From the IMG/VR virus record IMGVR_UViG_3300035698_026482, positions 118,841 through 182,840 of that record: a DNA stretch of 64,000 bases; one strand, written 5' to 3'. Source of the stretch: a virus. The first letter of the stretch is position 1; each line of letters begins with the position of its first letter. Under the pieces are notes generated by a model. The model did not search any database. It was not told the origin of the DNA and saw only the letters and a list, made by a program, of their open reading frames with translations. Position numbers and translations under genes: made by a program. Shown here piece by piece: positions 1 through 64,000 of the stretch.

Positions 1-2396
1 TTATTAAATAGCACAAATCCCGGACCAGGTGTATCTGTGAAATGCTTTGAAACAGTAAATTTCTGACTAATAATGCTCACGTCAGTTGTTACGCCGGGGG
101 CAAATGTTGTATTAACATACACAGTAGCGCTGGTATCAGACCCTGGATTACGTTGTCGAATGATATCTGCATATTTTGATTCAAACGGAAATGATCTGTA
201 CCATTTTGTATTTGTTTCAATATCGCCCGGACCATTAGCTGGGCCAAGATGAATATAATTCCAGTCGTTATTATTCTGATTCCAAACTTCACCGCCATCG
301 ATGACAGTGATTTTTCCTGCCGGCGGTAATAGCGTATCGTAATATCTTTCGTTTGACGTTATAAGGCGAACATTTCTAGAAAGTGAGCCTGTTGACGCTA
401 CGCCTATGGGCCGTGTTGTAACTGTGCTGGCGGCGACGCCTCGTGTATTAACAATCGTGCCATTTACAACGCCGAGTGTTCCCGTGATGATGTCATCAAC
501 ATAGCTTCCCGAAAATACAACTGGAGCTTCAACGTCAAACTGGTCAAGCCCAATGCTATCGAAACTCAGCGTCTCATGGACACTCAGTGACGTAAGGGGC
601 TGATTACCGCCATAATGAAATTCCTTTCGCGCCTTGATAAGCGATCCATACATCGTTAATTCAATGTTACCAGCGCCGATTGCAAAATCATGCGACCCAG
701 ACAATTGTCCTAGAATTAGGTCTGATGCGCTGTGTAATAATTGTACGCTGCCTGTTGCATGTTGATCGCGTACAGGCCTATACTTGCTCACGCTAAGTAT
801 AATTTTGTCGCCGGGCAAAAGCAAATAAGGTGATGCGCTGCTTTTTTCTATTGCAAAAATATCAAGCGATGGATCCGATGTACCTTCATATAGCGGATCA
901 GGCGATGAAGCATAAGAAGGCGCAACATATTCCTTTCCCATGTAACTTCGACCCGAAGGTCGAAGATCCATCGCTCTACCAAATGGATTGATACCATAAA
1001 CTAACGATGTATTAAATGTTGCCTGTTCATATGCGTTTGTCGGAACCTCTGTGTCGCCAGCAATTCCAGTATAACGATGTGATGAAATAACGCCGTTTGA
1101 GACAGCGGCATGAGCATGAAATTCTACTGTACCTGTGAATTGAGAATTTTCATCAGGCGTTATGACGACAGACGGAGTTCCAAATGACAGAAATCCTGCA
1201 GGTGTTGTATGGGCAGCGCCCGGGTCAGGTGCGTCTGTAGTTTGTACAATACCGACGTCCTCAAGATGTGTCATTGTATTCAGTGTAATAATATTATCGC
1301 CGCTTGGAATGATTACACCACTCAGAATTAGTTCCCGACGGTTATTCGCGTCTTGTCGTTGTAATGCAAAAGTAACAGCAGGGCCGCCTACATCTGCTAT
1401 TGCGCCCGTGATGTCTGTTGAGACACCAACTGATTCACCGTATGTATAAGCTAAAAATTGCGTTTGTGTGTAATCCTGAAACCATGTCGGGCCAGCCTGG
1501 ATCGGTAATTTAACATGCACCTTTTCCAACAAAAATGGATGCTGTATTTGGTTTAGCGTGACTTGTTGATTATTCGTCGCCGCTAGCCTTTCGTTCAACA
1601 GGGCCGAGTCAGGACCTATAGTTGAAAGCAACGTATTCATAACACCATTTTCAACATCAATAGCCGAAGTGTCGCCGAAATTTGTTCCCCCCAATTTATT
1701 GGTACCTGAAATAATGTTATTTCCGAACGGTCCAAATAAACGTGCATCAGTGCCGCCAAAGTTCACAATCGAGACATCACTATGCCACGATCCAAGGGCG
1801 CCAACATTAAGTGGTTTTCCAAGATCGCCAGGGTTAGTAACAGCATCACTATTACCAGCTCCCGCTAATTCAAATGTAGCATCAACTTCATTATAATATA
1901 TCATTGATGCTGTCGTTGACAACATCGTATACGCAGACGCAACTGGTAGTGTTAACCTTAACGTTGTTTTGGATGCCAGTCGGGATTCAAACCCGGGACC
2001 AACCAATAGAGGATCAGTTCCCGTTAAATAAAAATCAGTAAAACGACCCTGTTCAGGTAATTGTGACTCAACAAATGCGCCTAATGCTTGGACGACTGTT
2101 GATTGTGTAATTAGCGAATCACTAACGCCTGCAGTTACACTGCCTGATACGTTTATAAACTTCCCAGTTGGGTTCAGTGCTGAGTCATAATGTACCGAAT
2201 CGCTTGACAAACGCTGTGGAAATGCTACGTTGCTCGCGGTCGTATAGACAATTGTTCGTCTATCATCGAATGGATCATTTTGCACTCCATTACGCGTTCT
2301 ATCTCCCGTTCTTTTAATTGTGGGAAATGTGCCTGCCTTATTATCACGCATGCGCTGTAACAAACGTGGCGGAACGCCTCTAAATGGTGTGCTCAT
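1..2396 (-). CDS. Large virion structural protein, C-terminus cut by window edge
   Basis: An uninterrupted minus-strand frame begins at an ATG at 2396 (starting MSTPFRGVPPRLL) and runs open to base 1, giving about 798 codons without a stop. A GGGGA ribosome binding element lies 6-10 nt before the ATG, inside the end of the upstream gene. The protein is rich in Ser, Thr, Gly and Asn with many short beta-like stretches, typical of tail or baseplate decoration proteins. I recognise no named family. It is the last visible gene of the baseplate operon, so a peripheral tail or baseplate role is inferred from position. The 3' end lies outside the window. Confidence 0.8.
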   Translation of the reverse strand, partial: MSTPFRGVPPRLLQRMRDNKAGTFPTIKRTGDRTRNGVQNDPFDDRRTIVYTTASNVAFPQRLSSDSVHYDSALNPTGKFINVSGSVTAGVSDSLITQSTVVQALGAFVESQLPEQGRFTDFYLTGTDPLLVGPGFESRLASKTTLRLTLPVASAYTMLSTTASMIYYNEVDATFELAGAGNSDAVTNPGDLGKPLNVGALGSWHSDVSIVNFGGTDARLFGPFGNNIISGTNKLGGTNFGDTSAIDVENGVMNTLLSTIGPDSALLNERLAATNNQQVTLNQIQHPFLLEKVHVKLPIQAGPTWFQDYTQTQFLAYTYGESVGVSTDITGAIADVGGPAVTFALQRQDANNRRELILSGVIIPSGDNIITLNTMTHLEDVGIVQTTDAPDPGAAHTTPAGFLSFGTPSVVITPDENSQFTGTVEFHAHAAVSNGVISSHRYTGIAGDTEVPTNAYEQATFNTSLVYGINPFGRAMDLRPSGRSYMGKEYVAPSYASSPDPLYEGTSDPSLDIFAIEKSSASPYLLLPGDKIILSVSKYRPVRDQHATGSVQLLHSASDLILGQLSGSHDFAIGAGNIELTMYGSLIKARKEFHYGGNQPLTSLSVHETLSFDSIGLDQFDVEAPVVFSGSYVDDIITGTLGVVNGTIVNTRGVAASTVTTRPIGVASTGSLSRNVRLITSNERYYDTLLPPAGKITVIDGGEVWNQNNNDWNYIHLGPANGPGDIETNTKWYRSFPFESKYADIIRQRNPGSDTSATVYVNTTFAPGVTTDVSIISQKFTVSKHFTDTPGPGFVLFN

Positions 2397-2399
2397 AAA

Positions 2400-3275
2400 T
2401 TAGTCCCCGATAGCCTTATAGCGCGTCAGACCACCAAATGCAATTGAATTGGTGCCACATGGCGAATCATGATAAACGCTACCGGCGGTTGTTGATGTAT
2501 TTCTAGATAATGCTTCAGAGACGGTTGATCCCGACAACTGCATTAACGCTGTCATAAAATGTTCGCGCCCAGAACCTGACATAATTGTGCTCTTCGCAAG
2601 TGATGGTGTAACACCCCTAGTTTCGTCAAATGGTACTATCAACGTTTTTATTTCAGGACGTGGCACTGTTGCTTCAGGAAGATCTGATCCCGTTGTATTA
2701 ATAATAATCCTAGGAAACGATGCTGCCAAGGTACCCACGTCGATAAACGGGCTCAATACAGATGGAGCATCGAAAGTTTTTTCCTGCAATACATTGTCAC
2801 CCGCACGGTGACGATTGATATTACCTCCAGTAAATTGGCCACGAAATTGCTTTGTTACGATATCCCGACCTGGATATAACACATTATTTCTAATTTCAAA
2901 TGTTTCAATTGCTCCGTCAAACGACTCAATTAATCCATCATCGTCGCCAGCGCCTACGAATGCATCTGTAACAGAAATACCACCACTCGCGAAGTGATCA
3001 ATTACAGCTTCAATGTTAAATTGACTCTTATTATCAGCAAACGGATCACCATCGGAATACATTCCTGGCACACCAAATACTTGTCTTATAAGATGATGAT
3101 TAAGGTTGCCTGCCCAAATCTTGGGTTGTGTACCACAATAACGGTGCTTGTTGGACCTCAGGGAAACACCCTGACGTACACAATCAATCAGCGAAGTATC
3201 AATACCACCAGACGCGGGTACATCGTCGGTTCTATTATTCGATTTTTCAACGTATGGTGGATGTACGGCAGCCAT
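2400..3275 (-). CDS. Hypothetical tail/baseplate-associated protein
   Basis: This 291-residue protein starts with ATG and overlaps the stop of the 1142-residue tail protein upstream by 1 nt, so the two are probably translationally coupled. No catalytic motif, signal peptide or membrane segment is visible. Composition is that of a soluble structural protein. Placement between two virion genes suggests a baseplate or tail component. I do not recognise the family. Confidence 0.7.
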   Translation of the reverse strand: MAAVHPPYVEKSNNRTDDVPASGGIDTSLIDCVRQGVSLRSNKHRYCGTQPKIWAGNLNHHLIRQVFGVPGMYSDGDPFADNKSQFNIEAVIDHFASGGISVTDAFVGAGDDDGLIESFDGAIETFEIRNNVLYPGRDIVTKQFRGQFTGGNINRHRAGDNVLQEKTFDAPSVLSPFIDVGTLAASFPRIIINTTGSDLPEATVPRPEIKTLIVPFDETRGVTPSLAKSTIMSGSGREHFMTALMQLSGSTVSEALSRNTSTTAGSVYHDSPCGTNSIAFGGLTRYKAIGD

Positions 3276-6200
3276 TAATACCTTTTTATCTGTCCTGTGA
3301 TTAATCGAAGAAGTAAGGTGCCCTTGAGACCATGTCGATTGTTAATTCCAATATACACGTCTTCGTACTGATATTGGAATTTGGGGCGCTCAAGCATATG
3401 TGATTCTACCACGAAACTCGTTCCAAGGAAACGTGTTTTCCTTGGAATTAACTGCTCAATAAACATTCCAACAGATGCATCAAACCACTTAAAGAACTCA
3501 AAGAACGCCTTAAGATTAACTTTATCAGTTAGGCGATTGAAATAGATATCACGTAGCTCTTGCAGACTTGGATAATCTTCTGCAAAAATCAGTTCAGGAT
3601 CACCAATTGCATTATCTAGAGAATCAAGTGTTGCAAAAATATTGATCATATCCTCATTTAACGAATCAACAATCGAAATATCAATCGCAAATCGTGGATC
3701 ATCTTCAGGAATTTCGCTAGGAGGTGATTCAAAAATGGGCGAAACCTGACCTCCATAACGTTGAACATTTTCAAAACTTTGAAAGCTCCTAATTCTTACT
3801 TTATTATTTGTAACAGCTTCGTCAAACTTTGGTGAAATAATGCTGTAGCGAAACGTTTCAGGTAGAATGATGGCTGTTGATGCTTGAAAGCCGGAACCTG
3901 TCAGATGCAACCCATTTTGCGAGAAATCAAAAATCGAAAGCTCGCCGGCGCCGTTAGATTGCGTAACTATTTGATCAGTTGATGCATCAATTCGTATGCG
4001 TTCAAATGATCCAGATTCAGTTGTTATGAAATTGAAGTTTTTTAGTGGATTCTCGACGCCAAGCGAACGATAATTCTGTGCATGTTCTCTAGTTTCATTA
4101 AGTGTTAAGCCCTTCGACCAAAAACGTAAATGCCCTAAACGACCGTTAAACGCAACAACTGTTTCATCTGTTCCAGTAAGAAATTCAGAAGAAGTATCAA
4201 AAGTTTGCAATCCGTATCCAAGCGTGGGACCTTGTGCATTATACGTTGCTGTTATATGTTGCAGCGTATTCATATCTTGGTTACTTGACGCATTCTCAAG
4301 AAACAATGATGATGTCACATGTTCTTCGTAGATTGTACCATTTGATTGACGAATTGCCCTAATAAAATACGATGATGAAAAATTCGATTCAAGTTCTGCA
4401 GCTGGTTCATCGTTTCTATTTCTGCCAAAAGATACATGCCATTGTTCGCCATCGTATACGTTGACGCCAGTTAATTGTAATTGTAGCTTGTTTGCATCAT
4501 TACCGAAACCCGGCTTACCGTATAGCGTTAACGACGCAGAATTAGGCATCGATGATGAAAGGGCAAGAAGGTTGAACGTCAGTCCATATGCCGTCAATGC
4601 CGATCCAGTGACGGTCATGCGCGCTAGGCTTTGTGTCGTTGCATTAGCGCTAGTAATGGGAAATCTATAAATCCCCTCAACAGTCCAGGAACCTGATGTG
4701 AAGCAACCATCATCAGGTGATGATGAAACGAGCGGCCAGCCTGGCTCGACTCTTGTACCTGATAACGGTGGAGAAACTAGCGAGAAGGTATCTTCTGATC
4801 CCGAAGTTTCTAATAACGTTGATACGTTTGTTTTATTTTCACGAGAGGCTCCTAACTTACCTACCTTTGGGCCCCCGAATTCTCTAATTCTAAAATTCTG
4901 ATCAGGCTCAATGCCAAGCGTTCTAATAAACGACTTAACGCTATGAATTGTACCTTTCGACCGAACAATTTCAGTTAAATTCGCCAAAATTCGACGCCAA
5001 ATTTCGTTTTGTACTTGCTGTAAAGAAAGTTCGCCGACACTGGCGGTGCGATCTAGATTATCTGCATTGATAAATTGTTCAAATGTAGCATTTGAAAACA
5101 TACCTGGAAGCTCAAATCCATAGTATGACGCAACAAACGGTAGCAATTGATCTGGCGCAACGTCGAAGTCTTCGTAATCGACAAAGATTGATTTACCGAA
5201 GGCGTCAAGAAATAATTTGACCTCATCGAAGTGTTTTGCAATTGTGTACAAGAACGCAGATAGTAGTTGTGCAGTACCGAGCTCACCCTCGCCAGGGATA
5301 CCATCACCGCCGTATTCATCGCCGATGTTCCCGTCTTCGGTTTCTAGTGCCTCATATGCCTGGCCTTCCAGGAAGTAATGTTTTGGAACTAGCTTCGTGA
5401 TTAAATTTGGATTTTCATCATCGTATGTGCTAGCAGTTAAAAGCAGTGATGAGTTTAGATCGGCGACAGCACCATATGACGGGAAAAGAACCGGGCTATT
5501 TGACAGCCTCTCATGAGTCATAGGATTGACCAGGGAGCCTGTCTCGCGTAGGGCTATGGAATATCCACCCTCATTAATATAAGAGTGGAGGGACTGTCCT
5601 GAGCTGTCTAGGACGATCCTATTGGTGCTATCACCTGACGTCGAAGCGAGGGACCCAGAAGGTTCGTTGAATTTGTAATATAGGCGTAAATTGTCTTGCG
5701 CGAAAATCGATTTTTTAGCATACGCAACCTGATCAGTCAATGTTCTAATATCATGGAAAATTCTTAGTTCATCTAACGATCCAGACAATGTCGCGGCAGG
5801 TACAAAGCTTCCCGTTGTTGTATCGGTGATTGAACCAGAGCCAATATACATCGATGATAGGGTGAAATCTATGGTCCCCATGTTTATGCTAGTCGAGCTT
5901 GTTGCGATCAATTGCTCATTGGCATAAAGATATAACTTGTTTTCTCCGGGTTCGCGATCATATGCAGCGACGAGGTGTGTGAACGCGCCCTTATCAATAG
6001 CACCTGTTACTGATATTAGCGCTGACGCGCTAGCAAATGCTAGCATTACATTCGCCTTATTCGTTGATCCAGTCGCAACCAGTCCTAGTGTGAACCCGTT
6101 GTTCGAACCTGACAACTTTTGTAAGATGACTTGGTTGTCATTTATCCCTGTTGGCACATGCAATTGCATTTCAAATGCCATCGAACCAAGCCCTGGATCT

Positions 6201-6703
6201 AATGCAGAACGTCCCGTCTGCGTTTTAGATAATGCTGGAAATGTAACGCCTGCGTGATCTATTACTTCAATATATGATCCGCACGACGCTCCCGTCGAAC
6301 CGGAAAAATTTAGATAACCAATATTCTTTGGGAACTCATCATAAACCCATTTTTCAAATCCTGTCAGTCCATCGAAAAAAGCTTCCAGTTCTTTTCTTGA
6401 TCCGTCAAATGGAAATTTGTTGATAATAGCCTCAAACGCCACATTGACAGCAACTTCAGCGGAGTTAAAGAAAACATGATTTTGAAACTGTGACCAATCA
6501 ACGCGTAATTGCTGTGTTGATTTCATACCCGTGCCGGGTGGGTCATATCTAAACGACGTAGAGCTAAGCAGATTGGTGTCTTCAAAATCACTTAAACTAT
6601 ACTTTTGTATTGAGGCACCCTTTTCTAATGCCGCCCTAGTAAAGGCAGGTACAAAAACACCTGGTCTATCAAACTTAAGTACGTTGTCGCTATTGTCGCC
6701 CAT
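3275..6703 (-). CDS. Multidomain baseplate protein with LamG-like domains and a tail protein I-like segment
   Basis: This is a 1142-residue protein. Roughly residues 170-350 form a concanavalin/LamG-like jelly roll (GSLDELRIFHDIRTLT and LRLYYKFNEPSG are typical of the C-terminal strands). A second similar domain lies near residues 660-880, with the GRLGHLRFWSKGL signature. Between them, around residues 470-610, the segment with IWRRILANLTEIVRSKGT and a following FIRTLGI resembles P2 gpI (tail protein I), which links the baseplate wedge to fibres. LamG domains usually bind glycans, so this may combine a baseplate joint with host-surface recognition. The fusion is unusual in length: gpI-type proteins are normally about 180-250 residues. 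The gene overlaps its downstream neighbour by 1 nt. Confidence 0.7.
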   Translation of the reverse strand: MGDNSDNVLKFDRPGVFVPAFTRAALEKGASIQKYSLSDFEDTNLLSSTSFRYDPPGTGMKSTQQLRVDWSQFQNHVFFNSAEVAVNVAFEAIINKFPFDGSRKELEAFFDGLTGFEKWVYDEFPKNIGYLNFSGSTGASCGSYIEVIDHAGVTFPALSKTQTGRSALDPGLGSMAFEMQLHVPTGINDNQVILQKLSGSNNGFTLGLVATGSTNKANVMLAFASASALISVTGAIDKGAFTHLVAAYDREPGENKLYLYANEQLIATSSTSINMGTIDFTLSSMYIGSGSITDTTTGSFVPAATLSGSLDELRIFHDIRTLTDQVAYAKKSIFAQDNLRLYYKFNEPSGSLASTSGDSTNRIVLDSSGQSLHSYINEGGYSIALRETGSLVNPMTHERLSNSPVLFPSYGAVADLNSSLLLTASTYDDENPNLITKLVPKHYFLEGQAYEALETEDGNIGDEYGGDGIPGEGELGTAQLLSAFLYTIAKHFDEVKLFLDAFGKSIFVDYEDFDVAPDQLLPFVASYYGFELPGMFSNATFEQFINADNLDRTASVGELSLQQVQNEIWRRILANLTEIVRSKGTIHSVKSFIRTLGIEPDQNFRIREFGGPKVGKLGASRENKTNVSTLLETSGSEDTFSLVSPPLSGTRVEPGWPLVSSSPDDGCFTSGSWTVEGIYRFPITSANATTQSLARMTVTGSALTAYGLTFNLLALSSSMPNSASLTLYGKPGFGNDANKLQLQLTGVNVYDGEQWHVSFGRNRNDEPAAELESNFSSSYFIRAIRQSNGTIYEEHVTSSLFLENASSNQDMNTLQHITATYNAQGPTLGYGLQTFDTSSEFLTGTDETVVAFNGRLGHLRFWSKGLTLNETREHAQNYRSLGVENPLKNFNFITTESGSFERIRIDASTDQIVTQSNGAGELSIFDFSQNGLHLTGSGFQASTAIILPETFRYSIISPKFDEAVTNNKVRIRSFQSFENVQRYGGQVSPIFESPPSEIPEDDPRFAIDISIVDSLNEDMINIFATLDSLDNAIGDPELIFAEDYPSLQELRDIYFNRLTDKVNLKAFFEFFKWFDASVGMFIEQLIPRKTRFLGTSFVVESHMLERPKFQYQYEDVYIGINNRHGLKGTLLLRLITGQIKRY

Positions 6704-6712
6704 TAAATTCCG

Positions 6713-8257
6713 TTATGGCATCACTCTAAATGATGGAAGGTTTTGATCAATCACAATATCTTCACCGTGTTCGCGGATTAAAAATTCAAAGCCGTACACT
6801 CGGCCGATCGATAGATCACTTGGGAAGAAATCAAAGAACATACCTCTTGAATCAGTTGAAAGGCGTGTCGAATTTGTTGTTGTGTCCCAAGGGATAACTA
6901 CCTCGCCAGAATAAACATCAATAACGCGCCAATACATTTGCTCGACCATTGTACCCGTCCGTCTAACTGGCAGCTTGGAGAAAAATAGTCCATCCTCAAT
7001 GCTAGAATCAAAAACTGTTACTCTGATGCGTGGCTGCTCTGCGGAAGTATATGAAACCTGCATGTTACCTACGCCTACTGAATAGCTTCGTGCCCCCGCA
7101 ATGTATGAATTGGCGTTCGACGTTAGTACACTTAAGCTTCCTGTTTTAAACGCGATGGTGCCGTCATTTGACCCCCAGACAGTTGTAAATGATGCGGATT
7201 GCGCTGCTTGAACCTCACGAATTAATGCTGAATCATATGATGATAGCGCAAAATTGGCAACGTAGACTCCTGTTACAAAATTCCCGCCGTAGCTAAACTG
7301 ATCAACACTGTATGATGAAGTAAAGGATGAGGAAGCAGGCGGGGCTATTGCGCCACTTATAAGCTTTAGCGTCATTGCCGATGTACCAATAAGGGGTGAT
7401 GCGGCGGCGCCTGATACAAAATTCGCAGGTTGCCCACGAACTGAATTGAAGATGAACAGCGATCCTGATGTATCAAACACGAAATTCGAATGATTGTCGT
7501 GGTATGACTCGTCGTAACGTACGATCAATTTTGGCGCAAGGCGAGGATTCGACACGTGTCGAGAGGCAAACCTCTTGACAAAAAGCGAACTAGATGTGTT
7601 TTCAACAGTATTTGTGAAAGAAATGCGATACCCCTCATCAGGAATAATTCCTGCAAGTGTCGCAGATACAATGTTGGTTACGTCAACTTCTAGATCCTCT
7701 TCGCCTGTCGCAAAATTCTGCGTCTTAAGCAAACTAACGACGCCTCCGCCATCAAGAAGATTGCCTGTATCGATAATATCAATATTGCTGGCGCCTAAAG
7801 TGCCAGATGCATTGGCGCCAGGCAGATTCCAGACAATTTGTCCATTAGAGACTGAAGAGGTTATCCAGTTACATGCATCTAGATCGGAATATATTCCCAC
7901 ATCACGACCTACGCCTTCGTCAAAGCTCATCGACAGTGGGTATATCGCTGTCGTAAAATTCGATGGAACAGGTTGACCGCCGACTAAATCACGAAGGCGA
8001 ATATGTGCCGTGAATGATGGATCGCTTATATCAAGAATTGAGCCTGTTAATGCCCTAAGCTGATTTAAATCAAAGTGAACTAAAATTCTTGAGTATTCAA
8101 ATGGTTGGGTTTCACTAGAAATTTTGCTTTCATCCCACAGTTTAAATAAGTCAAGCGTAGCAGCATAACCTGTATTCGCATCTGTCGCACGATAGGAATT
8201 GTTGATAATCCTATTTGTCACATATGCATCTTTTGTGCATTTTAATAAACGATACAT
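6713..8257 (-). CDS. Putative tail/baseplate structural protein
   Basis: This 514-residue protein starts with ATG, and its first base is shared with the stop of the gp6/J-like gene upstream. The N-terminal half (CTKDAYVTNRIINNSYRATDANTG onwards, then EYSRILVHFDL) resembles the DNRLRE-type beta-rich modules found in secreted and phage structural proteins. The C-terminal half is beta-rich without recognised motifs. Position between the baseplate wedge gene and the LamG protein supports a virion role. The DNRLRE comparison is from memory and tentative. Confidence 0.6.
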   Translation of the reverse strand: MYRLLKCTKDAYVTNRIINNSYRATDANTGYAATLDLFKLWDESKISSETQPFEYSRILVHFDLNQLRALTGSILDISDPSFTAHIRLRDLVGGQPVPSNFTTAIYPLSMSFDEGVGRDVGIYSDLDACNWITSSVSNGQIVWNLPGANASGTLGASNIDIIDTGNLLDGGGVVSLLKTQNFATGEEDLEVDVTNIVSATLAGIIPDEGYRISFTNTVENTSSSLFVKRFASRHVSNPRLAPKLIVRYDESYHDNHSNFVFDTSGSLFIFNSVRGQPANFVSGAAASPLIGTSAMTLKLISGAIAPPASSSFTSSYSVDQFSYGGNFVTGVYVANFALSSYDSALIREVQAAQSASFTTVWGSNDGTIAFKTGSLSVLTSNANSYIAGARSYSVGVGNMQVSYTSAEQPRIRVTVFDSSIEDGLFFSKLPVRRTGTMVEQMYWRVIDVYSGEVVIPWDTTTNSTRLSTDSRGMFFDFFPSDLSIGRVYGFEFLIREHGEDIVIDQNLPSFRVMP

Positions 8258-10101
8258 TAGACTGCACTTCCGATTATGTCGATGTTTGGAAAGCGTACTT
8301 CAAAAATTCCGCCAGGGGCAGGAAAAATATGGTCTTTCAGTGTATTACTTTGGACGTCATACTGAACACCGCTATAAACATTTCCGTTTACTGTACCGGT
8401 TAGATTTCTAATCTTTAGTCCAGTTACAGAAATTACACCCGCATTATTGTAAACAAGGTTGCGAACGTCTGATAGCGAAATTGGCTGATCAATTTGTCTT
8501 TCACGAATATCCAAAAATTTTCTTATGCGTTGATTTATCGTTTGAATGACAAGCGGCCTATTTGCCGTCGGTGAAACGGCGACTTGATATTCTACACGAA
8601 TATTGATAACAGGTGAATCAAGCACATCGACAGCATCAGAGATCATACGAAATGGATTTAAGTACTGTCGTAGATTTAACTTGAGACTGTCTGGTGCATG
8701 CGTCAAGCGACCCTGCGCATCCCGGCTAATAACATGTAGCTGTGTTGCAAGTGGGTTGTTTGGGTTTGATCTTACGCCGGCTCTAAATACACGACCGAAA
8801 CTAGATGGCAGGGTGTATACACGTGCTAATAAGTCAGGTGCTGTAACGATTCTTGATTGTGCGTTTCTAAACGCGGGTATTCTTGACCGAAGCTCATTGA
8901 TGGTTGGGGCAGAGTCACCACCAAGTGCGCCCTTGTTGTTAGTAGTACCGATTGATGATCTTACACGGGCTGCCTCCGCGGCAGTTGGTCCACTTGGGAA
9001 CCGCATCCTGAGATCTGTGGGGGTTCTTAACGTGCCGGCAGGTGCATTATGTGAAAGTCCGCCACCGTATCTATAATATATTGATAATGTCGTGTTGACA
9101 GGCGCCACACCTAGCGTTTGCGTTCGTAGTAGGCTTGATGGATCAAGCGAAAACCTAGGAAACGTACGTTTACCAAATAAGGGTAACGCTAACTCACTTG
9201 GATCGGGAATATTATCGGTGTCGTACGAATTCGCTTCGCCTGCGCCGAATCGCAATGACGTTATTCGACCGTCTAATGTTGTCTCTGTTGTAAAGCGAAA
9301 TGGCGCAGCTATCAACTCAAGATTATCTGGTACTTCGTCTCGGTCTGAGGCCAAATTGGTGACCCGTCGAAATACTGTGTCCTGTGTTAATGATGTGACT
9401 TCATAATAACTGTTGCCTTCAGCGTCTTTGCACGAAATAATCCCAGTCACGTTTTCATTGCCTAGAGTAATCGTCCTAAACGCCTTAAACGTTGACGGTA
9501 TTGTGACTGTCTCGGTAGCTCTAAATCCTGATACGGCTGGTCCCTCAAGCGATATAATAAAGCGTGTAGGAATACCGTCAGCGGATGCAGATGAGACAAC
9601 GATTTTTGCGTTTAATTCACCGATCGCATTGCGCTTAGTGAAATCAACGTCTTCAGTTAATTCAAAACGTACACCATTGTTGGCTTCAATAATCGTGCCG
9701 GCCAAAACTATAGGCAACTGCGCAGCTTTTGGTTCATATATCGACCCATTTCGCTGTGCATCCACTTCAAATGCGAATAAAATGTCAACAGCTGCCGGTG
9801 AGGCGCCTGTAATTTCGACGCCAGCAGCTTTAAGATGGCGCTCAATATTCGCTGTTTCAACTGCAGAGTCTGCATCAAGTTCACCGAATTGGTGATCGAG
9901 ATAATACGACATGTTATCGCCGACATATGATGCAATCTCGATGAACATGCCGCCCAGACCAGTTTCTGACAAGTCATTGATACGCTCTGGCGAGAAAAAT
10001 GTGTGAGCATACTGCGTTAACGCAATTCTAAACCCCTCAAAATCCTTCACTAAAAAGCGACGAGGCCTGTTATAGCGTATTTGGTTTTTTGTATCTGCCA
10101 T
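8257..10101 (-). CDS. Baseplate wedge protein, T4 gp6 / P2 gpJ-like
   Basis: This 614-residue protein has the N-terminal pattern of gp6/J wedge proteins: an early segment GGMFIEIASYVGDNMSYYLD, then ERHLKAAGVEITGASPA. Later come AFRNAQSRIVTAPDLLARVY and a C-terminal domain ending in LNPFRMISDAVDVLDSPV and VNGNVYSGVQYDV. Gp6 forms the inner ring of the T4 baseplate with gp7 and gp53. The neighbour upstream is the gp25-like gene, the same order as in many T4-like phages. The start ATG lies one base after the gp25-like stop. Confidence 0.85.
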   Translation of the reverse strand: MADTKNQIRYNRPRRFLVKDFEGFRIALTQYAHTFFSPERINDLSETGLGGMFIEIASYVGDNMSYYLDHQFGELDADSAVETANIERHLKAAGVEITGASPAAVDILFAFEVDAQRNGSIYEPKAAQLPIVLAGTIIEANNGVRFELTEDVDFTKRNAIGELNAKIVVSSASADGIPTRFIISLEGPAVSGFRATETVTIPSTFKAFRTITLGNENVTGIISCKDAEGNSYYEVTSLTQDTVFRRVTNLASDRDEVPDNLELIAAPFRFTTETTLDGRITSLRFGAGEANSYDTDNIPDPSELALPLFGKRTFPRFSLDPSSLLRTQTLGVAPVNTTLSIYYRYGGGLSHNAPAGTLRTPTDLRMRFPSGPTAAEAARVRSSIGTTNNKGALGGDSAPTINELRSRIPAFRNAQSRIVTAPDLLARVYTLPSSFGRVFRAGVRSNPNNPLATQLHVISRDAQGRLTHAPDSLKLNLRQYLNPFRMISDAVDVLDSPVINIRVEYQVAVSPTANRPLVIQTINQRIRKFLDIRERQIDQPISLSDVRNLVYNNAGVISVTGLKIRNLTGTVNGNVYSGVQYDVQSNTLKDHIFPAPGGIFEVRFPNIDIIGSAV

Positions 10102-10578
10102 TTAGCCTCCTAAGAAGAAATTCAATTCCAGAGATTGACCAATAATATTTCGTGATGGAACATTATATTTGATCAAAATGTTGACGCGACCTACGCTGTC
10201 TTCATCATGTTGAATAATTTTAGATTCGAAACTGTCCAAGATGATAAAAGGCATATACTTGTCGGTAGTTCTTTTTACACGAAGCATCGCCTCAGAATCA
10301 AAATCGTCAGGCGAGGCACGCTCAAGCGCCAGACGTTGTAGATCGGCGCCAATATCAACCTGTATTACACGGTCACCCCTATTTGTCAGCAAAAGATTTC
10401 TAAAATTATCTTTGATCTGGTCGGTGATATTTTTATGCATTTTAAAAATGCCGTCAGCGTCGTTCCCTGCGCGTAGCGGAGTCATAATACCAATTGGTAC
10501 AACAACAGCATCATTTTTGATCCGTTGATTATGCGTTTCGGTTTTTTCGCCGACACTTTTGAATGAAATAGAAGCCAT
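10102..10578 (-). CDS. Baseplate wedge protein, gp25/GPW family
   Basis: This 158-residue protein belongs to the gp25-like (W) family that docks the sheath on the baseplate. Diagnostic is the central stretch DNFRNLLLTNRGDRVIQVD followed by an EAMLRVKR helix and a beta-strand end LELNFFLGG. Length agrees with the family (about 130-160). Its start codon lies 6 nt after TAGCGT, a weak match to the leaderless-promoter pattern seen elsewhere here. A small 5 bp hairpin (CTTGC/GCAAG) lies in the 36 nt gap upstream. Confidence 0.88.
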   Translation of the reverse strand: MASISFKSVGEKTETHNQRIKNDAVVVPIGIMTPLRAGNDADGIFKMHKNITDQIKDNFRNLLLTNRGDRVIQVDIGADLQRLALERASPDDFDSEAMLRVKRTTDKYMPFIILDSFESKIIQHDEDSVGRVNILIKYNVPSRNIIGQSLELNFFLGG

Positions 10579-10614
10579 TGGACAACGCTAAATATCTTGC
10601 CTTTGCAAGCCTGA

Positions 10615-11577
10615 TCAAACTAGTCCAATAGTTGTGGCAACTAACTTCACTAGCAACCCTTGTCCGAAAATCATGCCGACCAATAGGACGATAAGCATCA
10701 AGACAAGTTTTTCAACATAGACAAGAAATCCTGCCAAAAATGTTAACACATTTTTTAATTCGATGCCCAAACAAGCACCGATAACCTCGAGCGCGATCAT
10801 GGCAACAAATAAGATGATACCTGCAGGACCCTTGTCTAACGCGCCGATGAAGCCACCAATATCTAGCAACAATTTTGCAATTATGATAGGCACGGACTTA
10901 ATAACGGCGCAAAGCAAAAAACCCAAAATGGGAAGTGGCAGTGTAATATTAAATGATAATGGAGGTATAGCCGGCGAAAACAGAAATGACGGCATTGACG
11001 GCAAATCAAACGGCAAATCAATACCTGATATCGCAGGTAATCCTATGGCAGGTAACGTTGGTGGTGGTAAAAATGGAATAGACGGAATAGGAATGTTCGG
11101 CGGTAATAATCCTGCGGGAAAATTTGCAGTAAATTCAAGCAAAAATTCTGGCGAAATATCGAATAAATCAGGAAGGCTTGCAGGTAGTAATGGAAGCTTA
11201 ATTAAGAAATCAGGAATACCAATTCCTGCACGTAGCTTCAAGTTTGGAAAAGCAATTGTTGGGTCGCCAAAAGGTGCCAGTTGACCTCCACCACAGTTAA
11301 CGTCCATCGCAACTGCAGTTTTTTCAAACATCGTATCAATGAAAATCTGGTGCCATACAGGAAATGTTTGGGCATGTTTCTCAATTGGCTTAATGTTGAA
11401 GCTTTGCGCCAGAAACGCATTGCCAGGTACTACTACGGGCTCAGGTAAGCCGCCGAATAAAAAATCGGCTGTACCATTTGCAAGCAATACATTTGTTAAA
11501 TCAACAAACGATTGTCGGGCGTCATTACTGACGAGGCCGCCTTGCAGCAAGCCTACGTGGGTCATGACGCCGGACAT
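10615..11577 (-). CDS. Pro-rich protein with C-terminal membrane segments, baseplate operon
   Basis: This 320-residue protein starts at an ATG directly after the stop of the spike gene. Residues about 90-220 are very rich in Pro, Leu, Ile and Phe (LPLLPASLPDLFDISPEFLL). Residues about 220-320 contain three or four strongly hydrophobic stretches such as GPAGIILFVAMIALEVIGAC and LVLMLIVLLVGMIFG. A membrane-active protein next to the spike could act in membrane penetration or as a hub-associated chaperone, but this is inference. I do not recognise the family. Confidence 0.65.
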   Translation of the reverse strand: MSGVMTHVGLLQGGLVSNDARQSFVDLTNVLLANGTADFLFGGLPEPVVVPGNAFLAQSFNIKPIEKHAQTFPVWHQIFIDTMFEKTAVAMDVNCGGGQLAPFGDPTIAFPNLKLRAGIGIPDFLIKLPLLPASLPDLFDISPEFLLEFTANFPAGLLPPNIPIPSIPFLPPPTLPAIGLPAISGIDLPFDLPSMPSFLFSPAIPPLSFNITLPLPILGFLLCAVIKSVPIIIAKLLLDIGGFIGALDKGPAGIILFVAMIALEVIGACLGIELKNVLTFLAGFLVYVEKLVLMLIVLLVGMIFGQGLLVKLVATTIGLV

Positions 11578-12915
11578 TTATTTACCCTTCAACAACACCT
11601 TGGATGAAAAACTACCGTGCGGATCGCCAGCGGGCGTACCTGTGACACCACCCATTGTGCTGAGAATCGGTTGGCCTTGTACTTGACCTGCTGCGCCAGC
11701 GCCTGTATTACATAATGCGGCCAGGTTTGCAGACTTACCTCCAAGGTAGACAAGGCCCTGTGCTCCCGGTATTAAAATGATATCACCGTTTGCCTTCAAC
11801 ACGATTGCCGCACCACTGCCATCGCCATTGTCTGCTTGAATTTTTATGTCGTCCCTACCAATCAAGCGCAATTGATCGGTCTTTATTGCTATAGCGGCCT
11901 TGTCACCATCTGATTTTTCGCCGCCGTCGGAGATGTCAATGTCGAAATTTTCATCAACACTTGTTTTCATTGCAACATAGATACGTGATGCATCATTCTC
12001 GAAATCAGGATTGCCCTCGCCGACGACGTCGTCTGTTTTTCTAAGACCTGGTGTCTTATCAACCTCATCCTTATCTCTAGTGTTTGTAATTTTGTTGGGA
12101 GCTGTTAACTCGTCTAGACCACGACCTGCTACAATATCAATTGCACCACGGCCAACATCTGCTTCATCTTCACTTGTGACAGAAGAAACACGATCTGTGC
12201 CTAGCGAGATTAATGTATTGTTTGACCCCTGTAATAATTGATCGCCTGGCCGCTTATCATATCTGGGTACTGCCTCCATTGGCGCCTGTTTTGCAGCAAG
12301 CGAATCTTCATATATCTTATCGTACGCGTCCTCAGAATCACCAATCGTTAAACTATCATCACTTGGTGCACCATTAGGAAATCCAGGCTTATCATCGGGC
12401 GCGGGTCCTGCTAATTTTTCGACTGCATCTTGTTCATTGCTTGTAAGCGCATGCTTACGATCGTCATGTGTATAATTGACGTCATCAACTGTAATCGGGG
12501 CTGGAGCCCTGCATAACCAAAATGGCGTATCTGCGCCACCAGCTGAAGGATCCTCAAATAATGTTAAGACTGTCTCGCCCGGTTTAACAGGGAGGCTAAT
12601 GTATGGATCCAACAGTGGATAATAAATCCTGGCCAATCCCGTTCGCGAGCCGTCTCCAGTGATTTGCTGAGCCATTATACAGTTCCTCTTTATATGGGGA
12701 ACCATCTGCGTATTTTCAACCTTGTCAGAGATTTTCTGACGGACTTCTGAGGTTAATAACGTGAGATCATAAAATACGTCGAGCACGACGGCTCGACGAA
12801 TAAATGGCATTGGTGATGAAGATAATGCATTAATGTCATCCTGTTGCTCAACAGGTAATTGCGTTCCTGCAGATGCGGCTCTATGACCTGCCCTACCTGA
12901 GCCTCTACCTGTCAT
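11578..12915 (-). CDS. Baseplate central spike/hub protein, gp5-like
   Basis: This 445-residue protein has an N-terminal region resembling the OB fold of gp5/VgrG/gpV proteins (IYYPLLDPYISLPVKPGETV then FWLCRAPAP). After a low-complexity middle comes a repetitive C-terminal part (DQLRLIGRDDIKIQADNGD, AAIVLKANGDIILIPGAQGL) typical of the triple-stranded beta-helix needle. No lysozyme domain is seen, unlike T4 gp5. It would form the membrane-piercing tip. Its start overlaps the upstream gene by 4 nt. Confidence 0.75.
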   Translation of the reverse strand: MTGRGSGRAGHRAASAGTQLPVEQQDDINALSSSPMPFIRRAVVLDVFYDLTLLTSEVRQKISDKVENTQMVPHIKRNCIMAQQITGDGSRTGLARIYYPLLDPYISLPVKPGETVLTLFEDPSAGGADTPFWLCRAPAPITVDDVNYTHDDRKHALTSNEQDAVEKLAGPAPDDKPGFPNGAPSDDSLTIGDSEDAYDKIYEDSLAAKQAPMEAVPRYDKRPGDQLLQGSNNTLISLGTDRVSSVTSEDEADVGRGAIDIVAGRGLDELTAPNKITNTRDKDEVDKTPGLRKTDDVVGEGNPDFENDASRIYVAMKTSVDENFDIDISDGGEKSDGDKAAIAIKTDQLRLIGRDDIKIQADNGDGSGAAIVLKANGDIILIPGAQGLVYLGGKSANLAALCNTGAGAAGQVQGQPILSTMGGVTGTPAGDPHGSFSSKVLLKGK

Positions 12916-13283
12916 TCTTCATTATCCATAAAATGATCAAGAAGATCATCAGGGTTAATAGCGCCTTCTGACTTTTTATACGCCATAATCTGTTCAGTCA
13001 ATTTAAGAAGTTGATCATTGCTTTTGGCCATTTTTTCAAGATACTTTGTTACAAGCGGACCATAAAGCATATGACCCTGCGGATTGCCCTTCATTTCGCG
13101 AAAGATATCCGTATAAAGAATCGATACACGCTCGCGATCTTCAACTGCATTCGTATAAATTTCTATCCATAATGACTTCGTACGATCGTCAATATCCGTC
13201 GCAACCAACAATAGCTCATCGAAATCCGGGAGCTTTTCTTTTTGGTCTTGAATTGCATCTTGTACTAATTGTTTTTTTGACAT
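12912..13283 (-). CDS. Hypothetical small soluble protein
   Basis: This 123-residue protein is predicted mostly alpha-helical and charged, ending in an acidic tail (DDLLDHFMDNEE). It overlaps the spike gene by 4 nt (ATGA), so it is co-translated with it. It lies between the baseplate operon and the sigma factor gene. No motif identifies a function. A role as assembly factor or structural accessory is possible from position only. Confidence 0.7.
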   Translation of the reverse strand: MSKKQLVQDAIQDQKEKLPDFDELLLVATDIDDRTKSLWIEIYTNAVEDRERVSILYTDIFREMKGNPQGHMLYGPLVTKYLEKMAKSNDQLLKLTEQIMAYKKSEGAINPDDLLDHFMDNEE

Positions 13284-13310
13284 TGCGTCTCATGCAGTAC
13301 GTAGGCGATT

Positions 13311-14117
13311 CTAGAAAATACCAAACTCGTCGCCCATTTTAAGAGAATTATAATGACGCTTTATCACTGATATCGCCATTGTGAGTTGCTTAGCTGATAG
13401 TCCACTCATCTCCCTGATATACGTGAATACCGCCCGCTTGTTTAACATCGGCAAATCTTCCCGCTTTTCGAATAACGTAACAATTGAATCAATACAACGA
13501 ATTTCATTTTCGTTTGTTAGTAGACTACGAATTTCATTAAGCATCAACATTAGCTGTCCGAGCTTTTCTAGCCCAATTACTTCATCATCCTGTGATGGAA
13601 CAGTCAGATCTAGATGGGCAGCGACACCATACTTTTTTTCGATTTTATCATATTCCTGTCTGCCAAAATGATCGACTGCATCTAGACTGACCATACGCTG
13701 TGAGTTAATGACCCTCTTTCTGGAGCGAACGATAAGCCATCTTTTCGCAACGACATTGAAATATGAAAAAGCCTTAGTGCCTCTAGATCCATCGAATTTA
13801 TGCAACGATTCGTAAAGGAATACAATGCAATCACTTTTTAGTTCTTCATGCGTGGTGTATAACCCCTTAAATTTGTAGATGCAAATTAGATTCTCAACTA
13901 ATTGATCGAATGCTGGATAGATGTTTTTAACGTATAGCTGTTCACGCTCTGCAGAATCGTCTGAGCTTTGAAATAGTTCAATATTTCGTTGCGTTTCGGC
14001 ATCAAAGTAATATCGTTTTACGTTCGCGCTACGTTTTACGCGACGCTTACGTTTAGCTCGCTTTTTAATAACTGGTTTTACTTTAACGGGTATCGTTTTT
14101 TCAGAGCTCTTAGCCAT
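13311..14117 (-). CDS. Late-transcription sigma factor, gp55-like
   Basis: This 268-residue protein has a Lys/Arg-rich N-terminus, then a sigma region 2-like core: DCIVFLYESLHKFDGSRGTK followed by AFSYFNVVAKRWLI is the hallmark of T4 gp55-type sigma factors (the FD-GT-FSYFN pattern contacting core polymerase and the -10 region). T4 gp55 is 185 residues, so this one has extended ends. It directs host RNA polymerase to late genes in T4. A separate region 4-like protein is encoded at 37718, so promoter recognition may be divided between two polypeptides. It overlaps the membrane protein gene upstream by 8 nt. Confidence 0.8.
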   Translation of the reverse strand: MAKSSEKTIPVKVKPVIKKRAKRKRRVKRSANVKRYYFDAETQRNIELFQSSDDSAEREQLYVKNIYPAFDQLVENLICIYKFKGLYTTHEELKSDCIVFLYESLHKFDGSRGTKAFSYFNVVAKRWLIVRSRKRVINSQRMVSLDAVDHFGRQEYDKIEKKYGVAAHLDLTVPSQDDEVIGLEKLGQLMLMLNEIRSLLTNENEIRCIDSIVTLFEKREDLPMLNKRAVFTYIREMSGLSAKQLTMAISVIKRHYNSLKMGDEFGIF

Positions 14118-14694
14118 TCGTCTTTCCTAGTTCTCGGCGACGTTGTTGGTGGCGCGCAATTGCTGCGGCGGCCTTTGCAGCGTTAGGACTGCGACTAGGC
14201 ATGTGATGGTCCTGCATATCCCTTGTCTGTGATTGTTGTTCTCGTTGCGGCGTCATTATTTCAATTTCGCCATTGCGAGCTTTTCTCATGAGTTCAGCCT
14301 TTGTTTCCTTATCTAATTCCGCAGTTGATTTAGGATTATGCGGATCTACATCTGAAACATTCTTGATTTCCCTAATATTCGCACGATCTTCGTTTTCTTC
14401 AACTTCAATTTCTTCAAAGATTTCAATAACCTCAACGACAGCGCGACGTGCATCCTGGACTGCCTTAACTACCATTCTTACCTCAGGACTATCAAAAAAG
14501 ACGGGCTTATTTGCAATCATTGCTATCTGATCGTGACAAGCGTCGAGGGCGCGTAATGACATGTCAACTCTATCTTCCAGCTCCACTTCAAAATCCATTC
14601 GCTGCGTAATCAATCTAGTGATCACGTGAGCAGCAAACCATGTCACGCCTATAAGCGCTAGTCCTAATAAGCATGTCGTGATAATCCATCCCAT
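14110..14694 (-). CDS. Single-pass membrane protein of unknown function
   Basis: This 194-residue protein has an N-terminal transmembrane helix (residues about 3-25, IITTCLLGLALIGVTWFAA). A helical acidic coiled region follows (EVIEIFEEIEVEENED), then a Gln/Arg-rich tail. It overlaps the gp55-like gene by 8 nt. Topology suggests a membrane anchor with a cytoplasmic coiled coil. I do not recognise it. Confidence 0.7.
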   Translation of the reverse strand: MGWIITTCLLGLALIGVTWFAAHVITRLITQRMDFEVELEDRVDMSLRALDACHDQIAMIANKPVFFDSPEVRMVVKAVQDARRAVVEVIEIFEEIEVEENEDRANIREIKNVSDVDPHNPKSTAELDKETKAELMRKARNGEIEIMTPQREQQSQTRDMQDHHMPSRSPNAAKAAAAIARHQQRRRELGKTNG

Positions 14695-14697
14695 AAC

Positions 14698-15912
14698 TTA
14701 TCCTCTTAACATCGGCGAAAGAAGTGAATCGTACATTTTACCAATAGCTGCGTAACAATACTTTTTTCTAATAGTGTCACCAAGTTCTTGTGCCCATTGC
14801 TTAGGAATATCAGGAGATTTTCTGAATTTTTTCAAAGCCTGTTTGACGTTTGAATCAACAGGATTTGCCCAACGTGTACCTTCCATCCAAATACATCTAT
14901 CAGACTCTTCTTGCGGGCGCCTATCAACGCGTTGTTGCGGAATTGGGTCCAGCGTGTACCCAATTTTTATGAATTTTCCTTCGTTCATAAAATCAAGATG
15001 TCCCGACCAGTCGGTGGCGATTACAGGTAAGTCAGATGCTGCCGCCTCAAGGATTGGTAATCCATATCCTTCACCGCGAGTAAGCGTGACGTATGCCTTA
15101 ATAGACGGTTCACGATATAATGCCGCAATTTCCTCATCTTCCATTTCACCATGAAGAAAATATACCTTAGGAAATTGTCCCTTTCTGACTTGACTTAATA
15201 CACTTACTAGCTTGGCGTTCGTGTCTCTCCGATCAATTAACGTTCCGCGTCCAGAATTTGTTTTTATGATGATGCCAACGTCTTCATCATTTTGATGAGT
15301 TTCACATAGGTGCTTAAGCGTATTGTAAATGTTCTTACGATCAGTAAGTGAATCGTTTGCAGTAAGCTGACCAACCATAAGATAGTTGAATGAGGTGTCT
15401 AGACCAAAATCAACATCTTTTTGCTTTTCAGTAATGGCATCAATGAATGATTCAGGAATAACATGAATAGGAGTTGTCAATTCACCCGAATTTTTTAAAG
15501 TTTTTGCCGTGTGATTCGACGGCACAATAACCAAATCCATCTTATTGCAATGATCAATCCATAGCGGGTTACAACGATCGGTTTCAACCGCGGCGGTCAT
15601 TCCTACATTTACGTTAGCAAGCTCGGGTTGCCATTCATTGGGTAGCACAAGTTGGATAGACACATCACACTTTTGAAATTTGCCGTCCGGACCTGTGGGC
15701 ATTCTTGCATATTTCATAATTTCGCCAGCGAGCCCATCGTACATCGTCGGAACAAGGGCAAATGGAGTATTACCCCATCTAACCAGACTAATATATAAAT
15801 CGATCTCTTGTTGCTCAGCAAGACCGATAAGATATTTTGCGACCTGACGTGAATGAACACCGTATCCAGAACTTGTTAGCGCTGGTGCTTTGAAAATAAC
15901 TCTTTTTTTCAT
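14698..15912 (-). CDS. Glycosyltransferase, GT-B fold (GT4-like)
   Basis: The best start is the ATG at 15912, which overlaps the upstream stop as ATGA; a GTG at 15930 is also possible. The 404-residue product has the GT4 C-terminal donor-binding signature RGEGYGLPILEAAASDLPVI (EX7E pattern) and the N-terminal segment GVHSRQVAKYL typical of glycan acceptor loops. It is the first of a run of glycosyltransferases and is coupled to a second GT4 enzyme. Likely role is transfer of a nucleotide-sugar donor onto a surface glycan or virion protein; donor and acceptor cannot be read from sequence. Confidence 0.85.
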   Translation of the reverse strand: MKKRVIFKAPALTSSGYGVHSRQVAKYLIGLAEQQEIDLYISLVRWGNTPFALVPTMYDGLAGEIMKYARMPTGPDGKFQKCDVSIQLVLPNEWQPELANVNVGMTAAVETDRCNPLWIDHCNKMDLVIVPSNHTAKTLKNSGELTTPIHVIPESFIDAITEKQKDVDFGLDTSFNYLMVGQLTANDSLTDRKNIYNTLKHLCETHQNDEDVGIIIKTNSGRGTLIDRRDTNAKLVSVLSQVRKGQFPKVYFLHGEMEDEEIAALYREPSIKAYVTLTRGEGYGLPILEAAASDLPVIATDWSGHLDFMNEGKFIKIGYTLDPIPQQRVDRRPQEESDRCIWMEGTRWANPVDSNVKQALKKFRKSPDIPKQWAQELGDTIRKKYCYAAIGKMYDSLLSPMLRG

Positions 15913-17165
15913 AGTGCCTTTATTTCCCACTGTTTGAATGACGTCTTACGATTACTTTTCCAATTTTTGATTGTTTCGTGCATCGTTTTATCCCAGGCGT
16001 CTACTGTATCTTGAATGACAAATTCTGATAGCACGTATTGCCTTGCCTTTTCACCAATTTCGCTGCGTTTTTCATGGCCCATGTCATACATTTTCATAAA
16101 TGCATCAGCAACGGTATCTGGCGAAACATGATCTTCATAGATATATGGAACAGGTTGACCACCTACAAGATCCCTAACTTCAGGATCTAACGCAATACCA
16201 TTTTGCGATCCGTCTCTATGATCGATGACCTGGCGGGTCAACCCACCTGTTTTCTGGGCGATAATAGGCAAACCGCACTGCATAGCCTCAAGGGTTGATA
16301 GGCCAAAGCCTTCATGACAGCTTATGTTAACACAACAATCTGAAATGTTATAAAGGATTGCCATTTCATCAAAGTTGATGCGCCCAGTTGAGTATACAAC
16401 ATTGTCTCTCACTCCAAAGTGATCTGCTATCACCGGTAAATTTTGACCCTCTTGATCACCGGGATTAGTGTGTAGCAACAGCGTAGCATCGCGCTTTCCT
16501 GTTTTCGCTTCTAGCGCATCTACAAACTTGCTCCAAGCCAGCAATACATTGCCAGGCATCTTCCTACGCGCATTCCTATTGACCCAAATACAAGTAAAGT
16601 GATCTAAGCGTTCCTTGCCTAGGATGCGCTCCTTATGCGTAAGTGATTCAGCGACAGGTAATTTTCTAAAGATACTCTTGGGTAATGCGTGCGGTATAAA
16701 ATTTGTTTTATCAGGAAAGTGTTCACTAACGAGTTCATATGTCAAATGTGAATGACAGTTAATGAGGTCAGTTGACTCATATAACACCTCGTTAAACTTT
16801 GGGTACGGATCGTTGTCCCAAACATGCCAATAAACAATTGGACAAATCTGGTGAATTTCTTCTTCCATTTGCCAAACCCAGGTGAAAAAGCGGGGATCTG
16901 TGAATAGAAAAATCGCATCGGGCTTTTCTTTCAGTAACATCTCACGCAATAGATCTGGGGTACCAAATCCGTCAACTGGTTTAACGATGAAGTCTGCGTT
17001 GACTGTTTGTAGGCTGTAGTCAACATGTCTAATTGCACCGCCAAGTACGCGAAACGTCCAACGATTTTTCTTAATAAGCCCTTCAATTAAGTGTTTCGCC
17101 TGACATCCCACGCCACTAGTATTTAGCGGATTGTCCGCGAGCATTAGTATTTTGTATTTCTTCAT
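15909..17165 (-). CDS. Glycosyltransferase, GT-B fold (GT4-like)
   Basis: I place the start at the ATG at 17165 (MKKYKILMLADNPL), with a weak GGGT element upstream, rather than the TTG at 17177. The 418-residue protein has the N-terminal NTSGVGCQAKHLIEGL loop and the donor motif HEGFGLSTLEAMQCGLPII followed by GGL. It is coupled to the next glycosyltransferase by a 4 nt overlap. Transcription from the gene upstream is probably cut by the terminator at 17181-17211, so this pair may have its own promoter. Confidence 0.85.
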   Translation of the reverse strand: MKKYKILMLADNPLNTSGVGCQAKHLIEGLIKKNRWTFRVLGGAIRHVDYSLQTVNADFIVKPVDGFGTPDLLREMLLKEKPDAIFLFTDPRFFTWVWQMEEEIHQICPIVYWHVWDNDPYPKFNEVLYESTDLINCHSHLTYELVSEHFPDKTNFIPHALPKSIFRKLPVAESLTHKERILGKERLDHFTCIWVNRNARRKMPGNVLLAWSKFVDALEAKTGKRDATLLLHTNPGDQEGQNLPVIADHFGVRDNVVYSTGRINFDEMAILYNISDCCVNISCHEGFGLSTLEAMQCGLPIIAQKTGGLTRQVIDHRDGSQNGIALDPEVRDLVGGQPVPYIYEDHVSPDTVADAFMKMYDMGHEKRSEIGEKARQYVLSEFVIQDTVDAWDKTMHETIKNWKSNRKTSFKQWEIKAL

Positions 17166-17180
17166 AATTTTACCCAAAGC

Positions 17181-17211
17181 AAAAAAAATGCCGTAGGGGA
17201 AAGCCCCTACG
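17181..17211 (-). terminator. Rho-independent terminator
   Basis: On the minus strand an 8 bp stem CGTAGGGG/CCCCTACG with a 4 nt loop is followed after GCA by eight T residues. It lies after the nuclease gene (stop at 17261) and just before the glycosyltransferase start at 17165. It is the cleanest intrinsic terminator in the window. Confidence 0.9.
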
Positions 17212-17260
17212 ACAAAAATACATTCTAGAACAGCGTGAGTAAAGGTTTATCTTACGTCAT

Positions 17261-18082
17261 TCATGAGCCAGGACAATGCGAGGTTGCCTTGAAGTCACAG
17301 TACTGACATGAAAGCCTGTTTTTCGGCGAGTGCTCTGCTTTTACTGCGCGCAGCATCTTATCAATAGAGGAATTAACTTTCTCTTCCATCTTCGGGCCAA
17401 CTGATACTTGAATTAATTGGCACTTTGAACCAGGCTTTGCAGTTCTTTTTAGCAATACAAATCCGGCCTTCAAATCTTTCATGTCAATATCAAATTTGCG
17501 AGACCAAAATATTTTATACGCTGCAGCTTGGGCATTCGTCTTGAACTCACGCATTTTTTGTGCACGCCAGCCCCATCCTGTCGTTTTCCAGTCTAGAATA
17601 CTAATAACCTGCTTACCTCTTTTGGTTTTATGCTTGATAGTCGCGTCAACAAAACCTTTCCACATATTGCCAGGATGACCTAGATGATCAAGTGATTCGT
17701 AAAGCAATGCCTCGGCACCGACCGGTTCCCAATCTAGAAACGTTGTATCCATCCACGCCGGTAATTCCTCAAGAATTTCCTTTGCCTGCATTATCCACGT
17801 ATCTTTGTCGGAATATTGATTTTTATCCCAGGTTTCGGCAATCATCGTCAAGATTTTCTCGATAGGCATTTCACCTGTGTTGAGAAAATCCTCACATCCT
17901 TGGTGAACATGATTTCCGAAAAACGTATGCTCATTTCCATCGAACGGATTAAGTTTTTGGACGTATGAAAGATGATGCTTCCACGGACAATCAAGCCATG
18001 TCGCAAGCTCAGAAAAGGAAATATGCGGCTTGCCAGTTGGAAGTAAAGACAAGTGAACCTTGTCATCTTTCATATCGCTCAT
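17261..18082 (-). CDS. Cas4/RecB-like PD-(D/E)XK nuclease with Fe-S cysteines
   Basis: This 273-residue protein shows the RecB-family nuclease order: an N-terminal Cys (SELATWLDCPWKHHL, about residue 32), catalytic ISILDWKTTG (Asp and Lys of the PD-EXK core), a downstream Gln-x3-Tyr helix (NAQAAAYKIFW), and a C-terminal triad of Cys (CQYCDFKATSHC). The four cysteines match the Fe-S cluster arrangement of Cas4 and AddB. Such enzymes are 5'-3' exonucleases that process DNA ends in phage recombination. The start codon lies exactly 6 nt after TAGAAT, so the mRNA may be leaderless. A terminator follows the gene. Confidence 0.85.
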   Translation of the reverse strand: MSDMKDDKVHLSLLPTGKPHISFSELATWLDCPWKHHLSYVQKLNPFDGNEHTFFGNHVHQGCEDFLNTGEMPIEKILTMIAETWDKNQYSDKDTWIMQAKEILEELPAWMDTTFLDWEPVGAEALLYESLDHLGHPGNMWKGFVDATIKHKTKRGKQVISILDWKTTGWGWRAQKMREFKTNAQAAAYKIFWSRKFDIDMKDLKAGFVLLKRTAKPGSKCQLIQVSVGPKMEEKVNSSIDKMLRAVKAEHSPKNRLSCQYCDFKATSHCPGS

Positions 18083-18088
18083 GAGTAT

Positions 18089-18094
18089 ATTCTA
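18089..18094 (-). promoter_or_regulatory. -10 box for the Cas4-like gene, probably leaderless
   Basis: TAGAAT ends 6 nt before the ATG at 18082. This spacing is the same as at several other genes here and would place the transcription start at or next to the start codon. No Shine-Dalgarno element is visible. Unlike the strongest examples it lacks an extended TGn. Confidence 0.55.
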
Positions 18095-18115
18095 CTATGT
18101 TGATAATCAGTTTGA

Positions 18116-18928
18116 TTAAGTTACTGGGCTAGCAAAACAGCGTTCAGATTGCCCAATTATATTTTCATAAGCCGTATGACGTACAGACCATCCAGCTTCC
18201 TTAAGCATTAAATTTAAATCGCCGCTATGAAAACCGAAAAGATGACCTGCCTGTAATGATGGGGCATCATTTTCAATTGGGACTTCAATATGAAGATAAG
18301 AGAGTGGTGATACTACTTCACGCAATTTGCATAGCGCGCCATACGGATCAGAAATGTGCTCAAAAACATGATAGGCAACAATGATTGATGCGTCATGTAT
18401 ATCAGGAAATTTTTCATCATGCATTAGATCAATCATTCCTGTGTTAAATCCCAAGGCACGCCCAAGGGCGACATTTGAGGGCACAACGTCATATCCGATC
18501 GCGTTCTTTACAAGCCCTGACGCTTCATAATGTTGCAATAGCTTCGGAAACCTAAATCCAATCTCCACAAAATTTTCGCTAGACGAAAAAATCGGCAGCT
18601 CATCATCGCGTCTCAATATTTCATCAAACTTCAGCAGCTCATCATAGCGTATTTTATCAAATCTCTCAAGCGGCTGCATTAATTTGGTTTGGGCATCGCT
18701 AATTTGTGACTCTACCGGGGCCCCAGTGAATGTATTGCCTCGTGACGCTTGCAGCATAACTCTAAATTTATCAGTTGGCGCTTCATAATATACTCTTTCA
18801 CCAACCGGGGCGTAATGCATAAAATGTTTTTGATATGCGCTTGCATCTCGATACTCTGACCAAGATGTTAAGTTAACTTCAGGAATTAATTTCGCAAGAT
18901 CTTGTTTAAAGTTGTCGTTTTCTGACAT
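18116..18928 (-). CDS. SAM-dependent methyltransferase, class I
   Basis: This 270-residue protein has a methyltransferase core in its second half: FVEIGFRFPKLLQHYEASG (motif I region), then VVPSNVALGRALGF, and ASIIVAYHVFEHISDPYGAL, where the D/H-E-H segment is typical of the Methyltransf_23 type found in polysaccharide clusters. Motif I is degenerate (EIG-F-F instead of E-GxGxG). It heads the sugar module and probably methylates a glycan or sugar-lipid intermediate; the substrate is unknown. Confidence 0.75.
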   Translation of the reverse strand: MSENDNFKQDLAKLIPEVNLTSWSEYRDASAYQKHFMHYAPVGERVYYEAPTDKFRVMLQASRGNTFTGAPVESQISDAQTKLMQPLERFDKIRYDELLKFDEILRRDDELPIFSSSENFVEIGFRFPKLLQHYEASGLVKNAIGYDVVPSNVALGRALGFNTGMIDLMHDEKFPDIHDASIIVAYHVFEHISDPYGALCKLREVVSPLSYLHIEVPIENDAPSLQAGHLFGFHSGDLNLMLKEAGWSVRHTAYENIIGQSERCFASPVT

Positions 18929-18943
18929 GTTGATTTTCCTAAT

Positions 18944-19237
18944 TCACGCAAAAAAGCGTGTATCGCTGATCGCTTTATCGTCTACGAAAATGTCATAAAA
19001 AGGTTTTCCCATCATTAACTCATGATGTTTAACGTCCCAATCATTCATTTGTTTTGCAGTTAATTCAGACCAGTCGATACCTGTTGTTTTGCCCCTTGAG
19101 GTATAAAGCTTGATAATGTGACCGTCATCATATAGCTTATTTACGACGACGATGCGTTCTACATACGGTAGTGCGTCGTCATATTTGCCATCCGTATTAT
19201 TACAAAGAGTGCCGTCGATATCGAACATATAAACCAT
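18944..19237 (-). CDS. HAD-superfamily phosphatase, small sugar-phosphatase type
   Basis: This 97-residue protein begins with the HAD motif I nucleophile segment YMFDIDGTLCN and has motif II as KLYTSRGK and motif IV as DIFVDDKAIS. It matches the short single-domain HAD proteins found in capsule clusters, where they dephosphorylate sugar acids or sugar phosphates. It overlaps the cupin gene by 1 nt and lies beside the NeuB-like gene, so it may remove the 9-phosphate or 8-phosphate of a nonulosonate intermediate. Confidence 0.8.
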   Translation of the reverse strand: MVYMFDIDGTLCNNTDGKYDDALPYVERIVVVNKLYDDGHIIKLYTSRGKTTGIDWSELTAKQMNDWDVKHHELMMGKPFYDIFVDDKAISDTRFFA

Positions 19238-19590
19238 TAATCGCCCTTGATAAGCCTAATGCTATCTTCGTCAAAGTGTTCTGTTGAAAATTCAAACAGC
19301 TCAGAGTCTTCATGCGCAATCATTTGATGGACAGTTTCCGGTGGGAGCTCGTACATGTCGCCTGGATTAAGCTCAATTGATTGAATGTTTGTCGACGTCT
19401 CAGTGAGCTCGTCGAGTGGGATTACTCGTAGCGTCATTTTGCCTGACTGTAGATAAAAGGTTTCATGTTTTACCCTGTGATAGTGAAAGCTGCACCTCTT
19501 GTCCTTATTGAAGTAAAGAAGCTTTCCACAATACATTTTATCATTGTGGATCCACAGTTCGTGACCCCACCCTTTTTGTACAAACTTCAT
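19237..19590 (-). CDS. Cupin, mannose-6-phosphate isomerase type II-like
   Basis: This 117-residue single cupin domain has metal-binding residues in CSFHYHRVKHETFYLQSGK (His-x-His and Glu) and a second motif PGDMYELPPETVHQM. Short cupins of this type accompany nonulosonate and heptose pathways. It sits between the HAD phosphatase and the NeuB-like synthase with 1-2 nt spacing, so it almost surely serves the same pathway. Exact reaction unknown. Confidence 0.75.
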   Translation of the reverse strand: MKFVQKGWGHELWIHNDKMYCGKLLYFNKDKRCSFHYHRVKHETFYLQSGKMTLRVIPLDELTETSTNIQSIELNPGDMYELPPETVHQMIAHEDSELFEFSTEHFDEDSIRLIKGD

Positions 19591-19591
19591 C

Positions 19592-20467
19592 TTATTTCAC
19601 ACTTCTTAGCTTATCGATAATCGGCAATTCGCTATCGTAAACACGCTTAACACCATCGCCAAGCATACGCTCTGCGATTTCAACATGCTCAACAATTTTT
19701 CTAATTCCATCAGGTTCAATAGAGGCAGCCTGATCAGATCCGTACATTGTACGATCCAGTGTGATATGAAATTCAATAACTTCGGCGCCTAATCCAACAA
19801 CAATGGGTGCCCACACGAGTCCACTATAATGATTTGAAAAACCAATACTCGGCATGTTTGTAGGAAACGATTTCTGTACCAGTGTACGAAGATGAGCCAG
19901 GCCAGTTAGATTCATCTCTTCAGGCAATGTGGGATAAGTGCTGGTACAATGCATTACGCATCCAACCTGACCTCCTACGGATTTAATATGCTCTAGCGCA
20001 TCAGTGATTTGAGCTGGGGTACTCATACCTGTCGATAAAATCATAGGCTTACCAGTCTTGGCGAGCTTTGTCAAAAACGACTTATCTGTAAGCATTGCGC
20101 TGGCAACCTTATGCACAGGTGTATTGAATTGCTCAATAAAATCGATACTTCGCTCATCCCAACATGATACAAACCATTCGATGTTTTTTGATTTGCAATA
20201 GGCGTCAATTGCAAGAAACTCATCTGTACCGAACTCTAATCCATACTTTTGTTCACGATTAGTTGTTCCCCAAGGGCTTTCTCTAGGACGATCCAGCTCT
20301 TCTTTTGTATAAACTGATTCAATATCTCGCTTTTGAAATTTGACTGCGTTGCAGCCTGCGTCAGCAGCAGCGTCGATCAGTTTTTTAGCAATATTGAAAT
20401 CGCCTGAAGCGTTGATGCCAATCTCCGCAATAATGTAAGTGTTTCGCATACGCTTAAGTGATGTCAT
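19592..20467 (-). CDS. N-acetylneuraminate synthase-like (NeuB family), lacking the SAF domain
   Basis: This 291-residue protein has the NeuB TIM-barrel signatures: TYIIAEIGINASGDFNIA near the start, AVKFQKRD, PVHKVASAM, LSTGMSTPAQI, GFSNHYSG and EFHITLD. NeuB enzymes condense phosphoenolpyruvate with a hexosamine to give sialic, legionaminic or pseudaminic acid. Bacterial NeuB is usually about 340-350 residues with a C-terminal antifreeze-like domain, which is absent here. An in-frame ATG six codons downstream is an alternative start. The adjacent SDR, aminotransferase and SpsF-like genes are consistent with a CMP-nonulosonate route. Confidence 0.88.
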   Translation of the reverse strand: MTSLKRMRNTYIIAEIGINASGDFNIAKKLIDAAADAGCNAVKFQKRDIESVYTKEELDRPRESPWGTTNREQKYGLEFGTDEFLAIDAYCKSKNIEWFVSCWDERSIDFIEQFNTPVHKVASAMLTDKSFLTKLAKTGKPMILSTGMSTPAQITDALEHIKSVGGQVGCVMHCTSTYPTLPEEMNLTGLAHLRTLVQKSFPTNMPSIGFSNHYSGLVWAPIVVGLGAEVIEFHITLDRTMYGSDQAASIEPDGIRKIVEHVEIAERMLGDGVKRVYDSELPIIDKLRSVK

Positions 20468-20493
20468 TTTGAATTCTCTTTTTGATGAGCGTG

Positions 20494-20688
20494 CTAAATT
20501 TTGCGACTAACAAACCAAATTTGGGGGCAGCGCTCAATGATGCTCGGTATCTCATTATACGGCGCAGATGCATACTTGGATGGAAATTGTGTTGTAAATC
20601 CCAGGTTTCCATTATTGTGCCGCCAAGGTAGAGATGCTCCATCCCAGTCATATCTGTATAAATCGCCTTGTTGATGTAGCATCACCAT
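20494..20688 (-). CDS. Small hypothetical protein
   Basis: This 64-residue aromatic-rich frame (RYDWDGASLPWRHNNGN) overlaps the end of the upstream SDR gene by 7 nt and fills the gap before the NeuB-like gene. The overlap pattern is that of the other genes in this operon, which favours it over a competing frame at 20454-20651. No function can be assigned. Confidence 0.5.
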   Translation of the reverse strand: MVMLHQQGDLYRYDWDGASLPWRHNNGNLGFTTQFPSKYASAPYNEIPSIIERCPQIWFVSRKI

Positions 20689-21449
20689 GACGTCCAGCCG
20701 GCATCGACAGCTATATCCTGACCTGTGATATAAGACCCCAAACTTGTTGCCAATAGCATAATTACACCTTTTATCTCTTCGGGTTGGCCGACACGACCTA
20801 GCATCGTTCGATTATTCAACTCTTTCTCAAACCAACCTTTTCCGTCAAGTGACCCAGGTCGAGAAAACGGTCCAGGACTAATTGAATTACAGCGTATGTT
20901 TTTATGTCCCAAATGCGCGGCAAGCCACTTTGACGCCTGTATCAAAGCGGCCTTGCTTGCGCCATATTCAAGCGCGTTGCCACCAGAACCCTTATACATT
21001 TTTGGATCTGGTGACACTTTTCCATACATCGACGCTACATTAATAATGCTGCCGCCGATCGACATATGCTGCGCTGCGATCTCCTTCGTCAGGTATAATT
21101 GGCCGACGACGTTGTTACTGAATGATGTATCTATATCATCCCATGATGCTTTCATGAAATCATGCTGTTTTGGCCAGGCGCACATATTGTTGATTAAAAC
21201 GTCAACATGCCCAAGGTGTAATACTAGCTCATCAATGGATTCGTGATCAGTAATGTCGGCCTCGATTGTTGAAATATGACCAGCCATTTCTGTACCAGCG
21301 AATAATTCAGATTGTCCACGAGAAACAACAGTAACGCTAGCACCGAGTTCGACGAGCGCATCCGTCATAGCATGTCCAAGCCACCCCTGTCCGCCCGTAA
21401 CAACAGCGTGTTTACCATCCAGATTCATCATTTCAGAAATTGATTTCAT
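20682..21449 (-). CDS. Short-chain dehydrogenase/reductase
   Basis: This 255-residue classical SDR has a cofactor-binding TGGQGWLGHAM near residue 19, INVASMYGK as the catalytic serine strand and catalytic YGASKAAL. The C-terminal GSYITGQDIAVDAGWTSW is typical of the family. It lies between the small protein gene and the TIM-barrel isomerase and overlaps the latter by 17 nt. Probable role is oxidation or reduction of a sugar intermediate. Confidence 0.88.
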   Translation of the reverse strand: MKSISEMMNLDGKHAVVTGGQGWLGHAMTDALVELGASVTVVSRGQSELFAGTEMAGHISTIEADITDHESIDELVLHLGHVDVLINNMCAWPKQHDFMKASWDDIDTSFSNNVVGQLYLTKEIAAQHMSIGGSIINVASMYGKVSPDPKMYKGSGGNALEYGASKAALIQASKWLAAHLGHKNIRCNSISPGPFSRPGSLDGKGWFEKELNNRTMLGRVGQPEEIKGVIMLLATSLGSYITGQDIAVDAGWTSW

Positions 21450-22263
21450 TGAGAATGCCTTCTACTATTCTTTTGTTTTGTTTAAAAACGTTAATGTCAG
21501 TTACGCCGCGTATGCGAGCAGTTTGAAAGGTCACACGATCAACACCAGACGTTTTTATCACACGGGATATTACCCCAAGGTCTAAATCTCCCGTGCCAAG
21601 AGGGACGCTTGTGCCGCCTCTGAGAGCATCCTTTATATGCACATTGGTAACGCGTTCACCATACTCAGATATATGCGCATCGATATCATGACCAAGTCTG
21701 GTCAAGTTTCCTGTATCTAAAGTAGCTGATGCTTTACAGAATTTATCCATATTATTGAGGGTTTCTGCAACCTCTTTTGGCCGTAAATCTGTTTCGATAG
21801 AAAATTCTACGTTAGCATGATCAGTGTACTTAAGAATCGTTTCCAACCCGTTTAATACTTCATCTCGCTTAAAGGGAAGTCGAATCGATGCTTCCTCCAA
21901 GAATGGAAGTATGATACGGTTAATGCCAAGAAATTGACACTTGCGTATAAGCTCTTCAATAATATTTCTATGATCTTCAATGTGAAAGCCGCCTTGATGT
22001 CCTAGAAAAGTATCCATGCACACACCAGATATTTCAACATTAAATTGTTGACGTAGGTACGCAACATCATGAAGCCCAAATTTCATAAGTGGGTTACAAT
22101 CGCCATACATCAGATCACTTTTATTCGTAAGAATCCATTCAATATGGGTACATTGAACTTGTGATGCTAAATCAAATTCATTAAGATAATCCTTTTCAGG
22201 AAAACGCTGAATGAATTCACCAACCTGCGGGACTAGACGTCCCTGTACTATTCCATAGTTCAT
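21433..22263 (-). CDS. Sugar phosphate isomerase/epimerase-like TIM barrel
   Basis: This 276-residue protein starts MNYGIVQGRLVPQ and has metal-ligand style segments of the xylose isomerase-like AP endonuclease 2 family: CTHIEWI, FSIETDL, ATLDTGNLTRLGHD and NVHIKDA. Such proteins epimerise or isomerise sugars or keto-sugars and occur in polysaccharide clusters beside SDR genes. It overlaps the methyltransferase gene upstream by 4 nt. Confidence 0.8.
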   Translation of the reverse strand: MNYGIVQGRLVPQVGEFIQRFPEKDYLNEFDLASQVQCTHIEWILTNKSDLMYGDCNPLMKFGLHDVAYLRQQFNVEISGVCMDTFLGHQGGFHIEDHRNIIEELIRKCQFLGINRIILPFLEEASIRLPFKRDEVLNGLETILKYTDHANVEFSIETDLRPKEVAETLNNMDKFCKASATLDTGNLTRLGHDIDAHISEYGERVTNVHIKDALRGGTSVPLGTGDLDLGVISRVIKTSGVDRVTFQTARIRGVTDINVFKQNKRIVEGILNEINF

Positions 22264-22850
22264 CGCTTTCGAGCAATCGCAGTCGCATATCCCAAGCGAC
22301 CGGCTTGTCCGGGGTGGGGTTTTGCAATAATGTCAACTTGGCCAAATCCACGAGCTTGTAATAGCTCAACAAATTCGCCTAGTTGAAATTCGCATAAGTG
22401 TTGTTTTGTAATTGGGCTTGGTCCCGTAGTCTTGCAATATGGCGTTGTTACGATGAACAATCCGTTGTACTTCAAATGTGTGCGCATATTTTCGAGATAT
22501 GGGTAAATGCCGTCATCGGATAATGGCATATGCTCAATCGTCTCAACGCTTACAATTTTGTCCTTGAGGTCTCCTCCCCACTTCTTTGATAAATCCTGTT
22601 GACGAAAAAGGATTCTATCATTTGCGTAATTTGCATTTGCATATTCTAATGCGTCTAATGACATGTCCAATCCTACAACTGATTTGCAGTGTTCAACTAA
22701 AATATTTGATCCATATCCAACGCCACATGCCGCGTCAAGAATATCATCGCCTGGCTCAAGATATTTTGAGGCAGTGACATATCGCATTACATGGCGTAAA
22801 TGTGTTGGAGTGATAAACTCGGTGCCAGTTTCTGTCTCATGTGATTTCAT
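22260..22850 (-). CDS. SAM-dependent methyltransferase, class I
   Basis: Start chosen at the ATG at 22850 because it overlaps the SDR stop as ATGA; an upstream ATG at 22862 is possible. The 196-residue protein has a complete motif I (ILDAACGVGYGSNIL), an acidic motif II end (VVGLDMS), and VSVETIEHMP then YNGLFIVTTPY. It is a canonical Methyltransf_11/25-type enzyme, likely acting on a sugar hydroxyl or amino group. Confidence 0.85.
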   Translation of the reverse strand: MKSHETETGTEFITPTHLRHVMRYVTASKYLEPGDDILDAACGVGYGSNILVEHCKSVVGLDMSLDALEYANANYANDRILFRQQDLSKKWGGDLKDKIVSVETIEHMPLSDDGIYPYLENMRTHLKYNGLFIVTTPYCKTTGPSPITKQHLCEFQLGEFVELLQARGFGQVDIIAKPHPGQAGRLGYATAIARKR

Positions 22851-23578
22851 TGAAGCGTCCATCCTCCGTCGACGACAATGTTGGCGCCAACCATATACCT
22901 GTTACGTTCATTAAGAAGCATCTCCAGGGGTGGCATAAGATCTTCCGTATTACACATACGCCCGGCTGGCGCGTGATTACTATAGATTTTATGAAATGCC
23001 TCTGACTGATCGGCCTTAACACCACCGGGGGAAATGCAGTTAACACGCATATCGGGATCAAGGTGGATCAGGTGTGTTGCCAAAATACGAGACATATGAA
23101 TAACAGCGGCCTTGGACGTTGAATAGCCACAATTTTTGTGGTTACCATCATACATGTCAGTGCGGGCGGTTACGATGCCTGTGGATGCGCCGAAGTTGAT
23201 AATGTTGCCGCCTTGACCTAAGCGTGATCTGGCGTATTCCTTGCAAACCATGAACATTGCGGACACATTTACATCCATACACGATTTAAAGTCTTCATAG
23301 GACTGATCCAAAATGCTACCACGCTTTTCTCCTGACTTAACATGATCATTCCATGCAAAGCAGTTGATGATAGCTTCAAAGTCATTGTCTGCAAATATTT
23401 TTTTGACCGTCGATTCATCAGTCAAATCATGTCCACGAGACAAATCAAAACGACTAATAGCGAAGTAGGGACAATCCCAAGAATATCCATCTAGCTCCAG
23501 GCCATTGAAGTGTCTATAAATTGCCTTACCGATAAGGCCTTCGCTGCCTAGCAGTGCTATTTTACGTTCATTACTCAA
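22847..23578 (-). CDS. Short-chain dehydrogenase/reductase, TTG start
   Basis: I place the start at the TTG at 23578 (giving MSNERKIALLGSEG). It overlaps the aminotransferase stop as TTGA and has GGAAGAGA at good spacing. A longer TTG at 23593 is also open. The protein has LLGSEGLIG as cofactor loop, a catalytic YSTSKAAV and the ending MVGANIVVDGGWTLQ. This is the second SDR of the module. Confidence 0.82.
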   Translation of the reverse strand: MSNERKIALLGSEGLIGKAIYRHFNGLELDGYSWDCPYFAISRFDLSRGHDLTDESTVKKIFADNDFEAIINCFAWNDHVKSGEKRGSILDQSYEDFKSCMDVNVSAMFMVCKEYARSRLGQGGNIINFGASTGIVTARTDMYDGNHKNCGYSTSKAAVIHMSRILATHLIHLDPDMRVNCISPGGVKADQSEAFHKIYSNHAPAGRMCNTEDLMPPLEMLLNERNRYMVGANIVVDGGWTLQ

Positions 23579-24576
23579 TGGTTTCTCTTCCAATCTCTGA
23601 TCTGGCTAATGAAGTCGAACTCTTCAAATCGATCACAGTATTCACGAGTAATATGCGTATTCCATCGCTTAACAATTTCGCCAGTTGTCCAGCCGAGACC
23701 TTGTTTATTTAGTTTGCCTGATCCGAATTCTTGGCCGTTTAGCTTATTACATGGCAAAAGATTATTGAACGTGCCAGTAAACATAGCCTCATCCATTTCA
23801 AGAATATCGTATGGATCTAAGTTCTTTTCGATAACCTCAATCTCGTCCCACCCTTCAATATCTTCGTTTGCAGGACAAAGCTCATCGATGATGAACTGCA
23901 TGCTGCATCCGCGAAGCATGTTGCGACGTGCGGGCACGATGAGATTAAAATCCTTCACCATGAGGCAATCGGCGCCAGCGCTTCCACATACGAATCCCTG
24001 ATCATCAAGCATCAATGGAATAGCCTTGGGGCCATGTGACTTCATCTCGAGATTGGCCAGCATGTAGTGCATACGGCTTCTATTCTTGACCTTTGCTTCA
24101 AGATACTGAGATGGGATTTGGCGTTGCGTGGTAATGCGTGCGTCTGCTGGTTCATCGTAGAAATGGGCCAATGTCTTGGTGGTCTTACTAAGTGGCCAAA
24201 TGTTGATAATCCATGTGGGCTGATTCCAATTGTCGCCGTCCTCAAGCTCGAACACCTCTTTATAGATGCCAAGAGGTCCACGTGACACGTTAATCATAAA
24301 GCGGTATTCTTCCCATGATGGTAACGGATTACGCTTGATGGCTTCATCACATAAACCCCTGACTTCTTGTTTAGTCTTAGTGATTGGAATTTGCATGTAC
24401 TTCATGCTTGTCCACAATCGATCGATGTGCTCGTCAAGAAGGAAGTGCTTATGATTGAACGTGCGATGCATCTCGAATACAGCGTCGCCAAACATCACGT
24501 GACTATCATAAATGTGGATGCTTGCCTGCGCCTCGGGCAACCATTTTCCATTTTTATATGTGTATCGATCGCTCAT
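23575..24576 (-). CDS. Class IV aminotransferase (PLP, BCAT/D-amino acid aminotransferase fold)
   Basis: The start is the ATG at 24576, overlapping the upstream stop as ATGA with an AGGAAA element before it. The 333-residue protein shows the fold-type IV pattern: IYDSHVMFGDAVFEMHRTFN, then the Lys segment YLEAKVKNRSRMHYMLANLE, and the cofactor phosphate region FTGTFNNLLPCNKL. Next to the SpsF-like and NeuB-like genes it may add an amino group to a keto-sugar, although fold-type IV enzymes usually act on amino acids. That makes its presence in a sugar cluster notable. Confidence 0.82.
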   Translation of the reverse strand: MSDRYTYKNGKWLPEAQASIHIYDSHVMFGDAVFEMHRTFNHKHFLLDEHIDRLWTSMKYMQIPITKTKQEVRGLCDEAIKRNPLPSWEEYRFMINVSRGPLGIYKEVFELEDGDNWNQPTWIINIWPLSKTTKTLAHFYDEPADARITTQRQIPSQYLEAKVKNRSRMHYMLANLEMKSHGPKAIPLMLDDQGFVCGSAGADCLMVKDFNLIVPARRNMLRGCSMQFIIDELCPANEDIEGWDEIEVIEKNLDPYDILEMDEAMFTGTFNNLLPCNKLNGQEFGSGKLNKQGLGWTTGEIVKRWNTHITREYCDRFEEFDFISQIRDWKRNH

Positions 24577-25292
24577 TGCTTTTCCTGACCTCTTTTCCAT
24601 TCCTCATTACGAAAGTCATTGATTTTTCTTAGGCCTGGCGCGCGTTCAAAAAAATTTACTACATCGTCGCGGGCACAATCAAATTTTAAATTCTTCGCTA
24701 CCGTTCTTAGTAGCCAATAATCCTCTTCATAATCTAATGTTAATCTTAGCAGATGTTCAGATGCACGTAGACGGGGGGCAATAAATTGCGACGTAATAAT
24801 TGACGAATCAAAAAAATGCCATATCATTTCTGTGTTCGAAGATTGTTTCGTTTTGCATGATTTATCAATTGCAGAGCGGCGTAGCGCCCACCCATGTGAA
24901 CCAAGATATGCGTTCATATCAGGCTTGACTACCTCGACGTCGCGTAAGGAGAAATATGCAAGCTTGCTTAACTCGTTATCGAAAAATGGATCATCACAAT
25001 CAACAGTGACAAATTTATCGATATTAAATTCGTTACATGTGTCGCGCCATCGTAATAATTTGTCTTCCACGTGTCCTGCATGACACATAATGTCATGCTT
25101 TTTTGCTATTTGTCTAATTGCGGCATCAGCGTCAAGATGCGTTGTTGAAATAACTGGCGTCATTCCAAATGTTTTTACCCGATTAATGACGTGTTCTAGA
25201 ACAGTTTTCTCATAAAATGAAAGTAAGCACTTATTCGGTAATCTGCTTGAGCCAGTTCTAACTGTAATCATTGCATAAATTTGTTCAGACAA
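24573..25292 (-). CDS. SpsF-like cytidylyltransferase
   Basis: This 239-residue protein starts with the CTP_transf_3 signature ITVRTGSSRLPNKCLL, where Arg and Lys bind the triphosphate, and has TVDCDDPFFD as the metal-binding aspartate loop. Members activate nonulosonates or related acids as CMP-sugars, as NeuA does. Its position between the aminotransferase and a glycosyltransferase-like gene fits the activation step of the pathway. It overlaps both neighbours by 4-8 nt. Confidence 0.82.
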   Translation of the reverse strand: MSEQIYAMITVRTGSSRLPNKCLLSFYEKTVLEHVINRVKTFGMTPVISTTHLDADAAIRQIAKKHDIMCHAGHVEDKLLRWRDTCNEFNIDKFVTVDCDDPFFDNELSKLAYFSLRDVEVVKPDMNAYLGSHGWALRRSAIDKSCKTKQSSNTEMIWHFFDSSIITSQFIAPRLRASEHLLRLTLDYEEDYWLLRTVAKNLKFDCARDDVVNFFERAPGLRKINDFRNEEWKRGQEKQ

Positions 25293-26265
25293 ATAAGCTC
25301 CTTACAAAATCATCAATCTCTGATGAACGTTGTTGCAGGTCTGTGATGGTTGCGTTGTCAACAGCGTCTGCGATATTGCTCGGCGTTGGTTCTGACAAGT
25401 GCACATAATTCATTGTATCAGGATGCTTGAAGCAGGTGAAACGCCTATCGTTGTATAGCACGTCAGCGTTGACATAGTATAATCCCATCGGAACTATATC
25501 TGTATATGCCGAGGAGCCAAATCCGACTGTTGCAACGGCCGATAATGGAATTGCTATGGGTTCAGCTGGATACCACGACTCGTCGTAAATTGTTCTGCAG
25601 TTTTTGTGTGTGACGCTTTGCCATTTTCTGCGCTGTTTAACAATAACGCTATACCCTCTATTGATTAGCTCATCAATCGTATTATTCGCCAGGGTCGTGT
25701 GACCTTGATCTGGATATAGAACAAATACAACAGGATTTTTTTCAGTATTAGTTAACTCAGAACCAAAATTAAGCGACTCAGAAAGGGACCAAAAGGGGAC
25801 AGGTACAGGCGGCACATAAACTTGTCCATATTCCCTACAAGTTTTCGCCAATGGTTCATTACAGATATATCCATCAAAGTTTGTATTTTTTAACTTAGGT
25901 CCCAAGCCGGCGGCGCTGTCAAAACCATGTGCAATGGCGTAATGCTTCGCTCGCCAGACATCGACATTTGAAGTTTCTACAGAAAATAATGCGTCGAATG
26001 CATTTGATAATATTATCGCTTTGTTAGAAGCAACTGATCTAATGTAGGGGCGAAGCGCAAGTATCTCATCATAACGCGTCCTATTTTTCGAAACAGCGTT
26101 ATACTTTGTGCAGTTTTCATTGTGGAAAAAATGTATATCAGCATCGGGATACACGCGTTTAATAACATCTACTACAGGTATAAGGTACCGAAGGTGTGTC
26201 ATTCCTGCGATGTCAAACGCAACGGCGCCCAGAGACAAAGCAGTGCTTGTATTTTGTATTTCCAT
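25285..26265 (-). CDS. Putative GT-B glycosyltransferase / glycerophosphotransferase-like
   Basis: This 326-residue protein resembles the C-terminal domain of CDP-glycerol glycerophosphotransferases and related GT-B enzymes: VVFVLYPDQGHTTLANNTID, KQRRKWQS and the loop ATVGFGSSAYTDIVPMGLYY. The family call is weak. Its place directly after the cytidylyltransferase suggests it could use the CMP-activated product. It overlaps the FkbM gene by 53 nt. Confidence 0.55.
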   Translation of the reverse strand: MEIQNTSTALSLGAVAFDIAGMTHLRYLIPVVDVIKRVYPDADIHFFHNENCTKYNAVSKNRTRYDEILALRPYIRSVASNKAIILSNAFDALFSVETSNVDVWRAKHYAIAHGFDSAAGLGPKLKNTNFDGYICNEPLAKTCREYGQVYVPPVPVPFWSLSESLNFGSELTNTEKNPVVFVLYPDQGHTTLANNTIDELINRGYSVIVKQRRKWQSVTHKNCRTIYDESWYPAEPIAIPLSAVATVGFGSSAYTDIVPMGLYYVNADVLYNDRRFTCFKHPDTMNYVHLSEPTPSNIADAVDNATITDLQQRSSEIDDFVRSLFV

Positions 26266-26848
26266 ATGACACCAGGTCGTATCTGTTTTCTAACGTGCTA
26301 ATAACATCATCAAATTTCTTGTTGGGACAAAGGCCGTTATGCACTTCCATTACAAACGATTCTATATTATCGAATGCTGGAGCGTCGATTAATTCATACT
26401 CGGCGCCTTCGATATTGATCTTTGCAAAATCAACGTCCTTAAGAATATCATCAAACGGAAAAACGTCGACGATTATCGCGGACGGGTCGCCATAGCGACC
26501 ATTGCGATCGGAAAACATGTTCGTTGATTGATTATCGTCATTAGATAGCGTAATCATTTGGCATTTACCTGATACGGTGCCTAATATGCCCGGAACATGT
26601 TGAATTGTACGTTCAGGATATGCTTGAATTATCTTTTCAATTTCTGGAAAACATGCCGTATGTGGCTCAACAAAAATATAATGTGCATCTGGGAAGTTTT
26701 TTCCAAATGCGCCATATCCCTCGCCGAGCCTTGCGCCAAGGTCAACTATTTTCTTTGGCACACGCTTATCTACGTTGTCCTCAATGGAGGACATGCATAA
26801 TTCATAAATTTTACAATTAGTTAGTGAGCTGTGACCGAGATATGCCAT
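26213..26848 (-). CDS. FkbM-family methyltransferase
   Basis: This 211-residue protein has the FkbM pattern: KKIVDLGARLGEGYGAFG as motif I, AHYIFVEPHTACFPEIEK as the acidic strand, and the diagnostic FAKINIEGAEYELIDA followed by MEVHN. FkbM enzymes O-methylate sugars and lipids. It belongs to the same operon as the sugar genes. Confidence 0.85.
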   Translation of the reverse strand: MAYLGHSSLTNCKIYELCMSSIEDNVDKRVPKKIVDLGARLGEGYGAFGKNFPDAHYIFVEPHTACFPEIEKIIQAYPERTIQHVPGILGTVSGKCQMITLSNDDNQSTNMFSDRNGRYGDPSAIIVDVFPFDDILKDVDFAKINIEGAEYELIDAPAFDNIESFVMEVHNGLCPNKKFDDVISTLENRYDLVSYGNTKYKHCFVSGRRCV

Positions 26849-26851
26849 GTG

Positions 26852-27499
26852 CTAATTCTTCACATAAGTTGTTGAGATGTATAACTGAGGCGCTTCTGGC
26901 CATAAGAATAGCAATGATACGGCAGTTGGCTTCAATTGTTGTGGGGTTAGTATTTGTGGCACTTCTGCGCCGATAATACTCGTCAATGTCTGCTCATCGT
27001 CGTAGCCGAATTTCGAAATATGCTCGCGAAATTGTACGCTTTCTGGCGCAAATTCGAATGATGGATCCCAAAACGTAGACCATAACTTGGACGTGTGTGA
27101 ACCATACTCAACAACCTCGTGATGTCCATGACGTTGCCACCCAACCTTGTACGGCTCTTGCCGCCAATGGTCGCCTAGACCCCAATCGACAAAAACAGTT
27201 CCGCCCGGCCTAACCAATTCTAAACATTGGGCTATAAACCGGGCGGGATTTTCAGCAAAATATGGACATCTTGTGCAAACAACTAAATCCGCAAGCCCCC
27301 TTGGGATCTGCCAATTGTCATCATTTATTTGCCAATTATCTAGTGATAAATCATAATATTGTTTATTCGACGCCTTAAAAAGTGATGCAAACGCATCCGG
27401 GCCCGACAAACCTAAAAATATCACATTTTGCGCATCAGTCAAATGGGTAGTCAGCTGGCGATGATACCAGGGTATCACATGCGCATTTGATTTACCCAT
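26852..27499 (-). CDS. Class I methyltransferase-like protein
   Basis: This 215-residue protein has a Rossmann pattern NVIFLGLSGPDAFASLF, an acidic strand end (YYDLSLDN), and ARFIAQCLELVRPGGTVFVD, which is the usual beta-5 region of class I methyltransferases. Motif I is not canonical. It lies 3 nt before the FkbM gene. A methyl transfer role in glycan synthesis is inferred. Confidence 0.65.
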   Translation of the reverse strand: MGKSNAHVIPWYHRQLTTHLTDAQNVIFLGLSGPDAFASLFKASNKQYYDLSLDNWQINDDNWQIPRGLADLVVCTRCPYFAENPARFIAQCLELVRPGGTVFVDWGLGDHWRQEPYKVGWQRHGHHEVVEYGSHTSKLWSTFWDPSFEFAPESVQFREHISKFGYDDEQTLTSIIGAEVPQILTPQQLKPTAVSLLFLWPEAPQLYISTTYVKN

Positions 27500-27516
27500 T
27501 TGACTAGCACTTTTGA

Positions 27517-27723
27517 TTATTCGTTAATTTCGTAAAGACCGACGTTGTCTTTATCAAAAACCAAAAAAACCTTTTCGATATTGTTGGCCGCAGCAAGATG
27601 TTTTTGCAACCATTCGCCTGGAAGAAATCCAGACTTTGCAATGTCGGTGCCGTGGGCAAAAAGTTTAATACATCGCCCATTTGCATAGGCTTCGTTTGCG
27701 GTTTCTTTATCTAGCATAGCCAT
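27517..27723 (-). CDS. Small hypothetical protein
   Basis: This 68-residue protein starts with ATG 5 nt after the stop of the UDP-sugar dehydrogenase gene. It is predicted alpha/beta with a C-terminal strand VFLVFDKDNVGLYEINE. No family recognised. A competing frame at 27504-27686 is less likely because it starts further from the upstream stop. Confidence 0.55.
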   Translation of the reverse strand: MAMLDKETANEAYANGRCIKLFAHGTDIAKSGFLPGEWLQKHLAAANNIEKVFLVFDKDNVGLYEINE

Positions 27724-27727
27724 GATA

Positions 27728-28621
27728 TTATTTCTTTCGTTTGACGCCCGAAACTCTTTCCCAATCCCGACCCGGGCGAACCTCGAGATTTTTATTCCAA
27801 GCAGCTTCCATAACTGATGGTGTTACACCATTTGTTTTTGCAAGCTGAATAAATGCGCTTAAATCTTTTGGCAAACACATGCCGCCAAATCCATTCATCA
27901 TAGCGCCTTCTGGCGATGGCGATGGTCCTGGCACACGCCAGTGTTCCCATCCCATCCTGTCATCAAGTGTTGCAATTTCGATCATATCACTATACTCAAC
28001 GTTTAGTGCTTGACAAATTTGATACATTTCATTTGCGAATGAAACTTTCGTAGCGAAAAAGCAATTTTTGACATACTTTACAATTTCGGCTTCTTGGGCA
28101 GTACATTTGACAATTTTTGCGCCAGGAAGCAAGCGGGAAAAAAGTTCCCCTACTCGATCCTTTGCACTATCAGATTTGCCGCCGAGAACAACATGACTTT
28201 GTGTAATAAAGTCTTGATACGCCGATCTTGCATTTAAAAATTCTGGATTAAAGACGACCTCAATGTTCGCGTTTGCCGCGTCGAGCTTCTCGGTCGTTCC
28301 AGGTAAAATGGTTGATTTTACGACAATCGCAGGTTTGTCAGCATAGCGTTGTGATGATGCAAATTGATTGATCTCATCTAAAACGCTTTCGACAATGCTT
28401 GTGTCGCACGTATCATCCTCATTCATGGGCGTTGGCACACAAACGAAAATGACGTTACAGTTTTTTGATATCCACTCTAATGATTGTGTTGTACGATCAA
28501 CATTAAATTTATCGTACGTTTCTACCTCGAGTCCCGGAACGAGCTTTCTAAATGCACGACTAACGGAGCTTCCTACGAAGCCCTGTCCAATAACACCAAT
28601 GCGCCAGACGTCCACATCCAT
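27728..28621 (-). CDS. UDP-glucose/GDP-mannose dehydrogenase family, short form
   Basis: This 297-residue protein has the NAD-binding start IGVIGQGFVGSSVSRAF, then IVVKSTILPGTTEKL and NPEFLNARSAYQD, and the catalytic cysteine in GFGGMCLPKDL. Typical family members have 390-450 residues; the C-terminal UDP-binding domain is missing here. It may oxidise a nucleotide sugar to a uronic acid, or a free or differently activated sugar given the missing domain. Confidence 0.85.
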   Translation of the reverse strand: MDVDVWRIGVIGQGFVGSSVSRAFRKLVPGLEVETYDKFNVDRTTQSLEWISKNCNVIFVCVPTPMNEDDTCDTSIVESVLDEINQFASSQRYADKPAIVVKSTILPGTTEKLDAANANIEVVFNPEFLNARSAYQDFITQSHVVLGGKSDSAKDRVGELFSRLLPGAKIVKCTAQEAEIVKYVKNCFFATKVSFANEMYQICQALNVEYSDMIEIATLDDRMGWEHWRVPGPSPSPEGAMMNGFGGMCLPKDLSAFIQLAKTNGVTPSVMEAAWNKNLEVRPGRDWERVSGVKRKK

Positions 28622-28624
28622 ATC

Positions 28625-29395
28625 TTATACTAATTTCTTGACGTCGTGCACTGTAGAGCTACTTTTTTTTAAAAGATCGCCTATGAATGCAAACTCAACT
28701 GGATTGTTAGTAAGCCACAAAATAATCTCATCTGCAGCCTTAGGCGACAAATAACCGCCATCCCACGTACATGCGTGATATAACGCCTCAATATGTTCGT
28801 CTGGGCCAGCATCATTAAGATGTGTGTTTGGGGGCCACACGTTTGCATAAACAACATTGTTTACTGTTCGGTCTGCGCCCTCGTAACATGCGGTGTGATG
28901 TGGCATAGTTGAAAGAGCAAGAACGTCGAATGCTTGCGTCACGGGCGGATGCAGTATGGCGTCAGAGGTCATATACATTGCAGGAGGTCTAAGGATTGGT
29001 TTAAAAATGTCCTGTAATCCCGCATCTACAACGTCTTGGCACATATCTGAGTATAACGCGAGTAACTGAGGACCGTCGAGATGTCTTAATTCATCATTGT
29101 TTGAAAGCCCCGCAACACCATGATGGCGCCCATGAAATCCCACTTCAAAATTTGAAGCTGGTAATGTCTTAAGACGCCGACAAAATTCTGGATGTTCCTT
29201 GAGATACAGGGGCCTTTTATTGCGCGTATCTATTTTTCCGCCGGGCATCGTGCGCCAGTACGCCGTTGGTACGAATAGCGTAAATTTCGCCTGCGGAAAG
29301 CTGTCGATAATCTTAAAGCATTGATCAACAACGGCTATTGATGAAAGTGGATGCGGCGATACGTCGTCGATCGAAATATTGATTTTTCTAGACAC
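28625..29395 (-). CDS. Polysaccharide deacetylase-like protein
   Basis: This 256-residue protein starts with INISIDDVSPHP, where the Asp-Asp pair matches the metal-binding motif 1 of carbohydrate esterase 4 and DUF2334 proteins, and has the HxxxH-like GFHGRHHGV as motif 2. Later segments ILRPPAMYMTS and FDVLALSTMP fit the barrel. It overlaps the glycosyltransferase gene by 1 nt. It probably removes acetyl groups from a sugar precursor or glycan. Confidence 0.75.
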   Translation of the reverse strand: MSRKINISIDDVSPHPLSSIAVVDQCFKIIDSFPQAKFTLFVPTAYWRTMPGGKIDTRNKRPLYLKEHPEFCRRLKTLPASNFEVGFHGRHHGVAGLSNNDELRHLDGPQLLALYSDMCQDVVDAGLQDIFKPILRPPAMYMTSDAILHPPVTQAFDVLALSTMPHHTACYEGADRTVNNVVYANVWPPNTHLNDAGPDEHIEALYHACTWDGGYLSPKAADEIILWLTNNPVEFAFIGDLLKKSSSTVHDVKKLV

Positions 29396-30354
29396 TATGT
29401 CGACAACAATCTTTCAAAAAAACGAATATAAGGTGCCATTCCTTGTGCACCGAAAAGCGAAATTACTCTATCGAAATTTGATCCCGTATCTGCATTCCTA
29501 ATCGCAGCTCTAAGACCCGCTAGCGGTTCGTCTTTCTCTTCGATTTTATAGATTGCGCCACCCTTATCATAAACGCCAAGTATACCTTGCGCATATCCAA
29601 CGGGCGTAGAAATTATAGGTGTCTGATTTGCTGCGCATTCGAAGATTGCTTGTGGACCGCCTTCGTGTCTGGATCCGACAACGTATAAATCTAACGTGTT
29701 ATATAGCTCATTAATTGTTTCAAAATCTGGGCGCTCGAAATATTTGTATGAAATACCCGCAGCATCCAGGCGCTTAATAACATACTGGCGACGCCATCCA
29801 GCTAACACAACTAGCAGACGTTTTTTCTTTTTTGCTAATTCTTCTACAACATCGCAGAATACATCTGGACCCTTTGCAAGCTTAGGCGTGATTAAATCGT
29901 GTCCCTCTGTGTCTCGTTGGAAACTACCGACCAAATACCCATTGTCTGGAAGTTCATGCTTTTTTCGACAATCAGATTTTGGTAGTGGTGACCAAAGGCG
30001 TTGGTTTACCCAAAACGGTTGAATAAACACAGGCTTTTTTGTAATTTCAGATACAGCAGCACCAGTTTGTCCACATGGCACATGATACCAATCTACGAAC
30101 TGATCTCTTGCAATAAATTCGCGTTGTGCATCTGGACCAAATTTATCTGGATCAATATGATGAACTGTGCAAACAACCTTTTTTTCCAGCAGGAGCTGCT
30201 GGGGCAAATGGTTCCAGCACCAGCCCGCAGCTAGCCAAATGATATCAGCTTCGCGCGGATCAGGTGTTGAAATTTCGCGATTAGCCTCGTACCATTCTTT
30301 AACGAATCGGTCGACGACCCAATCTTCATTTGGGCGTAATACAAAAATCTTCAT
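29395..30354 (-). CDS. Glycosyltransferase, GT-B fold (GT4-like)
   Basis: This 319-residue protein has a short N-terminal domain (MKIFVLRPNEDWVVDRFVKE) and the GT4 donor loop GSRHEGGPQAIFECAANQTP, then PIISTPVGYAQGIL. It is shorter than usual GT4 enzymes, mainly in the acceptor domain. It is coupled by a 4 nt overlap to the next glycosyltransferase. Confidence 0.82.
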   Translation of the reverse strand: MKIFVLRPNEDWVVDRFVKEWYEANREISTPDPREADIIWLAAGWCWNHLPQQLLLEKKVVCTVHHIDPDKFGPDAQREFIARDQFVDWYHVPCGQTGAAVSEITKKPVFIQPFWVNQRLWSPLPKSDCRKKHELPDNGYLVGSFQRDTEGHDLITPKLAKGPDVFCDVVEELAKKKKRLLVVLAGWRRQYVIKRLDAAGISYKYFERPDFETINELYNTLDLYVVGSRHEGGPQAIFECAANQTPIISTPVGYAQGILGVYDKGGAIYKIEEKDEPLAGLRAAIRNADTGSNFDRVISLFGAQGMAPYIRFFERLLST

Positions 30355-31307
30355 GATAAATCCTTTATATGAGCAAGAAACGCCAGATATCTTTCTGTTA
30401 CATTTCTAATATCGATATTGGATTCTATGCCATTTCGACGAGCTCGTTTAAAATTCAAGGTCGGAGGCTTATAAAGTTCAATTGGCTCTGGGGTCCATTC
30501 ATCTTCTTCAATAACAATAGCTTCTGGACCTGCAATTGAAGGAGAGCCGGAACACGATGCACAGACAATTTTACATCCTGCAGCTCTCGCATCCACGATA
30601 ACGTTTGGACAATTATCATGATACGCAAGGTGGACGAACGTTGATGCGCGCTTATAACAGGCGATTAATGTTGACCAGTTCAGCTCACCGACGTAGATTA
30701 CACGTTCATGATCAGAATATGGTCCACTGGCTGCACCGGCAACAATCATAACATCATTATCGTTGGCGAACTGTAAAAAATAGCGAATATTTGAAGTAAG
30801 ACGCTTGTGTGGGCGCCATGAGCTTGCACACATCCATACATCATCAAATGGGTCGAGGATCGGATCTTCTAATTTAGGAATGCTGGCGACTGCATCTAGA
30901 TTAACGCCGTTACCAATGATTGTAACTTGGGTTTCGGGTTTTGCATCAAAGAATGATTCAACCAGTTTTTTACTGAATGGTGATTGAAATATCACGCCTT
31001 TCGCATTATCGTACGTTTCTTTAATGCGTTGATTCTGGAGCCACCAATCGCCATATTGTGAGTCACTATTATAGTAAATGCCATCAAGACGTTGAACCAT
31101 CGGCACACTTTCAATTCTCACCATCGCCTCAATGAATGTTAGCTGTATATCAGGAGGCGCAAAGTTTACCTTATTACCCCCCCTTGACAACTCAATCGTA
31201 TTCATGACATCGTGTTGATCACGAATTAATTGCTCAGTGAGTTGTCTACCAAAACTATTTGGGCCGCTTGTTGAACCCAAATTTACGTTATCAAGTAATA
31301 GTCTCAT
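30351..31307 (-). CDS. Glycosyltransferase, GT-B fold (GT4-like)
   Basis: This 318-residue protein begins MRLLLDNVNLGSTSGPNSF, a typical GT4 acceptor-loop start, with GVIFQSPFSKKLVESFF and VTIIGNGVNLDAV in the linker. The C-terminal donor loop is LAYHDNCPNVIVDARAAGCK, with Asn-Cys-Pro replacing the usual EGFG. It lies in a chain of three coupled GT4 genes. Confidence 0.8.
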   Translation of the reverse strand: MRLLLDNVNLGSTSGPNSFGRQLTEQLIRDQHDVMNTIELSRGGNKVNFAPPDIQLTFIEAMVRIESVPMVQRLDGIYYNSDSQYGDWWLQNQRIKETYDNAKGVIFQSPFSKKLVESFFDAKPETQVTIIGNGVNLDAVASIPKLEDPILDPFDDVWMCASSWRPHKRLTSNIRYFLQFANDNDVMIVAGAASGPYSDHERVIYVGELNWSTLIACYKRASTFVHLAYHDNCPNVIVDARAAGCKIVCASCSGSPSIAGPEAIVIEEDEWTPEPIELYKPPTLNFKRARRNGIESNIDIRNVTERYLAFLAHIKDLS

Positions 31308-32251
31308 TTGATAATAAGCTCCGCGTATTTTGAAGCAACATCTTCAACTCGATTATCATACATCAACGCTGCCTGTTTAAACACGTCATACTCGGTAACA
31401 ACTCTTTTAATACATGACGTTGCGGATGTCACATCCCATCCTTCGAAATTAATTCCGTATGACGAACAGTATTCCGCTATGCTGCCGCCTGTATTAGAGT
31501 AAACGACAGGTAAGCCTGAGGCTAGTGCTTCCAGCACATGATTTGCACCTGCCTCTTCCATTGATGCAGTGAGATAAATATCGTGCTTTGGTAACTCCCT
31601 AGCAAGATCGACCGCCGACATCGGTTTAATGTGGTTTTTAAACGTTATGCCTGTCGGTGTTCGTCCAATATACGTGAACTCAAATTCTTCAAGATCATCG
31701 AGTTCTTTGTATAGCTCAAAGCCTTTTTTGGGATTATCAGACCAATGGTGTGTAACCACTTTAATCTTTCTATTGCTTCTCAGATCCTGCTCACTTTTGC
31801 GGTGATCATAAAAAACGGACATTGGACCATTCGGAATAATATCGAACTCCTTATTTGCAAGCTGCATCGCGATATCGCTGTGTTGCGCATGAATAGCTGT
31901 TGTGCAAAGATATGCTAGTGCCCAATGACTCGGGAAAATAAGACGATCTGATCTAGGAAGTTGATCCCATAACATCTCTGTAAGCTTTTGTTTGCCGTGT
32001 GAACCAACATCGCCAACGCGGTTGATTAAACGACACCCGCTGTTCATATCTCGATATTTGATAATATCTTCACCGGATTCGCCCCAGGGTGCGGGGCGTG
32101 GATCAAAGCAAACAAGTACGTCAATGCCAGGTTCAAGACGGTGCACGACATTGTGGTCAGCAGATACAAGCTGATCGATAAGGGCGTTAACCAACTTGAC
32201 GCCGCCGCCCCATGGACCAGCCTTAGATTCACGATTTAGGTAGATTTTCAC
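31304..32251 (-). CDS. Glycosyltransferase, GT-B fold (GT4-like)
   Basis: This 315-residue protein has the donor motif TASMEEAGANHVLEALASGL then PVVYSNTGGSIAEYC, a clear GT4 EX7E signature, and an N-terminal GPWGGGVKLVNALIDQL. It overlaps its neighbours by 4 nt on both sides. Confidence 0.85.
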   Translation of the reverse strand: MKIYLNRESKAGPWGGGVKLVNALIDQLVSADHNVVHRLEPGIDVLVCFDPRPAPWGESGEDIIKYRDMNSGCRLINRVGDVGSHGKQKLTEMLWDQLPRSDRLIFPSHWALAYLCTTAIHAQHSDIAMQLANKEFDIIPNGPMSVFYDHRKSEQDLRSNRKIKVVTHHWSDNPKKGFELYKELDDLEEFEFTYIGRTPTGITFKNHIKPMSAVDLARELPKHDIYLTASMEEAGANHVLEALASGLPVVYSNTGGSIAEYCSSYGINFEGWDVTSATSCIKRVVTEYDVFKQAALMYDNRVEDVASKYAELIIK

Positions 32252-32466
32252 TCAGGAATCCTTCTGCTACTAAATGCGTGGGCATCTATCGTCCAGTATC
32301 TAAACGCGCCTGAAGATGATTTTGGATGCAAATCATTTAGCAAACAATCTTTTCCAACAATCATGACCCTTGGGATATATTGGATAGCTCCGCCTCGCGT
32401 TGCTGTCGTGAACATCGATATTTCACCAAGTATCTGATCCCTATTTTGAATTTTAATATTGGTCAT
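32248..32466 (-). CDS. Small hypothetical protein in the glycosyltransferase operon
   Basis: I favour the start at the ATG at 32466 (72 residues, MTNIKIQNRDQILGE), which lies 16 nt after the GT2 stop. A longer frame from 32541 would overlap the GT2 gene by 59 nt. It ends overlapping the next GT4 gene by 4 nt. No motif is recognised; it has beta-strand character (AIQYIPRVMIVGKDCLL). Confidence 0.5.
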   Translation of the reverse strand: MTNIKIQNRDQILGEISMFTTATRGGAIQYIPRVMIVGKDCLLNDLHPKSSSGAFRYWTIDAHAFSSRRIPE

Positions 32467-32482
32467 GAAAGTATATACGCAT

Positions 32483-33208
32483 TCATGATTGTGCAACGAA
32501 CCCTCTTGCGCGAATGAATGCGACGTTATTAACTTGTTCAACTTCAGATCCAGCCCGTTGATTTAACGGAATAGAAACACTATCCATCTTATAGAGGTAA
32601 CATGGTTTGTTTATGAAACCGCGTTGACGACCAACGTGTAGTAAAGGCAGCATTAAGGCCTGATCATAAGCACGATGGAACCATTCGCCATTGACATCTT
32701 TAAAATTTTCATCAGATACTTCCTTCAGTAATGATGCCCTAAACGTGCGAAAATGAGATGAGCACCACGGAAATTCATATGGATCAACTTTTTGAGGCAT
32801 TGGCCTTGAAACGTTCATATCTTCTTTAATATCCCATTGATGTGCCGTCCATAATACGTCAACCTCTGGATTCTCTTCATAGCCAGCCAGAACCCATCTC
32901 ACGACCTCACTGGTGGTCAGCTGGTCGTCCCCATCTACTGTACCAATGATGACATCATCACGATCTTGAAACTCTCTGGCGACCTCTATGATGTTCCTGA
33001 GCGCCCAGCGCCTTTCTGTCTGGAAACGAACCTCACGCAAACCATCCGGACGCAGAACCACGTCCTGATCTACTCGTTTTTCTGGATCAGAACAATCATC
33101 AACGATAATATGACGCCAATGTGCGTCATCCTGAAGATCTACTGAAGCGCATAGATCCTTCATATTTTCGTTGGCATTGCGTGAAGGTGTAATGATTACT
33201 AATTCCAT
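32483..33208 (-). CDS. Glycosyltransferase family 2
   Basis: This 241-residue protein starts MELVIITPSRNANENMKDLC, a GT-A family 2 opening. It has IIVDDCSDP and the metal-binding DxD as GTVDGDDQLTTSEVV. It is the only stand-alone GT2 in the operon, and it is compact for the family. A GT-A enzyme in this cluster would use a UDP- or GDP-sugar. Confidence 0.85.
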   Translation of the reverse strand: MELVIITPSRNANENMKDLCASVDLQDDAHWRHIIVDDCSDPEKRVDQDVVLRPDGLREVRFQTERRWALRNIIEVAREFQDRDDVIIGTVDGDDQLTTSEVVRWVLAGYEENPEVDVLWTAHQWDIKEDMNVSRPMPQKVDPYEFPWCSSHFRTFRASLLKEVSDENFKDVNGEWFHRAYDQALMLPLLHVGRQRGFINKPCYLYKMDSVSIPLNQRAGSEVEQVNNVAFIRARGFVAQS

Positions 33209-33214
33209 AACGAC

Positions 33215-33970
33215 CTACCAATCATAAGTGTACTCGGGACCAGGATCTGCAAAATCAGGATGACGTAACATAACCTGTCCATATTCCCGAGCTTCTTGCG
33301 CACGGTCATCATGAAAAACAAGACGATCCATAATAACTAACTCTTTTTCAAAGCCTTGGATTTCATCCACCATTCTCGCAACATCTATATTCTTATCCTT
33401 TTTAACGTCTGGTAAATGATAATCATCAAATACAACAAATTGTGTAAAACGATCCTTGACTAGTTCCCAATCGTTTAAAACACCCTGGTAAGTGTGATCA
33501 CCGTCGATGTACACCAGATCAAAATCACCCTCTAGTGTAGGAATAACATCTACAGACCTTCCTTGATGCATCTTGATTTTAGATAGCCATTCACCAGGAA
33601 AAATAGATGACATTCTTTTGATTTGTTCCTGGTCAAACTGCACGTCGACGGTTGTGATTTCTCCATCAATGTCTAGTTCATGCATTGTTTTTGCCGCAAC
33701 AGTTGACCAATACCCGCGCCCAAAACCAATTTCAAGAATTCGCTTAGGCCTATAACGCTTGATCATTGCAGTAGCAAGCATTCCCCGCTCGTAGTTCGGA
33801 CGAAAATAGCATCCAATTGATTTATACATCGAATTATCGCGTGTACGAGCCTTTTTTGCAGTATGCTCGCCAATCGCATCATAATCACCAAGAACTAAAT
33901 CTTCGATAGGGCAGTTTAGATCAATTAATTTTGACTTAATGTCAACTGTTTTGATTTGTTTATTCGTCAT
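33215..33970 (-). CDS. Class I methyltransferase, cephalosporin hydroxylase/Methyltransf_24-like
   Basis: Start chosen at the ATG at 33970, which overlaps the upstream stop by 11 nt and has GAGG 9 nt before it. The 251-residue protein has motif I ILEIGFGRGYWSTVAAKTM, ITTVDVQFDQEQ, the diagnostic DLVYIDGDHTYQGVLNDWEL and VVFDDYHLPD. This set matches O-methyltransferases of the Methyltransf_24 or CmcI type. Confidence 0.8.
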   Translation of the reverse strand: MTNKQIKTVDIKSKLIDLNCPIEDLVLGDYDAIGEHTAKKARTRDNSMYKSIGCYFRPNYERGMLATAMIKRYRPKRILEIGFGRGYWSTVAAKTMHELDIDGEITTVDVQFDQEQIKRMSSIFPGEWLSKIKMHQGRSVDVIPTLEGDFDLVYIDGDHTYQGVLNDWELVKDRFTQFVVFDDYHLPDVKKDKNIDVARMVDEIQGFEKELVIMDRLVFHDDRAQEAREYGQVMLRHPDFADPGPEYTYDW

Positions 33971-35948
33971 CGGTATCATCCTCAACAATGTCAAATGAGT
34001 TTCTTTCAATCCATTCCACCATTAGCGTGGGATGCGATTGTTTACACGCAATGTGCGGAGTTTTTGCTTCAAATTGAACCTTTTTATGAAAGATCCATCC
34101 CCCCATTTCGTCCTCGAGCCGTGCGGCCATCGCTTCGATATCATCGTCGCTTACATCAGTCCATGCTTTATCAAAAAACATATTATTCTCCGGGGTATCG
34201 GCTTGTTCAACATTATACATGCTTTCCCAAAAACGGCCCCAGTAATTCTGATAGCTTTTTATCTTGCGTCCAATATTGAACCACGAATAATGGTGAACGC
34301 CAGGAAGATTACTCGCAACTTCATTGAACCATCCTTCATAATCTGCTAATGCCGATTCATCTTCTTCTTGGATAGCGCGTTGTCTTACATTTTCAACTTC
34401 TTGCGTATAAAAATTCATGTATTTAACGCGGCTGTAATCATGCAACCAAATCGGATCGCAGCTGTCTGTGCCTTGTGCTGCAAAGAGTTTGCCATCTTCA
34501 TCATATTTGCGCAATTCACGAGGCACACCATGTGTTAGACCAGGCTTATTTCTGCTGAGTCGCCATTTCCAATTGTGCACGTCACAGCGGACCTTACCGG
34601 CCGACCCCCAATATTCAATAACTGGCAAGCAAAGCAAATCAACATTTTTAGGAAAGTGCTTAATCAGACGAGCAATCTTTTCATAATCCTCTTCATGAAC
34701 GATTTCATCTGAATCTTGTTGCCAGCAAAAGGCTTGTGTACATAATGATCTTGCAAGTGCTTTCTGGCGGCCGTCAAAATTTATTGCCCAACGCTTTTCA
34801 TTACGATCGCGTCGACATTGATAAATTTTGAGATTATCATGTGCAGATGCAAGTTGCTGCAACTCTTCCCATGTTCCATCATCAGAGCCTGCATCAACAA
34901 CCACAACTTCCTCACAAAATCCTGCAAGGCTCATAATTGATTCAACGAATGGATAATCGTTTGTTAAACAATTGTACGTCGTCGTATATCCCGATAACGT
35001 AACATTATCTTCACCCATGTCGGAATAAATGCCGTTCCAAAATCTATCTCTAGCCATATAGAGATACGATTCTAGTGTTAACATATCGCGCGTTTCAAAC
35101 CATTCTTCCTTAGCATGTTGAACATTATCGTTCAGCGCAAGATCACATCCAAGTAACTTGGCTTCAATTGTCATTCTAGGACAGGTATCACCGCCTTGAG
35201 GCAGATATACGAATCCTTCTGCTTGCGCCATTTTTTCTAAAACTTCTGAATAAGGTACTTGCCACAGAGTCTCGAATGTTTTACCATTCGCGGCACACCA
35301 AGCCTCGGCGGCCTCGGTCCCTTTAACCCATGAAGTAGAACCTAATACAAGCCATCCCTGACGTTGCTGGTCTTTATACTTTTCACGTAAGATCTTTACC
35401 GCCGCTAGCGTTGCTTCATCAAAAACCGAAGATAATACAGTCGATGCTTTTTGTTGAAGAAACGGAAATAACGATGTGTAATGTGCCTGTTGACTTTCTG
35501 ACATCCACCACAATGATTTCGCGCCAGCAAAGAAGGCTGATACCCACTTTCCATGGTTTTCTTGGTGACAATCACAAGGCTTGCCTTCAATTGATGCATG
35601 TTTTTCAGGCGAGCGATAACGACAATATTTGTAATCGTATTCTAAAATAGAATAGCTGAGATTTGCAGAAATAGCAGGGATCAATTGCATATCCAGACTG
35701 GCAAAATTGCCAAATATCCAGAATTTCTCGTGACCTTGCTCTAGAAGCTTCATCGTTACATCCTTTGAATGAAGCTTAAAGATCTTGAATGGGCTTGACC
35801 CAATTAATGCCTCAGTTGTCAATTCAGCACCTCCATACGGATAATCTTCAACAAACATGTCAGCTACGAAGATTACATCTGCATCCTGAGGAATGCTAAT
35901 CGGTGCCTTAAATCCGAAAGGCGAAGGTGTTGCTAGGTTATATTGCAT
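33960..35948 (-). CDS. Two-domain glycosyltransferase: GT-B-like plus GT2
   Basis: This is a 662-residue fusion. The N-terminal ~310 residues resemble a GT-B protein (VADMFVEDYPYGGAELTTEA, GWLVLGSTSWVKGTEAAEAW, and donor loop GGDTCPRMTIEAKLLGCDLA). Residues from ~315 form a GT2 domain (YNCLTNDYPFVESIMSLAGF, VVVDAGSDDGTWEELQQLA, WQQDSDEIVHEEDY), where DAGSDD and DSDE are the nucleotide and metal sites. It may add two sugars in sequence. A GGGGA element precedes the ATG. It heads the glycan operon, downstream of the repeat-rich intergenic region. Confidence 0.8.
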   Translation of the reverse strand: MQYNLATPSPFGFKAPISIPQDADVIFVADMFVEDYPYGGAELTTEALIGSSPFKIFKLHSKDVTMKLLEQGHEKFWIFGNFASLDMQLIPAISANLSYSILEYDYKYCRYRSPEKHASIEGKPCDCHQENHGKWVSAFFAGAKSLWWMSESQQAHYTSLFPFLQQKASTVLSSVFDEATLAAVKILREKYKDQQRQGWLVLGSTSWVKGTEAAEAWCAANGKTFETLWQVPYSEVLEKMAQAEGFVYLPQGGDTCPRMTIEAKLLGCDLALNDNVQHAKEEWFETRDMLTLESYLYMARDRFWNGIYSDMGEDNVTLSGYTTTYNCLTNDYPFVESIMSLAGFCEEVVVVDAGSDDGTWEELQQLASAHDNLKIYQCRRDRNEKRWAINFDGRQKALARSLCTQAFCWQQDSDEIVHEEDYEKIARLIKHFPKNVDLLCLPVIEYWGSAGKVRCDVHNWKWRLSRNKPGLTHGVPRELRKYDEDGKLFAAQGTDSCDPIWLHDYSRVKYMNFYTQEVENVRQRAIQEEDESALADYEGWFNEVASNLPGVHHYSWFNIGRKIKSYQNYWGRFWESMYNVEQADTPENNMFFDKAWTDVSDDDIEAMAARLEDEMGGWIFHKKVQFEAKTPHIACKQSHPTLMVEWIERNSFDIVEDDTDDE

Positions 35949-36317
35949 ATGTCCCCAACAGCATCATACAGTAAGTTTCCCTCAGGGTACACTGTAAAAT
36001 TAAGTCTGGCGTCTTACCATGATAAAAATAATTCTATACATTTATTCTGGAACGTATACTATTAGAAAGGGGGCTTGGCGGAAGAGGGGGCCAACCAGGG
36101 CGAGACAGGGTGCTAAAAAGGTCTTCCAAACCGGGCGGGAAGCTAGGCGAAGAGCACTGCGGGGCAGGGAGAAGATGGGAAGCTAGGCGAAGAGCACTGC
36201 GGGGCAGGGAGAAGATGGGAAGCTAGGCGAAGAGCACTGCGGGGCAAGACGGAGCTAAGCAAATGAGGACGCCGATATTTCACCAGCGTCCGCATGAGGT
36301 TCGGGTCCTAAGCCATA
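35949..36317. other. 370 bp intergenic region with G-rich tandem repeats
   Basis: This is the longest gap between protein genes outside the tRNA array. From about 36067 to 36246 the plus strand is unusually rich in G and A with many G runs. It contains the 40 bp repeat listed separately. At 36268-36292 a hairpin with stem GGACGC/GCGTCC (13 nt loop) is present. Near 36035-36055 are TATAC-like elements that could be promoters reading into the fused glycosyltransferase gene. No protein frame is convincing. A structured RNA, replication or regulatory site are all possible. Confidence 0.6.
36137..36246. repeat. 40 bp direct repeat, 2.75 copies
   Basis: The unit starts GGGAAGCTAGGCGAAGAGCA and continues with CTGCGGGGCAGGGAGAAGAT. 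Copies begin at 36137, 36177 and 36217 with an exact 40 bp period; the third stops after 30 bases. The copies appear identical over their shared length. There are no spacers, so this is a tandem repeat and not a CRISPR array. Confidence 0.95.
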
Positions 36318-37679
36318 TTAAAGAATTTTGGCTGCAAGCGTCGCCAATTCACTACGTTCACCCTTCATAAGGGTGATGTGGCCGGCGATTGACTCATCTT
36401 TAAATTTCTCGACGGCGTATGTTAACCCATTGGATAGTGGATCAACAAGATTATTATCAACCTGTTCAATATCACCCGTCAAAATAATCTTAGCGCCTTC
36501 GCCGGCACGAGTGATGATTGTTTTTAATTCATGAACTGAAAGATTTTGTGCCTCATCGATGATGATGAATGCATTTGCCAACGACCGTCCACGAATATAT
36601 GTGATTGCTTCAACCTCGATGAGGCCCTTTTCAATCCACATATCAAAAATATTCTTGTCTTTGTTTTGGTTGCCAAGTAAGAATTCAATATTATCATAAA
36701 TCGGTTGAACCCAAGGATCCATCTTTTCCTGTTTGGTTCCTGGCAGGTATCCGATATCGCGTCCGACGGGCTGGATTGGTCTCGTTATGATTAGCTTTCT
36801 ATAAGTTTTTGATTCAAAAATCATGTCCAAGGCAGCTGCCACAGCCAATAGAGTTTTGCCTGTGCCAGCTGCACCAACTAGCGACACCAATTTTACTCGA
36901 TCATCGGTCAGCAACTTAAGCGCCAAACGCTGCTCAAGATTCCTAGGCGCAACACCCCAAGCCTTTTTGTGCGTATCATTAACGCGCCAAAGCATATTAC
37001 TGTCTTCTGGATCTAGACGATATGCGCATTCCCCATCAATAAGAAATTCGTTGGGTTTAGATTCTAGAACTAAATCATAATCGCGAATATCAACTGAGCG
37101 TTCCTCAAGAAGATCATCCTTCACATTTTTTGGAAGCTCGATCTCCTTAACACCTGTATAAACATCTGACGTATCGGCAGCCACCCTAAAACGAAGGTAA
37201 TCCTCACACTCCATACCGATAACATTGCACTTTATGCGCATGTTAATGTCCTTTGTGACAATTCTGACGTCTAGATCTTCTTTATCCCTCAGACCAACAC
37301 CAACGGCGATAATCATGTTATCAGGATGACGATCATTTAGTTCATCTGGCAACACACCAACGAACTCCTCAGTAGACATTACTCGTACTGTACCCCCGCC
37401 GGGTAACTTAACGCCTAGCTTAAGTGATCCCTGGATTCGTAATTCATCTAGACTGCGACATATCTGCCTAGCATTGGCCCCGACAGCATCAAAGCGATCT
37501 TTCTTGGTATCAATTTCTTCAAGCACAATCATCGGAATGACGATATCATTATCGCCAAACGCAAATAACGCTTGCGCGTCTTGAAGAAAGACGTTCGTAT
37601 CAATAACAAACGTTTTATTGTTGGCAACTGAACCGCTCTTTGCAGTCCGCTTATTTTTTTCTGATTGGGTTTTCACCAT
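36318..37679 (-). CDS. PhoH-like protein with N-terminal PIN domain (PhoH2 type)
   Basis: Start chosen at the ATG at 37679 (MVKTQSEK) instead of a TTG 4 codons upstream. Of about 453 residues, 23-145 form a PIN ribonuclease domain (TFVIDTNVFLQDAQAL, VLEEIDTKKD, VTKDINMRIK), and the second half is a PhoH ATPase with P-loop LVGAAGTGKTLLA (about 268-280), TRPIQPVGRDIGYLPG, FIIIDEAQNLSVHEL and LTGDIEQVDN. PIN-PhoH proteins couple RNA unwinding with RNase activity. PhoH is frequent in marine phages. Confidence 0.93.
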   Translation of the reverse strand: MVKTQSEKNKRTAKSGSVANNKTFVIDTNVFLQDAQALFAFGDNDIVIPMIVLEEIDTKKDRFDAVGANARQICRSLDELRIQGSLKLGVKLPGGGTVRVMSTEEFVGVLPDELNDRHPDNMIIAVGVGLRDKEDLDVRIVTKDINMRIKCNVIGMECEDYLRFRVAADTSDVYTGVKEIELPKNVKDDLLEERSVDIRDYDLVLESKPNEFLIDGECAYRLDPEDSNMLWRVNDTHKKAWGVAPRNLEQRLALKLLTDDRVKLVSLVGAAGTGKTLLAVAAALDMIFESKTYRKLIITRPIQPVGRDIGYLPGTKQEKMDPWVQPIYDNIEFLLGNQNKDKNIFDMWIEKGLIEVEAITYIRGRSLANAFIIIDEAQNLSVHELKTIITRAGEGAKIILTGDIEQVDNNLVDPLSNGLTYAVEKFKDESIAGHITLMKGERSELATLAAKIL

Positions 37680-37717
37680 TCCGTTGAACAACCTTTGAAT
37701 AGGATAGTACGATCATA

Positions 37718-38023
37718 ATGAGCATGTCAAACAGCCCACCCGATGTACCCATTGAACGCCTTAAACGAGGTAGCACTTGCTTTGCAGCACATGCAAAGCA
37801 TGGAGTTGCCTGTCAAAAATCCAGCTGTCGCATGTGGGTTAATAGTGAGTGCCATCAAAATTGTACTCTTCTAGCGGTCGCGAATCATCGTGGCAGTAGC
37901 ATGACACTCCAGCAAATTGGAGATATACATGGTCTGACGAGGATGCGCGTTTGTCAAATTGAGAAACGTGCGATCACAAAAGTGAAAAGCGCTATTTCTG
38001 TTGATGACCAAAAAGCGAGTTAA
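37718..38023 (+). CDS. Sigma region 4-like HTH protein with putative Cys/His cluster
   Basis: This 101-residue protein is divergent from PhoH. Its C-terminal half is a sigma-70 region 4-type helix-turn-helix (MTLQQIGDIHGLTRMRVCQI then EKRAITKVK). The N-terminal half has CFAAHAKHGVACQKSSCRMW and ECHQNC, a Cys/His cluster that may bind zinc. It could supply -35 recognition to a polymerase carrying the gp55-like sigma, or act as a regulator. It overlaps the opposing gene at 38020 by 4 nt. Confidence 0.7.
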   Translation: MSMSNSPPDVPIERLKRGSTCFAAHAKHGVACQKSSCRMWVNSECHQNCTLLAVANHRGSSMTLQQIGDIHGLTRMRVCQIEKRAITKVKSAISVDDQKAS

Positions 38024-38394
38024 GCCTTCTTTTTGCTGCCTTTTTTGATTTGCTTTTTGGCTTTAGGTTTTTCGCTAATAGCGTCTGCCTTTGGCTCAAG
38101 CATATCATTTTTATTCTCTGATTTAGGCGCGGTGTATAACTGTTCGACATCTAGATCATCTAATGTCTCGTCTTCGTCTACATCATCACCAAGATCATCA
38201 TGTTCATCTAGATCAATATCTAATGACTCATCATCGTTGACTGCTGGGACTTCATCAACAACTCCATCGACACGCCTGGCTCTAAGGCGTTGTCCTGCTG
38301 CATACAGTGCTGCATCATTCACAGTACCCTTATTTGGGTCCAACCCAAGGCGTTTAGCCTCTGCTACAATTATTGCTCGTCGATTTCTAGACAT
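38020..38394 (-). CDS. Acidic protein with basic tail, unknown function
   Basis: The ATG at 38394 has GGAAAA about 9 nt upstream and overlaps the Hc1-like gene by 8 nt; a GTG at 38403 is the alternative. The 124-residue protein has a basic N-terminal helical part (NRRAIIVAEAKRLGLDPNKG), a long Asp/Glu stretch and a Lys-rich end (KPKAKKQIKKGSKKK). The acid-then-base design suggests a nucleic acid or histone-like partner. No family recognised. Confidence 0.65.
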   Translation of the reverse strand: MSRNRRAIIVAEAKRLGLDPNKGTVNDAALYAAGQRLRARRVDGVVDEVPAVNDDESLDIDLDEHDDLGDDVDEDETLDDLDVEQLYTAPKSENKNDMLEPKADAISEKPKAKKQIKKGSKKKA

Positions 38395-38644
38395 CTTGGT
38401 CACTTTTCCGTTCGCCGCCTCTTCGCTTATCTATCGCGACTGAGGACATTAGCAAATCATGTGAGTACTTTTTCAAAAGTCGCAAGCCGCGACGTGATCT
38501 AAGGCCTGCAGAGGCGTTACCCTTGATAGCGTTCTTTCGAACGTCGATGTCCATGGTCTCGATTAACATGCGAATTTCTTCCCATCTATCAAGTAGCTCA
38601 CGGCTCTCGGTGTTATCATGCGCATCGGTCATATTCAAATCCAT
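38387..38644 (-). CDS. Histone H1-like Hc1-type protein
   Basis: This is an 85-residue basic protein. The segment DVRKNAIKGNASAGLRSRRG then LRLLKKYSHDL matches the helical core of chlamydial Hc1-like proteins (Lys-Gly-Asn-x-x-Ala-Gly-x-Arg-x-Arg). Hc1 compacts DNA. Homologues in large phages may protect or organise DNA. TAGTGT lies 6 nt before the ATG, but a partial SD (TAGG) is also present. Confidence 0.65.
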   Translation of the reverse strand: MDLNMTDAHDNTESRELLDRWEEIRMLIETMDIDVRKNAIKGNASAGLRSRRGLRLLKKYSHDLLMSSVAIDKRRGGERKSDQDV

Positions 38645-38703
38645 CCTACAACACTAACTATACAGTATCTGGCAATCAGATACCATGAAGAATGGCAGGA
38701 ATT

Positions 38704-39393
38704 TTAAGAAGACTTCTTCGAGGACTTTTTTTGTGAAGAAGTCTTCTTTGCCTTCTTAGACTTTGTTGTAGCAATTTCTTTTGCCTGTAATGCTTCTGGA
38801 CGCTCATACAAAAGGCTATCTGCGATGCCCAACTCAATGCATTCTTGTGGTGTCAGATATTGGTCACCGCGACGCTCATTGATTTCTCTTAGACGTTCAA
38901 TAGAGGTTCCAGATTCAAATTCCATAGCGTCAAGCCATTGTTCTTCCTGACGTTCCATTTCCTTAAGCTCATGTTTAATTTCAAACACGTTTCCAGACAT
39001 ATTTCCCCACGCAGGATGAGTCATGACACGAGCATGAGGGGCTATTAGTCGTCTACCTTTTTCACCCGAAGCCAGAATCAGGACGCCTGCTGACATTACT
39101 TTTCCCATCGCAATAGTAATAATAGGACACGGTACGAATTTAATCGCATCGTATAGACTAAACATGGAATCAACAGATCCACCATACGTCTCGATTACCA
39201 GATAAATCGGTTGTATATGATTTCTTTTTGACATTGCAAACATTGCTGCAATAGCCTGCGAAACTGACATTTCTGAGACATCACCTGTGAAATAGATGAT
39301 ACGATCATCGTCTGATGAGACGGATGTTAACGACATTTCGTCATCTGAGTCTCGGTCGAAGGATGCTGTTGAGTCGCTTAAGGGTCTACCCAT
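38704..39393 (-). CDS. ClpP-like serine protease with Lys/Ser-rich tail
   Basis: The ATG at 39393 is preceded by AGGAGA and overlaps the upstream gene by 8 nt. The 229-residue protein has the ClpP fold: VIETYGGSVDSMFSLYDAIK, nucleophile Ser101 in GKVMSAGVLILASG, His126 in VMTHPAWG, and a likely Asp177 in RRGDQYLTPQEC. The end (residues ~205-229) is a Lys/Ser-rich tail not found in bacterial ClpP. Phage ClpP-like proteins often act as prohead proteases. A cytosolic role with host ClpX is also possible. Confidence 0.88.
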   Translation of the reverse strand: MGRPLSDSTASFDRDSDDEMSLTSVSSDDDRIIYFTGDVSEMSVSQAIAAMFAMSKRNHIQPIYLVIETYGGSVDSMFSLYDAIKFVPCPIITIAMGKVMSAGVLILASGEKGRRLIAPHARVMTHPAWGNMSGNVFEIKHELKEMERQEEQWLDAMEFESGTSIERLREINERRGDQYLTPQECIELGIADSLLYERPEALQAKEIATTKSKKAKKTSSQKKSSKKSS

Positions 39394-39682
39394 TTGATTC
39401 TCCTGTTTCGTCTTGCGCCTTTGCAAGGTCCGCAAAAACCTTCTCTTTACCACCTAATAGATCGCCTACATCGGTGACAGTTAGTTCATCAATAACGTCG
39501 ACTAGACGTTTCATATGCTCAAAGCTTTCAAGATTTTCGGCCATAAGCTTGATTATTTGGTACTTCTGACGGTCAGTAATACCGAAGTCAAGTATTTCCT
39601 TGACAATTAATCTGCATTGCTTTTTTTCACGAATAAGTTTTTCTTCGTCGGTTTCACCGTAAAGTCTAATTTCATCGGACAT
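39386..39682 (-). CDS. Small helical hypothetical protein
   Basis: This 98-residue acidic, mostly helical protein (LIREKKQCRLIVKEILDFG, QKYQIIKLMAENLESFEHMK) has a GAGGTCAG binding element before its ATG. It overlaps the ClpP-like gene. A partner or scaffold for the protease is conceivable from the coupling; the family is unknown. Confidence 0.7.
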   Translation of the reverse strand: MSDEIRLYGETDEEKLIREKKQCRLIVKEILDFGITDRQKYQIIKLMAENLESFEHMKRLVDVIDELTVTDVGDLLGGKEKVFADLAKAQDETGESNG

Positions 39683-39712
39683 ACTGACCTCTATGTTTAT
39701 TGTACAAATGAT

Positions 39713-40303
39713 TTAATCGGATGTTTCGTATTGAACTGCCTCACTGTATGGTGAGATTCCAAAGCGTTCAGGGCCGGAAATAGAGAGGAATTTGCCCGTC
39801 TGGCGACCATCGATGAGTTCACGGGTAATGATAACGTGCTGGTTCCATTGTTGTTCATCGATAATAAATTTCACATGTTCCCAGATCGGAAGTTCGCATT
39901 TATAGTCTTCAAGTAGACCAGCCAAGCGCTGAGGAAGGCTAATTGCAATATCCTCCTTAGTAATAACGCTGTGTGTGTCCTCGCTACCGTAAACAACCTC
40001 AGATTCACAAATGCCAATCACGTTATGAACAACTCCACAGAAATTGCATTGTGTATATTTTTGCTGAACAGAATCGTCTTCCAGTATAACAGAAAAAACA
40101 ATGAATTTATGGAAAACGGGATTATCGCTTTTCAAATACTGTGGAAGTATACATGTGCATTCAACAAGGTGTTGCACACCCATTTTGCCAGAATGTAGAC
40201 CAGCCTGTGATGGGCCACCGTTTAGTGTCGATTCAGGCGCAACATCTTTTTCAACTTCGATCTCTGCGACTTTTGCACTTATGCGATTCTTCTCTCTTGC
40301 CAT
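39713..40303 (-). CDS. Putative zinc-binding protein of unknown function
   Basis: The ATG at 40303 is preferred to an ATT two codons upstream. The 196-residue protein contains two Cys pairs, HLVECTCILPQYL and YTQCNFCGVVHNV, spaced like a zinc ribbon. The C-terminal half is alpha/beta without catalytic motifs. It faces the divergent gene at 40315 with only 11 nt between, so promoters must lie inside coding sequence or be very short. Confidence 0.7.
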   Translation of the reverse strand: MAREKNRISAKVAEIEVEKDVAPESTLNGGPSQAGLHSGKMGVQHLVECTCILPQYLKSDNPVFHKFIVFSVILEDDSVQQKYTQCNFCGVVHNVIGICESEVVYGSEDTHSVITKEDIAISLPQRLAGLLEDYKCELPIWEHVKFIIDEQQWNQHVIITRELIDGRQTGKFLSISGPERFGISPYSEAVQYETSD

Positions 40304-40314
40304 GATCAATATGT

Positions 40315-41229
40315 ATGCCTATGACGCGGCCTCAGAAAAGAGATTATCTCTACGAGCTTTATGTGACACAACGTCTGGACAAAATCCATACACAACGAAA
40401 GTCGTTCGTCAAGAATGATAGAATCGCACGTATAGAAAGAATTAAAAAAGTTGTTATTCGCGAGGCAAATCAGCGAATCATACTTGAGAAACTTGATGTC
40501 AATGAGCTTCGAAAATTGCAAGGGTCAATCAAGAAAGTTGCAAATATTGTTTCGGGATTTGATCTGCCCGTAATTAAATCCGGGTTGCAACAGGCTGCGT
40601 TCAAGGCCGCCAAAATAATGAGCAATGATGGGGGTGGTGTCATCGCCAGGATTAAGCAAATGATAAGCAGCGATAATGCAAAGCCTATTGCTGAAATCAT
40701 GGCATTTGAAAAGACAATGACAACAGCCTTAAGTCAACTATCTGATATACTTGAAGTTGTAACTGCTGCTAATTCATCACTTAAGAAAAATGACCCGAAC
40801 ATGAAACTACTTGATGTTCTAGAACAAGAAGAAGCAGAAGCCGCCGAGGATATGATCATCAAGGCGCTTAAGGGTCCCCTTAAATTTTTTGGGTCGAACA
40901 CAATACCTTTTATTGATGACCCTCTTGCGATCGCAAACGAACTATTAAGCTTGTCAATTAAGGATTTTTCTAATCTTTCAAAAAAAGCAAACGGCATCGA
41001 AATTGTAACCGATGATGAAACTGCAAAACAGATAGCAGATACGGTCCAAGATGACGCCGATGTTCCTTCTGATGATTCTTCTGATGCCTCGAGTCAACGC
41101 CCAGCCCCGAAAGAAGAGGCTGGAATTGATGCAGCACGTAAAGAACTTGAGGATGCAGGAATTTCAATTCCGCCCATCTCGCTTGATAAAATCGTTGCTG
41201 CGCTTAAGAACAATGGTATGAAATTCTAG
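40315..41229 (+). CDS. Helical hypothetical protein, plus strand
   Basis: This 304-residue protein has a basic N-terminal helical region (KNDRIARIERIKKVVIREAN), a central helical domain (ALSQLSDILEVVTAANSSLK), an acidic disordered linker and a C-terminal helical segment. It is one of only four protein genes on the plus strand. Its stop overlaps the end of the chaperonin-like gene by 4 nt. No family recognised; the layout resembles scaffolding or structural proteins. Confidence 0.7.
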   Translation: MPMTRPQKRDYLYELYVTQRLDKIHTQRKSFVKNDRIARIERIKKVVIREANQRIILEKLDVNELRKLQGSIKKVANIVSGFDLPVIKSGLQQAAFKAAKIMSNDGGGVIARIKQMISSDNAKPIAEIMAFEKTMTTALSQLSDILEVVTAANSSLKKNDPNMKLLDVLEQEEAEAAEDMIIKALKGPLKFFGSNTIPFIDDPLAIANELLSLSIKDFSNLSKKANGIEIVTDDETAKQIADTVQDDADVPSDDSSDASSQRPAPKEEAGIDAARKELEDAGISIPPISLDKIVAALKNNGMKF

Positions 41230-42632
41230 CTTAGAATAGCGCCGGTAGTCGCTAACAATCGTGCATTTGCACTTGCATTAACAATAGCACTATCGATTGA
41301 AAGAAGGGGGCTAACGTTCCCTTCATCATTTTTATTCCACCGTAAAAGAACATCCTTAAGCATTTGATCTGCATTAAGATTTTCAATCACTGTGGATATT
41401 TTGTCGTGATGTATTATACCTGTCGTAATGGCAGATTTTACGCGTCGCAACGCACGATCAACCCTAAGAACATCTCTGCTATTACCACTAGGCATACGAA
41501 TAGATACCATTCGTGACGTAAGGCATCTTAGACGTCTTGCGATAAATGGCGCTGAGATTTCATTTTTTAAATCATCGGCTTGTTTTTGCAAATGCATTGT
41601 GTGCAATGCGACGGTGCCATTCGCCGATTCATTTTGAATAACGACCGTTCCTGTTTGCACACGCACGCTTTCTACAACTGGCAATTTTTTATATTGGACA
41701 CTGGAAATTAATTGTCCCTGTAACGATGTTACGACATCACCACCGCATACAACTGCAAGGTCCTTCAATATATTAGCAGAATCAGCGTCAAACGGTACGA
41801 CGATAGGAATGATTGTGACCGTACCACGTCTGACGTTCGCTGCAGCAGTGGATAGGACGTCATTATCAAATTTTCGAGCAAATAAAATTAACGGTGATTT
41901 TTCCTCATATGCGGCAGTAAACAAGTGGTCGACTTCCGCGACAGATTCAATGTATCCATCAATAATTGCAACCCGGCACGCTTCACCCATCCATGTTTCG
42001 TTTCCGATAACCGTCATACACGGTGCGACAAGATCAAAACAATAACCAGTCCTTAATTCGACGATAGGCGTGGTTATGCCTGCGGGCTCAAAGAAAATCC
42101 GCCCATCAGCTCCAGCTAGATTTATTGCTGTGTTGACAATGTTTGTCATCTGTTGGGAATTAAGTGAACGATGAATAATTGAATCAATATTCTCTTGTGT
42201 TGGTCTTTTTACGCTGCTATGAATATCCTGGCGTAACTGTCGCAACGCCATTATCATTTTTGTCGCTGCACGCTGCGCAGTTTCTCCAGCTTGCATTTTC
42301 CGAATAACAAGACCTGCTAAGCCTGAAATCAACAACGCAGTACTTGCTGGATCTGCACCCGCTTCCGCATCTGCATTATCCACTGATTCACGTATAAGAT
42401 CAACAAGCAGACGTTGTACGCCTGTTTCCGGTACAGATGATCCTAGCATCCCTTCGACAGTAGGTACTACGTCACCTCCGGAAATAATATTCGAATTACT
42501 CCACGTGTCAATTAGTTTTTCAACAAGTGCTAACGTTGTGACAAATGAACTGGTCAGCTCATTTCCAGATAGTACACTAACAATCTTTGTCTTTGCGGAA
42601 ACGAACGAACTTTGGGAACCGTAACGAGCCAT
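41226..42632 (-). CDS. Divergent GroEL-like chaperonin with degenerate ATPase site
   Basis: Start chosen at the ATG at 42632 with AGGAAA upstream; it overlaps the ligase gene by 56 nt. The 468-residue protein aligns by eye with GroEL: VVPTVEGMLGSSV (PTITNDGVTVA region), then AGADPASTALLISGLAGLVI at 91-110 (GDGTTTATVL region). Further on are KSPLILFARKFDNDVLSTAA and GTVTIIPIVVPFDADSANIL (apical domain), VDRALRRVKSAITTGI (VEDALHATRAAVEEG), and a C-terminal SAIVNASANARLLATTGAIL. GDGTTT reads ADPAST, the catalytic Asp398 position reads Arg, and the GGG motif is replaced. GroEL is 548 residues. Phage chaperonins are known, for example in phage EL. Confidence 0.75.
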   Translation of the reverse strand: MARYGSQSSFVSAKTKIVSVLSGNELTSSFVTTLALVEKLIDTWSNSNIISGGDVVPTVEGMLGSSVPETGVQRLLVDLIRESVDNADAEAGADPASTALLISGLAGLVIRKMQAGETAQRAATKMIMALRQLRQDIHSSVKRPTQENIDSIIHRSLNSQQMTNIVNTAINLAGADGRIFFEPAGITTPIVELRTGYCFDLVAPCMTVIGNETWMGEACRVAIIDGYIESVAEVDHLFTAAYEEKSPLILFARKFDNDVLSTAAANVRRGTVTIIPIVVPFDADSANILKDLAVVCGGDVVTSLQGQLISSVQYKKLPVVESVRVQTGTVVIQNESANGTVALHTMHLQKQADDLKNEISAPFIARRLRCLTSRMVSIRMPSGNSRDVLRVDRALRRVKSAITTGIIHHDKISTVIENLNADQMLKDVLLRWNKNDEGNVSPLLSIDSAIVNASANARLLATTGAILS

Positions 42633-43827
42633 CTTTTGTAATTTCCTGTGCCTGTAATTCGATTGTCTTACCGCGAAGCGAGGCGCGATTCGCCCATACG
42701 GCCTTTGCTTCAGGTTGCGTGAGAAACCCTCGCTCAACTTTAACCCTGACGCCTTTATATTCTACCACAAAGGTTCCGAGATGTCCTTTATAACGTCCTG
42801 TGCCTTCATTGAAGCCAAGAATCAGCAAATCAAAATCAAGCCAATCCTTTAGTTTCATAACATTTGGCTTACGCTTCCACGTGTACTTTGTATTAAGAAG
42901 CTTGATCATCGTTCCTTCAATGTCTTGTGCTGTAAAGAATCGATGGACGTCAGCAATTTCTGTTGGCGTAACTAGGCGGCGCTCAATAAGTCGCACATAT
43001 TCACATCCCGCATTCATTCCCATATCTTCAAGAATTTCTCGGGTTTCGTGACAGTTACGAGTAGCTTCGCGACGATTCCATTCGTCAAGAGGCATCCAAT
43101 CAAATACATTGAAAAAAGAATCTGACGTATCAACGTTCGATTTTCTGAAAAGCTGACTCATCGTAGCCGAAAAATCATTACTCATCAATTCTCCGTCAAA
43201 TACACAATCAGGAAAGCCTGATTTATTGGCAAGCCAGACTAGCTCGCTACCGATTGTAACATTGAAGTTTGTTACCTGTTTGCCCCCGCGCGTATACATT
43301 GAAATAGCGCCATCAGCAACGAAAGCAATAAGGCGAGTACCGTCCAATTTAGGCTCAACTGCGACTAAGTCATGGCCAGCGCAATGCTTTGGATCAAATG
43401 GAGCGGCCAGCTGACAAGTAAATGTGCTGATGAGCCCCTTCCATACCGTGTTGACTGATTTTGTAGAAAAACCGGCATTAAGATGACGGTCTAGAACTCT
43501 AAGCATCCACGCTCTGACATGTGGGTCGGCACTGGCGATGACCGTATGAATAGCATCTCTTGCATCATTGCCTGTAAGCTGGCGGTCGCGACATTGATAT
43601 AAAACATCAAGATATTTTCGCCAGGTGTCGCTTTCTGTTTCGCCGGATCCTGCAGATACAAAATCGCTTTCGCTAAGATTTCTAACGTAGTATACCCATT
43701 GAGGTTCGTATGTCGCCTTTAAAACATCACGAAGAAGGTCATTCCCTGCATTCTTTTTGAGGATATCTCGTTTGGCATTGCTACCGCTAATAGTCGAAGT
43801 CTGTTCAAAAATTTCTGAAATTTGCAT
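42577..43827 (-). CDS. ATP-dependent DNA ligase
   Basis: This 416-residue protein has ligase motif I VAVEPKLDGTRLIAFV with Lys160 as the adenylated residue, motif III FDGELMSNDF, motif IIIa FFNVFDWMPL, motif IV IEGTMIKLLNTKY, motif V VMKLKDW, and an OB-fold end with RFPKFVRFRKD. It seals nicks in replication and repair. The size is close to T7 ligase (359) and T4 ligase (487). The chaperonin-like gene starts inside its end. Confidence 0.92.
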   Translation of the reverse strand: MQISEIFEQTSTISGSNAKRDILKKNAGNDLLRDVLKATYEPQWVYYVRNLSESDFVSAGSGETESDTWRKYLDVLYQCRDRQLTGNDARDAIHTVIASADPHVRAWMLRVLDRHLNAGFSTKSVNTVWKGLISTFTCQLAAPFDPKHCAGHDLVAVEPKLDGTRLIAFVADGAISMYTRGGKQVTNFNVTIGSELVWLANKSGFPDCVFDGELMSNDFSATMSQLFRKSNVDTSDSFFNVFDWMPLDEWNRREATRNCHETREILEDMGMNAGCEYVRLIERRLVTPTEIADVHRFFTAQDIEGTMIKLLNTKYTWKRKPNVMKLKDWLDFDLLILGFNEGTGRYKGHLGTFVVEYKGVRVKVERGFLTQPEAKAVWANRASLRGKTIELQAQEITKDGSLRFPKFVRFRKDKDC

Positions 43828-44050
43828 GTCTTGATACGTGTTTCTTTAGTGACCAACCCAACCTGCGTCACAAGTCATACGAGCGTCTCTGGGCGTTCAC
43901 GATCATCTTGCATAGGTAACCATTGGACAAAACTTAAGCGTCTCAGAATGAATCCTGTATGCTCTCATAAGCAATCGGGATGAGGCTTAACCGCGTTAAA
44001 TGTGCCTGCATATTGATTGCACATGTCATAATTCTATCATATTATGATGA

Positions 44051-44073
44051 CGTTTACAAATTTATTGTAAACG
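44051..44073 (-). other. Hairpin spanning the stop codon of the oxidoreductase gene
   Basis: CGTTTACAA and TTGTAAACG form a 9 bp stem with a 5 nt loop that contains the stop codon. There is no T-run after it on either strand, so it is not a typical terminator. It may protect the 3' end or slow termination. The rest of the 234 bp gap up to 43828 shows nothing recognisable. Confidence 0.6.
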
Positions 44074-45150
44074 ATTCAAGTTTGGAAACGTTAACGTTTT
44101 TCCCTGTGCGGATGATTGTCGCAACCCCGTGACCAGCAACCAATCTACAAACGCATCGTATGGCGAATACGGTACAGGCTTTCCGTTATTGATTGAGTCG
44201 GCCATTCCGTCTAATACAGTCATTATCGCGACGCCTTGCTCATCTAACGATTTTGCACTTCTATATGGGTTAATCCATTCATGAATTTCACCAGAAATGC
44301 AACATCGAAGTGTATGTGGCGCATTTGCGCCATCATCACGTAGCACGCTTACATCGATTGTGACCGCACGTCCATCAATTGATTCCACGAAGTGGATATT
44401 GCTGCAATCATCGGCACACAACGAGCCACGTTGACAATGTAGGTTCAAAGATCGAGGCCCACGTGCTTGTGAACGTGAATGCACGCTGTTAAAATTATGA
44501 ATAAGCCTTACATCATTTCGTAATAAAACAGAACCAATATCCCAATTTTCGATAAGCGTTTTATGATTGTTGTTGCCGTCGATCAAATCAACCGGCCCAT
44601 TCGACCAAGATATGCCTTGTAACGTATTCGGTAATGAAGCGATACCTGAATTGTTTCGAGTATATGCACGCATCATAGCCATTGCGTGATATTCATATCC
44701 TCTAAAGCTATTTTCGACGACATTTAGTCTGCCTAACGTTCCAGATTCAATAATCTGTCGCCGAAATTGTTCCATTGGTCGAAAAGGCCACTGCTCGGCG
44801 ACGCCTGTCGGTGCGCTTCGCCGACGTGCAATATCGACGATGGTATCAGAAATCATCGGCGTTTCCAGCAATACAGCTTTATTTGTTTTTAAGGCTTGTT
44901 TCGAACAAAATGTCATGCCTTGAGCAGCTACGCAGACGATAATAAGATCGACTTCGGCTTCCATAGCTTCTATGCTTTTAAAACGTTTTAATCCAGTGGC
45001 TTCTGTTGCTTGTGTCGCAGTTGAATTAGACCGCGTCACAAACCCAATTGCCTCAAATGCGCCATTAGGATGCAAATTAATGACAGGCAAATAAAAGTCC
45101 TGCATTCTGCGCCCGGCGCCGTAAAAACCGATTCGTATTTTAGACATCAT
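44062..45150 (-). CDS. Gfo/Idh/MocA-family oxidoreductase
   Basis: This 362-residue protein has the NAD(P)-binding start IRIGFYGAGRRMQDFYLPVI, VDLIIVCVAAQG, a degenerate EKP motif as VLLETPMISD, and a C-terminal domain with QFRRQIIESGTLGRLNVVEN. The family oxidises or reduces sugars. It is coupled to the PhyH-like gene by an 11 nt overlap and lies far from the main sugar module. EKP to ETP is a notable change because Lys is usually catalytic. Confidence 0.75.
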   Translation of the reverse strand: MMSKIRIGFYGAGRRMQDFYLPVINLHPNGAFEAIGFVTRSNSTATQATEATGLKRFKSIEAMEAEVDLIIVCVAAQGMTFCSKQALKTNKAVLLETPMISDTIVDIARRRSAPTGVAEQWPFRPMEQFRRQIIESGTLGRLNVVENSFRGYEYHAMAMMRAYTRNNSGIASLPNTLQGISWSNGPVDLIDGNNNHKTLIENWDIGSVLLRNDVRLIHNFNSVHSRSQARGPRSLNLHCQRGSLCADDCSNIHFVESIDGRAVTIDVSVLRDDGANAPHTLRCCISGEIHEWINPYRSAKSLDEQGVAIMTVLDGMADSINNGKPVPYSPYDAFVDWLLVTGLRQSSAQGKTLTFPNLNRLQ

Positions 45151-45898
45151 CTCGCCTTAACTCATAAGCTTCATATGCTAAACGATGGATTTCTTGATCA
45201 GCATATTTTCGTTGATATTGTTCGCGCGTTGCGAATGAATAGATAATTCGAACCGAGCCATCTTCATGTGATTCGGGAATTACAGAATGCATAATTGAAG
45301 TATTAAGCAGAATCGCTGTTGCGTTTGATGATGTGGCCACGGCAACGCCGTTTTGCACGCCCTTTTCTTGCGCCATTAAACGACCGGCGAGCATATGAAA
45401 TTGAATCTGGGCTTGAGTGCTTAAGCCCTCAACTGACATCCTATGCGACCCAGGTAAAAATGCCAAGCGTTCCTCAACGCGGTCGTCCACAGTGGGATAA
45501 ACAATAAGCTTGTGCACAGCAGGTGTATTACCAACCCATTCATATGTGTCGGGATCTAGATACGTGTCTCTATGCCAATCCATATAACTCGGACAAATTC
45601 CTTCTGGACGAGGCATCACGCGTCTAACCTGACAATGTACCAATACAAGATCAGATTGCATTGTTGTATCGCGTATTAACTGGGGAATTTCATTATCGAC
45701 AAGCGCATCAACAAATCCCGCGTCAAATTGAATCGCCGACGGTCTCAAGTCTTTCGTGTATGCGTATTTTTCATCCCACGAAAAATCTGGCCTTTCAAAG
45801 GCTTCTGCAAAAGAAACAAGATCACTTAAGGGCTCAACGTCGAAAGGTGTCTCTAGATGTCCTGCGCGATAATATTCATTAGCCTTGGTACTATCCAT
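45140..45898 (-). CDS. PhyH-like Fe(II)/2-oxoglutarate dioxygenase
   Basis: The ATG at 45898 is favoured (MDSTKANEYY), lying 6 nt after TACATT with no SD; a TTG at 45934 is the alternative. The protein has SYMDWHRDTYLDPD, giving the metal-binding His-x-Asp, and ATAILLNTSIMHSVIPE then GSVRIIYSF, giving the distal His and 2-oxoglutarate-binding Arg. It probably hydroxylates a small molecule or sugar made with the neighbouring oxidoreductase. Confidence 0.78.
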   Translation of the reverse strand: MDSTKANEYYRAGHLETPFDVEPLSDLVSFAEAFERPDFSWDEKYAYTKDLRPSAIQFDAGFVDALVDNEIPQLIRDTTMQSDLVLVHCQVRRVMPRPEGICPSYMDWHRDTYLDPDTYEWVGNTPAVHKLIVYPTVDDRVEERLAFLPGSHRMSVEGLSTQAQIQFHMLAGRLMAQEKGVQNGVAVATSSNATAILLNTSIMHSVIPESHEDGSVRIIYSFATREQYQRKYADQEIHRLAYEAYELRRDDV

Positions 45899-45904
45899 GC
45901 AAAG

Positions 45905-45910
45905 AATGTA
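45905..45910 (-). promoter_or_regulatory. Possible -10 box for the PhyH-like gene
   Basis: TACATT ends 6 nt before the ATG at 45898. The match to TANNNT and the spacing are the same as for other candidate leaderless genes in the window, but there is no extended TGn element, so this one is weaker. Confidence 0.4.
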
Positions 45911-45938
45911 CAACAATTGATCATAATTGATCAAACAA

Positions 45939-46610
45939 TCAAGAAAATGTGCCGTCGTCTATTCCTGCTTTGATATTTTTAACCTCTAGCCAGGAATAGA
46001 CAGGGGCAACTACAAGAATAAAGGCCAAAATGAAATCATAGCTTATTATTGCAAACGGCATAATTCCTGCAGCAAGCAACGTACTTGTTACGGCGACAAT
46101 TTTTGTTGCCTTAAGCCGCCCAACACCAAGCGCGCCCAGCGTGCCTCGCATAACACGACCACCGTCAAGCGGATATACAGGGAATAGATTAAAACAGCCT
46201 AAAACAATATTCGCTATTGCCAAAAGCCGAACTTGATATTCCGCGTCTGGACCTAAAACCCACATCGGGTTAATCGCAGCGAGACCGTAAATTGCACCAA
46301 AAATTAGTCCTGCGATGGCAAAATTAACGACAGGACCAGCCAACGCCATGATTGCTTCTTGACCTTTTTGCGGGATAGCGCGGATGTGCGCGGCCATTCC
46401 AAACATAAAGATGCTTATGCGATCAGTTTTGTATCCGTAATGTCTGGCAACTAGTATGTGACCATACTCATGCAACAAAATTGAAAATATCGCAGCGGGA
46501 CCAACGAACCATCCTAATCCCTTGATAGCGAGAATAAGAAGAATTATCGCAGTCAAATTAGCAAAAACTGGTACGTCAAGCCAGGTAAAAAGTTTCAATT
46601 CGCGCTTCAC
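45939..46610 (-). CDS. M50 site-2-protease-like intramembrane zinc metalloprotease
   Basis: This 223-residue membrane protein has a GTG start. Its zinc site is ILLHEYGHILVA (HExxH at 47-51) and the third ligand is in NLFPVYPLDGGRVM (Asp149). Four to six hydrophobic segments surround them, and PQKGQEAIMALAGPVVNFAI is typical of the family. There is no PDZ or CBS domain. S2P enzymes cleave transmembrane segments of regulators such as anti-sigma factors. Such a gene is unexpected in a phage. A TATAAT lies 5 nt before the GTG. Confidence 0.88.
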   Translation of the reverse strand: MKRELKLFTWLDVPVFANLTAIILLILAIKGLGWFVGPAAIFSILLHEYGHILVARHYGYKTDRISIFMFGMAAHIRAIPQKGQEAIMALAGPVVNFAIAGLIFGAIYGLAAINPMWVLGPDAEYQVRLLAIANIVLGCFNLFPVYPLDGGRVMRGTLGALGVGRLKATKIVAVTSTLLAAGIMPFAIISYDFILAFILVVAPVYSWLEVKNIKAGIDDGTFS

Positions 46611-46615
46611 ATTAT

Positions 46616-46621
46616 ATTATA
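46616..46621 (-). promoter_or_regulatory. -10 box upstream of the M50 protease gene
   Basis: TATAAT lies 5 nt before the GTG start at 46610. TTGTAA is found 18 nt further upstream as a possible -35. The arrangement gives almost no 5' leader. Confidence 0.55.
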
Positions 46622-46646
46622 CAACGTAAGTGAGGTGATTTACAAG

Positions 46647-54538: not shown

Positions 54539-55055
54539 TAGGAGAATCTTCTGGCGTGGTGTAAAGGTCGAGATTATCGATATGCGTCCATCCATCCCAC
54601 CCATTAATGCGAATTCGCAGCATTTTTGATTTTTTGCGAGCAAATGGTGATTCATTTGAAACAATGTATCCAATGCTCCCGGGAGGAAAACCTAGTACTT
54701 CATTTGTTTGCGGATTAAATTTAACGATCCACGAAACAGAAACTCTACCTCGCCATCCAGTATTTTTTTGCGGGTGTAAAAGCTTAAGCATTGGCTTTTT
54801 GAAGCCGCCCTTCCATTCGATTGCACGCATTCGTGTTAGCGCGTATGGACGAACAATAACAGCCTGACCCGGGTGTAGAATCTTGCTTCGCTTGTCATCA
54901 AGCTTTTCATTAGAAATTTTAGTGTGTTCTATTAGCCCGACCAATTCTCGATACGCGTCATCGATTTTTTTTAGCTGTGTTGCATTTGTGGCGGGACTAT
55001 TGCGTAACCCTAAGATTTCTTCTTCAAGTTGAAATTTTTTGGATTTCTTCTTCAT
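54531..55055 (-). CDS. SH3-like small protein with N-terminal coiled segment
   Basis: The ATG at 55055 gives 174 residues; it overlaps the upstream gene by 32 nt. The N-terminus is a helical Lys-rich region, followed by HPGQAVIVRPYAL and GSIGYIVSNESPF then LRIRINGWDGWTHIDNLDLY, again the small-barrel pattern. Function unknown. Confidence 0.6.
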   Translation of the reverse strand: MKKKSKKFQLEEEILGLRNSPATNATQLKKIDDAYRELVGLIEHTKISNEKLDDKRSKILHPGQAVIVRPYALTRMRAIEWKGGFKKPMLKLLHPQKNTGWRGRVSVSWIVKFNPQTNEVLGFPPGSIGYIVSNESPFARKKSKMLRIRINGWDGWTHIDNLDLYTTPEDSPND

Positions 55056-55242
55056 CGCTACAAATTTCTCTGTTTGGTGCCGCAAGACAATTATCCATAA
55101 ACTCAATATCGCTTATGTTGTCCTGGTCTGCATCCCAAGCTTCACCTGTCCATGCAGGGGGACCCATGACGACTTCTTCGTCGCCGTCATAGTGTTCAAA
55201 GCGCATGGAAAGCCTTGCGCGCATTCGATCCCAAAGAGTCAT
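55024..55242 (-). CDS. Small acidic hypothetical protein, leaderless-type start
   Basis: The ATG at 55242 (72 residues, MTLWDRMRARLSMRFEHY) lies 6 nt after an extended TATAAT. The protein has a basic start and an acidic end with DNISDIEFMDN. Family unknown. Confidence 0.6.
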   Translation of the reverse strand: MTLWDRMRARLSMRFEHYDGDEEVVMGPPAWTGEAWDADQDNISDIEFMDNCLAAPNREICSDEEEIQKIST

Positions 55243-55248
55243 ATGTCT

Positions 55249-55257
55249 ATTATAACA
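55249..55257 (-). promoter_or_regulatory. Extended -10 promoter TGT-TATAAT, leaderless type
   Basis: TGT-TATAAT with 6 nt (AGACAT) to the ATG at 55242. It lies directly after the hairpin that follows the release factor gene, so a termination point and a new start are packed within 40 bp. Confidence 0.75.
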
Positions 55258-55261
55258 CATC

Positions 55262-55286
55262 CTCGCTCAATTTACATGAGCGAGGA
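55262..55286 (-). terminator. Hairpin after the release factor gene, terminator-like without U-tract
   Basis: CCTCGCTCA and TGAGCGAGG form a perfect 9 bp stem with a 7 nt loop, 10 nt after the release factor stop. A T-run is missing, so it could be a weak terminator or a 3' end protector. Confidence 0.55.
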
Positions 55287-55295
55287 TATTGGTGA

Positions 55296-55983
55296 TCAGC
55301 TTAAAATCTCTTTAAATTTGCCCCTCGAATAATCCTTGAAACGCATAGTTTTGCCGTTTCGATGATTTGTCACACGATCATTTTGGGTTTGAATAGTTCG
55401 GATTTTATCACCACGCATGCCAGATCCCACCTGTCGTCTACGCGTGCCTATTCGCTCCTTGTGCAGGCGGTCTTGCTCCATTTGCAACAGTCGAGCCCGC
55501 AAGATCCGCATAGCCTCGTCTTTATTCATTGATTGTGAGCGCCCGCCGTCGTGACGGATTTGGATGCCAGAAGGTTTATGCGTTAATCTGATACATGTGT
55601 CTGTCATGTTCCTGTGTTGCCCTCCTGGGCCGGAACCTCTGGTGGCCTGTATATCCACATCTTCATCTCGAATCTTCACACGAGCCTCTGAAGGCTCCTG
55701 AAGAATTGCTACAGTAACTGTGCTTGTGTGGGTCCGCCCACGCTTTTCTGTGGGAGGCACACGCTGCCAACGATGACCACCTGCCTCTTGCTCAAACTTT
55801 TTATATGCGCCCTTTCCTGATGCACGTAAAAGTATAAACCCAACCCGTCTTTCTAGAATTGTGAGGTTAAAGACACTCCTGGGTCGCGTACTTTCTGTAG
55901 ATTTCGTATTGATCAACGATCAATAGCTTAGAATCTGCGCCGCCTTCGGCTGCGCGTATTTCGATTAGGACTGTGTTTTCCAT
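55296..55983 (-). CDS. Phage peptide chain release factor, RF1-type, expressed through a +1 frameshift
   Basis: The zero frame starts at the ATG at 55983 (MENTVLIEIRAAEGGADSKL) and stops at UAA at 55867 after 38 codons. The +1 frame continues from AAC to a TGA at 55296. Joined at the CUU codon this gives 228 residues. The product has the RF core: IEIRAAEGG (codon-recognition domain start), GGHRWQRVPPTEKRGRTHTS with the PxT tripeptide as PPT at 76-78 (RF1-type: UAA and UAG), and the peptidyl-transfer motif GSGPGGQHRNMTD with GGQ at 120-122. PxT-GGQ spacing (44) is close to E. coli RF1. The N-terminal helical domain 1 of cellular RFs is missing. RF1 is about 360 residues. Confidence 0.85.
55866..55881 (-). 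promoter_or_regulatory. Programmed +1 ribosomal frameshift site, prfB-like but with UAA
   Basis: The minus strand reads CAGGAG-TGT-CTT-TAA-C. The prfB signal of bacterial RF2 is AGGGGG-TAT-CTT-TGA-C. Both have an SD-like purine run, a 3 nt spacer, the slippery CUU, an in-frame stop and a following C. Slippage of the P-site tRNA from CUU to UUU puts AAC in the A site and continues the release factor frame. Confidence 0.85.
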
Positions 55984-56064
55984 TGTTTTCTCTTTCGTTT
56001 GTTCGATGTGAAATAATGAAGCCGGCATCCATTTAGCGGATGCCGGCTTCACGAAAAATCTGCG

Positions 56065-57099
56065 TTAAACGGTTAATGAAATTGCACGTTCTTTGTAAAA
56101 CGTCAAGGCTCGACTATTAACAGCCTTAGAGACTTGTTGCCATTCAAGCTCATTATCGCTTAGTTCAAGTTCACACTCACGCTTAACATCACCACCCACC
56201 CATTTTAGGAATTCGCTGGTTGATTTCATGTCAATTGCGTGACCCATTTCTGCAAGATAGTCTAGACCTTTTTGCAGACGGTTATCTGTTACAGCGAATT
56301 CGACGAAAGCAGAAACAGACGCGATAACTTCAGGATCGATTGAAGGCCTATTACACTTGGCCTTTTTGACTTCCTTGTGTTTATCACCTTTTGTTTTAAA
56401 GAAGAGGTCACTATTACCCCAATGCTTACCGATAGGAATCCAAACGATGCCTTCGCCTAGACCATCGACGCCAAAGCGCGCGCCCCACGGACATTTATCT
56501 TCGACCATTTGTGTGTACTTCTCCGCTTCGCTCGCTGCAAGCTCAACGGCTCGCGTGTCATTGAAATCAATTTGTAGACGCCATTTACCTACATCAAGAA
56601 CAGAGTGGATACTTGCTGCTTCATACTTGTTCGCAAGGCGAGGTACGGCGTCGACATAACGAGAAGCATCGTTGTCATCGATGACCTTTACGCCGAAGAT
56701 GACCCATTGTTTTTCAGGAAGCTTATTAACAGCAACACCGTTTTGAATACCTGGGCCGCACCATTCGCCATAAATGACAACTTTTTCTGTCGCTTGAATC
56801 TTATGTTTAGTACGAATCTTTGACTCGATTTCACGAATTGCAGATGATTGTGATTCGCCGCTAACAAACTTAGCAAAGCCACTATTATCCGAGGTCAATG
56901 AAAGCTCACGATTACGAGACTGCGCAACAAGGCTATCGTTTGAACATACCACACTGGCGTTTGTGCCATGAAGCTTGATCGTTCCTCTGAACGTTACAGG
57001 CGATGGCACACGATATTGCTCGTTTTCAAAACCCTTATTTGCGGTTTTGACATATCGAACAATCTGGTGAAGTGCTTCTACGTGCGTGAATTTATACAT
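56065..57099 (-). CDS. RNA ligase, Rnl2-like nucleotidyltransferase
   Basis: This 344-residue protein has motif I as TFRGTIKLHGTNASVV, where KLHGTN corresponds to the KxHGTN of T4 Rnl2 and its relatives, motif III-like VVIYGEWCGPGIQ, motif IV EGIVWIP and motif V LFFKTKGDKHKE. Rnl2 enzymes seal 3'-OH/5'-phosphate nicks in RNA duplexes. With RtcB nearby the phage carries both healing chemistries for cut tRNA. A strong AGGAGAG precedes the ATG. Confidence 0.88.
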   Translation of the reverse strand: MYKFTHVEALHQIVRYVKTANKGFENEQYRVPSPVTFRGTIKLHGTNASVVCSNDSLVAQSRNRELSLTSDNSGFAKFVSGESQSSAIREIESKIRTKHKIQATEKVVIYGEWCGPGIQNGVAVNKLPEKQWVIFGVKVIDDNDASRYVDAVPRLANKYEAASIHSVLDVGKWRLQIDFNDTRAVELAASEAEKYTQMVEDKCPWGARFGVDGLGEGIVWIPIGKHWGNSDLFFKTKGDKHKEVKKAKCNRPSIDPEVIASVSAFVEFAVTDNRLQKGLDYLAEMGHAIDMKSTSEFLKWVGGDVKRECELELSDNELEWQQVSKAVNSRALTFYKERAISLTV

Positions 57100-57131
57100 G
57101 CTCTCTCCTCTTATATTCTCTGTAATTTAAT

Positions 57132-57206
57132 TGGAGCCTCCACCCCGAATCGCACGGGGGTCTAAGGGTTACAAATCCTTTGTAATAGCTACTATACTAT
57201 AGAGGC
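57132..57206 (-). tRNA. tRNA-Thr(UGU), atypical T-loop
   Basis: Acceptor GCCTCTA pairs with TGGAGGC; CCA is encoded. The anticodon loop is TTTGTAA. The T-stem CCCCG/CGGGG is perfect, but the loop reads TGCGATT instead of TTCRANY, and the D-loop lacks the usual GG. Confidence 0.8.
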
Positions 57207-57211
57207 TTGAG

Positions 57212-57287
57212 TGGTGCCCAGTAACGGATTTGAACCGCTGACCTTCTCCGTGTAAAAGAGTTGTTCTACCACTGAACTAACCAGGCA
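57212..57287 (-). tRNA. tRNA-Val(UAC)
   Basis: The anticodon loop TTTACAC, D-arm GTTCAGTGGTAGAAC and a canonical T-loop (TTCAAAT) are present. CCA is encoded. Confidence 0.9.
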
Positions 57288-57394
57288 TGGTGTGTCCTGT
57301 GGGAATCGAACCCACTCCTCCCGAGACTCCCCGTCTCTTTTTCAAGAGAACGGATCACTGAACACGGTTGCCGACAGCCTCCGGCGCGGGACAC
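57288..57394 (-). tRNA. Class II tRNA-like gene, isotype unclear, 107 nt
   Basis: Acceptor GTGTCCC/AGGACAC with ACCA end, a Ser-like D-arm (GCCG...CGGC) and a perfect T-arm GTGGG-TTCGATT-CCCAC. Between them are two competing hairpins: CTCTTGAAAAAGAG (its TTGAAA resembles a Ser UGA loop) and GAGAC/GTCTC. It is about 15 nt longer than a usual Ser tRNA, so the isotype cannot be fixed. Confidence 0.5.
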
Positions 57395-57419
57395 ATAGTT
57401 GTTTGAGTAAAGTGTTGTT

Positions 57420-57495
57420 TGGAGCCCGCAGCAGGAGTTGAACCTTCGATCTCTGCGTTCGAAGCGCAGTGTCTTATCCACTAGACGAAAGAAAC
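57420..57495 (-). tRNA. tRNA-Arg(UCG) with degenerate acceptor stem
   Basis: A perfect anticodon arm CTGCG-CTTCGAA-CGCAG and a good D-arm. The acceptor GTTTCTT opposite TGCGGGC has one G-C, four G-U pairs and two mismatches, and the T-stem has one mismatch. CCA is encoded. It may be decaying or unusual. Confidence 0.7.
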
Positions 57496-57509
57496 ATACT
57501 TTAAATGTT

Positions 57510-58028
57510 TTAAACCAACTTAATCTTGAGCCCTTGCTCCTTCATTGACATAAGCGCCTCTGCATTGCCCATCGCATCATTGACTGGGTTGTGATCATGT
57601 TTGGTTTTGCGTAGGTGCTTGAACGACTTAAACATGTCGTTTTGCATTCCCTTCCAAAGATCGTTTTGATTGCGCGAACTAAAGCCGAATGGGTTCTTTC
57701 CGAGATAATGGTGAAAATACCAGTTAATCCACTGCCAATCAAATCCGTTATTATCGGCGATGAAAATAGGCCGACCGACGCTAACACTCTCAATCCACGC
57801 TGCAAACTTCATCATCGTTTCATATGGATTGTCAAACTCAAGGTGTTCCTCACGAGAAAAGCCTGAAATAGCAAGTGCCTCAGGAATCCACGAGTTTGAA
57901 ATAGGCTTCGTTGTTCCGTAGAACGTGTCTTTAAGACCGGGGCGCACGACAACAGCTCCAAAGCAGACCATTGAATAGTTGTATGGGATTGGGCCGTCGG
58001 CCTCAATATCCATCATAATATAGCTCAT
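57510..58028 (-). CDS. DEDDh 3'-5' exonuclease (DnaQ/RNase T-like)
   Basis: This 172-residue protein has exonuclease motif I MMDIEADGPIPYN (Asp7, Glu9), motif II-like IFIADNNGFDWQWINWYFHH and motif III KHDHNPVNDAMGNAEALMSM (His and Asp). Small stand-alone enzymes of this type trim DNA or RNA 3' ends, and RNase T/oligoribonuclease members mature tRNAs. It lies inside the tRNA array. The ATG is 6 nt after an extended TAAAAT. Confidence 0.83.
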   Translation of the reverse strand: MSYIMMDIEADGPIPYNYSMVCFGAVVVRPGLKDTFYGTTKPISNSWIPEALAISGFSREEHLEFDNPYETMMKFAAWIESVSVGRPIFIADNNGFDWQWINWYFHHYLGKNPFGFSSRNQNDLWKGMQNDMFKSFKHLRKTKHDHNPVNDAMGNAEALMSMKEQGLKIKLV

Positions 58029-58034
58029 AAATTT

Positions 58035-58043
58035 ATTTTACCA
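58035..58043 (-). promoter_or_regulatory. Extended -10 promoter TGG-TAAAAT, leaderless type
   Basis: TGG-TAAAAT followed by AAATTT and the ATG at 58028, with no SD between. Confidence 0.65.
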
Positions 58044-58075
58044 CAAATTGAAAGGGTTTACAAGAAAGCTGAAAT

Positions 58076-58150
58076 TGGAGCCCTGACCCGGTTCTGCCCC
58101 GGGATTTCTACCATACCACAGTAGCGTGTTCCTGTTGTCACCATCAGGGC
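58076..58150 (-). tRNA. tRNA-Thr(GGU), atypical T-loop
   Basis: A perfect acceptor GCCCTGA/TCAGGGC with TCCA, anticodon loop GTGGTAT, T-stem CCCGG/CCGGG with loop GGCAGAA in place of TTCRANY. The D-loop holds CAGGAA. Confidence 0.75.
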
Positions 58151-58151
58151 G

Positions 58152-58227
58152 TGGAGCCCATAATCAGAATCGAACTGATGACCTCTTCGTTACGAATGAA
58201 GCGCTCTACCATCTGAGCTATACGGGC
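58152..58227 (-). tRNA. tRNA-Thr(CGU)
   Basis: Acceptor GCCCGTA/TATGGGC, D-arm AGCTCAGATGGTAGAGC, anticodon loop TTCGTAA, canonical T-loop TTCGATT, CCA encoded. Confidence 0.9.
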
Positions 58228-58275
58228 GTAATGCGGGACATTTGACCAAGTCTAGCCTCCCGTAGGCCATGAAAG

Positions 58276-58788
58276 TTACTGGATCCACATCTCCCATTCA
58301 GGAGGAAGCTCACCATTTTTCGCTAACAATGTTCGCAGCACCTTGTGACGGGTAGGAACAACAGGTTGATTAAGCAGTTTCATACCCGATTCACGAATAG
58401 TGCGATCTGCCTTAGCGTGATTGCACGGTCTGCAACAGGTTGTAATGTTAAGCCATGAAGTTTGTCCGCCCTTTGAACGAGGCTGAATGTGATCGAACGT
58501 TAGGTTACGAGGCGCTGCCTGCTTACCACAGTATTGACAGCTGTGATTATCACGAAGGAATACGTTCTCGCGACAGAACTTTGTGTGCGATGGCGTAGGC
58601 TTCGAGTAATCCTTAAGACGAAGAACTGCAGGCACCGCAAATTTGTCGGACACCGTATGAATAAAGGCATCCTCATAGTCAGCAACGGACTCCGCCTTCT
58701 CTAGAAAGAGCAAGCACATCGCGCGCTGCCAATCAATTGTCTCGAGCGGCATATATCCTTGATTGAGAAGAAGGATTCTTTTGTTCAT
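58276..58788 (-). CDS. HNH endonuclease
   Basis: This 170-residue protein has the HNH core FLRDNHSCQYCGKQAAPRNL, then LTFDHIQPRSKGGQTSWLNI and TTCCRPCNHAKADR, with two Cys pairs for structural zinc and catalytic His-Asn-His. A GAGGTAA element precedes the ATG. It lies within the tRNA array, a usual place for free-standing homing enzymes in phages; a role in genome packaging is an alternative. Confidence 0.88.
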   Translation of the reverse strand: MNKRILLLNQGYMPLETIDWQRAMCLLFLEKAESVADYEDAFIHTVSDKFAVPAVLRLKDYSKPTPSHTKFCRENVFLRDNHSCQYCGKQAAPRNLTFDHIQPRSKGGQTSWLNITTCCRPCNHAKADRTIRESGMKLLNQPVVPTRHKVLRTLLAKNGELPPEWEMWIQ

Positions 58789-58826
58789 AATAGTAAATTA
58801 CCTCTTAGTTTGTGTTTTGAATAATT

Positions 58827-58901
58827 TGGCGGTACATACGGAATTCGAATCCGTGCTAAAACCGTGACAGGGTTCGGTGCTGGCCACTACACTAATGTAC
58901 C
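58827..58901 (-). tRNA. tRNA-Asp(GUC)
   Basis: Acceptor GGTACAT/ATGTACC, anticodon loop CTGTCAC, canonical T-loop TTCGAAT, GCCA end encoded. Confidence 0.92.
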
Positions 58902-58910
58902 AAATGTGGT

Positions 58911-58985
58911 TGGTCCTTTGGACAGGTAACGCACCTGTATCTCTGCGGCTTCAACGCAGCGCTAATCTATTTCAGCTACCAAAGG
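58911..58985 (-). tRNA. tRNA-Phe(GAA), atypical T-loop
   Basis: Acceptor CCTTTGG/CCAAAGG, anticodon arm CTGCG-TTGAAGC-CGCAG, T-stem ACAGG/CCTGT with loop TGCGTTA, D-stem GCTG/TAGC with a loop lacking GG. CCA is encoded. Confidence 0.8.
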
Positions 58986-58988
58986 ATG

Positions 58989-59071
58989 TGGTCGGGTGGG
59001 TGAGAATCGAACTCACCTGCGTAAACGCTGAAGTTTTACAGACTTCGTCGCCACCTTGGCTGTTCCACCCG
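58989..59071 (-). tRNA. tRNA-Tyr(GUA)
   Basis: Acceptor CGGGTGG/CCACCCG, anticodon arm GAAGT-CTGTAAA-ACTTC, long variable arm GCG/CGC type as expected for bacterial Tyr, canonical T-loop and CCA. Confidence 0.92.
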
Positions 59072-59218
59072 ATAACGGGATTCGGTTTTCTCTCTACTGT
59101 TTGTTTCGAGGTACCTTAATCACCGGAAACGCTCTCGCTCCTGTCACGTCTAAATTGTCCCCGCGACGTTCCGGGTTATTTTGTCGATATTGTATATTGT
59201 TATTCCCTATTTAGAAGT

Positions 59219-59833
59219 ATGAAGATTCATGTTGAAAAATTTTGGGATGATGAGTTGAATGAAGAAAATGAAGATGAATATTCAATTGCACAAATTAAAC
59301 GCCATGGCGTAAAAAAGAAGCAGCATAGTCCAGTTACATTATTGGTGCCAATCGCCGTCCGCCTCAAGAGATGGATACCCGTCAAAGCGTATATGCTTTG
59401 TATGGGAACGCGAAATAGCTTTGAGTGCGACACATTTAAAAAGCATTTACCCGCCGATGCAAGTGTGAAATCAGTTGATATTGCGTCTGATGCCAAGGCT
59501 GATTTTACTATGAGCTTTAATCAGTTCCCAGAAGACTGGGCTGAAACATGCGATGTGATTTATTCAAATGCACTTGATCATGCAACAGACGCTACGGCTA
59601 CGTTTTACGAATGGCTTCGCATCCTTAAGCCGGGTGGAATTGTTGTCTTACGAACCACCCAAGACCCTAGAATTAGTCCCGCCGATTGCTGTAGCTTCAC
59701 AGATGAAAATACGCTTAATTTTATTGAGTGGTGTGTGGGTGTTGAACTTCTCCTGTTTGAGTTAATTGATGGCGAGTCTCATTTCTTTATTAGAAAACTC
59801 GATTGCGTTGATGGTGACCCAACGGAGAATTGA
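59219..59833 (+). CDS. SAM-dependent methyltransferase-like protein, plus strand
   Basis: This 204-residue protein has CMGTRNSFECDTFKKHLP in the place of motif I, VKSVDIASDAKADF as the acidic strand and LRILKPGGIVVLRTTQDP as the beta-5 region. Methyl transfer to a sugar or RNA is possible. Its last codons run into the opposite-strand tRNA-Glu gene. It is the only plus-strand gene in the tRNA array. The 147 bp before it shows no clear -10 box. Confidence 0.65.
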   Translation: MKIHVEKFWDDELNEENEDEYSIAQIKRHGVKKKQHSPVTLLVPIAVRLKRWIPVKAYMLCMGTRNSFECDTFKKHLPADASVKSVDIASDAKADFTMSFNQFPEDWAETCDVIYSNALDHATDATATFYEWLRILKPGGIVVLRTTQDPRISPADCCSFTDENTLNFIEWCVGVELLLFELIDGESHFFIRKLDCVDGDPTEN

Positions 59834-59886
59834 ACTCCGATTATACGATTGAAAGTCGTGTATCTTAACCGTTAGATGATTGGGCC
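59812..59886 (-). tRNA. tRNA-Glu(UUC)
   Basis: Anticodon loop CTTTCAA, D-arm ATCTAACGGTTAAGAT, canonical T-loop TTCAATT and encoded CCA. It overlaps the end of the opposite-strand methyltransferase gene by 22 nt. Confidence 0.9.
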
Positions 59887-59897
59887 ATTTGACGATT

Positions 59898-59974
59898 TGG
59901 AGATTCCTCTCGGACTTGAACCGAGGACCCACAGCTTAACAAGCTATCGCTCTAACCAACTGAGCTAAGGAATC
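59898..59974 (-). tRNA. tRNA-Asn(GUU)
   Basis: Acceptor GATTCCT/AGGAATC, anticodon loop TTGTTAA, T-loop TTCAAGT, CCA encoded. A second Asn(GUU) gene lies at 62926. Confidence 0.92.
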
Positions 59975-59985
59975 TTATTGTGTCT

Positions 59986-60444
59986 TTACTCGTATTTCTC
60001 CTTGAGAATACGCAGTTGTTCTCGTTCGGCGTCTTCTGCAAGCTTTTTTAATTTCTTGTCTTTCTCTAGAGCTTTCTCTTTCCTGGCGGCATTCCAAAGC
60101 TTCATTTCTGCTTCATATTTTTTATTTTTGGATTCCCATGTCTTAAGCTTTTTAAGATAGGCGGCCATATCCTTGGCGTAATGCGCGTTCTCTTGCGGAA
60201 TAGGAAGCACCTTCCAGATTTCAACGCTCGTCGCCCCATAATCATACTCATCAACGTCGACTTCAATCTTGAGATAAGCCTCGCTTGTTTCAGCAAGCTC
60301 TAAAATAGTCTCACGCGAAATTTCTATTTCTAGATCGCCATAGCCACTATCCAAAAGCGTGCGTTGCTCATTGCTAATAATCTTTAGCGGCATGTCCGGC
60401 TCGCGAGGCTTACTTGGCTTTTTGATTGATGTTTTGATTTTCAT
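59986..60444 (-). CDS. Coiled-coil hypothetical protein
   Basis: This 152-residue protein has a beta-rich N-terminal half (LEIEISRETILELAETSEAY) and a long charged C-terminal helix (KKYEAEMKLWNAARKEKALE). It overlaps the small CxxC protein gene by 4 nt (ATGA). Family unknown. Confidence 0.65.
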   Translation of the reverse strand: MKIKTSIKKPSKPREPDMPLKIISNEQRTLLDSGYGDLEIEISRETILELAETSEAYLKIEVDVDEYDYGATSVEIWKVLPIPQENAHYAKDMAAYLKKLKTWESKNKKYEAEMKLWNAARKEKALEKDKKLKKLAEDAEREQLRILKEKYE

Positions 60445-60647
60445 AATGAATCCGATTGTTGTTGTGAAATGTTGTTTTCTGTAAGAATTCGATTAGCGCG
60501 CTTGTAGTTTCCGCCACGAGGACTAATCTGCAATTTGATAAGAGCTTGTCTAATATTGGGCGTAGTTTTCAAAGCTTCAATAAATTCGCTTTCGGTAACT
60601 GATCCGTATGCGCCTTCATGATGATGTTCGCAGTTTTCACATTGTAT
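60441..60647 (-). CDS. Small CxxC/HTH protein related to homing endonuclease domains, apparent ATA start
   Basis: The frame reads (M)QCENCEHHHEGAYGS and then LKTTPNIRQALIKLQISPRG with GNYKRANRIL. The CxNC-HHEGxYGS start and the IRxAL-LGLxPxGGNY helix-turn-helix are both known from phage homing endonucleases, but the nuclease core is missing. No ATG, GTG or TTG is available: the frame opens after a TAA at 60651-60653 and the only plausible start is ATA at 60647. TATAAT ends 5 nt before it. The stop overlaps the downstream ATG, so translation is likely real. 68 residues. Confidence 0.5.
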   Translation of the reverse strand: MQCENCEHHHEGAYGSVTESEFIEALKTTPNIRQALIKLQISPRGGNYKRANRILTENNISQQQSDSL

Positions 60648-60652
60648 ACTGT

Positions 60653-60658
60653 ATTATA
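60653..60658 (-). promoter_or_regulatory. -10 box TATAAT before the small CxxC gene
   Basis: A perfect TATAAT lies 5 nt before the proposed ATA start and 23 nt after the tRNA-Lys gene. It would make a leaderless or near-leaderless transcript. Confidence 0.5.
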
Positions 60659-60681
60659 CGCAATTCGAACTGTGGTTAAAA

Positions 60682-60769
60682 TGGTGAGCAGAGAGGGATT
60701 CGAACCCTCGTGGGTGTTAACCATCCGCTTAAAAGGCGGTTACAATCGACCAGGCTCTGTCATCTGCCC
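60682..60769 (-). tRNA. tRNA with anticodon UUU (Lys) but a class II-size variable region
   Basis: Acceptor GGGCAGA/TCTGCTC, anticodon arm ACCGC-CTTTTAA-GCGGA (four pairs), canonical T-arm GAGGG-TTCGAAT-CCCTC, CCA encoded. The variable region is 14 nt with a TGG/CCA stem. Bacterial Lys tRNA has a 5 nt variable loop. Confidence 0.8.
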
Positions 60770-60854
60770 AAATACGGGCCTGTTGAGTGACCCGCTAAAT
60801 CTTGTTTCCTTGTTTATGTTTTCGTTTGTTCATGATGAGTATCTTTCTTGAAGT

Positions 60855-60929
60855 TGGTGGCCCTACGGGGAATCGAACCCCGATCTTAACACTGAGAATG
60901 TTGTATTCTTGCCGTTGAACTATAGGGCC
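60855..60929 (-). tRNA. tRNA-Glu(CUC)
   Basis: Acceptor GGCCCTA/TAGGGCC, anticodon loop TTCTCAG, canonical T-loop TTCGATT, ACCA end. Confidence 0.9.
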
Positions 60930-60932
60930 GCA

Positions 60933-61008
60933 TGGAGGCTCCACCCCGAATCGAACGGGGATCGCTTGGTTTGCAATCAAGTGCCATAATCCGTTAGACC
61001 ATGGAGCC
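60933..61008 (-). tRNA. tRNA-Cys(GCA)
   Basis: Acceptor GGCTCCA/TGGAGCC, anticodon arm CTTGA-TTGCAAA-CCAAG, canonical T-loop TTCGATT, TCCA end. Confidence 0.9.
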
Positions 61009-61011
61009 AGT

Positions 61012-61082
61012 TGGCAGGTCGTGAGGGGATCGAACCCTCTAAATCGCTTTTGGAGAGCAATTGCAGAACCATCTGACGACCT
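61012..61082 (-). tRNA. tRNA-Trp(CCA)
   Basis: Acceptor AGGTCGT/ACGACCT, anticodon loop CTCCAAA, canonical T-loop, GCCA end. The D-arm is short. Confidence 0.88.
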
Positions 61083-61086
61083 AGGG

Positions 61087-61161
61087 TGAGCAGGGCGGGA
61101 TTTGAACCCACCTGGTGGAGTTTAAGAGACTCCTGTAACGGCCTGACTGTACTACCTGCCC
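61087..61161 (-). tRNA. tRNA-Lys(CUU)
   Basis: Acceptor GGGCAGG/CCTGCTC, anticodon arm GGAGT-CTCTTAA-ACTCC, T-loop TTCAAAT. The 3' end reads ACCC, so CCA is not fully encoded. Normal short variable loop, unlike the UUU gene. Confidence 0.88.
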
Positions 61162-61193
61162 AAACTAGTCTTAAAGAGTACTCACATTCTGCA

Positions 61194-61266
61194 TTTATCC
61201 ATGTTGGACTCGAACCAACGATCTCCGCCCAAACCAGCGTCGCTTTAACCACTAAGCTAATGGTAA
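61194..61266 (-). tRNA. Degenerate tRNA, possibly Gln(UUG)
   Basis: D-arm (GCTT/AAGC) and T-arm (GTTGG-TTCGAGT-CCAAC) are good. The acceptor top is unpaired. The best anticodon stem has one mismatch and gives loop GTTTGGG, read as UUG; Pro(UGG) is an alternative with worse pairing. No CCA. Possibly a pseudo-tRNA. Confidence 0.5.
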
Positions 61267-61346
61267 CAGTGTTGTGCAATAAGACTCACTTCATGAGTTC
61301 TGTATAAATTGGTGTACTAAATCTCCTTATCTTTTCCTCATTTACG

Positions 61347-61421
61347 TGGTGGAGGATGACGGTTATGCTCCGTCGATGACACATTGCAAGTGTGTGGGTT
61401 TCCTGATTAGCCTAATCCCCC
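61347..61421 (-). tRNA. tRNA-Ala(UGC), atypical T-loop
   Basis: Acceptor GGGGGAT/ATCCTCC with ACCA, anticodon arm ACACA-CTTGCAA-TGTGT, T-stem GACGG/CCGTC with loop AGCATAA. The D-loop contains CAGGAA as in tRNA-Thr(GGU). Its 5' end overlaps the 3' end of the HNH remnant. Confidence 0.78.
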
Positions 61422-61880
61422 ATATTTTTCATTCCATTTAACAATTTTTTCATTTAATGCTTTAAGCGTTATTTCACTACTGATTCCTTTACTTATATTT
61501 TTTCCGTGTTGCATTAGTTGACAATTCGCAGGGTGCGATAATATCTCTGGCGCAATGTTGTTATCGTATCCGTATCTGACGGACATAATATGATCCCTTG
61601 ATACGCCTGATAGGTTATTGCCTCCATTTGACGGTGTATACCATCCATGTTCTTTTATAAGATTGAAATTAAATTCATCTGGATAATCAGCTAGTCCGAA
61701 CTTAAACGCACATTCTCGTCGATATTCGCGAAGTGTTTTTCCGCGTATTACTTGTAATTTTTGTAATTCTTCTCGTCGCGATGCAGCGCTGTACTTTGCG
61801 CCACACGATCTTGAACAAAGCTGTTGATACGAACTATTTTGGAAAAATTGGTTTTTGAACCTTAAAAGTTGCTGGCGTGT
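61407..61880 (-). pseudogene. HNH homing endonuclease remnant without a start codon
   Basis: An open minus-strand frame of 157 codons from a TAA at 61881 to a TAA at 61407 encodes LCSRSCGAKYSAASRREEL, FGLADYPDEFNFNLIKEHGW, GVSRDHIMSVRYGYDNNIAP and SHPANCQLMQHGKNISKG. The last two are a clear HNH pattern (DH, N, H/N). The CxxxC pair matches half of the usual N-terminal zinc finger; the other half and any ATG, GTG or TTG start are missing. I read it as 5'-truncated. Confidence 0.7.
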
Positions 61881-62015
61881 TTATCAATCTATACACTAGA
61901 CACCCCTTTTCGCAGTGACCCGGGTCGATAAGCTCCGGCTTTCCAGCGATGCTGTGTTACTTTACACTAGTATTTGATTAATCAAACACCCGGCACGCCA
62001 CCACCGGTTTTGCAT
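61881..62015. other. Gap between HNH remnant and tRNA-Arg
   Basis: No protein frame. It contains a palindrome TTTGATTAATCAAA near 61973-61986. The minus strand 61871-61947 can be drawn as a loose cloverleaf (GCTGG/CCAGC, CCGG/CCGG, GTCAC/GTGTC, GTGT/ACAC) without tRNA consensus bases. It may be a decayed tRNA. Confidence 0.35.
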
Positions 62016-62090
62016 CTGGTACCCACGCAAGGAGTCGAACCTTGATATCATCGTCCGTAGCGATGCGCTCTATCCGTTGAGCTACGAGGG
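62016..62090 (-). tRNA. tRNA-Arg(ACG)
   Basis: Anticodon arm CATCG-CTACGGA-CGATG, D-arm GCTCAACGGATAGAGC, canonical T-loop TTCGACT, CCA encoded. One acceptor mismatch. Confidence 0.9.
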
Positions 62091-62118
62091 CATGTTTTGT
62101 TGTGTTGTTTCTTGTCGG

Positions 62119-62193
62119 TCTCCACGCCTCGATTCGAACGAGGAGTCTCTGCATCCCAAATGCAGCGCGATAACCAGATTACGCTACGTGGAG
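62119..62193 (-). tRNA. tRNA-Pro(UGG)
   Basis: Acceptor CTCCACG/CGTGGAG, anticodon arm CTGCA-TTTGGGA-TGCAG, T-loop TTCGAAT. The 3' end reads ACCG, so CCA is not fully encoded. Confidence 0.9.
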
Positions 62194-62209
62194 ATATTTT
62201 AAAAAGCTG

Positions 62210-62881
62210 TTACCAACTCATTTTTCGGCCCAAAGACCATCCTTGAACTGTCCAGGTGTTTAAATCAGTTTTTTTAATCCTTTTGTTTTGTTGAAGTGTT
62301 TCATTGAAGATCCAACATGTTCCATATTGTGAATTTCCTTTGCCGCGTTGATGTTTTGAGCTAGCCAGTCCGACTTTTCTTTTTGTTTCTTCTGTATGTT
62401 TATGTCCCAAAAATGGTGGATTCTCTCGATTATTTTTTGCGACCTTTTGGTATGCTACTTCTGAAAAGATTCCTCTGCTTTCGGCCTTTAAACGACGATT
62501 TCGTTCTGGATTAAGTAGTTTATTTCGTTCGCTGATAATCTTTATTTGTTTAGTGCGCCAGATTGGATCTTTCCAGAGTCTTTTAAGAAGTAGCCTGCCA
62601 TGAATTCCGCCCCCACCACCGCCAAGCGCGATGTTATATGTGTTGTGATTAGCGACAAATTGTTCAGTAACAAGACTTTTTTCGTAATTCAATGCTTCTT
62701 TTTCTGTATCAAATGACTCGAGTATTTGTTTTCGGAAATGCTCAATTCCATGCTTTTTGATGGCCTTATTGAGATATGTTCCGCTACCCATATAGCCGTC
62801 ATTTAAGTCATTTGTCGAGTGTTTTCCGATATAGATCTTTCCGTTGAGAATATTGGTGATTTGATAAACGTAGTGTTGCAT
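62210..62881 (-). CDS. GIY-YIG homing endonuclease with NUMOD-type DNA-binding repeats
   Basis: This 223-residue protein has the GIY-YIG nuclease core in variant form (HYVYQITNILNGKIYIGKHS, then YMGSGTYLNKAIKKHGIEHF and YEKSLVTEQFV). The C-terminal half carries NUMOD3-like segments (FLGHKHTEETKRKVGLASSK, HQRGKGNSQYGTCW). It resembles phage Seg-type free-standing homing enzymes. It lies between tRNA genes, a common target zone. TATAAT lies 11 nt before its ATG with AGAG between. Confidence 0.9.
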   Translation of the reverse strand: MQHYVYQITNILNGKIYIGKHSTNDLNDGYMGSGTYLNKAIKKHGIEHFRKQILESFDTEKEALNYEKSLVTEQFVANHNTYNIALGGGGGGIHGRLLLKRLWKDPIWRTKQIKIISERNKLLNPERNRRLKAESRGIFSEVAYQKVAKNNRENPPFLGHKHTEETKRKVGLASSKHQRGKGNSQYGTCWIFNETLQQNKRIKKTDLNTWTVQGWSLGRKMSW

Positions 62882-62925
62882 GCTCTAATTCGATTATACA
62901 CAATCGAGTTCGAGTCTTAAAAAGG

Positions 62926-62999
62926 CTCCAGGTGAAGGCCTCGAACCTTCAATCACTTGGTTAACAGCCAAGCCGCTTGCCTACTTTGCGTAACCCGGA
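62926..62999 (-). tRNA. tRNA-Asn(GUU), second copy
   Basis: Acceptor TCCGGGT/ACCTGGA, anticodon arm CTTGG-CTGTTAA-CCAAG, T-stem GAAGG/CCTTC with loop TTCGAGG. The 3' end reads GCCT, so CCA is not encoded. It differs widely in sequence from the Asn gene at 59898. Confidence 0.85.
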
Positions 63000-63017
63000 A
63001 TGAAATCTTTTATTTTG

Positions 63018-63110
63018 AGCCGCAGAGACTACGAAGCCCGATCGAACCGCCTTCTTGTTGCCGCCCGAAGACGGTGGCGGATCGTCTCGGGCTAGGATTC
63101 TAGTGTGGCT
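63018..63110 (-). ncRNA. Structured RNA candidate with UUCG tetraloop
   Basis: The minus strand forms a long hairpin: outer AGCCCGA/TCGGGCT (7 bp), then CGATCCGCC/GGCGGTTCG with one mismatch, then CCGTC-TTCG-GGCGG, a stable cUUCGg tetraloop stem. Flanking AGCCACA and TGCGGCT pair 6 of 7, and CTAG-AATC-CTAG forms a small 5' hairpin. The length (93 nt) is near that of class II tRNAs, but no anticodon or T-loop is seen. No U-tract follows, so not a terminator. Confidence 0.5.
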
Positions 63111-63205
63111 GGGATATTCTTGACTGCAACCACAAATTTTGGGCACATTGCGGCGGGCGTACGATTTGCACGCTTTGTATCGCTATATGTGTTCCAGAGT
63201 TTCAT
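63092..63205 (-). CDS. Doubtful small frame, 37 residues
   Basis: ATG at 63205 (MKLWNTYSDTKRANRTPAAM) to TAG at 63092. No SD or -10 box with the leaderless spacing is visible, and the end overlaps the structured RNA candidate. Listed because it fills the 127 bp gap between RNA genes. Confidence 0.25.
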   Translation of the reverse strand: MKLWNTYSDTKRANRTPAAMCPKFVVAVKNIPATLES

Positions 63206-63237
63206 GGGAATAAAGAGTGTGTGTTGTGTGTGTGAAA

Positions 63238-63325
63238 TGGTAGCGGGGGCGAGGAGTTGAACCTGCAAGGGAAGTGTTCCCACCGGATTATGAGCCCGGG
63301 TGCTTAGCCTTTTGCATACCCCGCA
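63238..63325 (-). tRNA. tRNA with anticodon CAU and a class II variable arm
   Basis: Acceptor TGCGGGG/CCCCGCT with a mismatched first pair (T-T), D-stem TGC/GCA, anticodon arm CCGGG-CTCATAA-TCCGG, variable arm GGGAA-CAC-TTCCC (5 bp), T-loop TTCAACT with a weak stem, ACCA end. The unpaired 1-72 and G-C rich anticodon stem recall initiator Met, but the variable arm does not. Confidence 0.75.
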
Positions 63326-63406
63326 TGGGGTCCGGCTTGTTGCCTGATACTCTTATTATATCCTATAAGAAGCGCTTTTACACTCAAGGATGCAAAAAAG
63401 TAACTT

Positions 63407-63544
63407 TTATTTTCTGTATCCTGGATTACACTTTTCGCGGATATGATCACGAATGTCCAAAAAAGCGAGGCTTAAACCCAATCCTGCGACAATCAGCGGA
63501 ATGCCAACGCATGTCCATAATCCGTCAAAAAGCTTGCGTTTCAT
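63407..63544 (-). CDS. Small single-pass membrane protein, 45 residues
   Basis: ATG at 63544 to TAA at 63407. A basic start (MKRKLFDGLWTCVG) is followed by a transmembrane helix (IPLIVAGLGLSLAFL) and a charged end. The inside-positive pattern and size fit phage membrane peptides such as holin-like or inhibitor proteins; function unknown. Confidence 0.6.
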   Translation of the reverse strand: MKRKLFDGLWTCVGIPLIVAGLGLSLAFLDIRDHIREKCNPGYRK

Positions 63545-63558
63545 AATAAAACGACGTC

Positions 63559-64000
63559 TTAGTATTCGTTGGGATCAGGATTACGTCGGTGCTGATTCTT
63601 ACAATCGCCGTATTCATCATCCAGATCAAAGAAATCGGAGAGGCTTGTATCCTCATCATCAACGTAATCTGCACGCGGTTTAACTTTGTTCGTGCCGTGA
63701 CGCGTGAGACGTCGATTTAGCATTCTGCCAACGGGCCCTCGATCTTCATCGGCCTCATCTAGATCTGCTTCATCAATACCACGTGTCCCAATATTTGCGC
63801 CGGAGCGCCCAAGTCGTGCATGGCGTCGTGAGCGTGTGATGGGCTGATGATCCAGCGCCGCCAATTCATCTTCTAGATCAACAGACTGTTCATGCGCATC
63901 TGATTCGCGAATATGACCTTCATCATATCCGTAGTCATCATAGCCTTGCGGTTCATCATAACCAAGGTCGTCGCCACGATTCGCATTGCGGAAGTAAGCG
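63559..64000 (-). CDS. Acidic Tyr/Asp/Gly-rich protein, N-terminus outside window
   Basis: The minus-strand frame is open from base 64000 to a TAA at 63559, at least 146 residues. The visible part begins AYFRNANRGDDLGYDEPQGY and has repeated YDE/YGYD units, then an Arg-rich stretch and an acidic end. Looks intrinsically disordered. A TTG at 63864 could be a start, but the coding-like composition continues upstream of it. Confidence 0.6.
   Translation of the reverse strand, partial: AYFRNANRGDDLGYDEPQGYDDYGYDEGHIRESDAHEQSVDLEDELAALDHQPITRSRRHARLGRSGANIGTRGIDEADLDEADEDRGPVGRMLNRRLTRHGTNKVKPRADYVDDEDTSLSDFFDLDDEYGDCKNQHRRNPDPNEY

Follow-up and report, generated by a model that had tools for sequence, protein, structure and literature searches.

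A compact RF1-like phage release factor with an apparent +1 frameshift gate, and its stop-gated relatives in phages and bacteria

The gene at 55296-55983 on the minus strand of the window, by which we mean the whole 64,000-nt stretch of DNA analysed here, very probably encodes a compact RF1-like release factor that consists of domains 2 to 4 only and depends on a programmed +1 frameshift, acting as a gate, for its full translation. It belongs to a family of stop-gated RF1-like factors in phages and some bacteria that is apparently widespread and undescribed. Frameshift autoregulation of release factors is taught as a peculiarity of RF2; the RF1-like family has both frameshift and in-frame-stop gates, employs all three stops, and occurs in phages as well as in cultured bacteria. 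A survey from 2025 reported prfA to be without a credible programmed shift or prfB-like motif (PMC12421855), and the Atkins review of 2016 stated that no bacterial RF2 gene was known to contain, within a single frame, an in-frame UGA subject to readthrough and that, again with respect to in-frame stops, the UAG/RF1 counterpart was unknown as well, with a giant-virus release factor being the only case named (PMC5009743). Our literature searches, covering open-licence papers, revealed no phage RF1 case of stop gating either, which agrees with the statement of the initial annotation that no RF1-type gene with such a signal was known to have been described.

The gate and its product in the window

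The initial annotation, made from the letters alone, had proposed that AGGAG, a 3-nt spacer, CUU, UAA, and C on the minus strand form a site at which a +1 slip would fuse a 38-codon frame to a 190-codon frame. Sequence, coordinates, and frames were all found to be as claimed, with the following features (positions of the 64,000-nt stretch):

55983, minus strand: start codon ATG of the release factor
55870..55983, minus strand: zero-frame segment, which begins with ATG, ends with the slip codon CTT, and spans 38 codons; it encodes the domain 2 N-terminal lobe (MENTVLIEIRAAEGGADSK...TQECL); this N-part is conserved in relatives
55933..55935, minus strand: Asp17, a family signature (Glu in ordinary RF1)
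55876..55880, minus strand: Shine-Dalgarno (SD)-like stimulator AGGAG
55875-55873, minus strand: spacer TGT, 3 nt, between AGGAG and CTT
55866..55872, minus strand: gate, with slip codon CTT (55872-55870), stop TAA (55869-55867), and context base C (55866); CTTT is invariant in +1 members
55296..55868, minus strand: +1 frame segment of 190 codons plus TGA, comprising domains 3 (with GGQ) and 4 and the remainder of domain 2 (PF00472, 98 bits)
55749..55757, minus strand: stop-recognition tripeptide PPT (RF1-type PxT), residues 76-78
55617..55625, minus strand: GGQ peptidyl-hydrolysis motif, residues 120-122
55298-55296, minus strand: terminal stop TGA of the +1 frame

If one base is skipped after CTT, the 38 and 190 codons yield a stop-free joint frame of 228 residues, as proposed. 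The site matches the prfB-type signal (SD-like element 3 nt ahead of CTT, stop, C), and for AGGAG-N(2-5)-CTTTAAC as well as for looser prfB-like patterns, the release factor gate is the sole occurrence in the 64 kb window. A strong GC-rich hairpin, which is terminator-like with a weak T run, lies between the RNA ligase gene described below and the release factor (56018-56050, minus strand).

In profile searches, the 228-residue protein scored 220 bits against RF1, compared to 128 bits against RF2 and 82 bits against PrfH. The RF1 score is below the curated cut-off of 423 bits, and the window protein is not a full-length RF1: the match begins at position 112 of the 361-position profile and runs close to its end, i.e., domain 1 is absent. 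Together with the structure model, this bears out the earlier description of a phage protein that lacks domain 1. The AlphaFold model (pLDDT 92) matches ribosome-bound RF1 with a TM-score of 0.95, compared to 0.66 for PrfH, and places slip residue 38 in a loop of domain 2 that is flanked by helix 16-35 and strand 39-46. The PPT tripeptide, which the initial annotation had recognised as RF1-type, was located at 55757-55749; the RF1-type Gln is kept in its surroundings (HRWQRVPPT), and GGQ is present. With PPT in place of SPF and a far better RF1 profile score, the product is not an RF2. Within the entire 182,840-base record, the gated gene is the sole release factor gene that was detected.

The lack of domain 1 is shared with PrfH, and two RNA ligase genes are found near the release factor:

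56065-57099, minus strand: RNA ligase gene (PF09414), the immediate upstream neighbour of the release factor
50194-51432, minus strand: RtcB ligase gene, downstream of the release factor at a distance of about 4 kb

Both the missing domain and this neighbourhood would fit a PrfH-like rescue factor that acts with an RNA ligase on damaged ribosomes. However, PxT is retained, the PrfH profile score not only falls far behind that of RF1 but also stays below its own cut-off of 167 bits, the fold match to PrfH is likewise the poorer one, and RtcB is close to the release factor in only one other locus, all of which renders this reading improbable. A PrfH/RtcB operon as such was rejected, as RtcB is located downstream and is not adjacent in the window. 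A cluster of 17 tRNAs (57132-63325) lies beside the genes for RNA ligase, release factor, and RtcB, making this a phage translation and RNA-repair region.

Stop gates across the family

Viral contigs were scanned by alignment, with up to 80 loci per scan, and one scan of bacterial genomes provided 58 loci; duplicates were removed, and N and C parts were placed with profile HMMs before gates were counted. The first homologues (L001, L002, and L003) already carried CTT-TGA-C at the codon of the window's gate. Overall, a +1 shift is required in 114 distinct sequences, including the window, with UGA as the gate stop in 84, UAG in 27, and UAA in 3 (the window being one of them). The shift occurs at the window's codon in 108 of the 113 other +1 members, while it lies 10 codons later in four betaproteobacterial members, and profile placement puts it four codons earlier in L166. 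In all +1 members, CTT precedes the stop and T comes next; the base after the stop is C at 51 of 71 tabulated viral +1 sites. An SD-like element was found in about 100 of the 114 +1 members, with none recognisable in 13, and in-frame members are without such an element. Correspondingly, the median anti-SD duplex energy is -9.3 (UGA) and -10.0 (UAG) kcal/mol at +1 sites, compared to -1.9 and -1.5 kcal/mol in the in-frame classes. With respect to CUU-UAA-C and AGGAG, the conservation of which the initial annotation had proposed to test in homologues, the slip sequence is universal among +1 members and the SD-like element is frequent, but UAA is confined to three of them.

A lone one-base shift resembles an indel, and a sequencing error or a decaying pseudogene therefore had to be considered. 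In fact, L330 (Nannocystis pusilla Na p29) and L062 differ from close relatives by one base at or near the gate and resemble assembly errors or lesions. For the window, however, the same codon, CTTT, and a stop recur in 108 other distinct loci, complete isolate genomes included, with the frames intact on either side of the gate. Since independent homologues carry the same signal at the same codon, the gate is neither chance nor a local indel error, and an error or pseudogene was rejected as exceedingly improbable on the basis of this conservation. That the frameshift is conserved indicates that it is programmed rather than accidental, in line with the initial annotation.

Among 217 family members, a total from which nine ordinary host RF1 and two loci with indels are excluded, 209 are gated by some means and 8 are ungated; this share cannot be regarded as unbiased, as the scans were seeded mostly with gated members, although the search patterns were protein motifs rather than stops. 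One ungated member (L029) is nested inside the window's own clade. Besides the gates, the family is marked by Asp17, which takes the place of the Glu of ordinary RF1 (9/9) in 213 of 215 members, and by a Lys or Arg directly after PxTE as a second signature.

In addition to the +1 members, 93 relatives have a single frame with one or two in-frame stops at codons 37-52, nearly all of them UGA, and these stops represent apparent readthrough gates. The largest in-frame clade comprises 71 sequences with UGA where RF1 has Trp. In this clade, TGA is found at the site in 71 of 71 sequences, TGG is used for each of the 89 remaining Trp codons, and five of the genes terminate with TGA; therefore, UGA is a stop there and the site is special. 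Judging from this codon usage, the UGA would be read through, most likely with insertion of Trp. In other in-frame clades, UGA occupies different codons, frequently as UGA-CUN, or two in-frame stops are present, for example in L007 and L010 from phages of 635 and 735 kb. In L050 and L053, the two stops are unlike each other (UGA, then UAG) and are located 129 and 153 nt past the start of the gene.

Recoding is known in huge phages, to which some of these in-frame relatives belong, and the frequent coincidence of UGA with the Trp position of RF1 would also be compatible with UGA (or UAG) being a plain sense codon rather than a gate. While neither the coverage by ORFs nor the density of TGA under codes 11, 4, and 15 discriminated with respect to genome-wide recoding, the per-site count of TGA and TGG given above did, and it speaks against sense-codon use. 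Furthermore, other ORFs nearby terminate with TGA, no UGA-suppressor tRNA was found near the gene in 60 loci scanned, and the Rhizobium, Bosea, and Variovorax plasmids that carry such copies belong to standard-code bacteria. Reassignment is thus an unlikely explanation, and we continue to treat these stops as gates. One phage with a UGA-gated release factor encodes two tRNA-Trp(CCA) genes (L309:1079-1233), and a Hirsh-type UGA-reading tRNA-Trp is possible there.

Gated copies in cultured bacteria were identified in Nannocystis exedens DSM 71 (+1 UGA gate), N. poenicansa FL3 and Minicystis rosea (both complete chromosomes), Archangium lansinium and Pyxidicoccus fallax (both UAG), and Achromobacter anxifer. 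Moreover, a search with a constructed family-like query, the matches of which were checked in the DNA itself, revealed that megaplasmids of Variovorax, Bosea RAC05, and Rhizobium leguminosarum TP16 harbour copies with an in-frame UGA; SRS16 is one such Variovorax strain. In cultured strains, the gated gene accompanies ordinary release factor genes: each of eight bacterial genomes examined contains several PF00472 genes; an ordinary in-frame prfA was seen in five of the eight, and a prfB with its own canonical CTTTGAC gate in four. Gene finders split or miss stop-gated release factor genes, as exemplified by the Variovorax copy, which is annotated as two separate proteins in RefSeq, and this may be the reason why the family has gone unnoticed.

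Known systems and the origin of the gate

The closest counterpart is prfB, which likewise combines an SD-like element, a 3-nt spacer, CTT, a stop, and usually C with a +1 shift in a class-I release factor. The 2025 survey found a premature stop in prfB of 64% of genomes, with UGA in 98.6% and UAA in 1.4%, so that UAA variants exist there too, whereas UAG, which gates part of the RF1-like family, was found in 0 of 8,164 prfB genes (PMC12421855). The two systems further differ in their products, i.e., RF2 (SPF, reading UGA) for prfB and an RF1-type protein without domain 1 for the window, and in the position of the site, which is near codon 26 and upstream of domain 1 in prfB but at codon 38 and inside domain 2 in the window. 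In-frame-stop relatives, too, set the RF1-like family apart from prfB.

The eRF1 of Mimivirus and Megavirus is also a virus release factor expressed via UGA-C readthrough and frameshifting, with a stop that varies between UAG and UAA among relatives; however, it is unrelated, of eukaryotic type, found in amoeba viruses, and a single omnipotent factor for all stops (PMC3521657). PrfH/RFH is a class-I release factor homologue without domain 1, but has a different recognition region and invariably adjoins a conserved upstream gene (RtcB-like), and no frameshift has been reported for it (PMC1586002). RF1 and RF2 genes have been reported in huge phages, whereas a gating stop or frameshift is not mentioned for them in the part of that report at hand (PMC7162821); some of the loci analysed here (LR7452xx/LR7565xx records) are probably huge-phage genomes.

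On a quick tree of 163 rows, in which many inner branches are weak, parsimony requires at least about 24 changes of the gate stop, and the well-supported branches by themselves imply no fewer than 8 changes for UAG. The UAA of the window lies within a 14-member clade with mostly UGA and, from its placement, is most readily taken as a single instance among many stop swaps. Across the family, the recognition loop showed no correspondence to the gate stop. As a general rule, the proposed adaptation of the stop to the RF1 specificity of the product is not supported: UAA gates 3 of 114 members, UGA is the majority, and the loop is unchanged. Between the convergent and the transferred circuit that the initial annotation had suggested, convergence fits best, since the site is in domain 2, the RF1 score far exceeds that for RF2, and sister clades have in-frame stops; we therefore argue for an origin of the gate independent of prfB. 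The repeated swaps amount to a natural experiment that addresses what prfB-type frameshifting senses.

What the gate may sense

By analogy with prfB, which provides the precedent for such a mechanism (PMC12421855; PMC5009743), a ribosome arriving at CUU-UAA-C would be expected to pause, with AGGAG pairing to 16S rRNA at the 3-nt spacing and placing the ribosome under strain. If no release factor acted quickly, the CUU tRNA would slip to UUU, and translation would resume in the +1 frame. Since the slip would occur when release is not quick, the output of full-length factor should be proportional to the slowness of termination at the gate stop. In the window, UAA would be readable by the PPT product, and thus negative feedback, in addition to sensing of both host factors, would be expected. 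Throughout the family, gates can consist of UGA, UAG, or UAA slip sites or of an in-frame UGA that needs readthrough, and common to all members would be a rise in synthesis when a stop terminates slowly, which leads to our working description of a termination-failure sensor coupled to a back-up release factor. As the gate may be any stop, by slip or readthrough, the most likely general function appears to be the sensing, by the mRNA itself, of termination that fails or is scarce, with such a back-up factor being switched on in response.

Textbook RF1 cannot read UGA. The proposal that the switch stop is one that its own product can read would therefore apply to the window, with UAA and PPT, but not to the UGA majority (84/114). 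With UAA and UAG gates, an RF1-type product would close a negative loop; with UGA gates it would not, unless the product reads UGA. Since most gates are UGA, simple feedback is unlikely to be family-wide. It is this occurrence of UGA gates on an RF1-type protein that makes release factor specificity directly testable.

How far the product's own reading extends divides the remaining explanations, each of which we hold only tentatively. The product might read UAA and UAG only, so that a mostly-UGA gate would report scarce host RF2 and raise RF1-like activity for UAA, with no direct feedback in UGA members. This cross-sensing, a possibility of limited weight, would account for the predominance of UGA, both among +1 members (84 of 114) and among in-frame gates (nearly all), and for the retention of PPT and of the Gln in HRWQR. 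On the other hand, the same loop accompanies UAG (27) and UAA (3) gates of repeated origin, an observation that sensing of RF2 alone would leave unexplained, and the window's own gate is UAA. Conversely, the truncated protein could be omnipotent, i.e., read all three stops, in which case any stop would be usable in an autoregulatory gate. The free swapping of gate stops with an unchanged loop is consistent with this, as are the family-specific Asp17 and the Lys or Arg after PxTE; yet the RF1 selectivity residues are otherwise retained, and we regard omnipotence as conceivable but doubtful. The strongest form of the termination-failure sensor, in which a shortage measured at any stop turns on a back-up factor for all stops, can likewise be put forward only as a speculative proposal. 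If it were true, such a factor could act when infection, a toxin, or a drug disables RF1 or RF2.

Several members deviate from the common layout. The gene of a 595 kb phage carries tandem +1 gates, CTT-TAA-C followed by CTT-TGA-C, in a leader ahead of domain 2 (L006:1912-2000), and these would behave as an AND gate across two stops; L078 has a single leader gate, CTT-TAG-C. Finally, in three gated members (L001, L039, and L081), the recognition loop is shortened, with TSN, DRT, and ISG, respectively, in place of PPTEKR, and these factors may release without the usual stop reading.
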